DNA of 64,000 bases, from positions 14,032,614-14,096,613 of the forward strand of contig OZ020247.1 of NCBI GenBank assembly GCA_963971285.1, given 5' to 3'. Source of the stretch: Astropecten irregularis (Eukaryota > Echinodermata > Asteroidea > Paxillosida > Astropectinidae). Below are positions 1 through 64,000 of this stretch, piece by piece (position 1 is the stretch's first letter; every line of letters starts with the position of its first letter). The position numbers were made by a program, and so were the translations under genes. The notes under the pieces are model-generated. The model did not search any database and was not told the origin of the DNA. It was given only the letters and a program-made list of their open reading frames with translations.

Positions 1-389
1 TAAAGATTTATAAACAAAGAAAAATGACAGTTTGGGACGCTGCCAACATGGGGCTCCGGATGGATGGATGGATGGCTCAGTTGGTCATTGGAACGGTATT
101 CCAGATGTTGCAGGTTTGAATCCCGTTCAAGTAAATTTTTCTCTTGTTCACATTTAAAATTCAAATGAAGCGTAGGCCTATATTTCAGTCCCAGACATGC
201 CAGATGCATGTTTTTCTCAAGTACATGCGAAGTACTTCTAGATTGAGAAGGCTTAACAGTTACTCTGGGAGTCAGCCTTCTAAATCTAGTAGTACATGCA
301 GTATGAAGGAACTGACCACATTTGTTTCTGAAAAAAAAAAGCGTTCAAGACTGCTTTTCCCCTGGTTGGAACTCGAGAGAATGACCTAC
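1..389 (-). other. SH2B intron 1 (partial)
   Basis: This is the intronic remainder left of the SH2B exon. It holds a short GGAT run near 57-75 and a tRNA-derived SINE. I see no exon here. Confidence 0.7.
66..140 (+). repeat. tRNA-derived SINE, degenerate copy
   Basis: An A-box-like GGCTCAGTTGG lies near 74-85 and a B-box GGTTTGAATCCC at 113-124. Both match the SINE family seen throughout the window. It lies in SH2B intron 1. Confidence 0.65.
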
Positions 390-1166
390 CTTTGGAGGTG
401 AATAGAAATCTAACATATGCCCCTCTAAGCGCTTGACAAGCACCAGTCGACTCCGTTCCCACTTCTGTTTGCCTTGATGGTCCTCCCCCGTAAGATAGTT
501 CACAATGCCTTCTCGTACAATGTCTTCTGGGGAGTGCTTGACACCACCACGTTCCCTTTGGCTGTGGTGCTGACTGCCAGGGTGGGCCTTTCGGAATCGG
601 TTGATGACATTCTCAGTCATGTTTCTGAAAGAAAACTTCCTGGGAAGTTTGACCTCAGTCCTCTGATGGTTAACAGAGTTGATGTTTCTGCTGTTTAAGC
701 CATCCAGGCTGGAGTTGCTGGAGTAGCGACCGTTGGCTTCGCCGTTGAACACGACCGTGGATCCATTCCTGTTGCCACCACCTCCCTGTGGTGGTCGAGA
801 CTCCGACAGCAGACTCGTGTTGACGTTCGCGTTGGACTCGGAGTCCGTGGGGCTAGCGGGGCTACCGGCCGGTTCATCGTTGGCGTTTGCGTTCCGCTGA
901 TCATCTCGGAGTTCGGACGGGCTGACGGTGTTGTAAGCCCGGTGAACCTCAGTCTCGAAGTGGTCCATGAAGTGATCGGCAAATCGCCGAGCGAATCTAC
1001 TCTCATCCACCGGCATCCCGTCCATCGGAGGGTTCTCGTTGATGAACTGGTGGTAGGCCAGGGCGAAAGTCGCCGCGGCTTTCTGAGCTTCAACCTCGCA
1101 GAATTCATTCATGTCGATCACTCGATCGTTGTCATGCTGTTCCATCATGTCCATGGTCCCGTTCAT
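390..1166 (-). CDS. SH2B: SH2B-family adaptor protein, first coding exon (gene continues off the left edge)
   Basis: This exon encodes 259 residues ending in phase 0 at a GTAGGT donor (389-384). SH2B1/2/3 proteins are SH2/PH adaptors that bind JAK2, insulin and other receptor tyrosine kinases at the plasma membrane. Residues 20-78 match the N-terminal dimerisation domain (phenylalanine zipper): NEFCEVEAQKAAATFA, then ARRFADHFMDHFETEVHRAY. A Ser/Asn/Gly-rich linker follows, then a basic KFSFRNMTENVINRFRK block as in vertebrate SH2B proteins. From about residue 233 the PH domain begins (KWERSRLVLVKRLEG...LDFYSPPK), and it is cut by the intron. The start is supported by an in-frame TGA 12 nt upstream. 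The rest of the PH domain and the SH2 domain lie outside the window. The assignment rests on recognised family similarity. Which vertebrate paralogue is closest cannot be told. Confidence 0.87.
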
Positions 1167-2144
1167 TCTGGCTTCTCAAGGAGTCTATCCTCCACTCTCA
1201 ACATATAACATGATACCCAGTATAGTCCAAAACCCTGACACGATCAAAAAAATACCGATCGCTGAACAGAAATGTGATTTTACAGCGTTTTTAGTCAGCT
1301 TCCGTGTACATTTCTCCGTAGCCACACTCGCTGATTTCCTGGTAAAAAGTGGTAATGACTAGACTGCCATACAAAATGCATGCGAAAACTGTAACGTGAA
1401 AATAAAATGCGCAGTGTCGCAATGTGAGTCACTGCGCAAATAGTGCGGTTAAAGGTCAACAGAGTTCAAATAGCAGGTGAAGCGTGGATTGATTCAATTT
1501 ATCAACTTGATTATGTCGCTCGTTCATTTACATTCGGTTTTTACACTTCGTTTGTCCAGTTTGTATATTTTTTTCGCCAAGCCATTCGGCCCATTCTTCA
1601 TGCTTTTATTTATAAAAGAATAACAAGGTACCTTTTTACAGGCCTAGTAATTTATAAAAATATATAGTCATCATCAATTAAATTTCTGCTTATTTAAAGA
1701 ATATCATTTCTACTGCCTGACTATAAATCTGAATGTGGTGAAATAACTTCCTTTCTGCTACATATCGTCATTGAAGTGTTTCCCGTTTCAGTTCAAACAC
1801 TGGAATATGTAACTTCAATTTACTTGGCAAGCTGAGAGCGAGTCTAATACGACTACGAGCTAACTTTTTGCGCGCTTCTGAAATAGCGCCCTCAATTAAA
1901 TCGGGTCTATGGGCCTTTACGAAAAATAAGGCTTGAGGATAGGCCTGGGATTTATTTTGCTACCGCCATTTTGTGTCCTAAATGAAATGAAGGGCTTGAG
2001 ATACATGGCGAAGCTTCAGCCTTTCTTCTGCTTCATCATGTGGCCCAATCCCTTCATTTCGTTTTGTGAGCCTCAAATTGCGGTAGGCATACAAGTCCCA
2101 AGCCTAGCCTCAAGCCAGGTTTCGTAACCTGAGGCCCATTATGT

Positions 2145-2760
2145 AGCATCATACTTTGGTAACATTTTGATAGAACAAAAAATGTAGACTGTTAATTTGA
2201 TTTGTCATGGAATTAAAACAAACGTGAAATTGTCAGCTCAATTGATCATTGGAAACGGTAGAAAAAAGCAAAGACCATTGCAAAATGTTACACGACATTG
2301 TGAGGTAATTGTAAATGTGAGAATTTGATCTCGGAGATCAAAACTTTTTTCGGTATTATTTTGTTTTACCCATTTCTGGAAAAACACTGAGCATTTCAGG
2401 TAGAAAGATTTTAACGGAATATGTTACCCTATAAGTTATACGTTGTTAAGTCTGTGAACATGTCTGTTTTTGTTTTCTCCTAGTAGGAGGAAGCTCCTTC
2501 TAAAGTCTGATAGAACCTTTTGATAGGAAGATCTTAAAGGTATAATACATGATTGGTATAAAGGTCACTGAACAGCACTCACACTTTGTCTTATCCAGCG
2601 TGAACATGAAGTAATAAATCTGTGAAAATTTGAGCTCAATCGGACATCTGAGTCATGAGAAAATAGCAAAAACTCGACTACATTTTTCTTTAAAAAAAAC
2701 CCAGTAAAGAATGGTTTTGATCTTACCCCAAGATCAAAACTGTTTTCAGGTGTGACAGTA
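2145..2760. repeat. TTAA-type MITE copies (two, adjacent)
   Basis: The first copy begins near 2145 with GCATCATACTTTGGTAAC and contains the family segments on gatc-rich, fourfold-repeated interior sequence. A second copy starts at TTAA 2534-2537 followed by AGGTATAATACATGATTGG, and runs into a SINE near 2765. Confidence 0.6.
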
Positions 2761-2765
2761 CAGAT

Positions 2766-2960
2766 CATTGAAAAAGTGAATAAGGAAAAATTGCCTGGTG
2801 CTAGATTCGAACCTGTGACCCCCAGAGGCGCTTTACCATGCAACTAAGCTATCCAGCCTTACATTTAGTCCCTAATCTTTGTTCGTTTGGCAGTCAGAAG
2901 CCATGAAACCACTCAAATTCTGCTATATCCCAACTTCCCAAGGATCATTAAAATAGTCGC
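2766..2960 (-). repeat. tRNA-derived SINE
   Basis: Read on the minus strand, it has an A-box (AGCTTAGTTG) and a B-box (GGTTCGAATC). The characteristic flank TTTGTTCGTTTGGCAGTC at 2879-2896 is shared with the copies at 4409, 7474 and 43110. It inserted into or beside the TTAA-type MITE. Confidence 0.75.
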
Positions 2961-3085
2961 AACACTAGCAATGCTGCATTCTGAGAAATGGGGATCAATC
3001 AATGAGGATGCGGCTTTTTCATCAAAATAATTAATCATACATTAACCACAAAGGAAACTGACTGGCTTAAATTTAAGTCCTTGGA

Positions 3086-3176
3086 AAGTGAACCAAAAGA
3101 ATATTTACTGGACCGGCGTTCGAACAAGCGACCCTGAAATACCATGCCGGCGTTCTACCAACAGGTATCAGACCAA
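3086..3176 (-). repeat. tRNA-derived SINE, degenerate
   Basis: The minus strand carries a GTTCGAACGCCGGTC-like B-box region and a recognisable tRNA-like body. It lacks the long 3' flank of the better copies. Confidence 0.5.
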
Positions 3177-4408
3177 TAAAAACACATACACCAATTTTTG
3201 CCCAAACCTCCAAAAAAAAAAAGATACACAACAATTACAATCTCTGAATAATCACACACAATATTCACAAGTCGCACTTCATCTTATCTGATTTTTTTTT
3301 ATTAAAGCCTTTTGCATTTATTGAAACGTAAAACATAATGGAGTTTGAATTCTTCTTCTTCTTTTTTTTTTACAGAAATAAAGTTCTTAGCAAGCATTCC
3401 TGATTTCATTAATTGCCAGTCCACTCACATTGAAAAGAATATAATCGACATTTTCACAGTGGCATGAATTCTCCCGATATTGCATTCAAATACAAATAAA
3501 TTTCTCGTGAGCGATTCTATAATTTTCACAAACATGATAAAAGCATTCATTTGAAAATACCTTTCCATTCTGTATTAATCCAAAGCATATTTTTATGATA
3601 CTACAAAAATGACAAGCAGTACGTTTCACTGGCTTTCCAATTATAATTTTTAAGGTGTGCACAGCGCGGTTTTACTTTATGAATAATTCATTTCCGAGTA
3701 CAAAGAACTGAGTTCTTGTTGTTGAACAAGATTTGGTTGACAATTGCTGGGATTCTAAACAGAAATAGGAAGATTTATGTCACATACACTGATTACATGA
3801 ACGCCAGACTACCAGAGAAATTGCGTATAGTATTAGTGTCATTGGTGTTGGTTGCTTCCGCCACAAATAACTGACTGGCAAACTGCCAATATTCGACAAA
3901 AGATGTTCCCCTATCTAACATAAATCCAAAAAGCTTTGTGATTCACATCTTACATAGGCCTTCGTTTGAAAAAATGAAATAATTCAATCGGTTTTGCTTA
4001 TTATAAAACACTGGGATACGAACCTTCGACCACCCGTTTACAAGTGCACAGTCATAAAGGTTAAGATCATCAAACTTCATCCTGCTCAAAAATTTCATCA
4101 ATCCACATCGGTGAAGGGCAAGCCTAATTTGCAAATTTCATCTATGTTAAACAGCAGGTTTAAATCAATATAGTAATATTTTTGTTCAAAAGAATCATAC
4201 TTTCCCATCTTAGGATTGAAATAAACAGGTTCATGACATAAATTGGACGTTTAGGTTAATACTTATTACAGAAAAGGAATACATGTACATGCAGCATTCG
4301 GTTTGGCACAAAAAATTAAAAAGAAACTCTTTTTTTTTTTAGAGACATGATATCTTCATCAGCGACTGGGTGACACAGAGAAAAGCAAATCACAATAGAA
4401 ACTCATTG

Positions 4409-4565
4409 AAAAGTGAACAAAGAACAATTGGCTGGAGCGGGACTCGAATTGGCGGCCTCCTGAATACCGTACAGGCGCTCTACCAACTGAGCTATCCAGC
4501 CCTACGTTGGTGGTGACCCCCAATAGTCAATCATCTTTGTTCGTTTGGCAGTCAGAAGCCATAGA
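4409..4565 (-). repeat. tRNA-derived SINE, well preserved
   Basis: The minus-strand tRNA-like head reads GCTGGATAGCTCAGTTGG, then GAGCGCCTGTACGGTATTC, then a B-box. Six of seven acceptor-stem pairs can form. The anticodon-loop position equivalent to U33 is C, so it is not a working tRNA gene. The body ends at the shared flank with TTTGGCAGTCAGAAGCCAT. Confidence 0.8.
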
Positions 4566-5340
4566 AACTTAACATTTTTTTTAGGTTTATCTTCAGATTA
4601 CTTTCTCTGAATGCTGAACAGTATTCAATACAAACAACTTTGTATACATGTATTATGTACTTAAATGCTGGAGTCCAAATTAGAAATAATACAATAATGA
4701 TACAGCTTCTTCTGTATAAACGTGGGGCACTGTCACAACCCTGGCTCCAACGGAGTGATCCATAAGATTATCTTCCACGGGGCAAGATGTATATTCGGTG
4801 AGGAGCAATGCAGGATACATGTATAATCTTTCGTATACAAAACATTGAATACAGGTCATACATTTTGAAAACAAAAATATGAAAACATACTGATAACAAT
4901 AAAATCGGGGTAATTTTGAGAATTCTTGTAACTTTTGTACAGGATCTGAGAATCAAATGGAAGCCTAGCTTATTGCGGGGAACAGAACCGTGTTATTGTT
5001 CAAAATACACAATGGCAATGCCTGCCATTTTTGGCACCTTCATATTATAAACGTACCAAATACTTGAATTTTGTTTCAACAAAACAGTGTCACTTTGAAA
5101 GAACAAAGTACTTGGTTATTGCCTTAAAATGCAAACTACAAAGCCTGTCTGATAGCATGTACATGTAGAATGCTATGTTTTCTATATCAGTTCCCATCAT
5201 AACGTGAAACTAAACTTTAAACACAAGCACTTTTACATGTAAGTCTTCAAAAACAATTGAGAGCTCTCTTGTTCAATGAGAAAACAAAATCTTTCTTAAA
5301 TGTGGAGTGAAAAAAATTATTTGCAATTCAGCAGACACCA

Positions 5341-5573
5341 GGGGCCTTCTCAAAGCTCGACTCCGGCTCCAGCTTCGTCTGTATCAACCATACGCTGACA
5401 ATATAGGTTGTGGCTTTTCAGTTGAAGCTCTGTTTTCTTTTTCAAACCAGAGAATCTACTTCAGAACCGCGGCAAAAAGCCTCTATTTTGATACATGTTA
5501 GTTTAGAATGGATTCACGAAATGAAGCCAGAGCCAGAGCCGAAGACGGAGCCGAGCTTTAAGAAAGGCCCCAG
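5341..5573. repeat. GGCTCC-ended foldback element
   Basis: The left end GGGGCCTTCTCAAAGCTCG and the right end CGAGCTTTAAGAAAGGCCCC are inverted repeats. The interior contains AGAATCTACTTCAGAACCGC, shared with the copies at 34774 and 40815. Confidence 0.75.
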
Positions 5574-6636
5574 ATGGCACTAGTTTCTATGGGGGTGTCC
5601 TTGTCATCATGCATGGGATAGAGATAAAATGTCACCAAGAGTTACTAGGCACTTGGTTTGACCAAGTATGCATACACAAACAAAAAGCTTTGCTTGTTGT
5701 CCAACAAAGGGTTACTACCTCAAATTACATTCAAACATACGGACGGGCAACTGGTTCCCGGCCCATCTTTTGCCGCGATATCAAAATTTGCCCGAGCAAG
5801 ACTTCCTGAAACTGGGGATCGGATTGCCACTCTGTAATTAACTTTACATTTTATGTTATCATTTCATTTTTTTTTGCACTTTGCAGAAATTCTAGCGTCA
5901 ACACAATTTTGCATTTAAGTAGAATGCTTAATGTTTATGGAGGTAATTATTTGTGTTTAACTTTTAAACGCAGAGCCTTTCGGCACCAAAATTAGGTGAA
6001 TGTAAGAAAACAAATATAAACAAACAGTTCACAAACGTCTTGCCCAATGAAAGCCTACTAGACCTTAGGCATATTATTTAACTGAGATAATATTCGAAAA
6101 TGTCCTATTGTAGTTTCAAAAAAGACCCCAAAAAAGAGAGAAGAATTGTAAAAAAACAAACAAATTGGTATTTACATGAGAAAAAATTCAACCCAACTTT
6201 ATATTTTTTTATTTACAGGTACACGCAACAGAGTGAAAAATATTCCTAAGGCTAATTTCTGTTGTTTTTTTTAAATAATTTTTTTTTTTTTTTCAAACTC
6301 AGCTGACTCTAAGTTCTGAATGATAATTCTGCAGATAAACTGAAATGTAGAAAAATGACGAGAGCAGTTAACAGAATACGAAATGTCAAAAATCTTTGTT
6401 TGTTTTTCACGTGCTGTTACAAAGCAGCTGTATGAACCAATAAAGGCATGTGGCCTCGTCTATGCAAGTAAATGGTGATTTTTTTTCCTTTTGCGGGAAG
6501 GTAATCACCACGACAACTGTGAGCGTGACCAAACTGCGTCCGTGAATTCTGAGTACTCTGGCTATTTTTTTTTGGGGGGGGGATGGAATACATACCTTTT
6601 ATAGTCAACGATCTAGTAAATAATAATTTGCTTCGA

Positions 6637-6964
6637 TATAGACCTTTCTTTTGCAACGTCAGACCAAGTTTTTGCTAAACCAACATGGCGGAAACTATGG
6701 CGAGTCGTCAAAGCCGGGCATAACAAATTATAACCACAATTTGAACACAACATTTCATAAACATTGAAAGATATTGCTGAATGTAATGGAAACAACACAA
6801 GCAACGATGCTATGTATTTTGTACAGCTATGGAAAGATTGTGAAAATGGTGATTGTGGTCACGCCGTCTGTCAAGAAGATGAAATGATTTGCAAAATTTG
6901 GACGCCCATACGAAGTATTGCCAACCAGCATGTCAGTGTTTGTCAACAAAAGAAAGGTCTATAA
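6637..6964. repeat. 328-bp foldback element with 17-bp perfect terminal inverted repeats
   Basis: The left end TATAGACCTTTCTTTTG (6637-6653) is repeated inverted as CAAAAGAAAGGTCTATA (6948-6964). The interior holds a 66-codon open frame and an AACATGGCGG motif. Neither is convincing as a gene. Confidence 0.65.
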
Positions 6965-7300
6965 AGACCGTCCACAAGGATATAAACAAAAAACGAGCCT
7001 TTTCACCCTCAAATTTGGCAAAAAACATATTAGCTTCATCCCTGTGACACAAAAAAGCTCACCTCCACAGTCAGACTTGCATACAATCTTAAGGGTGTAC
7101 AGGTTTTGGATAGTAACTGAAATTTCTGTATTAGTGTTGCTGATAGGAGATTCTTGGTTATTTTGGGGGTCCCACCCGAACCCCTCGACAAATACTCCCT
7201 ATGATGCTCTTTTGTAAATAGCTGCTTCTAATAAATATGATTCTGACATATTATTAATAAGAACTTTTACCTAGTTGTACTAATCTTACGTTTGCCTGAA

Positions 7301-10300
7301 CTATGCAGTGACCGCGGTCGGCTGATCTATCTCGGACAGGAAGCTGGCCTCATCTGACGTTTCCCCAAAGCCTTCCTCGTACCACGTCACCAGACCCTGG
7401 TTCACCAATTCCTTATTCAGTGATTGAACCTGTTAGGAAGGCAAATAAAAAGACATGCAATTCATATTTTAGTCATTGAAAAGTGAAGAAAGACAAATTG
7501 ACTGGAGCGGGATTTGAACCGGCGACCTCCTGAATATGGTACAGGCGCTCTACCAACTGAGCCATCCAGCCCTACATTGGTGGTGACCCCAATAGTCAAT
7601 TATCTTTGTTCATTTGGCAGTCAGAAGCAATGAAACCAGGCACACACCGCCATATCCCAGGGATCATTTCACTGAGTTAGTTTCCCTCGTATTATGCATT
7701 ATTGCAATCATCCTGCATTCAAAGCAGTGCAATCAAAACCAGTGGTTGGATTCAAAATAGTCTGGTACCCATTTTCTTTTCAGAATTGGTGTTATCTTTT
7801 CCAAAGGGTATACAAGGAAGATGACAAGATGGATGCGCCGTGAATAAGGTCTACTGTCCATGAACACCGCCAGAAGCAAGATGATTCCACAAAATGCCGA
7901 GGGGTTGATTGTGTTGCACTGTGCAGCAGACCAATACATGTCTGCCTTGGTATCAATTACCTACCCTGCTAAATGCAACAGAATGCAGGGGTATAGGCCT
8001 AGTTGTCTATAGCACTGTTCAGTGAAATAGTACGTGCCAACCTTGGTACCAAGTACCAACCCTGCTATAACATGCAACAGACAACTCATGGTTTTTCCTG
8101 TGGTTAAGTGTGGTATCCTGCATACCACAATACATCAGTCTGGTTCTAATGGTAATGCATGGTTTAAGATCCAGTTCCCCCCCCCACCCCTGTGGAGACA
8201 CTATGGTAATTTGTGGTAAACATCACTTATGAAGAGGGTTAGGGTTAATCAAGAAGTTTGTCAATGCTCGCACAGACAATCACAGTTTGCGTACCCTTCT
8301 TTCGCTGTCCGTGTAGAAGAGCTCGATGAATGGGATCCCGTCTTCACTGTAGCCCGTCACCTGAGCCTGTAGCATAGCAAAGCTTTGGGCTACCTGCTCC
8401 ACGAAGAGTCGAGCCGTCTCAGAGAAATCATCTTCCCCTATAAGGAGAGGAAACGACACAATGACTGAAAGGGCCAACTACAGAATTCATATAAAACTTA
8501 ATACAAACATAATACAAATTCGGTTTCAGAAATCTAAGTGCCAGCCAAAAGGATGAATGAAATGCTTAATCCTAACTAATAGACATGGGATACCACCGTT
8601 TACCACATATGGTTTTTCCTGGGGTTAAGTGAGGTATCCTGAATACCACAATACACCAGTGTGGTTTTCATGGTAATGGGTAATTTAAAATTCAGTTTCT
8701 CCAGTGGAGAACTGTAGTAAATGTGTGGTAAGCAGCTCTTGTCTCATGTGCAGAGGGTTAGGGTTAATCTGTTTCAGCTACACAAATTAAAACCGAATTA
8801 AAAACACTTTTTTGACAAATTTTACAAATAATTGAAGTAAAGCCGTTACAACTTTGAAATGCTTTTGTTTGGGCGGAGACTAACCAGCTACAGGTGCGAT
8901 GTTAGACAGGTAGCACTCGTTTGCTTGGAAGGGCAGCGACATGAAGTCCGTCCGGATCTGTTTCAGGATGTAGCACTCGGTCCTTGCATAGCCGCCAAAG
9001 TCCAGGAACTTCAGGTCCACCTCATCTGTGTCCGGGTAGATGTCCACGATCTGGGCGCGGTACCAGCCTTGCATCATGGGAGCGGCGCAGATCACTCCAA
9101 CTGCGTGTTGAACAATTGAAGAATCAACATGAGAATACATACATGTGGGATTTTGTAGGAGGAATTTGAACATTCTGACAAAATTTCTACAAATTCCTAC
9201 AGAGATATAGGGAGTGCTGTGGCCTTAGTGGTCTGGTGTGTTGCATTTAAAGGTCTTGTAGTCAATCTACAGATAGTGGGTTGGAGTCCAGCTATGTTGG
9301 TGATGCATGCATCCTTAGGCAAGACACCTTGTCACACATTACTTGTCTGCATCACCCAGGAGTAAATGCGTACCTGTGAGGGTAGAGATGGCTTTGTGCT
9401 TGATAAGCCTTTGTGTGCTTACAGCAGCCAGTGCTGTATACTCCCCAGGGAGTTGAGATGGGTTCAGGAATGTACAATGTAGCCCAACGATCAGAGACAT
9501 ATCTCATTTTGATTGTGATATGTGATATTTAAAAGTGGTTTATTATGATGATGATGATTATTATCATTTCATATTATCATTAAATTCCTTAACCCCTTCA
9601 GCCCGGGGAGCATCCATAGCAGCACCACGTCATGGTCTCAGAATATTCATGATTGCTTTGTTATTTCCATTGAAATGTTTTGAATGGGGGTACTGTCTGG
9701 AACAAGAGGTTCTGGGAACCTTTATTGTCCACACAAATCCGCTCATTGTGGTACATTCACCCCATAATTTGCATTTCAAAAGATCTGCATTTTCGAGTTG
9801 ACGGCAATCTCTGAGTTCCGAAAATCTGGGCGTGAACGGAATAGAGTGCGCCTTGAATAAAGCTGCCTTTAACCCTAACGCCCCCAGGCCCTTTAAACTC
9901 CAACATTATGTTTTGTTGGGATCTGTTAGGCTGAGGAGGGTACAGTTGTTGGAATTTGCTAAGATTGATACCATGTGAAAATGATGTTTATTTTTGCATA
10001 GGGCCTTATGTACACAGTCTGCCAAATTCCAACAGTAAGCAACTGTTGGAACTTGATGAGCTGTGTACCGTTGTTATAGAGTAATCTGTTGGAGTATAAC
10101 AGGTTGAGTACAGTGGACATTACCTGACACTCCAGGCTGTTGGATTGTGTTAGGCTGAGAAAGGTATTTAGTACAAATGTCTAGGGGGTTAGGGTTAAGG
10201 GGTTAAACGCAACAACTATGACACTACACTCCTACCTTCAATCGGCCTGGGGAGTTCAGGGGTGGTGTCCCCCTGTCCGTAGCAGTTGTTCATGAATGCG

Positions 10301-13300
10301 TTGAGCCTGTTCAGTGCCATGAAGGTCGGATGGGTAGGCTGCTGGATGAAGACGTGCCCTGCCGACACCACGCTGGACACCATGACATCGTTGACGATCT
10401 CGTCGTGAAGATGTATCTGTCCACACAAAGATGGGAGAGAGAAAGATAAAGTCTCAATGTGAAGGCCAAGCGCAATGAAATGGCTATCAAATGTCACTTA
10501 TATACAATTTTCATAATTTCTCATATAATGTTCCCTTTGGACCAATTCTTTTGCTTCATGCAATAACACATTCCTCAAGTATAATCACATGAAATGCAGA
10601 AAATATTCTGATTTTGATTCTCCTGCTCAGGTCTAATGGACAAGGAAAGGGCCTGATTTCTTTTTGTTATGGCACAGCTTATTGCAGAATTCTGCACTTA
10701 TCATTCTCATTCTTCCCTTACTGGTTTAGCCCCTAATTTTGATCCAGCCCTATGTCGGCGGTGTCTCAAATACTCAATTGTCTCTGTTTGTTTAGCCGGT
10801 CACAAGCCATAAAACCACAATGGATCGCCACTTTAATGAACATGCCGAGATGTACAGAGATTGCTTGTTATAGTGGTCGTTCGTTATAGTGAACAATGTT
10901 CAGCATGCCTATACATTGCACACTAACATTGGGCACCAAGGATGATGTTCAGTATAGCCGAATGTTTGGTATAGCAGTGTTCGTTACAGTGGTCCCAAGG
11001 ATAGTTCAAGATACACGAAACATTAGCAAAGCTTTAAGTTCAAAACGCGAGAAACAATTTAAAAATGTACAAGGCTTCATTAATTATTAACTGTTTTAGA
11101 CGCTAAAAGGAAAGTACAGATCTGAGATGGGCAAACTGACCTGTGTCATTTCCGGTCCGACGAATCCGGAGGGAACGTGCTCACTCTCAATATACTGCTT
11201 GCTGGTGTCCACGTCAGAAAACTTCTTCTGAATGTCTTTCAGGGCAGCATCAATCTCACTCTGGAAGCCTACAACATACAAAAGAGAAAACAAAATCTTA
11301 TGCCTATTCATTAAAGGTATAATACATGATTGGTAAAGATCACAGAAGAGCACTCACACGTTGTCTGATCAAAGATGTACACATGAAAATTTGAGCTCAA
11401 TCGGACATCTGAGTGGCAAGGAAATAGCGAAAACCCAACTCAATTTTTCTTATAAAGCGTAAAAATCATAGTTAGCCCTAACATGATTGGCAGGATGAGT
11501 CCACATTGATTTATGGACAAAATAATCCACAAGCTGGGCTGCATTGATTTAATGTAGCCAGTGGAGGATCTACTGGGCTTATGTGGGCCACAAATGAAAC
11601 TATTGCAAAACTGTTAAGGGCTAGGGGTGGGATTTGGTTGCAGAGACACACTTACCTTCTACGATACAGATTTGTTTGCTTTCATCATCTGGCCAGTCCT
11701 GTAGGGTCACCTTGGCTCCCGATCTGCTCCTGATGCCCTTGATGTTCTTGCCCTTATAGTAAACCAAAACCCACCAGAATTAAGACAGCACTTGTAAGAG
11801 GCTCTACAAGTGTAGGCATATTCCTAGTTTCAACTACCAGGGCCGAGGACGATAACACAAATGGACGGACAAAAACCAAGATTGCACTATCCATTGAAAA
11901 GTGAGCAAAGAAGAATTGACTGAAGCGGGATTCGAACCGGATAAGCTCAGTTGGTATGAGCTCCGGTATGGTATTCTGGAGGTCGCTGGTTCGAATCCCG
12001 TTGCAGTCTGAAATTGAAATGACGTCTTACAGACTTCAAGGAAAAGCAAAACCATAAACCAATCAAAAATATCATCACGGACAATGAACAATAAGAAGAT
12101 GAACCATTGAGGATCAAAGAAAAAAACGAAGAAAAGGAAGGAGCAAATTGTACGACTTACTGCTTTCCCAATGAGCCGACCACACTCCTTGGCCGGGAAC
12201 TCAAACTGGTAGACCGTCGGCATCTCCCTGATGATGGGAGCTTGTGGAGGCTGCTGGGCACCGGTGCTCGTCGTTGAGCCAGTGCACCTGCCACTGTCAA
12301 AGGAGGAACTGTCGCTGTTGGTCTCCGTGCTAAGATCTGACCCGGCCAGCGACCTGAAGGAGAGATATACTGACTGGTTGAGCTAAACAAGACGGGTTTA
12401 ACTCTAAAAGGCCCATGTCCACAGGACACTATCTACAGGCAATCAGTGTCGGGCAATCTCCAAGAAGAAATCAAATAACATTCATCTTTAACCCCAACCA
12501 TAGTTTATAACACATGGTTTAATGTACCACAGGGTGGCTTGAGTTGTAAAGTGTAGTTTATTATGGTCCAGTCCCCCTGTGGAGACTCACTGTGGTAATG
12601 TGTGGTAAGCAGCACTTGTCTTGTGTGGTAGAGGGTTGATGTCTTGGCCTAAGTGTATAAGCTTAGGGTAAAATTTGCATGTACTTTCTTGGGGATAGTG
12701 AAACTTTGGGGAAGGATTTTTTTCTTTTGGGTATGGTGCAGTTGGTTGCCTCCACACTGCCTGTAAAAATTGCCTCATGAGGCCTGGGGCTAATGCCACT
12801 CGGAGCTGGTTTGACAGATACTACTGGAACCTTGGCATATCTTGCTCTTACCCCTATGCACCTCACTCGAATTGAATGACAGCATTTCAGATAGAATTTT
12901 TTTTTATATTGTTCATAAAAATATTGCTTCTAATATCAACTTGATAAACTGAGGAAGATTACTGGAACATGAATTTCAAATGAACATTTCTTAAACCTTT
13001 CATGGTTATCTAGAAAAAAAAAAAAAAAAAAACGTGTAGTCTAGTACCTGGTGGGCAATTTTTCCCAGTATTATTATTTCTGCTGAATATGCAATCTTGA
13101 ATGTATGCATTCAGGCATAAATGGTCAACCCATTGAATATCAGGAAAAGATTAAGCTCCCACTGCCTGTACCAAACTCCAAAGTTACTCCAAAGTTGCTT
13201 TCAATTACAACAATGCAGGTCTTTTGTTGTTCACTGGTCATACCAGCATAAGCGGCCTATTGTTGAATCTTATAGGCTTTGGCATGGGTTCGACTAAGCC

Positions 13301-14572
13301 AAATGTTTGGGAAAAATAAGATCACTAAATTAACTTTCAGTTTATTCAAAACTCGACTACATGCAATATACAATGCTTGTGTTAAAAATCCCTAGCCCTC
13401 TGCACTTTCCACACAAGACAAGTGCTGCTTGCCACACATTACCAGTCTCCACAAGGGGACTGCATCACAAACTACACTGTGGTGTATTGTGGTATTCAGG
13501 ATAGCACACAAGCAAAACCTAGCGCGGTAAACTGTGGCATGGAGGTGTGTTAGAGTTAACCCAGGGAAAAAATTGCTTTCCTCCTTCACAAAAATATGTC
13601 ATTATCCAGAACTTAAGGCAGGCCTTGAATTTGGTTATGAAAAGGGCAAGGCCACTTTTACATTGCAAGGGGCACTTCCATTTGAAAATCATAATGTCTA
13701 TGGAAACATTTGAAGGGGCACCAAGTCCAAGGGCAGCGAAGGGCAGCGAAGGCCAGCCAATGGCCTCCAATAAATTCAAGGCTTGATAAGAGAGTAAAGA
13801 TTACAAAACACCAACAAATTGATTTGCTTCTTTACAAAGTCTTTATACAGATTTTTAGTAGAAAGATGAAGAATACAAAACACCTGTTTTCACTCATTGT
13901 GTAATTGACATGTTGGGCATTTCTTGACCCAATTGATTCTTAGCTTTCTTACCCTTCTTGATGACTATGTAGGCTCATGGTAGGCGACACCAACGACTCG
14001 TCCTTCTGGACTACCTCAGCTTGCTCCATGGTGGCGGCCCAATTAAGCGTCAACGACCCATTGCCGACCCCTCCTTCCTCACACCCTGAGATGCCACTCG
14101 GTGCGGCACTAGTGCAGGGCGGGAGGGCAGACTCCACCACCGTCTGTGCCGACTGTACCAACGGTTCTTCCATTGCCAGGATCTGCTCCGGCGAGCCACT
14201 TTCTAAGGAGACGTCATGAGCGTCGAGCATTGCAAACATGTCCCGCGCCTCCTCTCCGATTGTTTTCAGTCCAGCATCGCCCTGGTCAGCAGTGGTTGTG
14301 ATTGTCTCCTCCAAACAGATGCCACTGTCCTGGGCTGCTGCTGCTGGCTGCTCCGTGGCAGGACCTTCCATAGCCGAGTGCTCAGCCACAGGTTCTGTTC
14401 CCTGCACGTCCTTCGTCACAGCTTCGGCCTGTTCCTCTCTCTTAGCCCGTCGAACGTCTTCCTTCTTGGCAGCACCTGCCCTCCGCTTGTACCAATAGAC
14501 ACCGACCAAACCGGCCGTTAATACGGCAGTGCCACACATTGCAGCATACTTAGTGTAACGCAGCTGCGCCAT
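7301..14572 (-). CDS. AKAP1: A-kinase anchor protein 1 (mitochondrial KH/Tudor scaffold), 8 exons, complete
   Basis: Exons (minus): 14572-13953, 12353-12161, 11752-11656, 11268-11141, 10416-10236, 9100-8885, 8437-8295, 7429-7301. They sum to 1,707 nt, phases agree at every junction, and the product is 568 residues. AKAP1 tethers PKA and mRNAs to the outer mitochondrial membrane. Residues 10-27 form a hydrophobic segment followed by KRR, fitting an N-terminal signal anchor. A KH domain covers about 247-325, with its GXXG loop (G-K-A-G, 269-272) split by intron 2. A C-terminal Tudor domain covers about 410-470 (GWYRAQIVDIYP...DFGGY). FIQQPTHPTF and VICAAP match vertebrate AKAP1 closely, which favours it over TDRKH. 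The protein is much shorter than human AKAP1 (about 900 residues) because the linker before KH is short. A possible PKA-anchoring helix is noted under findings. Confidence 0.92.
7474..7665 (-). repeat. tRNA-derived SINE in AKAP1 intron 7
   Basis: This is a well-preserved copy in intron 7 (7430-8294), in the same orientation as AKAP1. It has an A-box, a B-box (GGTTCAAATCCCGC) and the shared TTTGGCAGTCAGAAGC flank. Confidence 0.8.
8072..8247. repeat. ACCACA/TTAGGGTTAA repeat, copy 1
   Basis: It contains GGTTTTTCCTGTGGTTAAG, TACCACAATACA, TGTGGAGACAC and a terminal GAGGGTTAGGGTTAATC. The same blocks recur in the same order at 8563, 12486, 31867 and 59658, and inverted at 13390. It lies in AKAP1 intron 7. 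Confidence 0.7.
8563..8772. repeat. ACCACA/TTAGGGTTAA repeat, copy 2
   Basis: TTAATCCTAACTAA at the left and GGGTTAGGGTTAATC at the right form imperfect terminal inverted repeats. It lies in AKAP1 intron 6. Confidence 0.7.
9589..10206. repeat. Possible foldback with TTAACCCCTT ends
   Basis: TTAACCCCTT near 9590 and AAGGGGTTAA near 10197 are inverted. The interior holds further CTAAC/GTTAGG pairs and direct copies of a GTTGGAATTTG-like phrase. It could be two nested elements. It lies in AKAP1 intron 5. Confidence 0.4.
10730..10820 (-). repeat. SINE fragment (tail only)
   Basis: It retains GATCCAGCCCTATGTCGGCGG and the degenerate tail TTTGTTTAGCCGGTCACAAG of the SINE family, without the tRNA-like B-box. 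It lies in AKAP1 intron 4. Confidence 0.5.
11311..11475. repeat. TTAA-type MITE, left part
   Basis: TTAA (11311-11314) is followed by AGGTATAATACATGATTGG and the conserved GAGCTCAATCGGACATCTGA block. It begins 43 bp upstream of the AKAP1 exon-4 acceptor boundary (intron side). Confidence 0.65.
11893..12012. repeat. Inverted pair of SINE tRNA-like heads
   Basis: A minus-oriented B-box CGGGATTCGAACC (11926-11938) faces a plus-oriented B-box GGTTCGAATCCCG (11988-12000), a perfect 13-nt inverted repeat enclosing one A-box. It lies in AKAP1 intron 2. Confidence 0.65.
12486..12634. repeat. ACCACA/TTAGGGTTAA repeat, copy 3
   Basis: It shares TCCCCCTGTGGAGACTCAC, GGTAATGTGTGGTAAGCAGC and CTTGTCTTGTGTGGTAGAGG with the other copies. 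It lies in AKAP1 intron 1. Confidence 0.65.
13390..13562. repeat. ACCACA/TTAGGGTTAA repeat, copy 4 (inverted)
   Basis: It is the same family in the opposite orientation to the copy at 12486: CACACAAGACAAGTGCTGCT, TGTGGTGTATTGTGGTATTC. Both lie in AKAP1 intron 1, so they could pair in the transcript. Confidence 0.65.
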
Positions 14573-17290
14573 TTTTGTTCTTGTGCCTTCCTTCCTAACG
14601 TTTCAACACCCTCAACGCAGAAGCTCCAACACCTAGTGCCAAGAGGCACACAACCAAGAAGCTCAACTACTTCTTCCTCTGTAGAGTTCCTGTCTCCAAA
14701 AGTTCAAAAGCGCGTACAAAAAAAGAAGCTTCTAATCCAACTGTCTTGACAACCAAGACCCGCGTCCCGCCCCAAAATACTGGAAATAATTTAACTAGTA
14801 TCAAAAAGAGAAATTGGAATAAGAGTTGCTCAACTATGTTCTAGATCCTAGAAGCTGCTGGCTTCGTAATAGATAGACCGGTAGAATGTTTCGATAGGAT
14901 AATAGTCTGAGCACTATATTTGAAGGTGGCCTTCGACGGAATTGCTGGAAAACATTTGTGCTGTGTTGTTCTGTCATTTGCATTGCCATTCAGAGACAGC
15001 TGTGAAAAAAAAGAAAAGAAAGAATGTTATTTACGGATATAAAATAAAATCAGCAAATATATTGTAGTCTAATTTCTTATGAACCATACCTAACCATGCT
15101 GAGAGCAAGAGTATCATTGTGGAAGGTTATTGCAATTAACACACCAACATTTCTTCCTTGATTTGCAATGAATTTATTTGTTCAATACACAATCTTTCAA
15201 GTTCAGGAAGTTGCAGTTGTTAAAAATTCCAAAGCTGTATTTCTATAACTTAGGTTTATTGCAAATAGCATTATATCAATAGAGGGCGCCCTCTTGCAAA
15301 GCATCATGGGATGCAAAAGGGACATCGCCTTTCAGAAGTTTGTTTGTTTGGGACTTTTTCCATCCCATGGCATAATAACCCAAAGCGATTTTGTGACAAG
15401 GTCTATGGAATGACGACAACTACAATATAAAAAGTAATCAGTAACATACAGCAAATCCATACTTGAAATGGTTGCACAATTGAGTGAAACAAAATAATGT
15501 GATTTATGAAACTGTCTAACGTTATGCATGCCATTTCGCTGGACAGTTGCAGCCAGTGCAGGCTGCAGCGCTGAACATCAAGGAAAAATACGTTGGAAAT
15601 GCAATTTAATCTCTGGTCTAATCTGACTGTTTAAGTAGAAAGTGATATGCCTCTATGTGACCACGATTAATTAAAAACAGGCATATAAAATAGCAACAGA
15701 ATGACCATTTCTTTCCGACTCACGCCAAACATTCCTCAAGCCCCACCATGAGGCTTCACATCAGCGCGGAAAATAACCATGCTGTTTACTGTTACAGTGT
15801 TTTGGCATATGGAACAGCAGAAAACCAGCCACGTGTGAATCTCACACATACCACTGTTTCACTTCGAATCATGTAAAATCATGCAATTTTTGACATTCCA
15901 CAACAATCCAGTAATACTGGTCATAGCTAGGAAGATGATCAATAGATATTTACCTTAGTCGAAAGGGAGAATTTTCAACAAATTCTCCACTACTTCGTAG
16001 CAAGACCACTACCACGTGGGACACTCAGTAACGGAGTGATTCAATTGGCGTGCGACCTATCCTAATTCGGTATTTTATCACGCTTACAAAAAAATGTCCA
16101 ACTCCTGCGAATTTGTGTGACAAAATAATTTCAAAGGCCAAATATTATTCATAATATTTTAATTAGGGGTTGGAAAGAAATATGCAAAGGTACAATAATT
16201 TAATAAAAGCAAAGAGTCTTTAAATTAAAAAAATATAAGTTCTTGATAATTTTATAGGAGTGGATCCCCTTGCTCTTTAGGCATTTAACGGGATCCATGC
16301 AATATGGTGGAGCGATATTCTGGCTCCACAATTGTTACCCGCCCAAAACATTGATAAATATTCCACAAATTCACTATTTTATTAACAGATACCAATACAA
16401 ATTTTGACATGTTCAATATAATACAGTGTTTGATAAATTAATATCTGAACCGATTTTATTCTGAATTATATGCTTCTTTCACATAAATTGCGGATTATAT
16501 TTTGTTGCTGCTCAAAATGCTGTCCTAAATGGAAGTGTTTCGGTCCGACCAAAACAAAAATACGTCAGGAAAAAATATTCCATTGTTCACAGGGAGAATA
16601 ATTTAGAGAAAAATAGTACTTCCGTGAGCATTAATTAGTAATCAGTATATCATTTACTTTCAAGAAGTATGAATGAATAATTAATAGTAATTTCAATTCA
16701 ATTTTAATAGTATAACTATTGGTTTGAGTCTGCCTTTGAAATAATTGTTGCAAATTGGAGAAGTTGTTACCCGTTTTATAAATGGACGATGCTATCCGAT
16801 CAGCTGGATGGCTTTATATGCTTTAATAACATTACACACGACACAGGGGTCGTATGCATGTCATGTACAGTGTATATAAAAAGACTGTCATGTTGTTTTC
16901 CTGTAAAGAATCAGTATTTGCGAACACGAAAAGAACGAACTCTGGACCGCGAATTTACAACGATGTTTTTGTTCCTTCGAACTTTCATTTAGGACAGTAT
17001 TATCGTGGAATGTGAGCACAGAATGGCACAGCTAATTTGAGGAAATTCTGGTCGTTTTCTCTGTGGGTAAAGTGCGTAATACTCCGGAGGAAGAAAAAAA
17101 AAGATGATGTAATTTGTTTTACCAAACAACGAAATTGTCGGCGAGCGAGCACTTTGTTGTGCTTTGTTTATGGCGGTTTTTTGTGTTGGCCGTCCTGCTG
17201 GCAAGTCTGCTTTGTTGTCATTCTTGACGAACATGTTGTTATGACCTTTATTAATTGGTCGTTAATTGTGGCTCGACGGTTTTCCAAACA
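14573..17290. promoter_or_regulatory. Divergent AKAP1/ULK promoter interval
   Basis: 2.7 kb separate the AKAP1 start (minus) from the ULK start (plus), so both promoters and 5' UTRs must lie here unless upstream non-coding exons exist. Two CACGTG E-boxes occur, at 15830-15835 and 16013-16018. No TATA box could be assigned with confidence. The middle (about 16080-16800) is very AT-rich. The stretch just before the ULK start (about 17130-17200) is richer in GC. The regulatory role is inferred from position. Confidence 0.55.
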
Positions 17291-20200
17291 ATGGGAGACA
17301 GAATGGAGAGTGTTGGAGATTATGAATACAACAAGAAAGACCTGATAGGGCACGGTGCTTTTGCAGTTGTCTTCAGAGGACGGAAGAAACGGGCAACACA
17401 GGTAGGCATATGTACAGAAAAGTCAAAAGGAGGCCTAGCTAGCTTAAAAACACTACTTTACTCTTTGAGAAATTACTTACAATTGCCTGTTTTAAAAAAT
17501 TTGCCTATTTCATTAACATTTCATTTGTTTTCATTTGCCTTTTGGTCAAGAAAGAATACCTCTTTTTCAATAATTAATATTCTTATTATGTTTTGTTATT
17601 AATTAAAAGACATATTGACGTACAATTTTTAATCATGAGCTGAATGAATGTTTATGACTCATAGTCATAAGTCATAATATTGAACAATTACATTTTACAA
17701 GCATATGTGCTCTTTATGTACTGAACTCTTCCATTTTTATATGGACCCCTAATTGAAAGTGTTTAAAATTGTACCCTGTGAAAATGTGCACACATTTAAC
17801 ATTTTTACACTAACACTGCAGTAACACTACACAAGACCCAGTATTAACTGGGGCGCTGTGCTCCCTTTTTAATTTTGGGACTTGACGGTCGCACGGCGCC
17901 CCAGTTATTGGGTCTAAAATACTAGCAATACAATATGAAGAATAGAGAACTTATAAATTAGAATTTTTTGGTTAATATCACTCAGGAGATAAAAAAAAAG
18001 GAATTTTCGTAATTGGTTCCCGTTACTCAATACCGTGGTTCACTACTCTTAGTCAAATCATGTACAGTAGTATATAGTGAGAATAATAGTAAAATATAAA
18101 CTGCTCTTTTTGGCGAAGTCAAAAATGTTTTTTTAACGTCATCCTGACCTTCAGACCAGTCTGTAATATCTGTGGCATTTAAAAAAAATTTGAAATTATC
18201 CACCAATAAACACTTTTTACCTTTTTCCACACAAAGCATCTGGGAGTTGACCAGATATTTTTCAGCACCCGTGGCTAGTGTTCATTATTTCATCATACAT
18301 ATTAAAAAATACAAGGAATGCTTTAAAAAAGTGATGAAAAATATAATTTCATTTTGTGTAACATAATTTATTCCCCCTTTATACAGACTGAGAAACTATA
18401 CAGTTTCCTTATCAACAAAATTAGAATTGTTATTTTTTTTGTTACCATTCCGAATATTTCTCCATTTGCTACATGACTCAATTGATGTAATATTGTAATT
18501 GATTGATTTTGATTTAATTTGAACATTTCATTGTTACAGAAGGCTGATGAAGTCGTTGCCATCAAGTGCATCAACAAGAAGAACTTGTCCAAGTCCCAGA
18601 CCTTGCCAGAAAAGGAAATTGAAATATTGAAGGTAATTATACCAGTACGTACATGTAACGTATGCAAAAATCAAGTCAGTTGCTCTGTGTAGCCTATAAA
18701 TCCATTTACACTGTACAATTGTATTTAAGAATTTTTTGTCATGAAATTTCATTTGTTGCACGAAAATTTTACAAACCTGCACGAACTTACATGTAAACTG
18801 TTATATTTGTTATGAGTGTAGTGTTTCAAATTGTTTTTTAATGAATTTTGTTTAGTTATCACACTATAACACAGAAGAATCTTGCATAGTAGGCCTATAA
18901 TTGCACATTAAAAAATGTGCGTGTGTTTGTGGTTAACTTATAAATTTGTTGCTGTTGCTGCCCTTTCAGCATAAAATGTTTACTGCCAGTGCATTTTAGG
19001 CTGAATGAGCATTTATTATTTGGGTGAAGAACTTTGAGTAAATTTGCATAATGTAGTCCTAATGTTTGAAGCTTCTGCTGAAAAGGAGATGCACAAGATT
19101 GGACTCCAAACAGCCTGGCTTTTTGGCTGAAAACTATGTTGTTATAAAATGGCAGTGGACGAGCCTCAGATACTAAATTACATTTATAGCTTGCCAGTCG
19201 AAAGGAAAATCAGAAAAAAGAAAGAAACATCACAATCAGACAATGCAATTTGGCCTACAATGCAATCAGAATGACCAGAATTTAATGTTTGTGCACGAAG
19301 TACATGTACCTGATAGAAAACAAGAGACAAGAAAAAGGTTCTGCCTTGAAACTGATAAAATATACGAAGGCAAACAGTGACTTGCTGGTCAGGGCCAGTG
19401 ATAAAAATAGTAATGAGGGAAGGCCTGGATATCACTGAGCCTGTCCTTGAATATCGTATTGATGACAGTAAATTATTTTTCTGTTCTGGGTGTGCCTGAC
19501 CTTCCCTGATAAAATTTCCATGGGAAAGTCCATGGACACATTTCAAGTCAGTACACAAGTTAACCATGCCCCCCCCCCCCTGCAGTAAGGTAGCATACCA
19601 AAAGGCATGGGGCAACACATATCGCGTGACTTTGATTACCCTTTTTCCCATATCTCTATCCACCGCAATGAATAACCCTTTCCTTTTTATTGTTTTATCC
19701 ACAATTCAGCAATTTTATTGAGGCATGAAAGACTTTATTTTGAAAGAAATGTTGACCCATTATTTTATTTCAACATGTCTGTAGCCATAAAAACCTAATG
19801 TCCAAACAATTTCAAAGAATAGAATAGAGAGGTTTGCCTGTTTTTGGATGTTAGTGTTAATTTCATTGTTGTAATGATTGGGTGATTTCTATGATTTTGT
19901 CTGTTCCCAAGATCTATCTATAGACCTACTCAGATGTTTTCATTGCTTAGGGCCGTATGTAGAACTTCCTTTTTCTGCAATTTCAGACAACGTTTCCTTC
20001 TTTTTCCCCCCAGGATCTTCACCATGAGAATGTTGTGTCTCTGCTCCATTTTAAGGTAGGTTTGACTTAATATCATCAAACATTTTACAACCGGTTGGCC
20101 ATGTACATGTTCATTCTAAGCAGAGCGTACTGGCCGAATCGTTTCAACATATCTTTCGAAGTAACCTTTCTCTTTAATAGGGAAGTCGTTCATATATACG

Positions 20201-23200
20201 GTGCACTGTAATCCTTCTGGCCATGATTGATGTGGCAATTTCAAGGCAATCGGAAATGAAGATCTTCAAGCAGCCAATCATTCGTCTTTCAATCTCCACA
20301 AAGTTTTCTCAGGGATGGCATGATACAGTCAGAAAAATGTTTTGGCAACAGGAGTGTTTCTCTGGCTTGCTTGCCCCCCAAATTGCCTGTAAAAATGGTT
20401 AACCTCATGCGACAAGTTAGACCTCTTGTAATATACAATCATCATGCACTCAGGTACAAACGTCAAATTATATTATCTACAGAACATTTTAACTTGGACA
20501 ATTCCACCTAAATTAAAAACATACACATGAAATTACAAATTTTAACAATAACAAAGAACGACAACAATAGCATTGAAATTTGAAATATATCCCACTTTAA
20601 GACTGTTACTAAAACCGAGAATGGAATTTGACAAAAAATTAACAATTGGAATTTAAAAGCATATGAAAGGAGGACAGTGTTGATTGGAAATGTGATATTC
20701 TCCATATCATGTATAGTATGAAAAACATTGGAAAAACGATCTAGGGCATCACAGTATGCAATGATGTAGGTCGGGTCAGCGTTGGCTATGCACAGTCATG
20801 CTCACTGTAGGAGTATATTAACAGTATACATTGTGTGATTGGACTTGGTGTTGTGGAACAAGCTTCATGTTCATGTAGTCTACCACAAATTCCCCAGGGT
20901 AGCCTAGGGTAACCCATCTGTTGTTGGTACTTGGCAGCTAGGGGCAAAGGGGAACAAACTTCTGTGGTCTTGGATATTTTTAGGCAATATTGCACCACTC
21001 CAGTCAGCTCACAAGCAAATGCATGCACCAGGGAGCACTTTATACAAGAAATGATAGGGAATGAGCTTGAATCCTATTGACAACCATACTGTAGATTTTA
21101 ATGCCTGTCCAGGCTTGCTCATGTTTATAAACATCTCACATAAGATTGTGTTGGCCATTTTAATTATGATGACTGTGTGTGCATCACCCATGATGAAACT
21201 CAGTACAGGTGTAGTGTAATCCTATTGTTACCCTACTTACCTGGGGGTAGAAAGGCCACCCATTGTTATTCAAATCAACGTAATGTCCAAGGGTCTGATT
21301 GGTCTGTGAGCAAGGTTCATCCAAGGGCCATGCACTGCAAACATGATGGCCATATGGTAGGGAAAGAGCTTGATGTTTGGTTTTTGGCCAGACCTGGTTT
21401 CACGAGGGTCAGTTTAGTTTGAAGATTCAAACAGTAATTGTAAAACAGGCATTATATTGTAAACAGACCGATATAATAACAACTGATTGCAACGTTCTCC
21501 AACGTTTCAAGGGGTCAGTTTTTGAAGATTCAAACAATGCACAGGCATAAATATTTTAAAGACTGATAAGATAAAACATATAGGCCCCTTTTCAAGCAAT
21601 AGGTTCCACCTCAAAAATCAATTCTACCACAACATTTTTATCAATGAATATTGTTTTTAGCAAAATATTTATCAATAAATATTGTTTTTAGCTAAATATT
21701 TATTCAATCTACGATATTTTGCTCAAAGTGGCCATTATAAACAAAATTAGTTATTTTGTGTTTGTCAGTAATATTTTTACAAAACATTTCCGTATGGGTG
21801 CATTCTATTGCTCTGTACTCTATCCTGTCCTTTGTTCTTTGTTTCATTTATTGTCGATCCGTTTTAACATCCCACAAAAAACTGTTTTCCTCTTCTTTGT
21901 AAAAATGTGTCACAAAAAGAAACGTCCTTTATCTTTGTTTGGCCCGGTTTTGAATATGTATTTTAGGCAACACAACTTCCTTGAAGCTGACAGTCGTTCA
22001 TTGTAGCCTACACAAAATACACATTGTTTACAGTATGAACATTGTTGGCAGCTGTTCCAAAATAATGTTGAGTATCTACTCTACACAGAAACCAGCATTC
22101 TTTGTTTGGCCATTGTTCAGCATGTTATCGGTCTTATTTGTATAATTTATAGTGTATTGTGTAGAAGCTTTTTTAGAGGTGTTTACATACTGCACATGTA
22201 TGCATCATTCTGATCAAGGTGGGACCACCATATGGGGCCAAATACATTTCATGACTGAAAAGTGTCAAAGTACCAGTATCATTATTGTTGGCCCGTAATG
22301 TAGGGCTACATTTAATTTGACAATTCATTTAGTACCCTGTATCTCTCAAGTTTGAATCTAAAATTAAAACTGTCATCGTAAAGTACAGTACTGCAGTGCA
22401 GGAAAGCTCTTCTCTAACTCATTTGGGTATTCATGAATTATCTTGTCATTTACTTATTTATGAAATGAGTAAAATGTAAATTATATCCTTAGTCTTTGCT
22501 TCACTTTGTTGTTGCACTTTAAGTCTTGAAAAAAAAAACACCCCACACATTTCTACTGTATGTAGGCCTGCCTACGATACTATACGACACAAACCTCATT
22601 TGCCAAAGTTTAGTGGAAAAGATTGTACATGTAGGCCTTACATGTACATCAATCAATGACTACTTAGTTTCAAGTGAATTGTATGTAGGCCTACATGTAT
22701 GTAGCTTGCTTACAAAGTTTTTGTTTTGTGTTACAAATATGCTTGATGTTTAGTGTAGGTCTATACTTTCAAGACACATTTACAAAATATATTTGTCTCA
22801 GAACACCGTATTCAACACCCAAACAAAGAAATGAGTCTGAAATTACTAAACATGGTTTAACATTTTGTTTTGAAGTGGTGCACATTGAAATTCAAGGGCT
22901 TTCAAAGTTTACCCAGCAGTATAGTGTCCTTGTAATGTTTGGGTGTCAACCAAACTTGATATTTCCCTCCAAAAAATATCTGATACAGAAATAACATATA
23001 AAGTGCAATGTTGACAGAGAAATAATGTTTTCCAGGATTTCTGGTGACATTAAACCATCCACATGTAATATGTCTACACAGCTTGAGCTTGAGTCATATC
23101 AGGCATGATACCCATGATGTAATTTGCATTGCTCATTGCTATAGTGCACTGTGGTGGGTCTGTTGGCTGGCCCTGAATACAAGTTAATGTATGAAGTCAG

Positions 23201-26200
23201 GTCTAAATTTATACATTCCCTGTAATTTGTAAAGGGTTGCATCAGCCTGGGGTTTGTAAACAGGGGGTTGGTTTTGAAGATAGCAGACAACATGTAAGGC
23301 TTTGTACAATTTGTAGGCCCTACATGTACACAGCATGCAAAATTGATTTTTTATTAGTGAGAAAACCTGACCAGTGCTAGTACATGTACCTATTCACAGG
23401 GCATTGCAGAGTGCATGTTTGGTGAAGCAGTCAGAATTTACATGTAAAGATCTGCATTTCCAATTTAAATTACTGAAGCTTTAAACACAATACAAAAATT
23501 ACAGCAATATACTGCAGAAAGTTCCCATTTATCAGTTCGAGGGCCAAAGATTTTCCATTTTATAGGAGAAAAAAATTGACATTGTACGAACGTTCTGCTT
23601 GCCTGCCTTAGCTTTTGTGCCATGAAAATTGTATTTAATATGATCTCATATTGACTCTCAAGAGTGTGATATACTGTAGATTTTATTGCTGTTGTTTTTC
23701 CTCTCTGAAGTGGGAAATCTTGGGAGCTATATTTTACAAGAACAAGTTTCTTCATTGGTTATATTGAGACTATTTATGAAAGATCACAATTTACACAAGA
23801 TTTGAGACTATTTATAAATTTATCAGAAAACACAATAATTGCATTGACAAGCTTAATCAACTTTTATGTACTGTACATTGACACTTGGAGGGAAAAACTG
23901 CTTCATGTACACGTATTTATATACGTAATGTCATGGAAGTAGAAATAACTCTATGGTAATACTGTCATCTTCATCTTAATCATCATCATTCCCAACATTA
24001 TCATCATCATCATCATGTACTTCTAAAGGCAAGTACATGTACTGTACATGTATGTGCCAAATTCACAATGTAATCCACATGCATTATCAGAGTGCCATCT
24101 CATGTAAGATATCCGGATTAATTAGACTCACAACGAAGGCAGACTGATTGTAGTTTATTATAGTAGGTGATTACTAGTGCCTTACAAATCTGGCGCATAG
24201 ACCTACATGTACATATTTACTAGAGCTGTAACATGTAGTGTAATATCATACATCATAGAGCCGAACATCACCCAAGGATACAGATGGCAGATGGTTAATT
24301 GCTAAGTATCCAATACTCCATAAAGAATCTTGATAGGTGTTGCTGTCCCTGCAGCATCACGCTGAATAATTGTTAAAATTCCATCTTGAATGATGATAAC
24401 TTTTAAAAGCGTCGGAACTTGGATACACTCTGTCCATGGGTATTTAGGCCTAGTTCTTTGCCATAGCTTGTTCACTCAAGTTGGAATACAGTTGACATGG
24501 TTGAGGAGAATCACAAAGTACTGCCAGGTAGGCCCTATTTTCTGTGACTCAGTTAATTGGCCTAGGAAACCTACATGTACATCAAGAGTGATGGCGTAGG
24601 GACTTCATCCTGTATTAAAAGAGGATATCACTCTTGAGAGAAACCGCTTTTTCAACTTTCAAGGGGCACCAGGGCTTGTCTTGGAGCACTGAGGCAACTC
24701 TAGCCCCCTCCACCTTGAAGTTGCTGTCCTCCTCTCAACTTGAAGTTCTCAGTGTAATGAGACTGGTACATGTATGACAAATTGGGAATTTAGCAATACA
24801 GGGCAAGACAGTTCGGTTTGATCAGAGAGCTCTCTCATGGACAATAATGAAATAAGTTACTTATAAAGTTAAATGGCTACTTGAAGTTAAACATTTAAAG
24901 AGGCACTGACATAGTTGCCTCTAGTATTATAATTTACATGTACTACAACATCAAAAACAACATGTTGGCCTGTAGACAGTTTATGATGGCAAGAATTTTT
25001 TCATCACACAAATGCTGATTATTGCTGCTGTTATGGAATGCTGGTATGGGTTTGGTCAATTACAAAACATCAGTGTCCTTCTACTGGGACAAAGTTTGTA
25101 TTGGCATAGTGCCAGCATGTTATATGAAATCGCTGTCGTCAGTAGTCACTCATGGTGATTAAGCATTTTATGCCATCATTTGCCATCAAGCAACTTTATT
25201 ATGTGTAAATAACAATTAATAACCATATTTGGGAAAAAGCTATCCGGCCTATTATTTTTTACTTTCCAGGAACTTGTGGCCAGGAGTTATATAAGCCCAA
25301 ATCATACACCGAGTAGGCTACTTCAAAACCCCCATTGTACAGATATGATTGACCTTTTGTAATAAACACTGGCAGTATACACAAGCCCATTTGTTATGAT
25401 CATGTGACTATCAGCTGATATCACAACAACAACCTGCAAGGTCATACCATGGTCATACCATACATCAGTGGTTACATACAGATACAGTACTGGATACTTG
25501 TAATAATACACAGTACAGTACTGTTGTGTACAATGTATGGTATGGTACACAGTACGTAGGCCTACTTACAGTAGTACATGTACACTACTGGTTACATACT
25601 GATGCATATGTACATTGTAGGTTGTACAGAGATGACAAGGTACAGCTGTCACAGTGCCTTGTTGTGCACATAAACAGGTTTCATACATCCTTCATCACCA
25701 GAATTGGCACCCATCCAATAACACGTATGATGTTGATTTTTCCGATTATTGATTGTAAATAAATATTTCCAATTGTCCATACACTGTTTTGATTCACCAT
25801 CTACTATAATAATGTAAACGTGAGGAAATGAAGGTCAGAATTTACACTCTGTGTGTATAAAACTGATAAAATAATATACACAAGGGAAAAATAATAAACA
25901 ATTCATGGTATGTAATGGATGTAATCGACCTTAGAAATTGCGGTTATAAGGTCATATGAGGTCATGATATATTGTGTACATGTAGTATAGTAAAGGCTCA
26001 ATATTTAGCCACTGGACCACAACATGGCTCAGTGTATTGTATAATACTGACCAGACCATATTGAAGTCCGATATTAATCATTTGGTCTAGTGCACTTCTG
26101 AACAAAACCCACTGGTCAGGGCAGTTTTTGTTAGGTCATCAACAACCTGTCTGAACTGAAGTCCAAATGTTTCTTACCCTGAAGAGTGAAGAATAAAGCA

Positions 26201-29200
26201 TGTCTATTGTGTACAAGCTTTTAAAATGTTACTTATTGGAAAACTATTTCACTTAAAAAATAACACTTGAATATAAATTACAGTAAATTATAATGTACCC
26301 AAAATGTTTAATTTTGGATTGACCCACATACATACAAACAATCATTTCTTATTTCTACCATAAGTCCTGTAAAATGTCTTATGCAGTCATGCAACTTGAG
26401 GAAATTCCAATCTTAATCATGCTTTGTAGTTTGTTCAGTGTTTGCCACTTTTCAATGGCAAATGAGTGAAGTGAAAGAAAAAGAGATGAAATCAGCTGAT
26501 CCGAGGAAGAGTTGCATGCCTGCTTATGGCTCTCAAGTTTGTTCAAATTCCTCCTGCACAGTATCTAATAGTGCACCTGCCATCCTGGTGGAATTTTACA
26601 TTACCTACTGTACGTACAATATGAACTGTCATCAGATTATAAATGCAGACTGGTCAACATGATCAAATCAGGCTGAGGGAAGATGTTCATTTACATGTAG
26701 GTTATAAAAGACCCTGGCAAGGATTCTATTAGTGTCACAGTGTCAGATAAAGATGTGCATGTTGATGCAGGGGCGGATTCACAGGGAATCTTCTACAAAA
26801 AAAAAGAAAAAGAGAAGAAAACAGGAAAGAAAGAAGAAAAACCAATATATAGGGAGGGAGAAAGACTCAAAAGGACAAGGAAAAAGCCTGGGGAGACAAA
26901 ATTAGCTAGCTTTGATCTCCCTGAAATGCATCCTGAGTCACTATTGAATTGGCGCATTTTATATCCACGCCCCCCTTTTGGAAAATCCTGGATCAGGCAT
27001 GTACTTTTAGTTTTACATTAGCACAGTGTACCTTTTTACTGTAGCCTACATAAAACATGTACAATTGTACATGTACATACATGTACATTGTACATTCATG
27101 TACATGTATTGTACTGTACATCATACAAGTACTTCCCATCAATTGTTCCCATACTTGGCTCCCTAAAAATGTGCAGACACGACTGTTCATTACCAAGATT
27201 GTACATGAGTAATATAACATTGCATAATCATGTGTAATACATAATACATGTAGGTCTACAGTGTACGTCAATTTCTTTTGAAAACCTCCATATTCAGCAT
27301 ATTATGCACCAGTAATGGTTGAACCTTGCTTGATAAGATTTGTATTGCCTGAGCCCTATAGTGGCCGGTTCACAATCCCTGCTCAAATCTCATTTGCTTG
27401 AGGCATTTCATAATATTTAATGATTGGCATCCCTATACATGTACATGTAGCATAGTACAAGTACAGTATGTATACTTGGCATGAATATTGTCACGTTAAA
27501 TAGAAATACATATGTACAGTATGGAAATCAAACAAGTGACAATGTATCACACATTTCATGATTCCTGACAAAGTCATTTTAAAGTAAACTCAATAGGCAC
27601 AGCTAGTTTAAAGGTAGCCGATACATTTTACTGCATTTTGTAATGGTAATTAAATCCTGATGAGAAAATGGGAAAATTATTTTCCCAGCTCATAATAGAA
27701 TACAATGTATAATTTATGTCTCATGATGGTGTTGTGCTACAATGGTTATATCCAAATACCTTCAAAAACAAAATAATGAAAATGTTAAGTACTGTATGTG
27801 AACAGTTGAATGTTTGCTTTTTGCCATTATTTTAACAACATACGCCTATAGGCCTACACTGCACATTCCTTGGGTCATGTACAAATAATGGTAAACACAC
27901 AAACTACATTGTAGAATTGTGTTTTACTATTGTGTTTACCCTGGTGCAAAGTTGATAATCGTATCCTGTTTGTATTCAGATTTTTGTATGTTGGCATACT
28001 TCCCAGTCATCCTGTTTATAATGGATTCAATTTCTTTGTGTGAATTCATAGAATCACCATGCACATCATTTACTGTTATGGGTGATGTGATAATTTGTTG
28101 TTAGCCAAAAAATAAAAATAAATAATGGCATGTTATTGATTGGTTCAATTTTTCCACAGGAAACTTCAACATCGATGTTTCTTGTCATGGAATATTGTAA
28201 TGGCGGTGACTTAGCAGACTACCTGCATGGTAAGATATTAGGGCTGTGCGTTCTACCCGGGTATTCGAAACCCGACCGAAACCATCGAGTACCCGGCTCC
28301 ATTTTTTCGATTCTATTACCCGTAAAAAAATAACAACCATGCCCTTTTTCATATAATACATCACTGACCTGCAAAATTGGTAGTTTTTGCAATGTCAAAA
28401 GCAGATTATTTACCGCAAATCTGTACCGAAGCCGGCAGCGAGCCACAATTATCGACGCAGTCCGGCCGCGATCTACGGTACCCGACAACGCGACGCACCC
28501 CGGCCGCGATGTAGGCCTACATGTACCGACCAAAAATCCTACCGCGTACGGCAGACCATCGGAACAGACCGAGCCTACACCGTGCACACACAGTACGTAC
28601 GGTGTATACAGTATGTAGTCTTCCTGCCCACACGTGGTCGAGACTGGTGCACGTTGTTTTGACATCGTGGCTATTACGCGTTGCCGTGTGTGGGGCGGAT
28701 ACCAGTCATAGAACATTCGGGATTACCATGCTGACCATGTGCACAATGCATCGTGATTACGTCTTAATAATGCGTTTGTCGCCCTAGGAATTTTTCTCAC
28801 GTTATTTCTTAAGATCTAGCACATGTACGTGAAAAGTGTGTTTCTTCTAATTGGCCAACTGGACAAAATTACCAACTGAAATTCAAGTAAGATTTAGCTG
28901 ATCAGGAAAATGCGATTTACGAGGTGGTCAGAATATTTTACGGGGAACACGCAACGGAATAACAACCCTGACAATGCATACATCGTGTTTGATGTCTGTG
29001 TTCGATGTCGGAAAAAATATCACGCTAACTTTTGCTTGGCCTGTCATGTCGGTAGAAATAGCGTAAACTAAAATTCGGCATCCCTAAAAAAAGCCGAAAT
29101 CCGCTGAAGGTCGGGGTGTTTTGGGGAAGGTCTGGTAATTTTTTAGCACGCCTGGCTCGGAGCCCCGATACGGTACTCACCAACGGCCATTACGCAACAT

Positions 29201-29386
29201 ACTTCCTGGTTCTTAATTTCTTATGTTTTATATTATATCGCGGGTACCCGGGTACCCGCCCGTTTGGGCAAAGGGTACTCGGGTCCAAAATTACCCGTGA
29301 ATGCACAGCCCTATAAGATATTAATTTGCTCAGTCAGTTTACCATTTAAGGCCTTTTCCTAACCTTGGCTCTGGCTCCATCAATTA

Positions 29387-29455
<69 letters not shown>

Positions 29456-32400
29456 CATGTCGTGAATCCATATTTAAATAAAGTTATCAAAATAGAGACT
29501 TTTGGCTGTGGTTTGGAAGTAGATTCTCAGGTTTAGTGAAAAAGAAAACAGAGCTTCAGCTTCATTGAAAAACTTCAATTAAGCTATATTTTAAGAATTA
29601 TGGATGACAGAGACGAAGCCGGAGCCTAAGCCAGAGCCGAGGTTTGGGAAAAGTCCTTTACAAGTTACAGGCATGTTTGCGTGCTTTATTGGTGACTACT
29701 AGATTCTGGCCATTTATTATGATCAATTAGGCTATTATTCTGGCAACATGCATGATCCTACAGTTGAGTTACAGTATGATAAAAAATGAACATTCTGTCC
29801 ACTATGATGAATTGACGTGTATTGACGGTCAAAGGTTTAATTACTTAATATGGATATTAATGACAGTGACATGCATTGTATGCTCAATGTGTCTGTGTGC
29901 AACACATCACGTGCATGTATGGCCCTATCAACCATTAAAATTCTTTATAATTAAATAGTAAAATTGACATTTTGTGTTAGAGCGCCCTCTTTTGGTTTAT
30001 TATGTTCAGGTCAGGAACACAAAAATATTATGACAGCAGTCCAGACAGTGGACTATGTAAAACACATGCCTGTTTATTTACATACAATATGTACATACAA
30101 TATGTACATGTATCTCTGGGGATGCCAGAAATCAGACTGTTTCGATGTCTGAGTCACACTGTGTGTAGTACAGACTACATGTACATATGTACATGTACCT
30201 GGTGTGCAACAAAAGTACAGACTGGTCTACGTTGATGTACATAAAAGCCTGCCTTGCTATATTAAAAGGCACCTCGTTTTAAACTGCCAAATCTTCTGAA
30301 TTCTCTTGGTCCGTCAATAGACAGAGGCCTATACACTTCACAAGATACTGGATGTGTTCAATAGCGCTCCGCACTAAGGACGTCACAAAATCCCCGGATA
30401 TCAGACAAACATTGTCTCACACACGTAGTGCACATGCATGCGCACACACATTTGCATGGTTGCAATGTTTGTGTGAGATCCGGTGCTATTTTTAGCGCAA
30501 GTGCGGAGCGCTATTCATACATCTTGCACTGAAACTCATGTACCATACCCATGGTGATTTATTTCCATGGTCCTGTATGATTTGAATTTTAGAAGAAAAG
30601 ATGGAAAAATAAACAGGCAAAATTTCTGACTTGGACTTATTGCTGGGGGCCATCTTATGGCAACCTTGTACTGTCTTCCCACTGTCTATGATATACATGT
30701 AATCATGTAAGCATAGATTATAAAGTAGTCTCTTGTTACTCTCTTCCTAATCTCTGATTTAGTGACAATACAGTAGGCACAAGGTCGGTACATGATGTGT
30801 CTAATGAAATAAATTTCTGTATATAATTTGTTGCAGCCAAAGGCACATTGAGTGAGGACACCATACGATTCTTCCTAAGGCAAATAGGTATGTACAATCA
30901 GTTTCTCTGGTGTAAAGTCTGCATGCACTCCTTCTGGGGTAGTAGGTTGTGTCCCAATTCTCTGGCTGCAACCGCAAATAACATACAAGTCTGTGAAAAC
31001 TGCTGCAGTCACTGGCTAGTGGCTGGCACATAGGGGCGTGTGTAATTTGCGGTCGCAGCCAGAGAATTGGGACACGGCCTTATGGTCCCAGAAATATCCG
31101 TGTACATAAAAACTAATGTAGTTTTCTATGCAGGTTTAGACTAACATATAAGTGGGTTGGCCTACTTTAAATTGAATATTGCCTCAGATAGATTCCACAT
31201 TTTCTCTCTTGGCACATATAGAGTTGCATCGATATGAAGTATATTTATAGCCAAACAAATTGCATGCGTGATTCAGTTACACTGCTTACAGTCACTGTGT
31301 GTCCTATATAACGTTAAAAGCTGATGACATTTACAAAACCATAATTGAGACAAATTGACAAATTGAATTCTATACTGCACTTATGTGTACTTGTAATACC
31401 ACACGTTGGAAAACAGACTCAGGACTTAAAAGCCACTTGGGAAGGTTACGTTGCTTTCAAAGATGCACCGTGCATGGGGATCTTTGACTGTGCTTCAAAT
31501 CAGTCAATGCAGATATATATATGGTTTGCTTCTTAGAGAATTGTTTCCATGCCTGAAAGTGTCCATTAATTGTCAGATGTTTTTTCCCAAAACTTTTGTG
31601 GTCTTAACTAGCTTGTCTGACTATTCATTTGCAAAGTTGTAAGGATGTACATGTATACTGGCTGACTCAGGCCTGATTTTGACTGGAATAATATTCTCAA
31701 GGACTAATATTAGTTTAATTCTAGATGCAAACAAATAAGTAGAATTTATTAGTCTAGCTATCAGAAGAGTCTGTGAAATGAATTGCTTATATTAGTAAAG
31801 TTCATATGTCTATTGTTGTTTTCATTGGTAACAAAACCAAAACCTGTCTAAGTTCTTTTGCTTTAGAATATTAACCCTAACCCACCTGCTATAGTTAACC
31901 ACGAATGGTTTTTCCTGTGATAAAGTGTGTTATCCATCCTGAATACCACAATACACCTCAGTGGGGTTTGGGTTGTAATATATGGTATATGTGATCCAGT
32001 GGACACTTTGGTAGTGTATGGTAAACAGCTCGTCTTGTGTGGTAGGGGAATAGGTTAGGGGTAATTGCTTCAATCTTTTCCCACGAGCACATGTAATTCA
32101 TCTTGAACTAATACACTGGAAACTCTGCAAAGCCCAGGGGCCAATTTCATAAAACTGTTAAGCACAAAAATTTGCTTAGCACAAAAATGTCTCGCCCAAT
32201 GAAACAAGCCACCATTGAAAATTCCATTTGATATTCATGGTCAGCGAACAACAGCCAAAGAACAATCACAAGTGATACACAACACGTGGAAATTTGGTTG
32301 TTAATCCTGTTTTTATTAAGACAGAGATGTCGTGCTTAGCAAATTTTTTGTGCTTACATGTAACAGTTTTATGAAATTGGCCCCTGATTGATGTCAATTG

Positions 32401-35400
32401 CTAGAGGGCGCTATATACCTGAATTTGCTATATGCCTTTCTCACATGTATAGCTGCCGCCATGGTGGTGCTGCACAACAAGGGCATAATACACAGGGACC
32501 TCAAGCCGCAAAATCTGCTACTTAGTCACCAAGCAAAGAAGACGCCCCCTCCATCTGACATCAGGATCAAAATTGGTGAGTAGAACCGGGGACCAGTGGC
32601 ACGAAATACCGAGAAGTGTTTGGGTGAACAAGGCGAAAGCAACATTGGTTCTGTGTACACTGTATAACCTTGTGAGGACGCCCTTTATGCAGCCTTAGTG
32701 TATCTCTAAATATGCAAGCAACTTGACTTTAAGTGCTTCTTTTTCAACGATTTTCTTTCAGCTGATTTTGGATTTGCCAGGATTTTGGAGGAGGACATGA
32801 TGGCGGCAACTCTATGTGGGTCACCACTGTACATGGTAGGCACATTATAAGTTCATATTTGATGGTTCATTGCCAGTTTTTCTTCAATGGACAGCACAGT
32901 TGGTAATATGTGTGCACTGCATATAATCTAACAGAAAGTTCACCCAGTTCTGATCCAGGGCAGGATTTGCATAATTGCCGGCCTGTACTGCATCCACCAA
33001 TAGAGGGCGCTCACATACATACAATTTCCAGGCCAGTACATCTAGCATTGCTTTCTCTGAGAATCTAGGGGAGTGAAATTCCATACACATACTGCTATGT
33101 GGCATTTTATACATATGTATATGCCAACATTGATGTGCACATCCAATGGCAAGTTGTCAGCACAGGGGTCATTTTTCACAAAGCGCTAATATTGATCTTA
33201 AGTGTGAATTAATCTTAATTGCTGCAAAGTGTGTCACAAAACAATCACTATGGTGATACTGACAATTACTCAACTTCTTAATATTTATCTCAGTGTTAAG
33301 TGAAATCTAGCCTTGGGTTTGTTGATTGGCATACTTCTGTGCGCTATGTACATGTACGTACTGTAGATAATGTGACCATCATGCAGAGGCTATGCATATT
33401 CATCTCATACAGTTTAAGCAGTTGTTGTCAATGAGTTTAACATACTCTCCCTGCGCTTACTCTGAAGCAGTTCCCATGGAAGGGGTCCATTTGATTTACA
33501 TGAAGTTATAGAATAACCGTGAACCTATAGTTCATTGAGTCCCGTCTTCCTCCTTGTCCAGGCACCTGAAGTTATCATGTCCCAGCAGTATGACGGCAAG
33601 GCTGACCTGTGGAGTCTGGGCACCATCATCTTCCAGTGTCTGACCGGTTCCGCTCCATTCAAAGCCTCCAACCCTCAGGAACTCAAGAAGTTCTACCAGC
33701 GAGCTAAGCACGTCCATCCTGAGTAAGTCACATCACAAGTTTGAATATTCTCTGACGATCTATGACCAGGGGTCAATTTCATGAAATCATTGTGACACTG
33801 AGGATGGGCTATCATATACATTAAGAAGATCCTGTGTGCTTCTTGTTCCTTGGGATGGAACTGTTATCTAGGAAGATGTGGGATTGTTGCTGCTCATGCC
33901 TTTGATTTTTGTACATTATCTCTTTTTTTTTTTAGAATTCCAAGTGGCACCTCCAGGGATCTGAAGGATCTCCTCGTTCGACTTTTGAAAAGAAACCAGA
34001 AAGACAGGATAGAATTTGGTGAGTCGAAATAATCTGCTCTTCAAACTCAACCTGTTGGTGTGCACACACCAACACCCAGAATCCCAATTCCACGCTCCAC
34101 CGCATCAAGATTACTTTATAACCCATGGACTTCCCCTGCACGGCATACTCTCTACTGAGGATGGCCAGAGTACACAAGCCGGAACGTCGAGATTCAACTT
34201 CTCACCTGTTCTTTCAGAACCACACATCTGGAAAAGGGTTTATACATGTACATGGTGTCTCTGCAAACCTTCCATTCTTTCTGCTGTTAACTGTGCTTGG
34301 AATGCTTACAAGTGTGAGCTAAGTCAACTGTACAGAACAAGGACTTGAATCAGTGGAACAAATCACCGTTGCTGTACCATCTGAGCTATATCAGCCCTTC
34401 ATGTTTGTGGCCTTCCTTTTTACCAACCCCCACACTGCTAGAGGTGCCAGCCAATTTGTCATGTTTTCCATTTTCACAACTTGCCACTTTGCTCAGAGTC
34501 TATCTCACCTACACATTTTAATAAGCATTTTGAATTTTTCATCACTTGAACAGAAGTTGCAAATTGATATTTGTTTTTCAATTGTTTTGTTTATTCCTTC
34601 AGATGTTTTCTTCAATCACCCTTTTCTCGGCAAGAAAGCTCAGCCTACCTCATGTAAGTCAATTTGAGAGGTCCTTGTACATGTAACAGGATTGTTATTA
34701 ACCACTTTATGTTAGACAATGTATGTACATGTATGTAATGCAGATTCTGTGAAGGGTCAAACAAAACCTGTCATGGGGCCTTTCTCAAAACTCGGCTCCG
34801 GCTCAGGCTCCGGCTCCGGCTCCGGCTCCGGCTCAACCTCCATTTCGTGAATCCATTTTAAAATAACAGGTATCAAAATAGAGGCTTTTTGGCTGCGGTT
34901 TGGGAAGTAGATTCTCTGGTTTGAAAAGGACAACAGAGCTTCAGCTTTAATGGAAAACTACAACCTATATTTCAGCGTATGAAAACAGAGACGAAGCCGG
35001 AGCCGGAGTCGAGCTTTGAGAAAGGCCCCTAGTCTCACAGAAGGGGTAGTTACTTTTGGCCAAATAATAAAGGTCATATTTTTGATCCTGCAGAGTGCGC
35101 TCGTTTTAGCAATGCATTGCTCCCCGTTTGCATTTCATGTGACAGTTTCACCTAGCCTGGAGATGCATAATCCCAGATTCTAGTTCCTTGTTCTTGTTTT
35201 GTGTGAAGAGGATTACGATAAGGCACACAGGCTAATCAATCACAAAGCCATCTCTGCCCTCACAGGTACCCATATACTCCTGGGTGATGAGTATCAATAT
35301 GTGAAAAACATCTTGCTTAAGGATGCAAGCACCATGAACCCATGGCTGGATTCCAACCCACAATCTGTAGTTGACCACAAGACTTTGAGTACGATATTCC

Positions 35401-38400
35401 AGACCACTAGCCCACAGCACCACACAATCTGTCACTCTGTTTGCTGTCTTCAAACCTGCCCCTGATTCCTCCCCTCACACCAACCTCACAACTTCATTTT
35501 CCCTGGGTTTGGTGATGTTCATGTGTCGTTTCATTTTGTCTCCAGCTGCTCCGATGCCCGTACCTAGCAGAACCTACAGCTACGTAGCGGAATCCCCCGA
35601 GCGACGTACCCTCTCCGTCTCCCCACTCTCCGGTAACATGCCCATATCGTCTCCCGAGGACCAAGCGCCCAGGAAGCATCGGTCCTCATCATCCCAGAGT
35701 GACAACAGCCGTGGGGGCAACGTGTCCAGCTCCCCGGACAAATATGGGACAGGGACACCGCAGAGTATCAGCTCATTAGATAATGAGATTGTGGAAGGGG
35801 TGAGGATTTTTTATAATGATAATAAGCACAACCAAGGATAGGTGCTTAGGGAGACATTCCCAGGGGGTCGTGTATTAAAAACTTTACTTACCTATTTCTA
35901 AATGTCCTCTAAACCATTGAACTTAAAAATTGATGTATGTTAATATTGAGAGCATTCTTTGTCTTCTATTTAAATATGTACGGTAATGTCTTCAAAAGGT
36001 AGCTGAAACCTTAGGGAGACATTCCCATAGGGTCGTGCACAAACTTTTCTTACCTATTTCTAAACAGCCTCCAAACCAATGAACTTGAAATTGACGTATG
36101 TTCATATTGAGAGCATTCTCTGTCTTTTATTAACATATGGACGGTAAAATATGTCTTTAAAAGGTAGCTGATATCAATAGGGAGACATTGAAATGTCTCC
36201 CTAATTCCCAATTTCTTCCCAAATGTTCACTTTCAGATGCTAACCAGTCTCGCTAATACCCTTTAGCATTTTGTATAGTACTTAATTAAGCGTTCTCTAA
36301 TCACTGAAAGAAACAAAATGATGATGAGAGACATTAAGACTGGGATGAAGATGTTTTTTTTAGGAATGTTTTGAATGGGTCAATATTAGGGGCTACACCA
36401 ACGTATGTTAGAATAAGCCCTGTTTCACAGTGCAAGTGCAGATGTGGGGAATGCACTGTCACCATAGCCTGTCAGCGTTTGACGTCCAGGAATAAGTGTC
36501 CAAAAAATTCTCTCAGAAATTACAAACAAGTTCATATGTAGTACTGTCTTGCTGTGTCAACAACAATTTTATTATTTTGGAAAGCTGTTCAACTCATTAG
36601 TGTCAAATAAGAATGGAAGCATGATGATGGGAAAAACACAACGTTTGTAATAAAAACCGACACTTATAACTGCAAATCAATCAATGCGAAATAGAAATGT
36701 CATTTTACTAAAGGACTGTATTAAATATGTTTTTCTTTTTCTTGTATTTTCAGGATTTTGTGTTAGTCTCCCCACACTTTCAGTGTAAGTAATTTCTCCA
36801 TGCATTTCCTATAAATGAACAATTTAACCACACCTTCTATTGGTTGAATGTCCTTTTGCTTGTTACTTTGCATCAATTGGAAGTAAACCAACGTGACCTT
36901 GTATCTCTGTGTGTCTGTAGGTTTTGAGCAATCACCTAGGAACAGACAGATCCAACGACACAGATCCATCAGGTAAGAGAAGGGGCAGGGATAAGTTTGG
37001 GGGGGGGGGGGTAAAAAGAGGGATAAACTGGAAAGAATTGAGCACAATCCTGAATGCATGGTTATTACATGTATGTATGCTCTTTGGGGGGGAAAAGTCA
37101 CCCAAAATCCAGAAATCATGTTGTAGTAAGAGCTGAAATGAACTTTTAATAAGCACTGCATTGGTATCCTGGGTTGCTGTCTTCTGCTTTCTGTGGAAAA
37201 CTTGAGACAATTCTGGACATGTTCCTAGCGTACACGTATACGGGTCATTCCATTCCACCAGCTTAATTTTGGTGCTTAATTTCTATTCTATCCTATGTAA
37301 CCTAGCTCACTAATCTTTTATCAAATCCTGTATCTTTTGCTAACTTGTGAAACACGCTTAAAGTTTACGCATATTCTGCTGCTATAGATTGTACAAAAAT
37401 TTGCTTAGCATTAAGCAGGGCTATGAGACTGGCCCTTGGTGGAGTGATTGACCCATATATTAAAAGACAATGCTGCCTTTGTTGAAGCTGGGTTCATTGT
37501 TTGATGTCGGGGCACAACATGACTGTCTTTTTGAAGATTTCTGTAGAGTTCTCTGCATGCTGATCACTGCATTGTTCCATGTACATGTACCCACCCTAGC
37601 TACATCCACTTTGATCCAGACAGCATACATAGCTGCTGTCAAATGTTATGTGACCTCAAGACCCATTTCTGTGACGTCTGCTCAAGTGCAGAAAGATTAA
37701 CTGAGTCTGATTTAGCGGCTTCTGTTATGGCTATGGCTGGATTGTCATACCAACATGTGACGAAGCATGCGATATATCCTTAGCAACAGTCAAAGCCGTA
37801 ATCATAGCCACTAATTTGAACTAATTGTGTTCTTCTCAGCTAACGTGGCTTACCTGCGAGGAGGTCACTTCCTTATGGGACTTCTGTTGTGTCTCAGTGA
37901 GAACTGACTTTCCCAAGAGCGCTTCATTCTGCCAAAGCCACCCTTTGAAAGTGTATCTTCTGCTGGCACTGTGCCCAGGCCAGTAGGGGCCAATTTCACA
38001 GTGCTGCTCGGCACAAGCATGACATTTCTGTCTTAATAAAAAAACATGGATAACATCCAAATGTCCATGTGTTGTGTATCACTTGTGATTGTTCTTTGGC
38101 TGTTGTTCGCTAACCATGAATATCAAATGGAATTTGTAATGGTGGTTTGTTTTATTGGGCAAGACTTTTTTGTGCTTAGCAATTATTTTGTGCTTAGCAG
38201 CTCCATGAAATTGGCCCCAGAAGGCTAGGGTGGTTACTTGCATTTGGACGTATTGTATACTCTATATCCTACACTGGTACCCTTTACATGCATTTGGACG
38301 TACCGTACACTCTATATCCTACACTGGTACCAAGTACCCTTTAGTGACTTCCATTGTTTCTGTTCTTCCGGTCTGCTTTACAGTGAACCACCTCCTCCGT

Positions 38401-41400
38401 CCCAACCTTCCCGGCGTAGCTCCCTCCCTACCCAGTCACCACCCCCTGTAGCCATGTATGCTACTCAGGCACCGGGGGGCACTCGCTCACCGACAAACAG
38501 AAGCCAGTCTCCAAACGGGAGGTGGGTAATGGGCATGATAGAGTTCAATAAAAAACTAGAGTGCACGCTTCGTATTCAACATGCGTGCTATTGGCACTCC
38601 TGCATGGACGCGCAGCCGCCATTTTAGTTGGGGTAACTGAGCAGCCGCAGTTGAGTCCAAATACCCGGATGTTCCTCAACTGCGCGCATTGTGCGTGACG
38701 CGGTGGGAGATGCAATGTGTGCAACCATCCCGCCCAGTTAAATCAACGTTGGCTGACATGGCTGCACGTACGAACCTGGGTACGAATTGTACGCACAATT
38801 TGAAATGGGACACGCATGTTTTTCTAAGGCAATGGCGCCATGCATAGTCGAATGTATCACGCGCAGAGTGCACACTCTAGTTTTTTTTATTTAACTCTAT
38901 GCTAATGGGGCACGATCCTGAATTGAGGGTGTAATTTTTGTCAGTTTTCCACTGTTATATTGTGCAAATGGTCAGGGGTCGATTTCATCAATCTCATCGT
39001 AACTTACAATCAATCGTAGGACTTTTGATGCATTGCAGCCCTACTTAGGATACGATGGGTTATCCTTCATAACTCGAGTTACAATTGATCGTAGGGCTTT
39101 GTGAAATCGGCCCCTGGCCTGATCTCTCCTTGGCTTATGACCTCTGATCAGCAATGCTGTACTTTTCCTGCTTGAAGCTGTAGACATTACCGATAGTCAT
39201 CTATAACGGTGAAGGGCAAGCCTATAATTTCCATAATTCTATCTCCCTGACGAAATACATTAATAACAACGGTTTATTTTGTTTGTCTTTTAATTTGGTA
39301 CTCAATGTTGATTTTTTCATAAATATTCATTGAACAATTTGAATTTTATGATTAAACATGTAAAAGATTCTTGAAACATGAATTCTCGTGAGAATATGTC
39401 AAAATTGATTAGCTAGAAAGGATGTAAACTTTGTGATAAAATGCATATGTTTTGTCTATCTAACTCACCACCAGGCCTACAAGTCTTCCCATAGCCGCTG
39501 GATCACCGGACCAATCCAAATTGAGTCCGAATAGCAAACACTACCCTCCTGGTATCAAGATGACGCCCCCGGCCTCAACCCCCAGCCCTCAAAGTGCAAT
39601 AAGTCCATCCAGAAATTCACCACAGGTAAGGTTACCCGGAAATATTAAGAAAAAAAATAGTCCATGAAAGAATTGGTGTATTACCACTCTGAAGCTGGCT
39701 TTCCAGGAGAGCGGTCTACAAACAAACATACCCGGTAGACTCCCAAACACACTTGGAAGCCAGGTTTATCTTAGATAGAAAGAAAGAAAAGAATGCCTTT
39801 ATTCCCTTTTCTGTCTGGTGGTCCACTTTAGGTCAGAAATGCAATTGGACACAAAATGGAATGACAATGATTGGACCTAGTTTGTGGAAGAAGAAGCATT
39901 TTGTAATTTTGAAGAAAATGACCACTAATAGTGACCATTGGGTGACCATTGGGTGACCATTGGCCGAATGTGCTAGTCACCACATATCAGGCTCTGGCCA
40001 AGCTAGATTCTGTTTGAATTTGGCTCAAATCGGTGAAATCTCAGCGGGTTTACCTCTTCGGTTTATTTGCACAGGGTGCTCACCATCTCCAGTTTGGCAA
40101 GATGCCAAGTCCAGTGGCAGCGGCGGGATTGGTCTCCCCATGCAGTCTCCCCTCGTCAGGATCACCAGGTAAGCGGTCACTGCCTTCCTGGACCCAGTGG
40201 ACCATTCTGGAGGATAATACAGCTCTCCATGCACAATGCCATACAGCTGCTTGAGTGCCAAAGTTGACTGAATCACGAAAAACCTTGTTAAGTAAAATTT
40301 GGGTTGCTAGCCAGATTCGCATATCAATGTTTTGCCCAACAAACAAGCTTAGAATTTATTTGTGGCTAACACCTTGGCTATAATGTCGGAGCATTATTCT
40401 GGAACCATAGTTCTTTTAGAACTGCCACTTTTCCCTGAAAAGTTATTCGCATGATGCACTGGAAGGCTTGCCACGTCATCAGTTGTGTGGCATGAAACTC
40501 TTCACGAAGGTCTTGATATTAAGCGAGTCCATCACCAGAATCATCAGATGCCACAAAAATGTCTCCGTTTGGAAACCAAAATTTGGGCATGTCTTTTTTT
40601 CCAGGTGCAGGCGTTATCCACAGGGTCTCTGGGCGACCGCAGGCTTCCCCGTCCCCGCCCCTGTTCAGGTTCCCGGGCGGCTCCAACTCGCCCCCTCCGC
40701 CAGAGGTGGGGAGTGCCGGGGCTCACAAGTGGTCGCCACCCACGATGAAGCACCCCAGCTCAGGCTCCCCTGGAAGGAGGAAAAGTGAGTAAATGGAGAA
40801 CATGATCACAGGCTTTTACGAAACGGAGGCTCAGGCTCAGGGTCTGTCATCCATTTGCTGAAAATATAGGTTGTGGTTTTTCATTGAAGCTAAAGGTCCG
40901 TTTTCCTTTTCAAACCAGAGAATCTACTTCAGAACCGCAGCCAAAAGCATCTATTTTGATACCCGTTATTTCAGAATGGATTCACGAAATGGAGCCGGAG
41001 CCTGAGCCTTCGTTTCCTAAATGCCCTATAATAACGAAATAGAGCCTTGTAGCTGGGATTTGGAAGTAGATTCTCTGGTTTGAAAAGGAAAACAGAGCTT
41101 CAGCTTAATTAAAAATCCACAACCTGTGTTTTCAGCATATGGATGACAGACCCTGAGCCTGAGCCTGAGCCTGAGCCTCTGTTTCGTAAACCCCCTTTGC
41201 ATAATACTGCTTGTTTGGGTTTAACCATGGAAATCCGGGAATGACTAATAAGTTGCCTGTCTTCACTCTGTCACAGGTTCGTCGCCGGCTAGGATATCCC
41301 CTCTGGCGTTCACCAACCCATCCGCCCTTCCTACAATAATGGGATCGCCCACCAAGAGAAGTGACTGGATCAATTCCCCTCCCCGGACGGACAATGCCAT

Positions 41401-44400
41401 TTTGCAAGGGGTAAGAACCACAAGAGTTCTCGCACAAACTCTTAACAACTGTACATCAAATTAACATCAGTCTCATGAGCAAGTGATATAATAGATTTAA
41501 TAACACACCAATGTTCAAATTTTTGGAGAGAAAAGCTGTGTGGTAGTTTGATATGGGACTTCTGTTTATTTCTGTTGTGTTGTATTTGGATTGCCGCAAT
41601 CAAAAGCACTTGTGGCTAGATTCCCTGCGAGTGATCCTGCCAGATGGATTCTCTCTTTGAGAGAACCTACTGGTAGGACACGCTCCGGTAGGGCATCCAC
41701 ATGACACGTGGTTGCGTCAGATGGATTGTTATTTTGCTGAGATGGGGATGGGTCTTGTGGCTGCCTGGGGGATGGCTATCAGGAGACCGAAGGAGTACCG
41801 CTCGAAGGTAGATGCGGCAACGCGCTGCCACGGTGCATGCTCCCACTGATTGATTTGTTTAAAAAGCAGTTTCTTGGATATGGCTGCTTTTCAGAGGAAC
41901 CATTTCACAGAAATATCAGTTCTTGTATGTAAGATCTTAATCAGACTGAAACTAAGGAGCGTTTTAGATTCCTTACCAATCCTGTACTCTACCTTTAAGA
42001 CTCTCCCCTTTGTGTCCATCCATTCCATTGCAGCCGCTCAGTGCACCCTTTGCCCGAGCCCAGCGCACCAAGACCTTCTGCGGTGCCATCGGCGGTCTGG
42101 ATCGAGAAGACCACTCACCTACGTTCCCCCGCAGTGCTAGCTCCAGCAGGCTGGATCAGTACTCCCTCAAGGCTGCCTTTGAGAGCTTGGGCAAGTCACC
42201 GGCTGGAAGCATTGAGGGCCTTGCAGGTAATCATTGCCAGAGACCAAATTTTCCTGTGCCCAATTTCATGGAATCAGTTACGGACTATTTCAGTGCTTTC
42301 GGGTACTGCTATGCATGAAATCTATTTCATGGAATCCGCAAGCAAGACCTTTCGGTTAGCGAAATATTTCTAGGGTAACCGTGATCATTTTCTGCTAATG
42401 CGCTGTCTTATGCATTCTGCACAAATTCCTTGCTTACCGTTACCAAAAAGGAAGCTCTTCCGTGAAATATGTTACTGTAACCAAAAAAGTCTGCTACCCT
42501 AAGCGAAGAATTTTTGCTAATGGTAACGGATTCCATGAAATTGGGCCCAGATTGTCCTGGTTCCGCAGACCGATCCACATACCAATTGTCACCATGCAAA
42601 GCCTCAAATCTTTCTTAAATAATTAATTGTTGTTCAATTCACAAACTTTACCCTGTTTTTGTTTATTTATTTTTTCATTCCTTTTTTTGGGTATCATTTC
42701 TATACCAGCCCTGGCGACCAGTCCGCCCACTAGTGCTAAGTTTTACATCGGCAGCAGCACGTCCCGTCGCAACTCGGCCCTGCTGTCAGAGGGTTCTCCC
42801 AACAGTCAAGGTTCCATCCCCTATGCTGCCTCCCCGCCCAACATGATGGGCCCCATCATGTTTGTCGCTCCAGAACTCCCAGAAGAAACGCTGCTAGAGG
42901 TGAGTTTCTTGATAAGATCACTGCCGAATCATGAATTTGCACCAGGGACCCCTGGAATACCGTACCAGGGGTCGATTTCACCAAACTCTTCGTAACTTAC
43001 TATTAATCGAAGGACCTATGATGCATTGCAGCCCTACGTGGGATATGGTGGGTTATCGTTCGTAAATCGAGTTAGGAGCGATCGCAGGGCTTTGTGAAAT
43101 CGACCCAAGAACTCTAAACATCTGAGCTATCCAACCCTATGTTGGCGGTGTCCCTAATAGTCCTTTATCTTTGTTCGTTTGGCAGTCAGAAGCCATGAAA
43201 CCACTCACATATCACTATATCCCAAGGATCAGTTAAGATACGTGCAACATTAGAATTGCTGTAACTAGCTGAGAAACGGATTGAGATAAGGATATTTTGC
43301 TTACCCGGCCAGTGTAGAAATTCAATGCTAACCCTGGAACTTGTAGAATAAGTATAATAAGCGCAGAAATCTGCGGTAAGCAGAGCAATAAAATAGCTCC
43401 CAGAAGATGAACTCCTTAAAAGTAGTAGCTTGCAAATGGTATGATTAGAGGCCAATTTCACGGCCCTGCTTTGCACAAATATTTCCTTTCAATGAAATTT
43501 GTGCCTTAATAAAAACAAGATTAACAACCAAATTTCCATATGTTGTGTATCACTTGCAATTGGTCTTTGCCTGTTGATCGCTGACCATGAATGTTATTTG
43601 GAATTTTTAATGGTGTTTTGTTTGATTGAGCACAAGACATTTTGTGCTAAGCAATTTTTTTGTGCTTAACAGCTCCATGAAATTGGCCCTTGTCTATAGC
43701 GTCAAAATTAGCTCCCTTGTTTTCTACACCATTGATATGTGGATCGGTTTGTGGAAACACCATGTGAAAATCGTTTGTACTTTCGTAAAATCGTTGAGAC
43801 CTTACGAGAAGTGCGAAGGAAATAGAAGTGCGAAAGTACGAACGATAAATACAATGGTGTTTCCGCAAACTGATCCACATGCCAATTGTCACCATGCAAA
43901 GCCTCAAATCTTTCTACGCCATTGATAATCTTTCAAGTGAGTGAGACTCGTCACCGATTAATAAGTCATAAGTTGTTACTTGGTGTTTTGTTCTTTGTAT
44001 TTCTCAGCCGGAACATAATGAGATAGTAGACAGGCTGACGGTCATTCTGGGCATCGTGGATGCGGTCATCGAGGTCGCCCAGCAACGCAGTGACCCCTTG
44101 GCTGAGTCCCTTTACGGTGTGGAGACAGACATAGGCACGGGGGACCAGATATGCTTCGTCAGCGAAGGCTACAGGTAAAGAATTAAACAAAGTATTAAAA
44201 GGTATAATACATGATTTGAAAAGGTCACAGGACAGCACTGACACTTTGTCTGATCCAACATGTACATGGAATAATAAACCTGTTTAAATTTGAGCTCAAT
44301 CGGACATCTGAGTCACGAGAAAATAGCAAAAACCCGCCTCAATTTTTCTTATAAAACTTAAAGAATGGTTTTGATATCTTACCCCAAGATCAAAATTGTT

Positions 44401-46306
44401 TGCGGTCTTTGTTTGACTGATTTCTGGATAAATATGCATTTCAGATGGACATATTTTAACAGTATGTTTCTACCACCACCATCTTCATACCCTGAAAGTT
44501 ATATGTAAATCTGTGAGCATTTGTGTTAAGGTATGTTACCAATCTGGTACTGTACCTCAGAAATCTTTCAAAGAATCACCATTTTGTCAACTAGTAAATT
44601 TTTTCCATTGCTTTTCCTAATTTGACCAAGTTCACTATTGATCGTGTGCCTCTACATTGTTTGTGTGCGATTTAGGAGGGCGGAGCAACTGGTCTTATAT
44701 GCTAGGGGGCTGGAGGTCCTGTCAGCCGCCCTGGACATGGCCAAAACTGAAATCCAGGCCAACAGATTAAAACCCTCCAACGCTGTACGCAATGGTGAGT
44801 GTTGTATTCCTGCTGAGAAAGCAGAGTTAGCTTAGGCTTTGTCCCAATTGACTGGCTGCGACCGCAGCTAGCTGCGACGTCATGAATATCAAGCCACAAG
44901 AGAAGGTGACTATGTTGTTATTTGTTTGTTGTTGTTTTTTCTTATGACCAGTCATCACTGCCCTGAATGACCGGTACCACCAGTGTCTGGGCCGATGCCG
45001 GAGCCTGTACGACCGCAAGATGGGCAGGGCCAAGAGTCCAGCAGAGAAAGACAAGTCCATGATCACTGCCGACAAACTCATGTACAACTATGCAGTGGAC
45101 CTGTGTCAGAGCACCGGTCTGGACGAGCTGTTTGGCAACCCACAAGAGGTGAGTGGAATCACATTTTGGTGTGATTTACACTCAGCACAAGACGGAGCCG
45201 TCTCCAAATTCATTATTCAACCGTCATTCTAAGACTTGGGTTAAAGGGCATATACAACATTGGTAAAGGTGACAGAGCAGCTGTTTAGGTTGCACCGGAC
45301 ATTCCCAAACTCGTGACCTTTATGTTATTAAATGTAAAATACATTGGTAAAGGTCACTTATTTCTGGATAAATACACCATTTCAGGCAGAAATATTTTAA
45401 CGGTTTGTTTCTACCAGTACCACAAGTTATAGGTAAATCTGTGAACATTTTTGTTTGGGTATGTTACCAATCCTGTACTGTACCTTTAAGTCTTGAGTTA
45501 TTACAACACCAGCCTCATAGTCTCATCGGTTTATGTTCTATGCAAATTCACTCAAGCTCTGCCTATTTTGCCTACTTATGTCTACTTGGGGAACATCTAT
45601 TAGGTGAGAGGTTTGGCTTTTGGTCGATAAATTCAACAAATTCTCATTAACGATAAACTACATGCATCTGTGTTTTTGTATAACAGTGTTCCAGCCGGTA
45701 CCACACAGCCCAGATGCTGCTCCACGGATTGTGTCTACAAGCTGCATCGGACAGTGACCGGGAACTCCTTCTGAAATGTAAGTATTATTCAAACCCGTCA
45801 TGTCTCAATCATGCTGTCTGTCATCTGGCTCTCATTCTCGTGGCCAGGGGCCAATTTCATAGAGCTGCTTTAGCACCAAAATTTGCTTAAGCTCCAAAAT
45901 AGGGATAAGCACCAATAACCCTGGTAAATAAAATCACTCAGTGTGCCAGCCAAAACTCCTTGTGAATGTTGTGCTCAGCAAACAATGGCCGAATACAAGT
46001 CAAAAGAAGTAAACATCATGTGAACATTTGGTTGGTAATCCTGTTTGATCAAGGAAGACTTTTTATGCTTAAGTAAATGTTTTGCTCAAGCGGCTCTATA
46101 ATATTGTTGTTGTTTTTTTTCCCCTAAAAGCTGTCAAATGTATTGACTTTGCCTGTCCACTTCATATTTGCTGTGGCAACCAAATAATGGTTTTGGGTTT
46201 GTGGCCAATTTCTTGTTTTGCAGATAAATTACTGCTTGATCAGAGAATACAGCATCTTGAGAAGCAAGCGGGCCCGTCTGTACCGACCTCGCTATTAACA
46301 ACGTGA
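17291..46306 (+). CDS. ULK1/2: ULK1/ULK2 (Atg1/unc-51) autophagy-initiating serine/threonine kinase, 25 exons, complete
   Basis: Exons: 17291-17401, 18540-18632, 20014-20055, 28160-28229, 30837-30887, 32453-32575, 32762-32835, 33562-33722, 33936-34018, 34603-34653, 35546-35799, 36754-36784, 36921-36972, 38384-38521, 39475-39625, 40075-40168, 40605-40784, 41277-41410, 42034-42226, 42709-42899, 44008-44174, 44676-44794, 44952-45148, 45687-45777, 46224-46306. They total 2,934 nt (977 residues) with consistent phases. ULK kinases start autophagosome formation with ATG13 and FIP200. The kinase domain (about 13-285) has [14 protein letters not shown] (K46), HRDLKPQN (D138), DFG (D165) and T180 in the activation loop, all at the same numbers as human ULK1. 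A Ser/Pro-rich linker carries an LC3-interacting FVLV (373-376) and [10 protein letters not shown] (662-671), which aligns with the human FGRSFSTSRL mTORC1-site region. The EAT domain begins near [11 protein letters not shown]. The ATG has a good context (ACAATGG) and an in-frame upstream TAA. It is probably the single pre-duplication orthologue of ULK1 and ULK2. Confidence 0.96.
17834..17914. repeat. Small palindrome in ULK intron 1
   Basis: GACCCAGTATTAACTGGGGC and GCGCCCCAGTTATTGGGTC form an imperfect stem around an AT-rich loop. It is GC-richer than its surroundings. Confidence 0.55.
20056..28159 (+). other. ULK intron 3 (8.1 kb)
   Basis: This is the longest intron of the gene. It is AT-rich, with scattered TACATGTA/GTACATGTAC runs (densest about 27050-27130), an ATC run at 24000-24017, and one GGGGCGGAT-type element at 26768. 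Its open frames are short and lack recognisable domains. I see no exon in it. Confidence 0.75.
26768..26995 (+). repeat. GGGGCGGAT-type element, copy 1
   Basis: It starts CAGGGGCGGATTC and ends GGAAAATCCTGGATC. The interior has a purine-rich aaagaaaagag tract, then GGGAGAAAGACTC. The inverted counterpart is at 60927-61173. Confidence 0.6.
28231..29321. mobile_element. Non-autonomous hAT-type transposon with 8-bp target duplication, ULK intron 4
   Basis: The element runs from 28239 to 29313 (1,075 bp). Its ends are TAGGGCTGTGC and GCACAGCCCTA, inverted and perfect over 11 bp, with TTC/GAA matching beyond one mismatch. It is flanked by perfect direct repeats TAAGATAT at 28231-28238 and 29314-29321. 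An 8-bp duplication is the signature of the hAT superfamily. The interior is GC- and CpG-rich, unlike the AT-rich intron. Subterminal ACCCGGGTA/GGGTACCCGGGTACCC motifs repeat near both ends. The open frames inside (the longest is 28219-28716, minus) show no transposase motif, so I call it non-autonomous. Confidence 0.88.
29350..29658. repeat. GGCTCC-ended foldback carrying a (GGCTCA)10 array
   Basis: The left end AAGGCCTTTTCCTAACCTTGG opposes the right end CCGAGGTTTGGGAAAAGTCC. Ten perfect GGCTCA units occupy 29391-29450. The interior matches the other copies (TCGTGAATCCAT, AGTAGATTCTCAGGTTT). It lies in ULK intron 4. Confidence 0.78.
30360..30515. repeat. AATAGCGCTCCGCACT foldback, copy 1
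   Basis: It has perfect 16-bp terminal inverted repeats (30360-30375 and 30500-30515). A GGACGTCAC motif lies just inside the left end. The second copy is at 58016-58164. It lies in ULK intron 4. Confidence 0.75.
30944..31080. repeat. Palindromic MITE with long GTGTCCCAATTCTCTGGCTGC arms
   Basis: Left GTGTCCCAATTCTCTGGCTG and right CAGCCAGAGAATTGGGACAC are inverted, and the pairing continues into the ACCGCAAAT region. It begins 57 bp after ULK exon 5. A related half-palindrome is at 44838-44885. Confidence 0.7.
31867..32072. repeat. ACCACA/TTAGGGTTAA repeat, copy 5
   Basis: TTAACCCTAACCC at the left and GGTTAGGGGTAATT at the right are imperfect inverted ends. The interior has GGTTTTTCCTGTGATAAAG and TGAATACCACAATACACC. 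It lies in ULK intron 5. Confidence 0.7.
32135..32386. repeat. GGGGCCAATTTCAT foldback, copy 1
   Basis: CAGGGGCCAATTTCATAAAA and TTTTATGAAATTGGCCCCTG are inverted ends. The interior includes GGTCAGCGAACAACAGCCAA. It ends 66 bp before ULK exon 6. It is opposite in orientation to the copies at 37984, 43448 and 58706. Confidence 0.78.
33170..33312. repeat. Degenerate GGGGTCGATTTCAC-like foldback
   Basis: AGGGGTCATTTTTCACAAAGC opposes a degraded GTTAAGTGAAATCTAGCC end. It lies in ULK intron 7. Confidence 0.4.
34325..34415 (-). repeat. tRNA-derived SINE remnant
   Basis: The minus strand retains the A-box region (GCTGATATAGCTCAGATGG) and a weak B-box. It lies in ULK intron 9. Confidence 0.45.
34774..35030. 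repeat. GGCTCC-ended foldback, ULK intron 10
   Basis: The left end GGGGCCTTTCTCAAAACTCG is followed by several GGCTCC/GGCTCA units. The right end is GAGCTTTGAGAAAGGCCCC. The interior AGTAGATTCTCTGGTTTGAA is shared with the other copies. Confidence 0.8.
35846..36200. repeat. Tandem duplication, unit about 165 bp, ULK intron 11
   Basis: TTAGGGAGACATTCCCA recurs at 35846 and 36011, with a partial third unit at 36178 (TAGGGAGACATT). The units share CTTACCTATTTCTAAA and TTGAGAGCATTC with about 10-15% differences. The last unit ends in the inverted AATGTCTCCCTAA. Confidence 0.75.
36754..36784 (+). CDS. ULK1/2: ULK exon 12: 31-nt microexon encoding the LC3-interacting region
   Basis: The exon lies between a TTTTCAG acceptor and a GTAAGT donor. 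It encodes [10 protein letters not shown] plus one nucleotide (residues 372-381). F-V-L-V preceded by Asp fits the LIR core [W/F/Y]-x-x-[L/I/V]. It aligns with the known LIR of human ULK1 (DFVMV), which binds LC3/GABARAP on the autophagosome. Its length is not a multiple of three. Confidence 0.88.
37984..38220. repeat. GGGGCCAATTTCAT foldback, copy 2
   Basis: Inverted ends are GGGGCCAATTTCACAG and TCCATGAAATTGGCCCC. The interior GTTCTTTGGCTGTTGTTCGC is the reverse complement of that in the copy at 32135. It lies in ULK intron 13. Confidence 0.75.
38539..38899. repeat. 361-bp foldback directly after ULK exon 14
   Basis: Left TAGAGTTCAATAAAAAACTA, then GAGTGCACGC, opposes right GCACACTCTAGTTTTTTTTA, then TTTAACTCTA. 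The interior is GC- and CpG-richer than the intron. It begins 18 bp after the exon end (38521). Confidence 0.7.
38973..39116. repeat. GGGGTCGATTTCAC foldback, copy 1
   Basis: CAGGGGTCGATTTCATC and TGTGAAATCGGCCCCTG are inverted ends. Interior stems pair around TGATGCATTGCAGCCCTAC. It lies in ULK intron 14. Confidence 0.75.
40815..41028. repeat. GGCTCA/GGCTCC-ended foldback, ULK intron 17, first of two
   Basis: ACGAAACGGAGGCTCAGGCT on the left opposes AGCCTGAGCCTTCGTTTCCT on the right. The interior has CCAGAGAATCTACTTCAGAA. Confidence 0.7.
41030..41203. repeat. GGCTCA-ended foldback, ULK intron 17, second of two (inverted)
   Basis: AACGAAATAGAGCC lies at the left, and four CCTGAG units then CTCTGTTTCGTAAA at the right. 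Its interior GAAGTAGATTCTCTGGTTTG is inverted relative to the neighbour at 40815. Confidence 0.65.
41965..41998. repeat. TTAA-type MITE end fragment before ULK exon 19
   Basis: TTACCAATCCTGTACTCTAC then CTTTAA matches the right end of the copy at 45241. It stops 35 bp before the exon. Confidence 0.5.
42257..42548. repeat. GCCCAATTTCATGGAATC foldback, ULK intron 19
   Basis: Left GCCCAATTTCATGGAATC and right GATTCCATGAAATTGGGC are inverted. Interior GTAACGG and TAACCG blocks also pair. Confidence 0.7.
42940..43235 (-). repeat. SINE interrupted by a GGGGTCGATTTCAC foldback
   Basis: SINE sequence before 42966 (GACCCCTGGAATACCGTACC) resumes after 43107 (GAACTCTAAACATCTGAGC, then the TTTGGCAGTCAGAAGCCATG flank). 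The inserted foldback occupies 42966-43107. It lies in ULK intron 20. Confidence 0.72.
43448..43690. repeat. GGGGCCAATTTCAT foldback, copy 3
   Basis: Ends are GAGGCCAATTTCACGGC and GCTCCATGAAATTGGCCC. It has the same orientation as the copy at 37984. It lies in ULK intron 20. Confidence 0.72.
43715..43935. repeat. Foldback with GTGGATCGGTTTGTGGAAAC arms
   Basis: GTGGATCGGTTTGTGGAAAC opposes GTTTCCGCAAACTGATCCAC. The inner arms ACGATTTT.../CGAACGAT also pair. A related copy is at 59190-59340 and a one-arm fragment at 42560-42612. Confidence 0.68.
44195..44566. repeat. TTAA-type MITE, ULK intron 21
   Basis: TTAA, then AAGGTATAATACATGATT, the GAGCTCAATCGGACATCTGA block, TTTCTGGATAAATA, and the closing TACTGTACCT. 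It is one of the longer copies. Confidence 0.7.
45241..45489. repeat. TTAA-type MITE, ULK intron 23, both TTAA ends
   Basis: TTAA at 45241-45244 and at 45486-45489 bracket the element. The right end reads CCTGTACTGTACCTTTAA. Confidence 0.68.
45845..46105. repeat. GGGGCCAATTTCAT foldback, diverged copy, ULK intron 24
   Basis: CAGGGGCCAATTTCATAGAG opposes a degraded GCTCAAGCGGCTCTATAATA end. The interior keeps CAGCAAACAATGGCC. Confidence 0.6.
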
Positions 46307-46819
46307 TCGCCGAATTGGGAGAATCATCCCACACTCAAGGTAGCTTGGCTACTCTGGTCTCACGCCAGGATCCGGTAGAGTACGGTCCACGCGTGGAATC
46401 TGTTGGACATGGTTCTCTGTCAAGATATTCAGGCACGACCGACCTCCCACTGCCAAGAGATGTTTGCAACCATCTTGGATGTTGATCCTGCCTGGAGTGA
46501 AGATGCCGTTCAGTACCTTGCCTCACTGAGTGCTAGATCAGAGGATGTATGAATGACTGAGGCTGCATCCGAAACCAGTTGCCTAGAGCTAGGTCTAGGT
46601 CTTGGCTCATTGCAAGATGCATCGCAACACACTGACTATCATAAACGTAGCCATAGCTCTGGGAACACGTTTCGGACAACTGCCTGAATCAAGAGGGACG
46701 TGACTGATGTATCTAAGCTCCGATTATTCAGTGAGTCCGATTGAGAACACCTCAAACCCTCAGCTCCCCTGCAGCTCTTGATGTAAGGTCCTCTAAGCAA
46801 TAGAAGGTAGCTGATATAC

Positions 46820-46973
46820 CTGGGGTCGATTTCACCAAACTCACTGTAACTTACTATCAATCGTAGGACTTTTGATGCATTGCAGCCCTACCTGGGATTG
46901 ACCCCTTACGATGGGTTATCCTTCGTAACTTGAGTTAATTAAGATTGATCACAGGGCTTTGTGAAATTGACAC
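46820..46973. repeat. GGGGTCGATTTCAC foldback, copy 3
   Basis: CTGGGGTCGATTTCACC and TTTGTGAAATTGACACC are inverted. The interior TTTTGATGCATTGCAGCCCT is shared with the copies at 38973 and 42966. Confidence 0.7.
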
Positions 46974-47312
46974 CTTCTGCGGCTGCTGGTATTTTCAGCT
47001 TGACACAGAGTCCCTGGACAAAGTCTGCTTGCACGTTTGCAGGATGTGAACCTCAAGACCCTTCGTAGAGAGAACTTCCGAATGATCATGCAGGGTGGTC
47101 ATAGGGGGGGGATGGATGTGTTTCTGCGCTGTACTTGAGCCAGCGCTCTCATAGAAGACAACAAAAATCCACAGCGTGACGTAAGCTCTGTTGAGCTTAG
47201 TCCTGATGACTCTTGCATGAAATAACCGATAGAACCTCCAACCCTTAGACTGAGCTTCCCAGAGTCACAGGGTCTGTTCATCAATTGCTTTCCTGTTTGA
47301 CCGTTGAAGCTC

Positions 47313-47465
47313 CAGGGGTCGATTTCACTAACGCTTTACGATCATCGTAAAGCCCAAATCCATCGCTAAACGGAAAATCAATCGCTACTTTGCATATCAA
47401 TTTTCTGTTTAGCAATGGATTTGGGCTTTACGATGATCGCAAAGCGTTAGTGAAATTGGCCCCTG
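47313..47465. repeat. Near-perfect 153-bp hairpin
   Basis: The ends are CAGGGGTCGATTTCACTAAC and GTTAGTGAAATTGGCCCCTG. The arms continue through CTTTACGATCATCGTAAAGC and CCCAAATCC for about 70 bp each, with only a handful of mismatches and a loop near TACTTTG. It lies 1.0 kb after the ULK stop. Confidence 0.85.
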
Positions 47466-49181
47466 ATCGCTCCGCCGTGAAACCGGAAGCTTCTTGTAGA
47501 AAACAGGATTGTCATGAAATTCCCTCAAATTCTTGAAACAAAAAAAGCTTCCTCATTTCAGCACAGCTTTATAGTTCCTTCCAACGGTGCACCATTTTTC
47601 AGACGTTCAGGTAGTCCGTTTTGTAGTTAGGGTTTGTTTCTCCACGTAAAAACACCATACAACTCCAAAGCTGCATTACTGAATAACTAACTATGCATAG
47701 ATTGTTCTTAAATAGAGCGTACGTACATACAGTGTATTTAGTTGGATTAGAACCATAGCCCTCGATGTGATAGCTCGGCAAGATTTCCAGGGCTTGAACT
47801 TAATATCCGTCTGTCTCTCTCGGACAGAGACAACAATTTGGATCCAGGGGAAAAATCGAATTATGATCATCAGGGAATACTGGATGGATCAGCTAAATAT
47901 CTTGTGGAATGGTTGTTTGACTGTGGTAACAGTGCAGTGGGGTATCCAGCGACTCACTGGGATGTGAACACGAGACCATTCCAATAACAGCAAAGCAGGA
48001 TTGCTTTATTAGACTGTGTCGCAACAATGACACCCAATGTAGGTAGGGAGATACCTACATAAATGAGACATATTGGACAACTTTTCAAGGCAAAGATTTC
48101 ATTTGGTTAATCTTCCCGTTTCTTTTTTTCATTTATTTCTTGCATTATTTCCGTTTTTGCCATTTTTCTTCTTTTTCTTTTCCCTGTTAATTTATTGTGT
48201 AACTTTTCCCCTTACTTAATCATTCGTGTTTATTTGTTAATATGATGATTTTTACTTCATGTATATTTATGTATGTTTCGTTTTGGCATTTTGTCCATAT
48301 TCTTTTGTTATCAATTCAAGTAAAACGTCTTTAATTGTTCTGTATTTGTTGAACTTTTATCGGTTTGAACATAGCTTTGTTATGTAGTAGAGAGATACAC
48401 ATGAGATTGCATGGTGCATTTTGAATATTATCATTATTATTAAGCTGTTTGTGTTTTTTTGATAATGCCTTGTGTGAGAGCTGCAACTAGAGATATTTGA
48501 GCGTGAAGAGGACGGTGTTATTTAACTTGCCAGTTGTAGAGTGCATTGCAAAATAATATTTTAAGAGAGTGATGGAGAAAAAAATAAGAAGAAAACTGTA
48601 CATGTGTGTGGATATCGGCGTGCAGATCACAGTATTTATTATATCATCATTCATGCTATTTATTTGTTCAATTCAAGCGAGTACGTCATTTAACGTTTAA
48701 TATATCATTCATAAAGTTGCATTATGAATTTTTTAGGTATAAGTTAAAAATGAAAAGAGGTTTTATGTTGTGCCGGTGCGAGATCAGTATTTTTTTCTTC
48801 GTAATGAGGTATGCTGTTATTTGCGCAGTTGAATATACATTGCTTATGCTGTGCTGGACTTAGAATGCCTGTCGGTCGGTTTCTGTGATGTGTAATAATT
48901 AGTTGGGTTTTGTTTTCGTTAGTGAATCGTAATCAGCTTATGCTAAGCAGTAAATGATAATTTATTTCTGGTAATCTTAATGACTCAAAATATAAAGTGT
49001 TTTCCATCTTATAATTGTTTTGTTTTTTGTTTTTTATTTTTTATTGTTGTATAAAGTGTCCATATCGTTTCCTTTGAAATAAGTTATTGTTTTCAAAAAA
49101 AGATGATTTTGATAATTTTTTTTAATTTCCCTTGAAAGGAAATGGGGATTGGAAGGGCATTGTTGTTTATTATCAGTAGCA

Positions 49182-49187
49182 AATAAA
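49182..49187 (+). other. Candidate ULK polyadenylation signal
   Basis: AATAAA lies in a T-rich stretch. It is chosen because it follows the T-rich tail. A second AATAAA lies at about 49462. No transcript evidence is available. Confidence 0.3.
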
Positions 49188-49710
49188 CAATTAATTTCGA
49201 CGATTGTGATAATATTGATAAGTTTGTAGTTGAATACAAAAATCTAAAATTTTATCTAAATTGTACGTTTGTAAGTCCTTGACTATGGCCACGCATATTC
49301 CTGCGGTCAATCACTGTATCAAAATATTTAAACATGTAAAGTAACAATTGTCTAAAAAGATTTTGAGTTTTTAATTGCTTTGTAAATAATTGAGGAAGAC
49401 CAAATCTCTGATATTGTACATAAATGCTGAAGAATTGCAGATATAGGGCGTGGATCAAAAATAAAAGTTGAAAAAATGAAGATAAAAACAAGTGAAATGT
49501 TTTGTTTATTTTTCTTTTAATGCTTGGTATTGATTTAGTAAAGGGTAGCCTCACAATTTGGTGCATTTGAAGAAAAATATTATCCAAAAGCATAAAAGAT
49601 ATAATACCAGTAATTTCCATGCGAAAGCGTTTCGTCAATGTTCCCGTCGAATAGAAATCAATCGATCGAAATCGAACAAAACAAGTTTTATGTTGCACCA
49701 TCTTCATAAA

Positions 49711-50079
49711 TTAAAGGTAGTATCATACTTTGGTAAGAGACCAAAAATAATGTTCACCTGTCAGATTTACGTATAACTTACAGGGTGTGAAGATGGTGGT
49801 GGTAGAAAACCTACTGTTAAAATGTTTCCGCCTGAAATGGTGTGTTTATCCAGAAATTAGTAAAACAACGACCAAAAATCTTTTTGATCTTTTAAAAGAT
49901 CAAAAATAAAAGAGAAAACACTTAAGAAATACTGTGGCCGTTTTTCGTTGTTTTCTCAAAAAGTGGGCAACGTATGGGACTGAAATTTTCACAGATTACT
50001 TTTACTGTATCTTCCTTGATATTTTTGCCCACGAATCTGTATATCTTTGACAAAAACCAAAGTATGATACTACCTTTAA
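49711..50079. mobile_element. Complete TTAA-type (piggyBac-like) MITE
   Basis: TTAA (49711-49714), then AGGTAGTATCATACTTTGGT, is mirrored exactly by ACCAAAGTATGATACTACCT, then TTAA (50076-50079). The interior has GATCTTTTAAAAGATC and the conserved TTATCCAGAAATTAGTAAA. A TTAA duplication is typical of piggyBac-superfamily elements. No open frame fits a transposase. A second right end lies at 50123-50142. Confidence 0.8.
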
Positions 50080-50451
50080 AGTTGAATGTAAATCTGTGAA
50101 CCTCTCTGTTTTGGTTTCCTACCAAAGTATGATACTACCTTTTCGCACCTGCAAGATAAGCCTATAAGCCTAGATAAATCAATTTGGCGGTTTAACTTTT
50201 AGAGTAATTTTTCTTTGGATAACCTTTTCTAAAAAAAAGTAAATAGTTACGTACCCAATAGAAAATTGAAAGGAACATGAACATTGAAGTTTTCAGCTTC
50301 ATTTGGGCTTATGAGTATTAAAAAAAATTTGAAATTGGCAATAGCACGGGAGCCTATGGAGAATTCTTTACTGGTGGTCTGTGCTCACCTGCGTGCTACA
50401 ATTATGGAGACCATGAAAGTGATATACCGCCCCCATCGATGGATGTTGTTA

Positions 50452-50487
50452 CCGTAAGCATGGAGGAACCTTCCTCCATGCCGTAAG
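50452..50487. repeat. 22-bp hairpin insertion with 7-bp direct repeats
   Basis: CCGTAAG (50452-50458) and CCGTAAG (50481-50487) flank CATGGAGGAA-CC-TTCCTCCATG (50459-50480), a perfect 10-bp inverted repeat. It shares termini and layout with 51514-51557. Confidence 0.75.
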
Positions 50488-51369
50488 TTTCTTTTAATAA
50501 CATTCTTGTCTATAATGTCATCTTGACGCAAACTACGGCGATATTGAAAAAGGAGCGCAGGTAAATATTGCGGCTACTTCTCGAGAATCTTAGGCGGATC
50601 GGCCGTATTCAACTTTACAAGGACTTCACGTTTTATGACTCATGATTGTTTGATCTCGTGGTACTGTGGATGGAACACCTTGTTGGAATTTGCCCCCTCT
50701 ATCAACTCGACTCACAGACCCAATAAAACTTATTGGCCGGTACTATTTTAGAAGAGGGGTTTTTGAGCTCGTGGGGGAGATTTAAATATCCAACGCTACT
50801 AATATATCTGAATTGAACAATAATAAATTGCAAAATTCTTGAAGATTAAAATAGTATGATAATTTCGAGATGATATTCATTTTGTTTAAAGACACTTTTA
50901 TAGGTTACTGAATCATTTAAATGTGAATTAGGAATAAGAGCACCCCTCAAAAGAATAGTATCATCCTTTCACTTCCTGTACAAAGTACCTATCCACATAA
51001 CACACAAACTATCAGACAACAATGTGGAAAAGTAAACGAATGGGAAACACCGTAGCACTTTGAGCAGAGGAAAGAGAACCTTCGACCATAATAATATTAA
51101 CAATTCAACAAAATCAACCGCCGCTTGTCTTGATTTCTTATGTACAGGTATCGTTTCTGTGTATTTTGGGGATGATTTTGGAGTGAATTCTGCCTCGGAG
51201 AAGTTTCCTACCAATGTGTAAAATGATGTTGTTCTGCTGGGCCTATGGAAAGATTCCTTGCCGTGACTGAGTGAAGATTTACCGACAACTGGGAGTTATC
51301 GTCTGCCGTCGACCTTAAAAAAAAGTCTTGTCTGAAATTTATTTACTGACTGCAGACGCCGGCGTCAAA

Positions 51370-54300
51370 ATGGCTGTAAGTCACACACGCAAGCTTACAG
51401 CACACGGTAAGTCTCTCCACTGTACAAGGTTACTTTGTACAACTCCATGATTTCATGCTTTTAAAGTTCGTGAATTTATACTGACTAGGCAATTGCCAAA
51501 GAGTAAAGACTTGACTTGAGCATGGAGGTAAATCTATTTCTACCTCCATGACTTGAGCAATGACAACATCATTCAGTTACAAACGTACAGTACAATTTAC
51601 AACGTTATACCATAGAGGAAGCCACTATTGTATTAACAAGAAGAGTGGGCCTGAGTGTCGAACTGTAGTGTTAATTTATCGTCTTTTTATTAACCTTTTG
51701 GGCACTTTTTTGTTTGTCATTACTCAAGAAATTATAACATGTAGGCCTATACTATAAAGAACTGTCTAAAGATTGTACACAATCAACAAACCTTTTCTAA
51801 AAACTAAGTAGGCCTAGGCCTAACTAGCTAGGCCTATCAATAATTAAAGGTACAGTACACTTGGTAACAATATTAGTCAATGGCCTACCCAAACAGATCA
51901 AAATGGTCATGTTTACGTATAACTTTCAGGGTATCTGGTATGAAGATGGTGCTGGTAGAAAGAAAATATTTCTGCCTGAAATCAAGTTATTTGATCCTAT
52001 TTTAAGTGATCACTAACATGTAGACCTAATGACACCATGAATGAGAAGGTAGCACTATCATTCACACATGATTCATTTTTATCTTTGTAGTAATGATGTC
52101 TTGATTCTTTGCAGTGCTTGAATTTGAACTTGACTGATATGAGTTGCAATTCTCAGCTTGATTCTCACTGTGAATTATTTTCAGCAGATGACTCAACTGA
52201 ACTCTGCATGCAATGCATGCTTATAAATGCTTGAAACTAAGATGTTTTTACAACCCACTCTGTAAAAATGAATCATTTGTGGTAAATTGGACCACCAATG
52301 ATCACGTTGAGTTCCCTTTTCCAAAGTCACATATAAGAAAAGAATTTCATTTTATTTTCAATTTTTTGGATGTCATTATTTACAGAGAAGGTCAATGTGA
52401 CCATACAGGAGCAATTTACTTATGAATGGACAGAGAACTTTTCCGAAGTGAACATGCCGGACATGAAGATTCTGAAAATGGCCATGCCAAAAAGTCCCAT
52501 CAAAACGGACAGCCCTGACAGCCTGAAGCCCACCAACTTCAGCGAGATGGACGCAGAGATCCTCTCCACTCTTCAGGATGACCTGAAGCAGTCCACGTCC
52601 AGGATTCACCAGCTCCGGCACGAGTTGAAGTTGGAGAAGTTTTGCCAGGACTGGCTGAAGAAGGAGATCCATCGGTACAACCGGGCCAGCGAGGGGCTGG
52701 ATGCACGGTCCATAGGCTCTGAGGAGTCTGAAACGTTAATTGATACAGATGATGACAAGGACGAGACCATGGATACTCCCTCGGGCTCCTCAGAGATGGA
52801 AGCAGATGAAAGCCACGACGACGAAGAAGGGGCAGAGGATGGTGATGGAGGACCACTCTATGATAACAGACCCGCTGTACAGCATCCAGACGAGAATGAC
52901 TCCTCCGATGAAGACCTTGAGGGCATCTATGAAAACCTGGACTTCTTGAAGAAGGTACAAAATGGCAATGTTTCAAACGATGACTCTGAAGGGGAGGATG
53001 TCTTCCCGCGGAGTCCGGACCCAGACTGCCCCCTCACCACAAGCATGAGAGTCAGCACACTCATTGGCTTTAATAAGCCACTGATGGCGGGGGGTCATCG
53101 TCAAGCTCCTGCAGTACCCTTTTTAGGGATGCACCAGGGTAGGGGTCCTGCCCCTGCTGTACCAGAGCGGGCCCCTCCGCCACCCACTGTCACTTGTGTC
53201 GATTCCCCAACATCAGAAGATGCAGGAACAGCTCACAAGGATGATTCCTCTGCAAGTAGTAAGTACATTGAAACTAATTTGTTTAAATAATTGTTACCGG
53301 TGTTATGAAAATTGTTGGCATATATTTTGACTGCACATACATTGTTTGTATATCTCCAGTTTATAACTTTACATTCTTCTCAGGAAATTTGAACATGATG
53401 CATATAATTAATATACTGTACGTTTAATACAACGCATTCATTTGTAAACCAATGACATGCAATAATTTGTTGTCAAAAGGCCTTTTCACAAGATGCTAAA
53501 AAACTCTCAACCATTGAGACATTTTTTCGAGGTTGCGAAATCTTACAAAATGGTTTATGCTGGCCGCTTTTGCGTCCTTTCACACGGAACAGTGTAACAT
53601 TTCGCAAACCTCCCTTGAGAGGGAACGCAGGTAATTGACAAACTTTGCATTGTATGAATGTAAAACGCTGCTAGTACCATCACAACGCTGAGGTTGGGTG
53701 CAAAGTGCGCAGTCTGCAAAGTTCATTTAACGCTTAGTAAACACACCAAAGCACTTAGGAAGGGTCCCTTGAGAAATTGTTGTCGTAGGTCTGGACTGGA
53801 CATCGGTCAAAATCTCTCAAGGATTCACCAGGGACGTCGGTCACTCTCAAGAATTGGTGTCCTTTCACACGATTACACTTTTGTAAGATTTCGCAATTGT
53901 GAGAGAATTTCTCAATGGTTGAGAGTTTTTTTGGCGTCCTGTGAAAAGGCCCATAGTACTAGGTGACAGCAATTTCAGAAATGGACAGTCTACAGTGCCA
54001 TCATCATGACGTATAAAGTTACTCTTCTGGGAAAAGAAAAAACAGAGGTGGTTGTGAAAAAAGTGACCTGAGGTTCATACAGTATGTTTCAGCTACAATG
54101 CACAGGACATCACTACATGTAGTGCACTCTCCCAGAATGTACACACTGTACAACTTGATGAGCGGGGTCAGTGATAGTGCAATGATACGGAATAGATACC
54201 TTTTCACACTGCCAAAAGTCGCCAGGTTAAATACATGGGTCCGACCCATGTTAAAGTAACTGACCTGTTCACACTTCACGTACATGTAACCCTACTTGTG

Positions 54301-57300
54301 AGGTGGGTCGAGTGTTGTTGACCCGTGTTGAAAATTTTCATAGGGTGTAGGTGTACTGTGATGTGGTTTGACATCTTGATGTGTGTTTGTGTTGAGCTGA
54401 GCACCATTAAAGTGTGAACGCAGAACATGATTGACCGATGTTGAAATTCAGACAAGTTGACTAGACATGGAAATGGGTGGACCTGTGTTTAAACTTTGGA
54501 CAGTGTATGAAAGGTGTGAAAATTCCTTTGTATGCCTACATGTAGGGGCCTACATTTTGTACAAATGTAGTGCATAGTACCGGAAAATTGGTAAATTTGT
54601 AGTACTTTTTTAGTCAATTGTTCTTTGCCACTTTTCAATGTCTTCAAAATTAATCCAAGGTTTCCGTTTGGTTATTTGATGATAATAGTTTGTAAACCAC
54701 AACATTAATATTTGTTCAGATCTATGGAATTTGGACTAACATATTCTGTACATGTATGTATGCATACATGTACATGTACTACATCATGCATTGCACATTC
54801 TGTTTCCCTACTACGCCCAACAACCACCACTTCCGCCAAAGCAACACAATGCCTATTCTTATGAACCTGTGACCTCTCCTTTTGATGTGCAGTTTGTGCA
54901 CAGACAGGGCTTGAAAAGAAAAGCATTTAAAAACTCCTGGAACCATTCCATACACTTTCCTCAACTTGGTACAGTTTACATTTAAAGGTACATACATGTA
55001 CATGTATCATACAGTAATCATACTTTGGTTTCTGTCAAAGAAATGCAGATTCATGGGCACAAATATCAAGGAACAGTTGTATTTGTTAAACTCCCAGTCC
55101 CATACTGTGCCCACGTTTTAAGAAAACGGTGAACAATGGCCACAGTATTTCTGTCTTGAGGCCTAAAAAGATCAAAATTGTTTTTGGTCATTGGTTTTAA
55201 TCTTTACTGGATGGAAACAACAGTACAGGCAGAAAAAAGTTAACGGTAGTTTTCCACCATCACCATATGTTAACCATTGTAAGTGTATGAACATTGCGAA
55301 TATAATCTCTTCCTTACTCTATGAAATACCAGACTACACTGTAGGCTACATATGTACATTTTATCATAAGGGTCAAGATTACATAATCTCTTCCGTTGGC
55401 TGGAATGCCAGTGGCATTACATGTAAAGGTATTACACAGAAATCTGGCATCATTCTAAAATAGAAGACATGATACATACTGTAAACATGTACGTAAAATG
55501 CAAAATTCATATACCGGTACACAATTTACATTGATCTTTAGTTCACATAACTTTCTCTGGACTGATTATCCCTTGATTCTGATCTAAACTACATGTAAAG
55601 TAATAAACCTAATGGAAGAATCGTTTCTCGACCCTCCATGATTGTGAAGACCATGATAAAGCGTACATATTTGAAATATGTGTACAGTAATTAGAACTTG
55701 ATTTAATACTGGGTGTGGCTGTATGTTTAGGCATAAATGAACTGCACTTGAATAATGTGCTGAGCAGTCCAATAATGTACACGTACAATGTAGTGAATGT
55801 ACACCACAAAATGTCAGCAAATATTTGAACAACTTTGTGAGAAAACAAAATGCATTTGACATTTGACAATAAAAAAGAAAGCGTGGAATAAGGTACTTGT
55901 ATGCATAATATGACATACTGTACATGTATGAAATGAAATTACAGGAATGTTAAAGGTTGAGTATGGGACTGACAAGGTTCAAACATATTGTTGCAAAGTT
56001 AATTAAGTTTGGCAAGCTGACTAATTACAAAGTTCAGACTGGAACCTGATATTTCTGTGAAATCTCTCTGACAATTTAGCTGTTTACTCCATTGCTCTGA
56101 CATGCTGCCAAATTAGTCAAGAAAACTGCATTACCTCCTTACAAAAGTGGGCCAATTTCTAGTCAGAAAACCCTCAAAATAAACACCAACGTTTTGTGCA
56201 GATGGGTTATACTGTACGTGTATTAATACTGTAATTAATTACACAAAGTTACAATTGTCCACATTAGGCCTACAATTCTAATTTGGATGTACAAGCGTGA
56301 ACAAAAACATTTTAAACAGGCAGTACACACAGTACTGTACATAACATGTACTGATTAAATTGTGCAATTTTAGGCTGAGAGTGGATCTGAGAGTTTTGAA
56401 TCTTTTGGTAGCGTTGAAAAGGCTGAATTTATTCAGTCCCTATTCCTACTCTAGGAAATCTGAAAGCACTTTGAAAGTTTGATTCCATGGTTGTGTTTTC
56501 AAAACAGTGAGTAATTCCTGAACCATTACTATGGATACCATGTGTTTTTTAAAGAGGACTCAACCCTAAACTATCCTAAACCCTGAAGTCATCCTACATG
56601 TAGTTCCTATAGACTACGTCAGTCCCTTTTTGACAAATCCAAAGCCAAATTAGGTTGTGAATTGGTAGCTATTAAACAAATAACCAGCATACACCTACAC
56701 TATTATGTCAAAGATGCATGGACCTTCAAACCAGTCAAAGGACAAGGCTACAGCTTTATGGCCGGGTTTTTAATAGCACAATAGGCAACAAAACCGAAAC
56801 TCAGTTCGTCATTCACACCGTAACTTGAACGCTTTTCCATTGGCGAACACTTCTCCATCAGTGAACACATACTGTGTGGAAGCCTTGAACTTTTTCCTTT
56901 CTCTTTTTTTATTTGGCTGACCCTCTCTTTGATTGTGAATGCTGTAATTGGTTCTGTCAATGGTTCTGCCATGAAACCCTGCCATGGCTCAGTCAGGATG
57001 CTGGCTGGAGACACAAGGTCTCCTGTTGCATGATGCAGCCAATGAATGTACAAGTACATATATGTACAGTACATGTATGTACAGTACATGTATGGTTAAT
57101 TATGGATATTTACAATCTTACATGTGGTTATGAGCAATGTTTCTAAAAGTATCAACTGTTGATTTTAAAATTACTTCTTGTTTCTGAAAGGGTCAACTGT
57201 TCAAATTATACATGTTGGTACCCATATGCATTATTATGGTGTGTACACTGTAGGTTCTAAAGTCAGATATAACAATATGAAATAGAAAAAAAAATGAAAA

Positions 57301-60300
57301 AATTGAAAAATACAATTGCTACTTATATTTTATAATGCATTATTATGTACTCCATGTTTCCCAAAGGATCAAAGTTGAATTTTGAAACTTACAATGTACT
57401 CCCTGTTTCCGAAAGGGTAACATTTTTGTTGATTATAAACTAAAATTAATCCAGTCTCCATGATGCAGATACTGTACAAATATTCATGGATGTATCATAA
57501 TTTTTTCATTGGGTCCTAAATCTCGAACCATTGACCTTCTGAATACTGTACAAACGCTCTACTCTCTCTGTAAAGCAGCTATTAACCATTACTGCACACT
57601 TTGTCATCATCAGAATATCAACAGTTACATACATGGTTTTTACAAAGAGAATAAGGTGTGTTCATAATGCTGACTGCTCCTTTAGACGTATTTAAACAAG
57701 GCTCATTTAGATTACATGCACAAGGAAAATCTTAACACTATTGTTTATGGCATCCAGTATTTATTTAGTTTGGTTATTAAATAAAAAGGGACTTATCCTT
57801 GGCTTTAGTGTGCATTGAAGATAGCATGCTCGTGTAATCCATGTATGCAAATACCAGTGTAGTGTGAGATTGACTTGTATGTAATTTTCGTTTTTTACAT
57901 GTTGAAGTATTTGTGCTCAGTACACTCATACACTGTTCGTACTGTATATTTTTTTCACTTTCTTTCCAACTTTAATCACACCTTACATGTAAGTCCAAAA
58001 ATGAGAAAGAAAATAAATAGCGTTCCGCACTAATGACGTCACACCACGCGCGACGCGCACACATACTTCGATGCTTCGATCCACTCACCACACGTTTGCA
58101 TGGCCACGTTGCAATGTTTGCCTGAGGTTCGGTGCTATTTTTAGCGCAAGTGCGCAGCGCTATTGAGAGCATTGTACAACACCGATTCTCATTTTCACAA
58201 TACACTGTATTTTACTTTTTAGAATTGACTTGAATATAATTGCAAACTAAATAACAAGTTACTAAATTTGAAAATTAATGTACATAATTCCCAGTATATT
58301 CATGGGATGCTTTTTTCAAACTTGTACCCAAAGATGGCGTCTGACTCTGAGTGATCCAGTGCACAATAGTTGACCAGAAATAACTGTGTATGGAAAACAT
58401 GTTGGGCATGTGCACAAATATGGCATAGTACAGTACCCTACTGTCAAAACTGCATCAGGGTGTGTAAGTCCTTGCTCTAAATACTGTTCTTACATTTGAT
58501 TCATCTTTCTCTTCCAGTCAAAGCTCCCGAGGCAGAACCGAGTTCCGTATCACCCTCTGTCCATAGAAGCCGGCCTACCGGTCTAGTGGTCACCCCTGCT
58601 GGCAGCGTGAGCTCTGATCCAGGCTCTCCCACCAAAGGACAGGTACACACCGCAGTGTTCCATAAATACATGTACCTAACAGAGAAAAGTTGTGTCTTGT
58701 ACTGTTGTCAAAAGGTGTCACTTAACAGCCAAATTTCCATGTTTTGCGTATCACTTGCAATTGTTCTTTGGCTGTTGTTCGCTGACCATGAATATCAAAT
58801 CGAATTTTCAGTGGTGGTTTGTTTTATTGGGCAAGCCATTTTTGTGCTAAGCAATTTTTGTGTGCTAAGCAGCTGTATGAAATTGGCCTCTAGTATCTTG
58901 CAAAGGGTAAAGAAGTGAAAGAAGAAGTTGAAAGAGAACAGGTACTACATATTTGTAACGTTTTTTATAATGCTTTGTTGTAATTTTGAAATAGTGGTAA
59001 TTGTATTTAAAACCAAGAAAAATGAAAACATGAATTCCCCAGCTCCCTTCAAAAACCCACCTTCAAAATCTGAAGAAATAAAAAAACAAAAACAACGACA
59101 ACGACATGACTGGAAAAAGATTGATCTCAATTGTTCTTGTTTTGCTGTCCATTGTTTCTTTCTCCAAAGTATTTCAATGTCAAGAAAGATTTGAGGCTTT
59201 GCATGTGTATGGTGACAATTGGTACACTGTTTGTGGATCGGTTTGCGGAAACACCATGTACATGTAAGAATCGTTCGTACTTTCGCAAGTCCTTCTATTT
59301 CGTTCGCACTTCTCGTAAAGTCTCAACGTTTCGACTAGACTGCTCTAGTCATCATCAGGATGTCCTTTTGTTTGTTTGAATAAATTGTTCAATTGATAGT
59401 TACTTGTGATTTGATCTGCAGCTTTCACAGCATAGATTGTCATCACCAGAGGTGGAGATACTGAATGTGAGACGGATTCTTCTGTCCGGAACGCTGGAAA
59501 GTGAAATGAAATATGTGAAGATGATGGAGGAATTGCAAAAGGTATGTGGCAACGGTTTGGTTCAAATGCGCCAATCATAAAGACCATTGGAGAATGTTCT
59601 GTAATATTCATCTATAGGCTTCATATTTTAGATATTCAAAAACAGATCATAATTTCTTAGCCCTAAACCATCTTCATTCTACAGTTTACCACACGTTTGT
59701 TTTTCCTGTGGTAAGTGCAGTATCCTGAATACCACAACACACCACAGTGTTTTTGTGGTAAAGTGTGCGTTTGATATACATGTATGATCAAGTCTCCCTG
59801 TGGATGGTGACTGTGGTAATATGTGGTAAGCACCTCTTGTCTTGTGTGGTAGATGTAGAGGGTTAGAATTAAAGAACAGGACCATCTATAGTGTAAGTGG
59901 GACAGAATTTGAACCTTCCACCGTTCGCTTTTAACCATGTATGACTCTAAACCAACTGAGCTATCCAGGGCCTAGATGTTGGCACTGTGTTATAATCTTA
60001 GTTCACATGCCCAGCAGTCAGAAGCCATGAAACCACTCGCATCCCAAGGATCATCTATTACAGGTGCATGTGACATACAATGTAATTAGCATTGCTGCAA
60101 ACAATACAGTATTGCAGGCATTACACATGTATAGAAAATATGGCTTTATTGCCCCACGCACCATTTCTGGTACCGTGAAGTAAACAAATTTAGATCATTG
60201 CATGAACAGTTTGCATGAACGCTTGACTGATCAAATTGTTCGCTCGTTTGTGTTTGTTCATGTCAAAGAAATCAGGTAGTAGGGTCTAATGATGAAGTTT

Positions 60301-63300
60301 GTAATTTAACAAAAACATTTTTACCCCCAAATTAACCTGAAATACATCGTGCATGGGCATCTACATGTAAGTAGTGTGGATTTACCCATTGTGCTGTTTG
60401 AATTAACATTTCCATTTTCTTTGTTTAATCATTAATTGTTGCACCTGTTTATCAGCGGATATTAGTGTAGATGCAATATAAACATAAAACAAGGCCAGTA
60501 GAAGGCTAAACAAAATCAATGTCAAAGAAAAATCCAGCCTTCTCCAGAGTTCAAAGTCCGAAAGCAATTCATAGAAATGTTGATTCACTGTACTCAAACA
60601 TCAGTGCCTTTTATCAAGGCTTCTTTTCAATAGAATCTTTTGTAAATTTGCCTGATTGTCAGCCAAATACAGCACAATGCCATGCCACATCCAGGAGGGA
60701 CTTCCCATGTTTTTAGTGTGATATCCATAATTAACCATGTTACATGTATATTGCGTGTGATAGGAATCTTGAGGTTGAAGATAAATGATTGTCAGACTAC
60801 CGGTAATTGTCAAATGCAGTCTAATGTATAGTACAGTACATAATGTAGGTTGTGGGGCTACAAGCCCTGATGATGATACATGTACATGTACATGTGTTCT
60901 TGTAATTCAAAATCTTTACCTTGAGCAGATCCAGAATTTTCCAAAAGATGGGACGTGGTAAAAAAAAATGCGCCAATTCAATAATGACGGATGCATTTCG
61001 GGCTGATCAAAGCTACATGTATAGCTAATTTTGTCTCCTCCCCCTCTTTTTTGTTCTCTTTTTGAGTCTTTCTCCCTCCCTATATATTGTTTTTCCTCTT
61101 TCTTTCCTTTTTCTTTCTTTCCTTTTTTATTTTGCTGGAAGAAAGGGGGGCACGCTTCCAGGATCCGCCCCTGTTTACCTTTCAAAATCTACTCAAATCA
61201 GTTTCATGGGATTGCTAGAATTTGATTGGTGCAGATCTGGTCAAGATTACATGGGGATTTGATAGCACAAATTAATATATGCCATATTCATTCATGATGA
61301 TGGCTGGCCGTGATGATGGCTGGCCGTGATGGATTAATACTGTTTGAGCAATAGCTCCATATTATACATATGGTTTGAGGAAGTTTCCTATAGCCAGGTG
61401 ACCAAGGGCACAGTGTGGATGGGATTAGAGTTATTATGTAATGGCAATCAAAAATAGAAGGATTGTTTGTGACTTACATATGTTATGTTATGTGTTTGTT
61501 GTGTGACTTATAGGCTGTTATTCTACCATGTAGCCTACATGCATTTCATTCCATACAATTTTGTGGATAAGGCATTCGATAGGCATACAATTTAATGTAA
61601 TTCTGATCATTTTATATAGGGGTGGGTAGACTAGAGTATGTTTTGGTAGTACTTTGTCAACAATACAGTCTTTCCCAGACAGGAAACATACAGTGCATAA
61701 TTTATGTACCATGTACCATGTACCATGTGTATTTACTAACTCACAGGCCCAATGTACTTTGACTACCTGTAGTTCTTTTTTCTTCATTGTGTAAAATCAT
61801 TGGGCGTGGCATGGCACGGCACGGTATGGCAAAATTTGAGCAAACAGGAACAGCTCATGACAGTGAACAAGAAACTGATTTGTTAACAGTCATAAATCTG
61901 TTAGGCAAATACAGTCCCCCATTATGTATTATATAGCGACTGTACACATGCTGTGCATGCATGCAGACAGTCCAGAGAAACAAAACAAACTTCATTTGGA
62001 AGCAATTCAAGCAAATCAGGAAGTTCATTAATTAACAAAACTGACATATGTACATATGTACATGTACTGTATGCACATGTGTACACTGTACATTTAGTAC
62101 TTCATATGGGGATCAACAATGCTCAAACTTTGAGATATTGATTTGTATATTGATTGAAATATGTATGTTCCATAAGTAATTACTTTAAAAGATCAACAAG
62201 ATTTTTGGTTGTTGTTTTACTAATTTCTGGATAAATACACCATTTCAGACGGAAACATTTTAACAGTATGTTTCTACCACCACCATCTTCATACTCTGTA
62301 AGTTATACGTAAATCTGTGAACATTTCTGTTTTGGTCTCTTCCCAAAGTATGATACTACCTTTAATGAGGTACTGTACGTGTGATTGCACATGTACATTT
62401 ACTGTACATGTAAGGCTGATACTACAAGTACCAAACTCAAGGCCCAATGATAGGATATGAATTTCTAAGTTGAATAAAGTCAATACAAGTAAATAAACTG
62501 CTGCAAACTGAGCTCAGCCAAAATGACCTGAAATATATCAAATGCTTAGAGTTAGGAGGGCCTGACCCGTTTCAATCCTAGGACAACTACGAAGGACAAG
62601 AACATACAAGTGAATTTAAAAATTGGACTTTCCCTTCACCCCTTCTGCTCAATGCTCAGGTCATGAAGACGTTCAAAGCCAACATGACCACCTCCAAGCC
62701 CATGCTGAGCGATGAAGACTACGACACCCTGTTCTTCAAGATCCGAGAGCTGTGTGAGGTCCATCGTGAGTTCTGCAACCACGTGGAGCCCAAGCTGCAG
62801 GACTGGACTCCCGAGCAGACCTACGGAGACTCCTTCAAACTTCTGGTATGATTTAGACTATAGGTTTCACTCTGGTCATTTGCCCACTGACCCTTTGTCA
62901 GTTTCCAGTCTGACTCTGGGCATGTGCATTGGGGTGCTGGTTGGCAAACCTGTACCATGAGGTAACACTAACAGTGTGTTATTGTCATTTTGTCTATCAT
63001 TACCAACCTGTGTCTACATCTGTGTTTTTCCTGGGGAACGGACTTCTTTAATTAAAAATCTTCCTTGGACGTACAAATGTTTGCTTTAATAGTCTATGGG
63101 AGTTTATTAAAGTACAAGGACAGGGACAATAGAAAATACAATCCCTTGTCCTTGGACAGTATGTGAGGCACGTGTATTGTGTATTCATACGTAGATTCAT
63201 GTATTGGTTTCATGTGTACTGTCATACTGAGAAGCTTAAATAAACTGTACAGACTTTGGGAAATGAAAAGCCAGCCAAAATTTCCTCCTTCGAGATGATT

Positions 63301-63830
63301 AGTTTCAATCTTAACGATCCCAGATCAGTGAAAGCATGTCACTAGCATTACAGATCCTCACAGATGCAGGACAGTAGGGTCTAGGCACCTTGGCCTTGGT
63401 GCACCCCCACCCCTTGAGCTCATGTGCCGTAGTGTTGGAATTTAGCAGACTCCGGCAAGCCAAAATGATTTTTATGGGTTTCAGATGAAAGAATCTAGGT
63501 TGTTCAATAACAAATAATTGTGGTGGTTGGGATTACGAATGAAGAACACCTTCAGATTTGGTCATGGCTTTAAAATATAACCATGTACCATGTGTAGCAA
63601 TCACCGGTTCAAGAGGGGGCTGTCAGAATGTTACTGTTGCCTCCATTTCCTACTTTTCTCTCTCTTTCTTTTTGCTTTTCAGGCCAGTCATTTTGGCGTT
63701 CACGAAGAATACATTGCCAACTACAAGAGAGCCATGGCGTGTCTACAGAGGCTGAAGACCGAGGACGAGCGATTTGCTGCAATCTCAATGAGCATCAAGA
63801 TGCCCAGTGGAGTCACCTACACAATGGAAT
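51370..63830 (+). CDS. BCR: BCR-like Rho guanine-nucleotide exchange factor, exons 1-6 (gene continues off the right edge)
   Basis: Exons: 51370-51406, 52386-53258, 58518-58642, 59422-59541, 62660-62845, 63683-63830, together 496 residues plus one nucleotide with consistent phases. BCR is a RhoGEF/RacGAP that oligomerises through a coiled coil. Residues 67-111 (LQDDLKQSTSRIHQLRHELK, EKFCQDWLKKEIHRYN) align with the BCR N-terminal coiled coil, which ABR lacks. A very acidic linker follows with YDNR (Y171) and YENL (Y194), then a proline-rich stretch (APAVPERAPPPP). From about 362 the DH domain begins (RRILLSGTLESEMKYVKMME), then SKPMLSDEDYDTLFFKIREL and SHFGVHEEYIANYK, as in BCR/ABR. The ATG lies in AAAATGG with an in-frame upstream TAA. 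The linker is shorter than in human BCR. The rest of DH, PH, C2 and RhoGAP would lie to the right. Exon 1 (12 residues) is the least certain part. Confidence 0.88.
51514..51557. repeat. 30-bp hairpin insertion with 7-bp direct repeats
   Basis: ACTTGAG (51514-51520) and ACTTGAG (51551-51557) flank a 30-bp element (51521-51550) with perfect 10-bp ends CATGGAGGTA and TACCTCCATG. It lies in BCR-like intron 1. Confidence 0.75.
51844..52015. repeat. TTAA-type MITE, partial, BCR-like intron 1
   Basis: TTAA, then AGGTACAGTACACTTGGTAA, then TTTACGTATAACTTTCAGGG and TATTTCTGCCTGAAAT, all family blocks. The right end is eroded. Confidence 0.6.
53478..53951. repeat. 474-bp foldback with GGCCTTTTCACA ends
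   Basis: GGCCTTTTCACA... with ACTCTCAACCATTGAGA opposes TCTCAATGGTTGAGAGT... with TGTGAAAAGGCC. CGAAATCTTACAAAA/GTAAGATTTCGCAA also pair. CCTTTCACACG occurs twice in the interior. Confidence 0.75.
54982..55290. repeat. TTAA-type MITE, diverged, BCR-like intron 2
   Basis: TTAA, then AGGTACATACATGTACATGT, CATACTTTGGTTTCTGTCAA and a GATCAAAATTGTTTTTGGTC interior like that of the copy at 44195. Confidence 0.55.
58016..58164. repeat. AATAGCGTTCCGCACT foldback, copy 2
   Basis: AATAGCGTTCCGCACT (58016-58031) and AGTGCGCAGCGCTATT (58149-58164) are inverted with two mismatches. A perfect TGACGTCA palindrome lies just inside the left end. It is the same family as 30360-30515. Confidence 0.75.
58706..58888. 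repeat. GGGGCCAATTTCAT foldback, left-truncated copy
   Basis: It retains GTTCTTTGGCTGTTGTTCGC, the TTGTGCTAAGCA blocks and TATGAAATTGGCC. It lies 64 bp after BCR-like exon 3. Confidence 0.7.
59190..59340. repeat. GTGGATCGGTTTGCGGAAAC element, second copy
   Basis: GTGGATCGGTTTGCGGAAAC and AATCGTTCGTACTTTCGCAA match the foldback at 43715. The opposite arm is lost. Confidence 0.6.
59658..59875. repeat. ACCACA/TTAGGGTTAA repeat, copy 6
   Basis: It contains TTTTTCCTGTGGTAAGTG, TCCTGAATACCACAACACAC, GTCTCCCTGTGGATGG and a terminal GAGGGTTAGAATTAA. It lies in BCR-like intron 4. Confidence 0.68.
59877..60065 (-). repeat. tRNA-derived SINE, BCR-like intron 4
   Basis: It has a minus-strand tRNA-like head (TAGCTCAGTTGG, B-box GGTTCAAATTC) and the CAGTCAGAAGCCATGAAACC flank. 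It directly abuts the preceding repeat. Confidence 0.7.
60927..61173 (-). repeat. GGGGCGGAT-type element, copy 2
   Basis: Read on the minus strand it starts CAGGGGCGGATCCTGG and ends GGAAAATTCTGGATC, matching 26768-26995. The pyrimidine-rich plus strand here is its purine-rich tract. It lies in BCR-like intron 4. Confidence 0.62.
62185..62365. repeat. TTAA-type MITE, right part, BCR-like intron 4
   Basis: GGATAAATACACCATTTCAG and CCACCATCTTCATACTCTG are family blocks. The right end CCAAAGTATGATACTACC runs into TTAA at 62362-62365. Confidence 0.68.
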
Positions 63831-63924
63831 GTAAGTTGGCTCTTGCAAAACCCTTCTATTTTGAAAGCCCCCTTTTATTACCAGTCAGTGAATCTCCTTG
63901 GAAGACATTTATAGGTCATTTGAT

Positions 63925-64000
63925 TTAAAGGCGAACAAAGTTCTAAGACTGATTGGAACAGGATTCGAACTTGGGACCTCCTGAGGTACACTGTACAATA
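63925..64000 (-). repeat. tRNA-derived SINE cut by the window edge
   Basis: CAGGATTCGAACTTGGGACC and CCTGAGGTACACTGTAC match the B-box and anticodon-arm region of the family. It lies in BCR-like intron 6. Confidence 0.6.

Follow-up and report, generated by a model that had tools for sequence, protein, structure and literature searches.

What places a transposon across the splice donor of an autophagy kinase gene: a preference of the transposon for donors, or chance? And does the gene take any notice? These questions arise from a 64,000-nucleotide stretch of the Astropecten irregularis genome (hereafter, the window), in which a 1,075-bp element lies only a few bases downstream of an exon of a ULK-type gene. 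We consider it very likely (probability roughly 0.93) that the arrangement reflects one insertion of a member of a non-autonomous (MITE-like) hAT family of the Ac/hobo type, that the donor is intact, and that the near-donor position arose by chance.

The identity of the host gene comes from its kinase exons, located by querying with the kinase domain of human ULK1, a sequence identical to a PDB chain. These exons are ordered along the + strand, with the first ATG at 17291. Exon 3, at 20014-20055, has AG before it and GT after it. Its ungapped score is 41; the runner-up in that stretch scores 26, and nothing in a control stretch exceeds 21. Ranking against other kinases, done for exon 4 only, gives the best scores among PDB chains to ULK1 and ULK2, with NEK2 next (13 distinct sequences matched). 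With this match for exon 4 and further kinase exons in order, the gene is, by sequence similarity, a ULK1/2-type autophagy kinase gene. The exon and intron that concern us are as follows:

28160..28229, + strand: coding exon 4, encoding 23 residues plus the first base of the next codon
28230..28238, + strand: 5' splice site, intact, with the whole intronic stretch that precedes the element, GTAAGATAT
28230..30836, + strand: intron 4, 2,607 bp, or 1,524 bp minus the element and one duplication copy

Exon 4 ends at 28229 and exon 5 starts at 30837; joined in silico, the two translate in frame. With the donor G at 28230, the element is separated from the exon by nine intronic bases, GTAAGATAT, and not by the eight that a previous reading of this DNA from its sequence alone had counted. 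That sequence-only reading also held that a functional donor is retained, and the sequence agrees with this: the GT sequence is intact upstream of the element, and the frame from exon 4 to exon 5 is restored in silico. The element itself is delimited by the following features:

28231..28238, + strand: left copy of the target-site duplication, TAAGATAT, from direct reading
28239..29313, + strand: non-autonomous hAT element, 1,075 bp, assigned from its ends, its copies, and Pfam
28239..28253, + strand: left terminal inverted repeat, TAGGGCTGTGC-G-TTC, 11 perfect, 14 of 15
29299..29313, - strand: right terminal inverted repeat
29314..29321, + strand: right copy of the target-site duplication, TAAGATAT, with A just before it, from direct reading

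The first letters of the element are TAGGGCTGTGC and the last are GCACAGCCCTA; written out, the inverted ends are TAGGGCTGTGC(G)TTC and GAA(T)GCACAGCCCTA. They pair at 11 of 11 and at 14 of 15 positions, and the mismatch, at position 12, is present in the family consensus too. Such short terminal inverted repeats are in keeping with a hAT element, for which lengths of 10-25 bp are given in PMC3942097. Thus, both the perfect 8-bp duplication beginning at the donor T and the perfect 11-bp ends, at 28239 and 29313, are as originally described. Within the window, the exact end 11-mer occurs at the two element ends only, and its occurrences with up to two mismatches are at chance level (11 found versus 10.4 expected). 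The right-hand TAAGATAT copy is unusable as a GT donor because A precedes it, in the CCCTA that lies directly 5' of the duplication; on this point, too, the original description was correct. An empty allele, lacking the element, would read GTAAGATATTAATTT. The exon-side flank is present once in the assembly, and therefore no second haplotype is seen there.

The element has many relatives in the genome, which comprises 475.7 Mb. Specifically, a 29-nt left-end pattern, with up to three mismatches allowed, is found at 173 places (100 of them listed), and an exact 19-mer is found at 117; the counts are 0 in the reversed control and 0 in the control, respectively. From 1,326 first-look candidates, 40 copies were scored, the window copy among them, and all 40 cover 1,072 to 1,075 of the 1,075 bases at 96-100% identity, although as the copies closest to the window copy they form a biased sample. 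Perfect 8-bp duplications flank 41 of 45 complete copies, meaning those read with both flanks (38 of 42 plus 3 of 3, window copy included). Among the four exceptions, L002 matches at 7 of 8 positions, and so does L027 when its end is allowed a 1-bp deletion; a duplication is absent from L013 and L025. Three further loci, L152-L154, taken from the exact 19-mer places but outside the 100 listed left ends, are also non-coding members of the family; one of them lacks 30 bp internally. The 40 near-full-length copies and the 41 perfect duplications together exclude a chance origin of the observation. The sequence-only reading had named family members lacking 8-bp duplications as the finding that would overturn its hAT call, and it had proposed a genome search for same-ended copies; that search instead returned the 41 duplication-flanked copies, and the call stands.

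Flanks vary between copies, and the family therefore spread mainly by transposition. One pair, L039 (C8:37.88 Mb) and L098 (C8:38.08 Mb), approximately 194 kb apart, has the same upstream flank and octamer. Because the flank is shared, a segmental duplication probably copied the element along with it in this case.

How old is the insertion? Perfect ends and perfect duplications, from which a fairly recent event had been proposed, do not date the window copy because both are the rule in the family. From the majority consensus of the 40 copies, the window copy differs at 13 of 1,075 positions (1.21%), and 7 of these differences are private. Its divergence ranks 31 of 40 (mean 1.13%, range 0.37-2.80%). 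The family looks young, and recency thus fits the family as a whole; the window copy, in contrast, is not among the least diverged members and lies slightly above the average of the 40 compared.

The longest stop-to-stop frame of the element is 167 aa, and six frames of 57 to 167 aa yield no Pfam match above the cut-off; weak matches below the cut-off occur in three of the six, none of them to a transposase. Conserved ends, many near-identical copies, and this lack of coding capacity, as judged by Pfam on the six frames, are what characterize a non-autonomous element or MITE. A short motif, GGGTACYC, is concentrated near both tips:

28259..28266, + strand: first subterminal motif, GGGTACTC in the consensus and GGGTATTC in the window copy
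28287..28294, - strand: GGGTACYC (inverted), left end
29242..29249, + strand: GGGTACYC, right end
29250..29257, + strand: GGGTACYC, right end
29273..29280, + strand: GGGTACYC, right end

Counting either strand, the consensus contains five such motifs, at positions 21, 49, 1005, 1013, and 1036, none of them farther than 72 bp from an end. Two thousand mononucleotide shuffles contain a mean of 0.034 and a maximum of 1. In the window copy, the first motif has been lost through a private change at element position 26. The BED domains of Hermes transposase bind subterminal repeats concentrated near the tips (PMC10368747). By analogy, the GGGTACYC motifs are probably binding sites for the BED domains of this family's transposase, and we treat them as candidates for that role.

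Could the insertion alter ULK expression? The notion would be that a CpG-rich, possibly unmethylated body, together with a subterminal hairpin, changes splicing or starts transcription. The body is indeed CpG-rich, as the sequence-only reading had it: the observed/expected ratio is 1.31 in the element versus 0.52 in the rest of the window, and the 40 copies show only a mild excess of transitions at CpG (0.43 versus 0.33 per site). A 12-bp subterminal hairpin is predicted in both the minimum-energy and the centroid structure, and one internal donor-like GTAAGA lies near consensus position 650. In the minimum-energy fold, part of the donor pairs with the left end of the element, but the centroid structure lacks this pairing, and shuffled sequences fold as well as the local one (z -0.48). 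Compared with the empty site, the element raises the predicted accessibility of the donor in three of four context lengths and lowers it in one. The donor sequence itself is unchanged. From 100 flanks, four context lengths, and shuffles, nothing firm emerges regarding donor targeting, accessibility, or RNA folding, and we view an influence on ULK expression as quite unlikely.

A non-autonomous element presupposes a transposase made elsewhere. The genome contains 66 hAT dimerization-domain matches among 108 candidates. For 41 of the 66, the neighborhoods were scanned for the family ends: 30 across 1.5 kb on each side with at most one mismatch, one within L071, and 10 with at most two mismatches, eight of these on the 3' side only. 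In these 41 neighborhoods, no autonomous partner bearing the family ends was found. Exact family ends near hAT domains occur only in complete non-coding copies (L071 and L072), L049 has a single one-mismatch end, and five of the 10 further loci have single two-mismatch end sites, a degree of match that also arises by chance in the window. Two candidates had promising positions, L071 and L046/L072, but both proved to hold complete 1.08-kb non-coding copies with their own duplications. L079 and L080, genes with long hAT frames, were also set aside, as they show no duplication-flanked pair of ends in the stretches read.

Other observations surround these hAT domains. Pieces of the element interior (33-89 bp, 80-90% identical) lie near the domains of L046/L072, L049, L062, L070, and L075 and are possibly traces of related elements. 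A different hAT-like unit, spanning 289-6103 of L073 (G000:C21:6919500-6926500), surrounds a hAT domain; its ends, CAGTGTTGTAGT, are perfect over 12 bp, and its duplication, CTAGTTAG, is 8 bp long. Finally, 27 of the 66 domain matches fall within one 3-Mb stretch (G000:C11 19.2-22.1 Mb), which would be either an array of genes of hAT origin or a graveyard of transposons.

Target-site preference provides a further handle on the type of element. We compiled 99 octamers, 39 checked on both sides at a match of at least 7 of 8 and 60 from left flanks only, with one flank counted twice. T occupies position 2 in 59 of the 99 and A occupies position 7 in 43. Accordingly, nTnnnnAn, the preference of the Ac family, fits 23 octamers versus 8.5 expected. 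The preference of the hAT Buster family is nnnTAnnn, which is present in 8 of the 99, close to what the background frequencies of T and A, multiplied, would give. For its part, nTnnnnAn is described as the target preference of hobo (PMC8961557) and of Hermes (PMC10368747).

These data bear on whether the element is a hAT at all. The P and Merlin types are superfamilies that also make 8-bp duplications, and the element could belong to one of these or could owe its spread to segmental duplication. In keeping with such a reading, no transposase is recognized in the element, the 41 of 66 neighborhoods scanned supply no autonomous partner, and one pair of copies, L039 and L098, has a common flank. 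Against it are the nTnnnnAn preference combined with the clustered subterminal motifs, and duplication is excluded as the general mode because copies have different flanks and duplications of their own. We judge both versions of this alternative very improbable.

Among the octamers, GT occupies positions 1-2 in 23 of 99, versus 5.9 expected. One could imagine that copies abutting donors, including the window copy, act as intragenic modules resembling CpG islands that change host splicing or transcription. If so, a CpG-rich, little-decayed family body set beside CpG-poor host DNA, in targets that begin with GT, would alter host genes. This idea strikes us as a long shot.

That the family targets splice donors outright is scarcely credible. 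The excess of GT would favor it, as would a second flank, which reads ATG-GTGAGGTT and has its insertion behind the eighth base (L039; L098 carries a copy of this flank). The window octamer, however, is out of register, beginning at the T of the GT, and GTRAG occurs in the last 12 bases of only 4 of 100 flanks versus 1.2 expected. Three of these four are independent, since one duplicated flank accounts for two of them, and one of the three is the case that prompted the search. On the opposite strand, GTRAG is absent from the 100 flanks. Indeed, the window octamer, TAAGATAT, has A at position 2, does not fit nTnnnnAn, and ranks 80 of 99 for fit. A special link to the splice donor or to autophagy is thus not supported, given so poor an example of the family's preference and donor-like sites near copies that are not clearly enriched. 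The closeness of the element to the exon-4 donor looks like chance.

We return to the preferred reading, a single chance insertion of a non-autonomous hAT element, and to how it could have come about. From established hAT biochemistry, a transposase encoded elsewhere would have recognized the terminal repeats and, probably, also the GGGTACYC motifs via its BED domains. The element would have been excised from another site and joined across an 8-bp stagger, and one of the staggered cuts would have separated the G of the ULK exon-4 donor from its T. Both copies of TAAGATAT would then have been rebuilt by gap repair, and therefore the GT donor and positions +1 to +9 would be complete upstream of the element. 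The element would be removed with the rest of intron 4, and, from the sequence, normal splicing of exon 4 to exon 5 is predicted. The insertion would have lengthened intron 4 from approximately 1.5 to 2.6 kb, with at most a minor effect on the gene. All that can be learned from the donor position is that an insertion by staggered cuts can straddle a donor without damage to its sequence.

How does the element compare to known systems? Hermes and hobo resemble it in their 8-bp duplication, the nTnnnnAn preference, short imperfect terminal repeats, and repeats near the tips. The subterminal motif of Hermes is AAGT/AAGC, whereas that of the element is GGGTACYC, and Hermes and hobo encode a transposase, whereas none is recognized here. 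The end sequences of Hermes and hobo also appear to differ from those of the element. Transposon insertions beside splice sites are known from maize Ds and others; maize Ds is, as here, a hAT element next to a splice site, but here the donor is untouched. Regarding the MITE-like label, a length of 1.1 kb is long for a MITE and counts against it. The BuT2 MITEs of Drosophila are, like the element, non-coding, with conserved ends, their own 8-bp duplications, and a presumed autonomous mobilizer (PMC3942097). The MITE-like Drosophila hAT element mar appears to have these same likenesses. The element is 1,075 bp, compared to 532-927 bp in D. willistoni for the short copies derived from BuT2 (PMC3942097). 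Moreover, the element is CpG-rich, whereas MITEs are described as AT-rich inside, and, unlike for the BuT2 MITEs, its parent was not found among the 41 of 66 hAT neighborhoods scanned.

A literature search confined to titles and the starts of abstracts returned six papers with the exact 11-mer, none of which concerns transposons by title, nothing joining GTNNNNAC with Hermes, and nothing joining sea star with hAT and non-autonomous. Likewise, no description of the family appeared by title in this comparison, which was made outside Repbase and Dfam. The insertion is tidy but ordinary. What it contributes is a non-autonomous hAT family of the Ac type that is well delimited and has a clear candidate for a transposase-binding motif.

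The DNA around the element and the assembly at large contain other sequences of note. A family of partly palindromic repeats, with CAGGCT/CGGCTC as its hexamer core, is present at window positions 29405-29638, 34791-35030, 40827-41177, and 5340-5556, and one of its copies is located in intron 4, shortly 3' of the right-hand duplication. Two repeats of approximately 165 bp, 89% identical, lie at 4403-4568 and 7473-7636. Both Rfam tRNA matches of the window fall within them, and they are probably a tRNA-derived SINE. Elsewhere, a stop-free 552-aa COX1 frame occurs at G000:C131:32162-33484, and contig C131 is perhaps a bacterial contig in the assembly. A COX1-like stretch with seven TGA codons on the long contig C25 (G000:C25:9951047-9952018) may be mitochondrial DNA copied into the nucleus. 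The COX1 of the mitochondrion itself, on C168, suggests an echinoderm: it is readable with the echinoderm code through NHKDIG and DRNVNTTF, both of which are conserved COX1 motifs.
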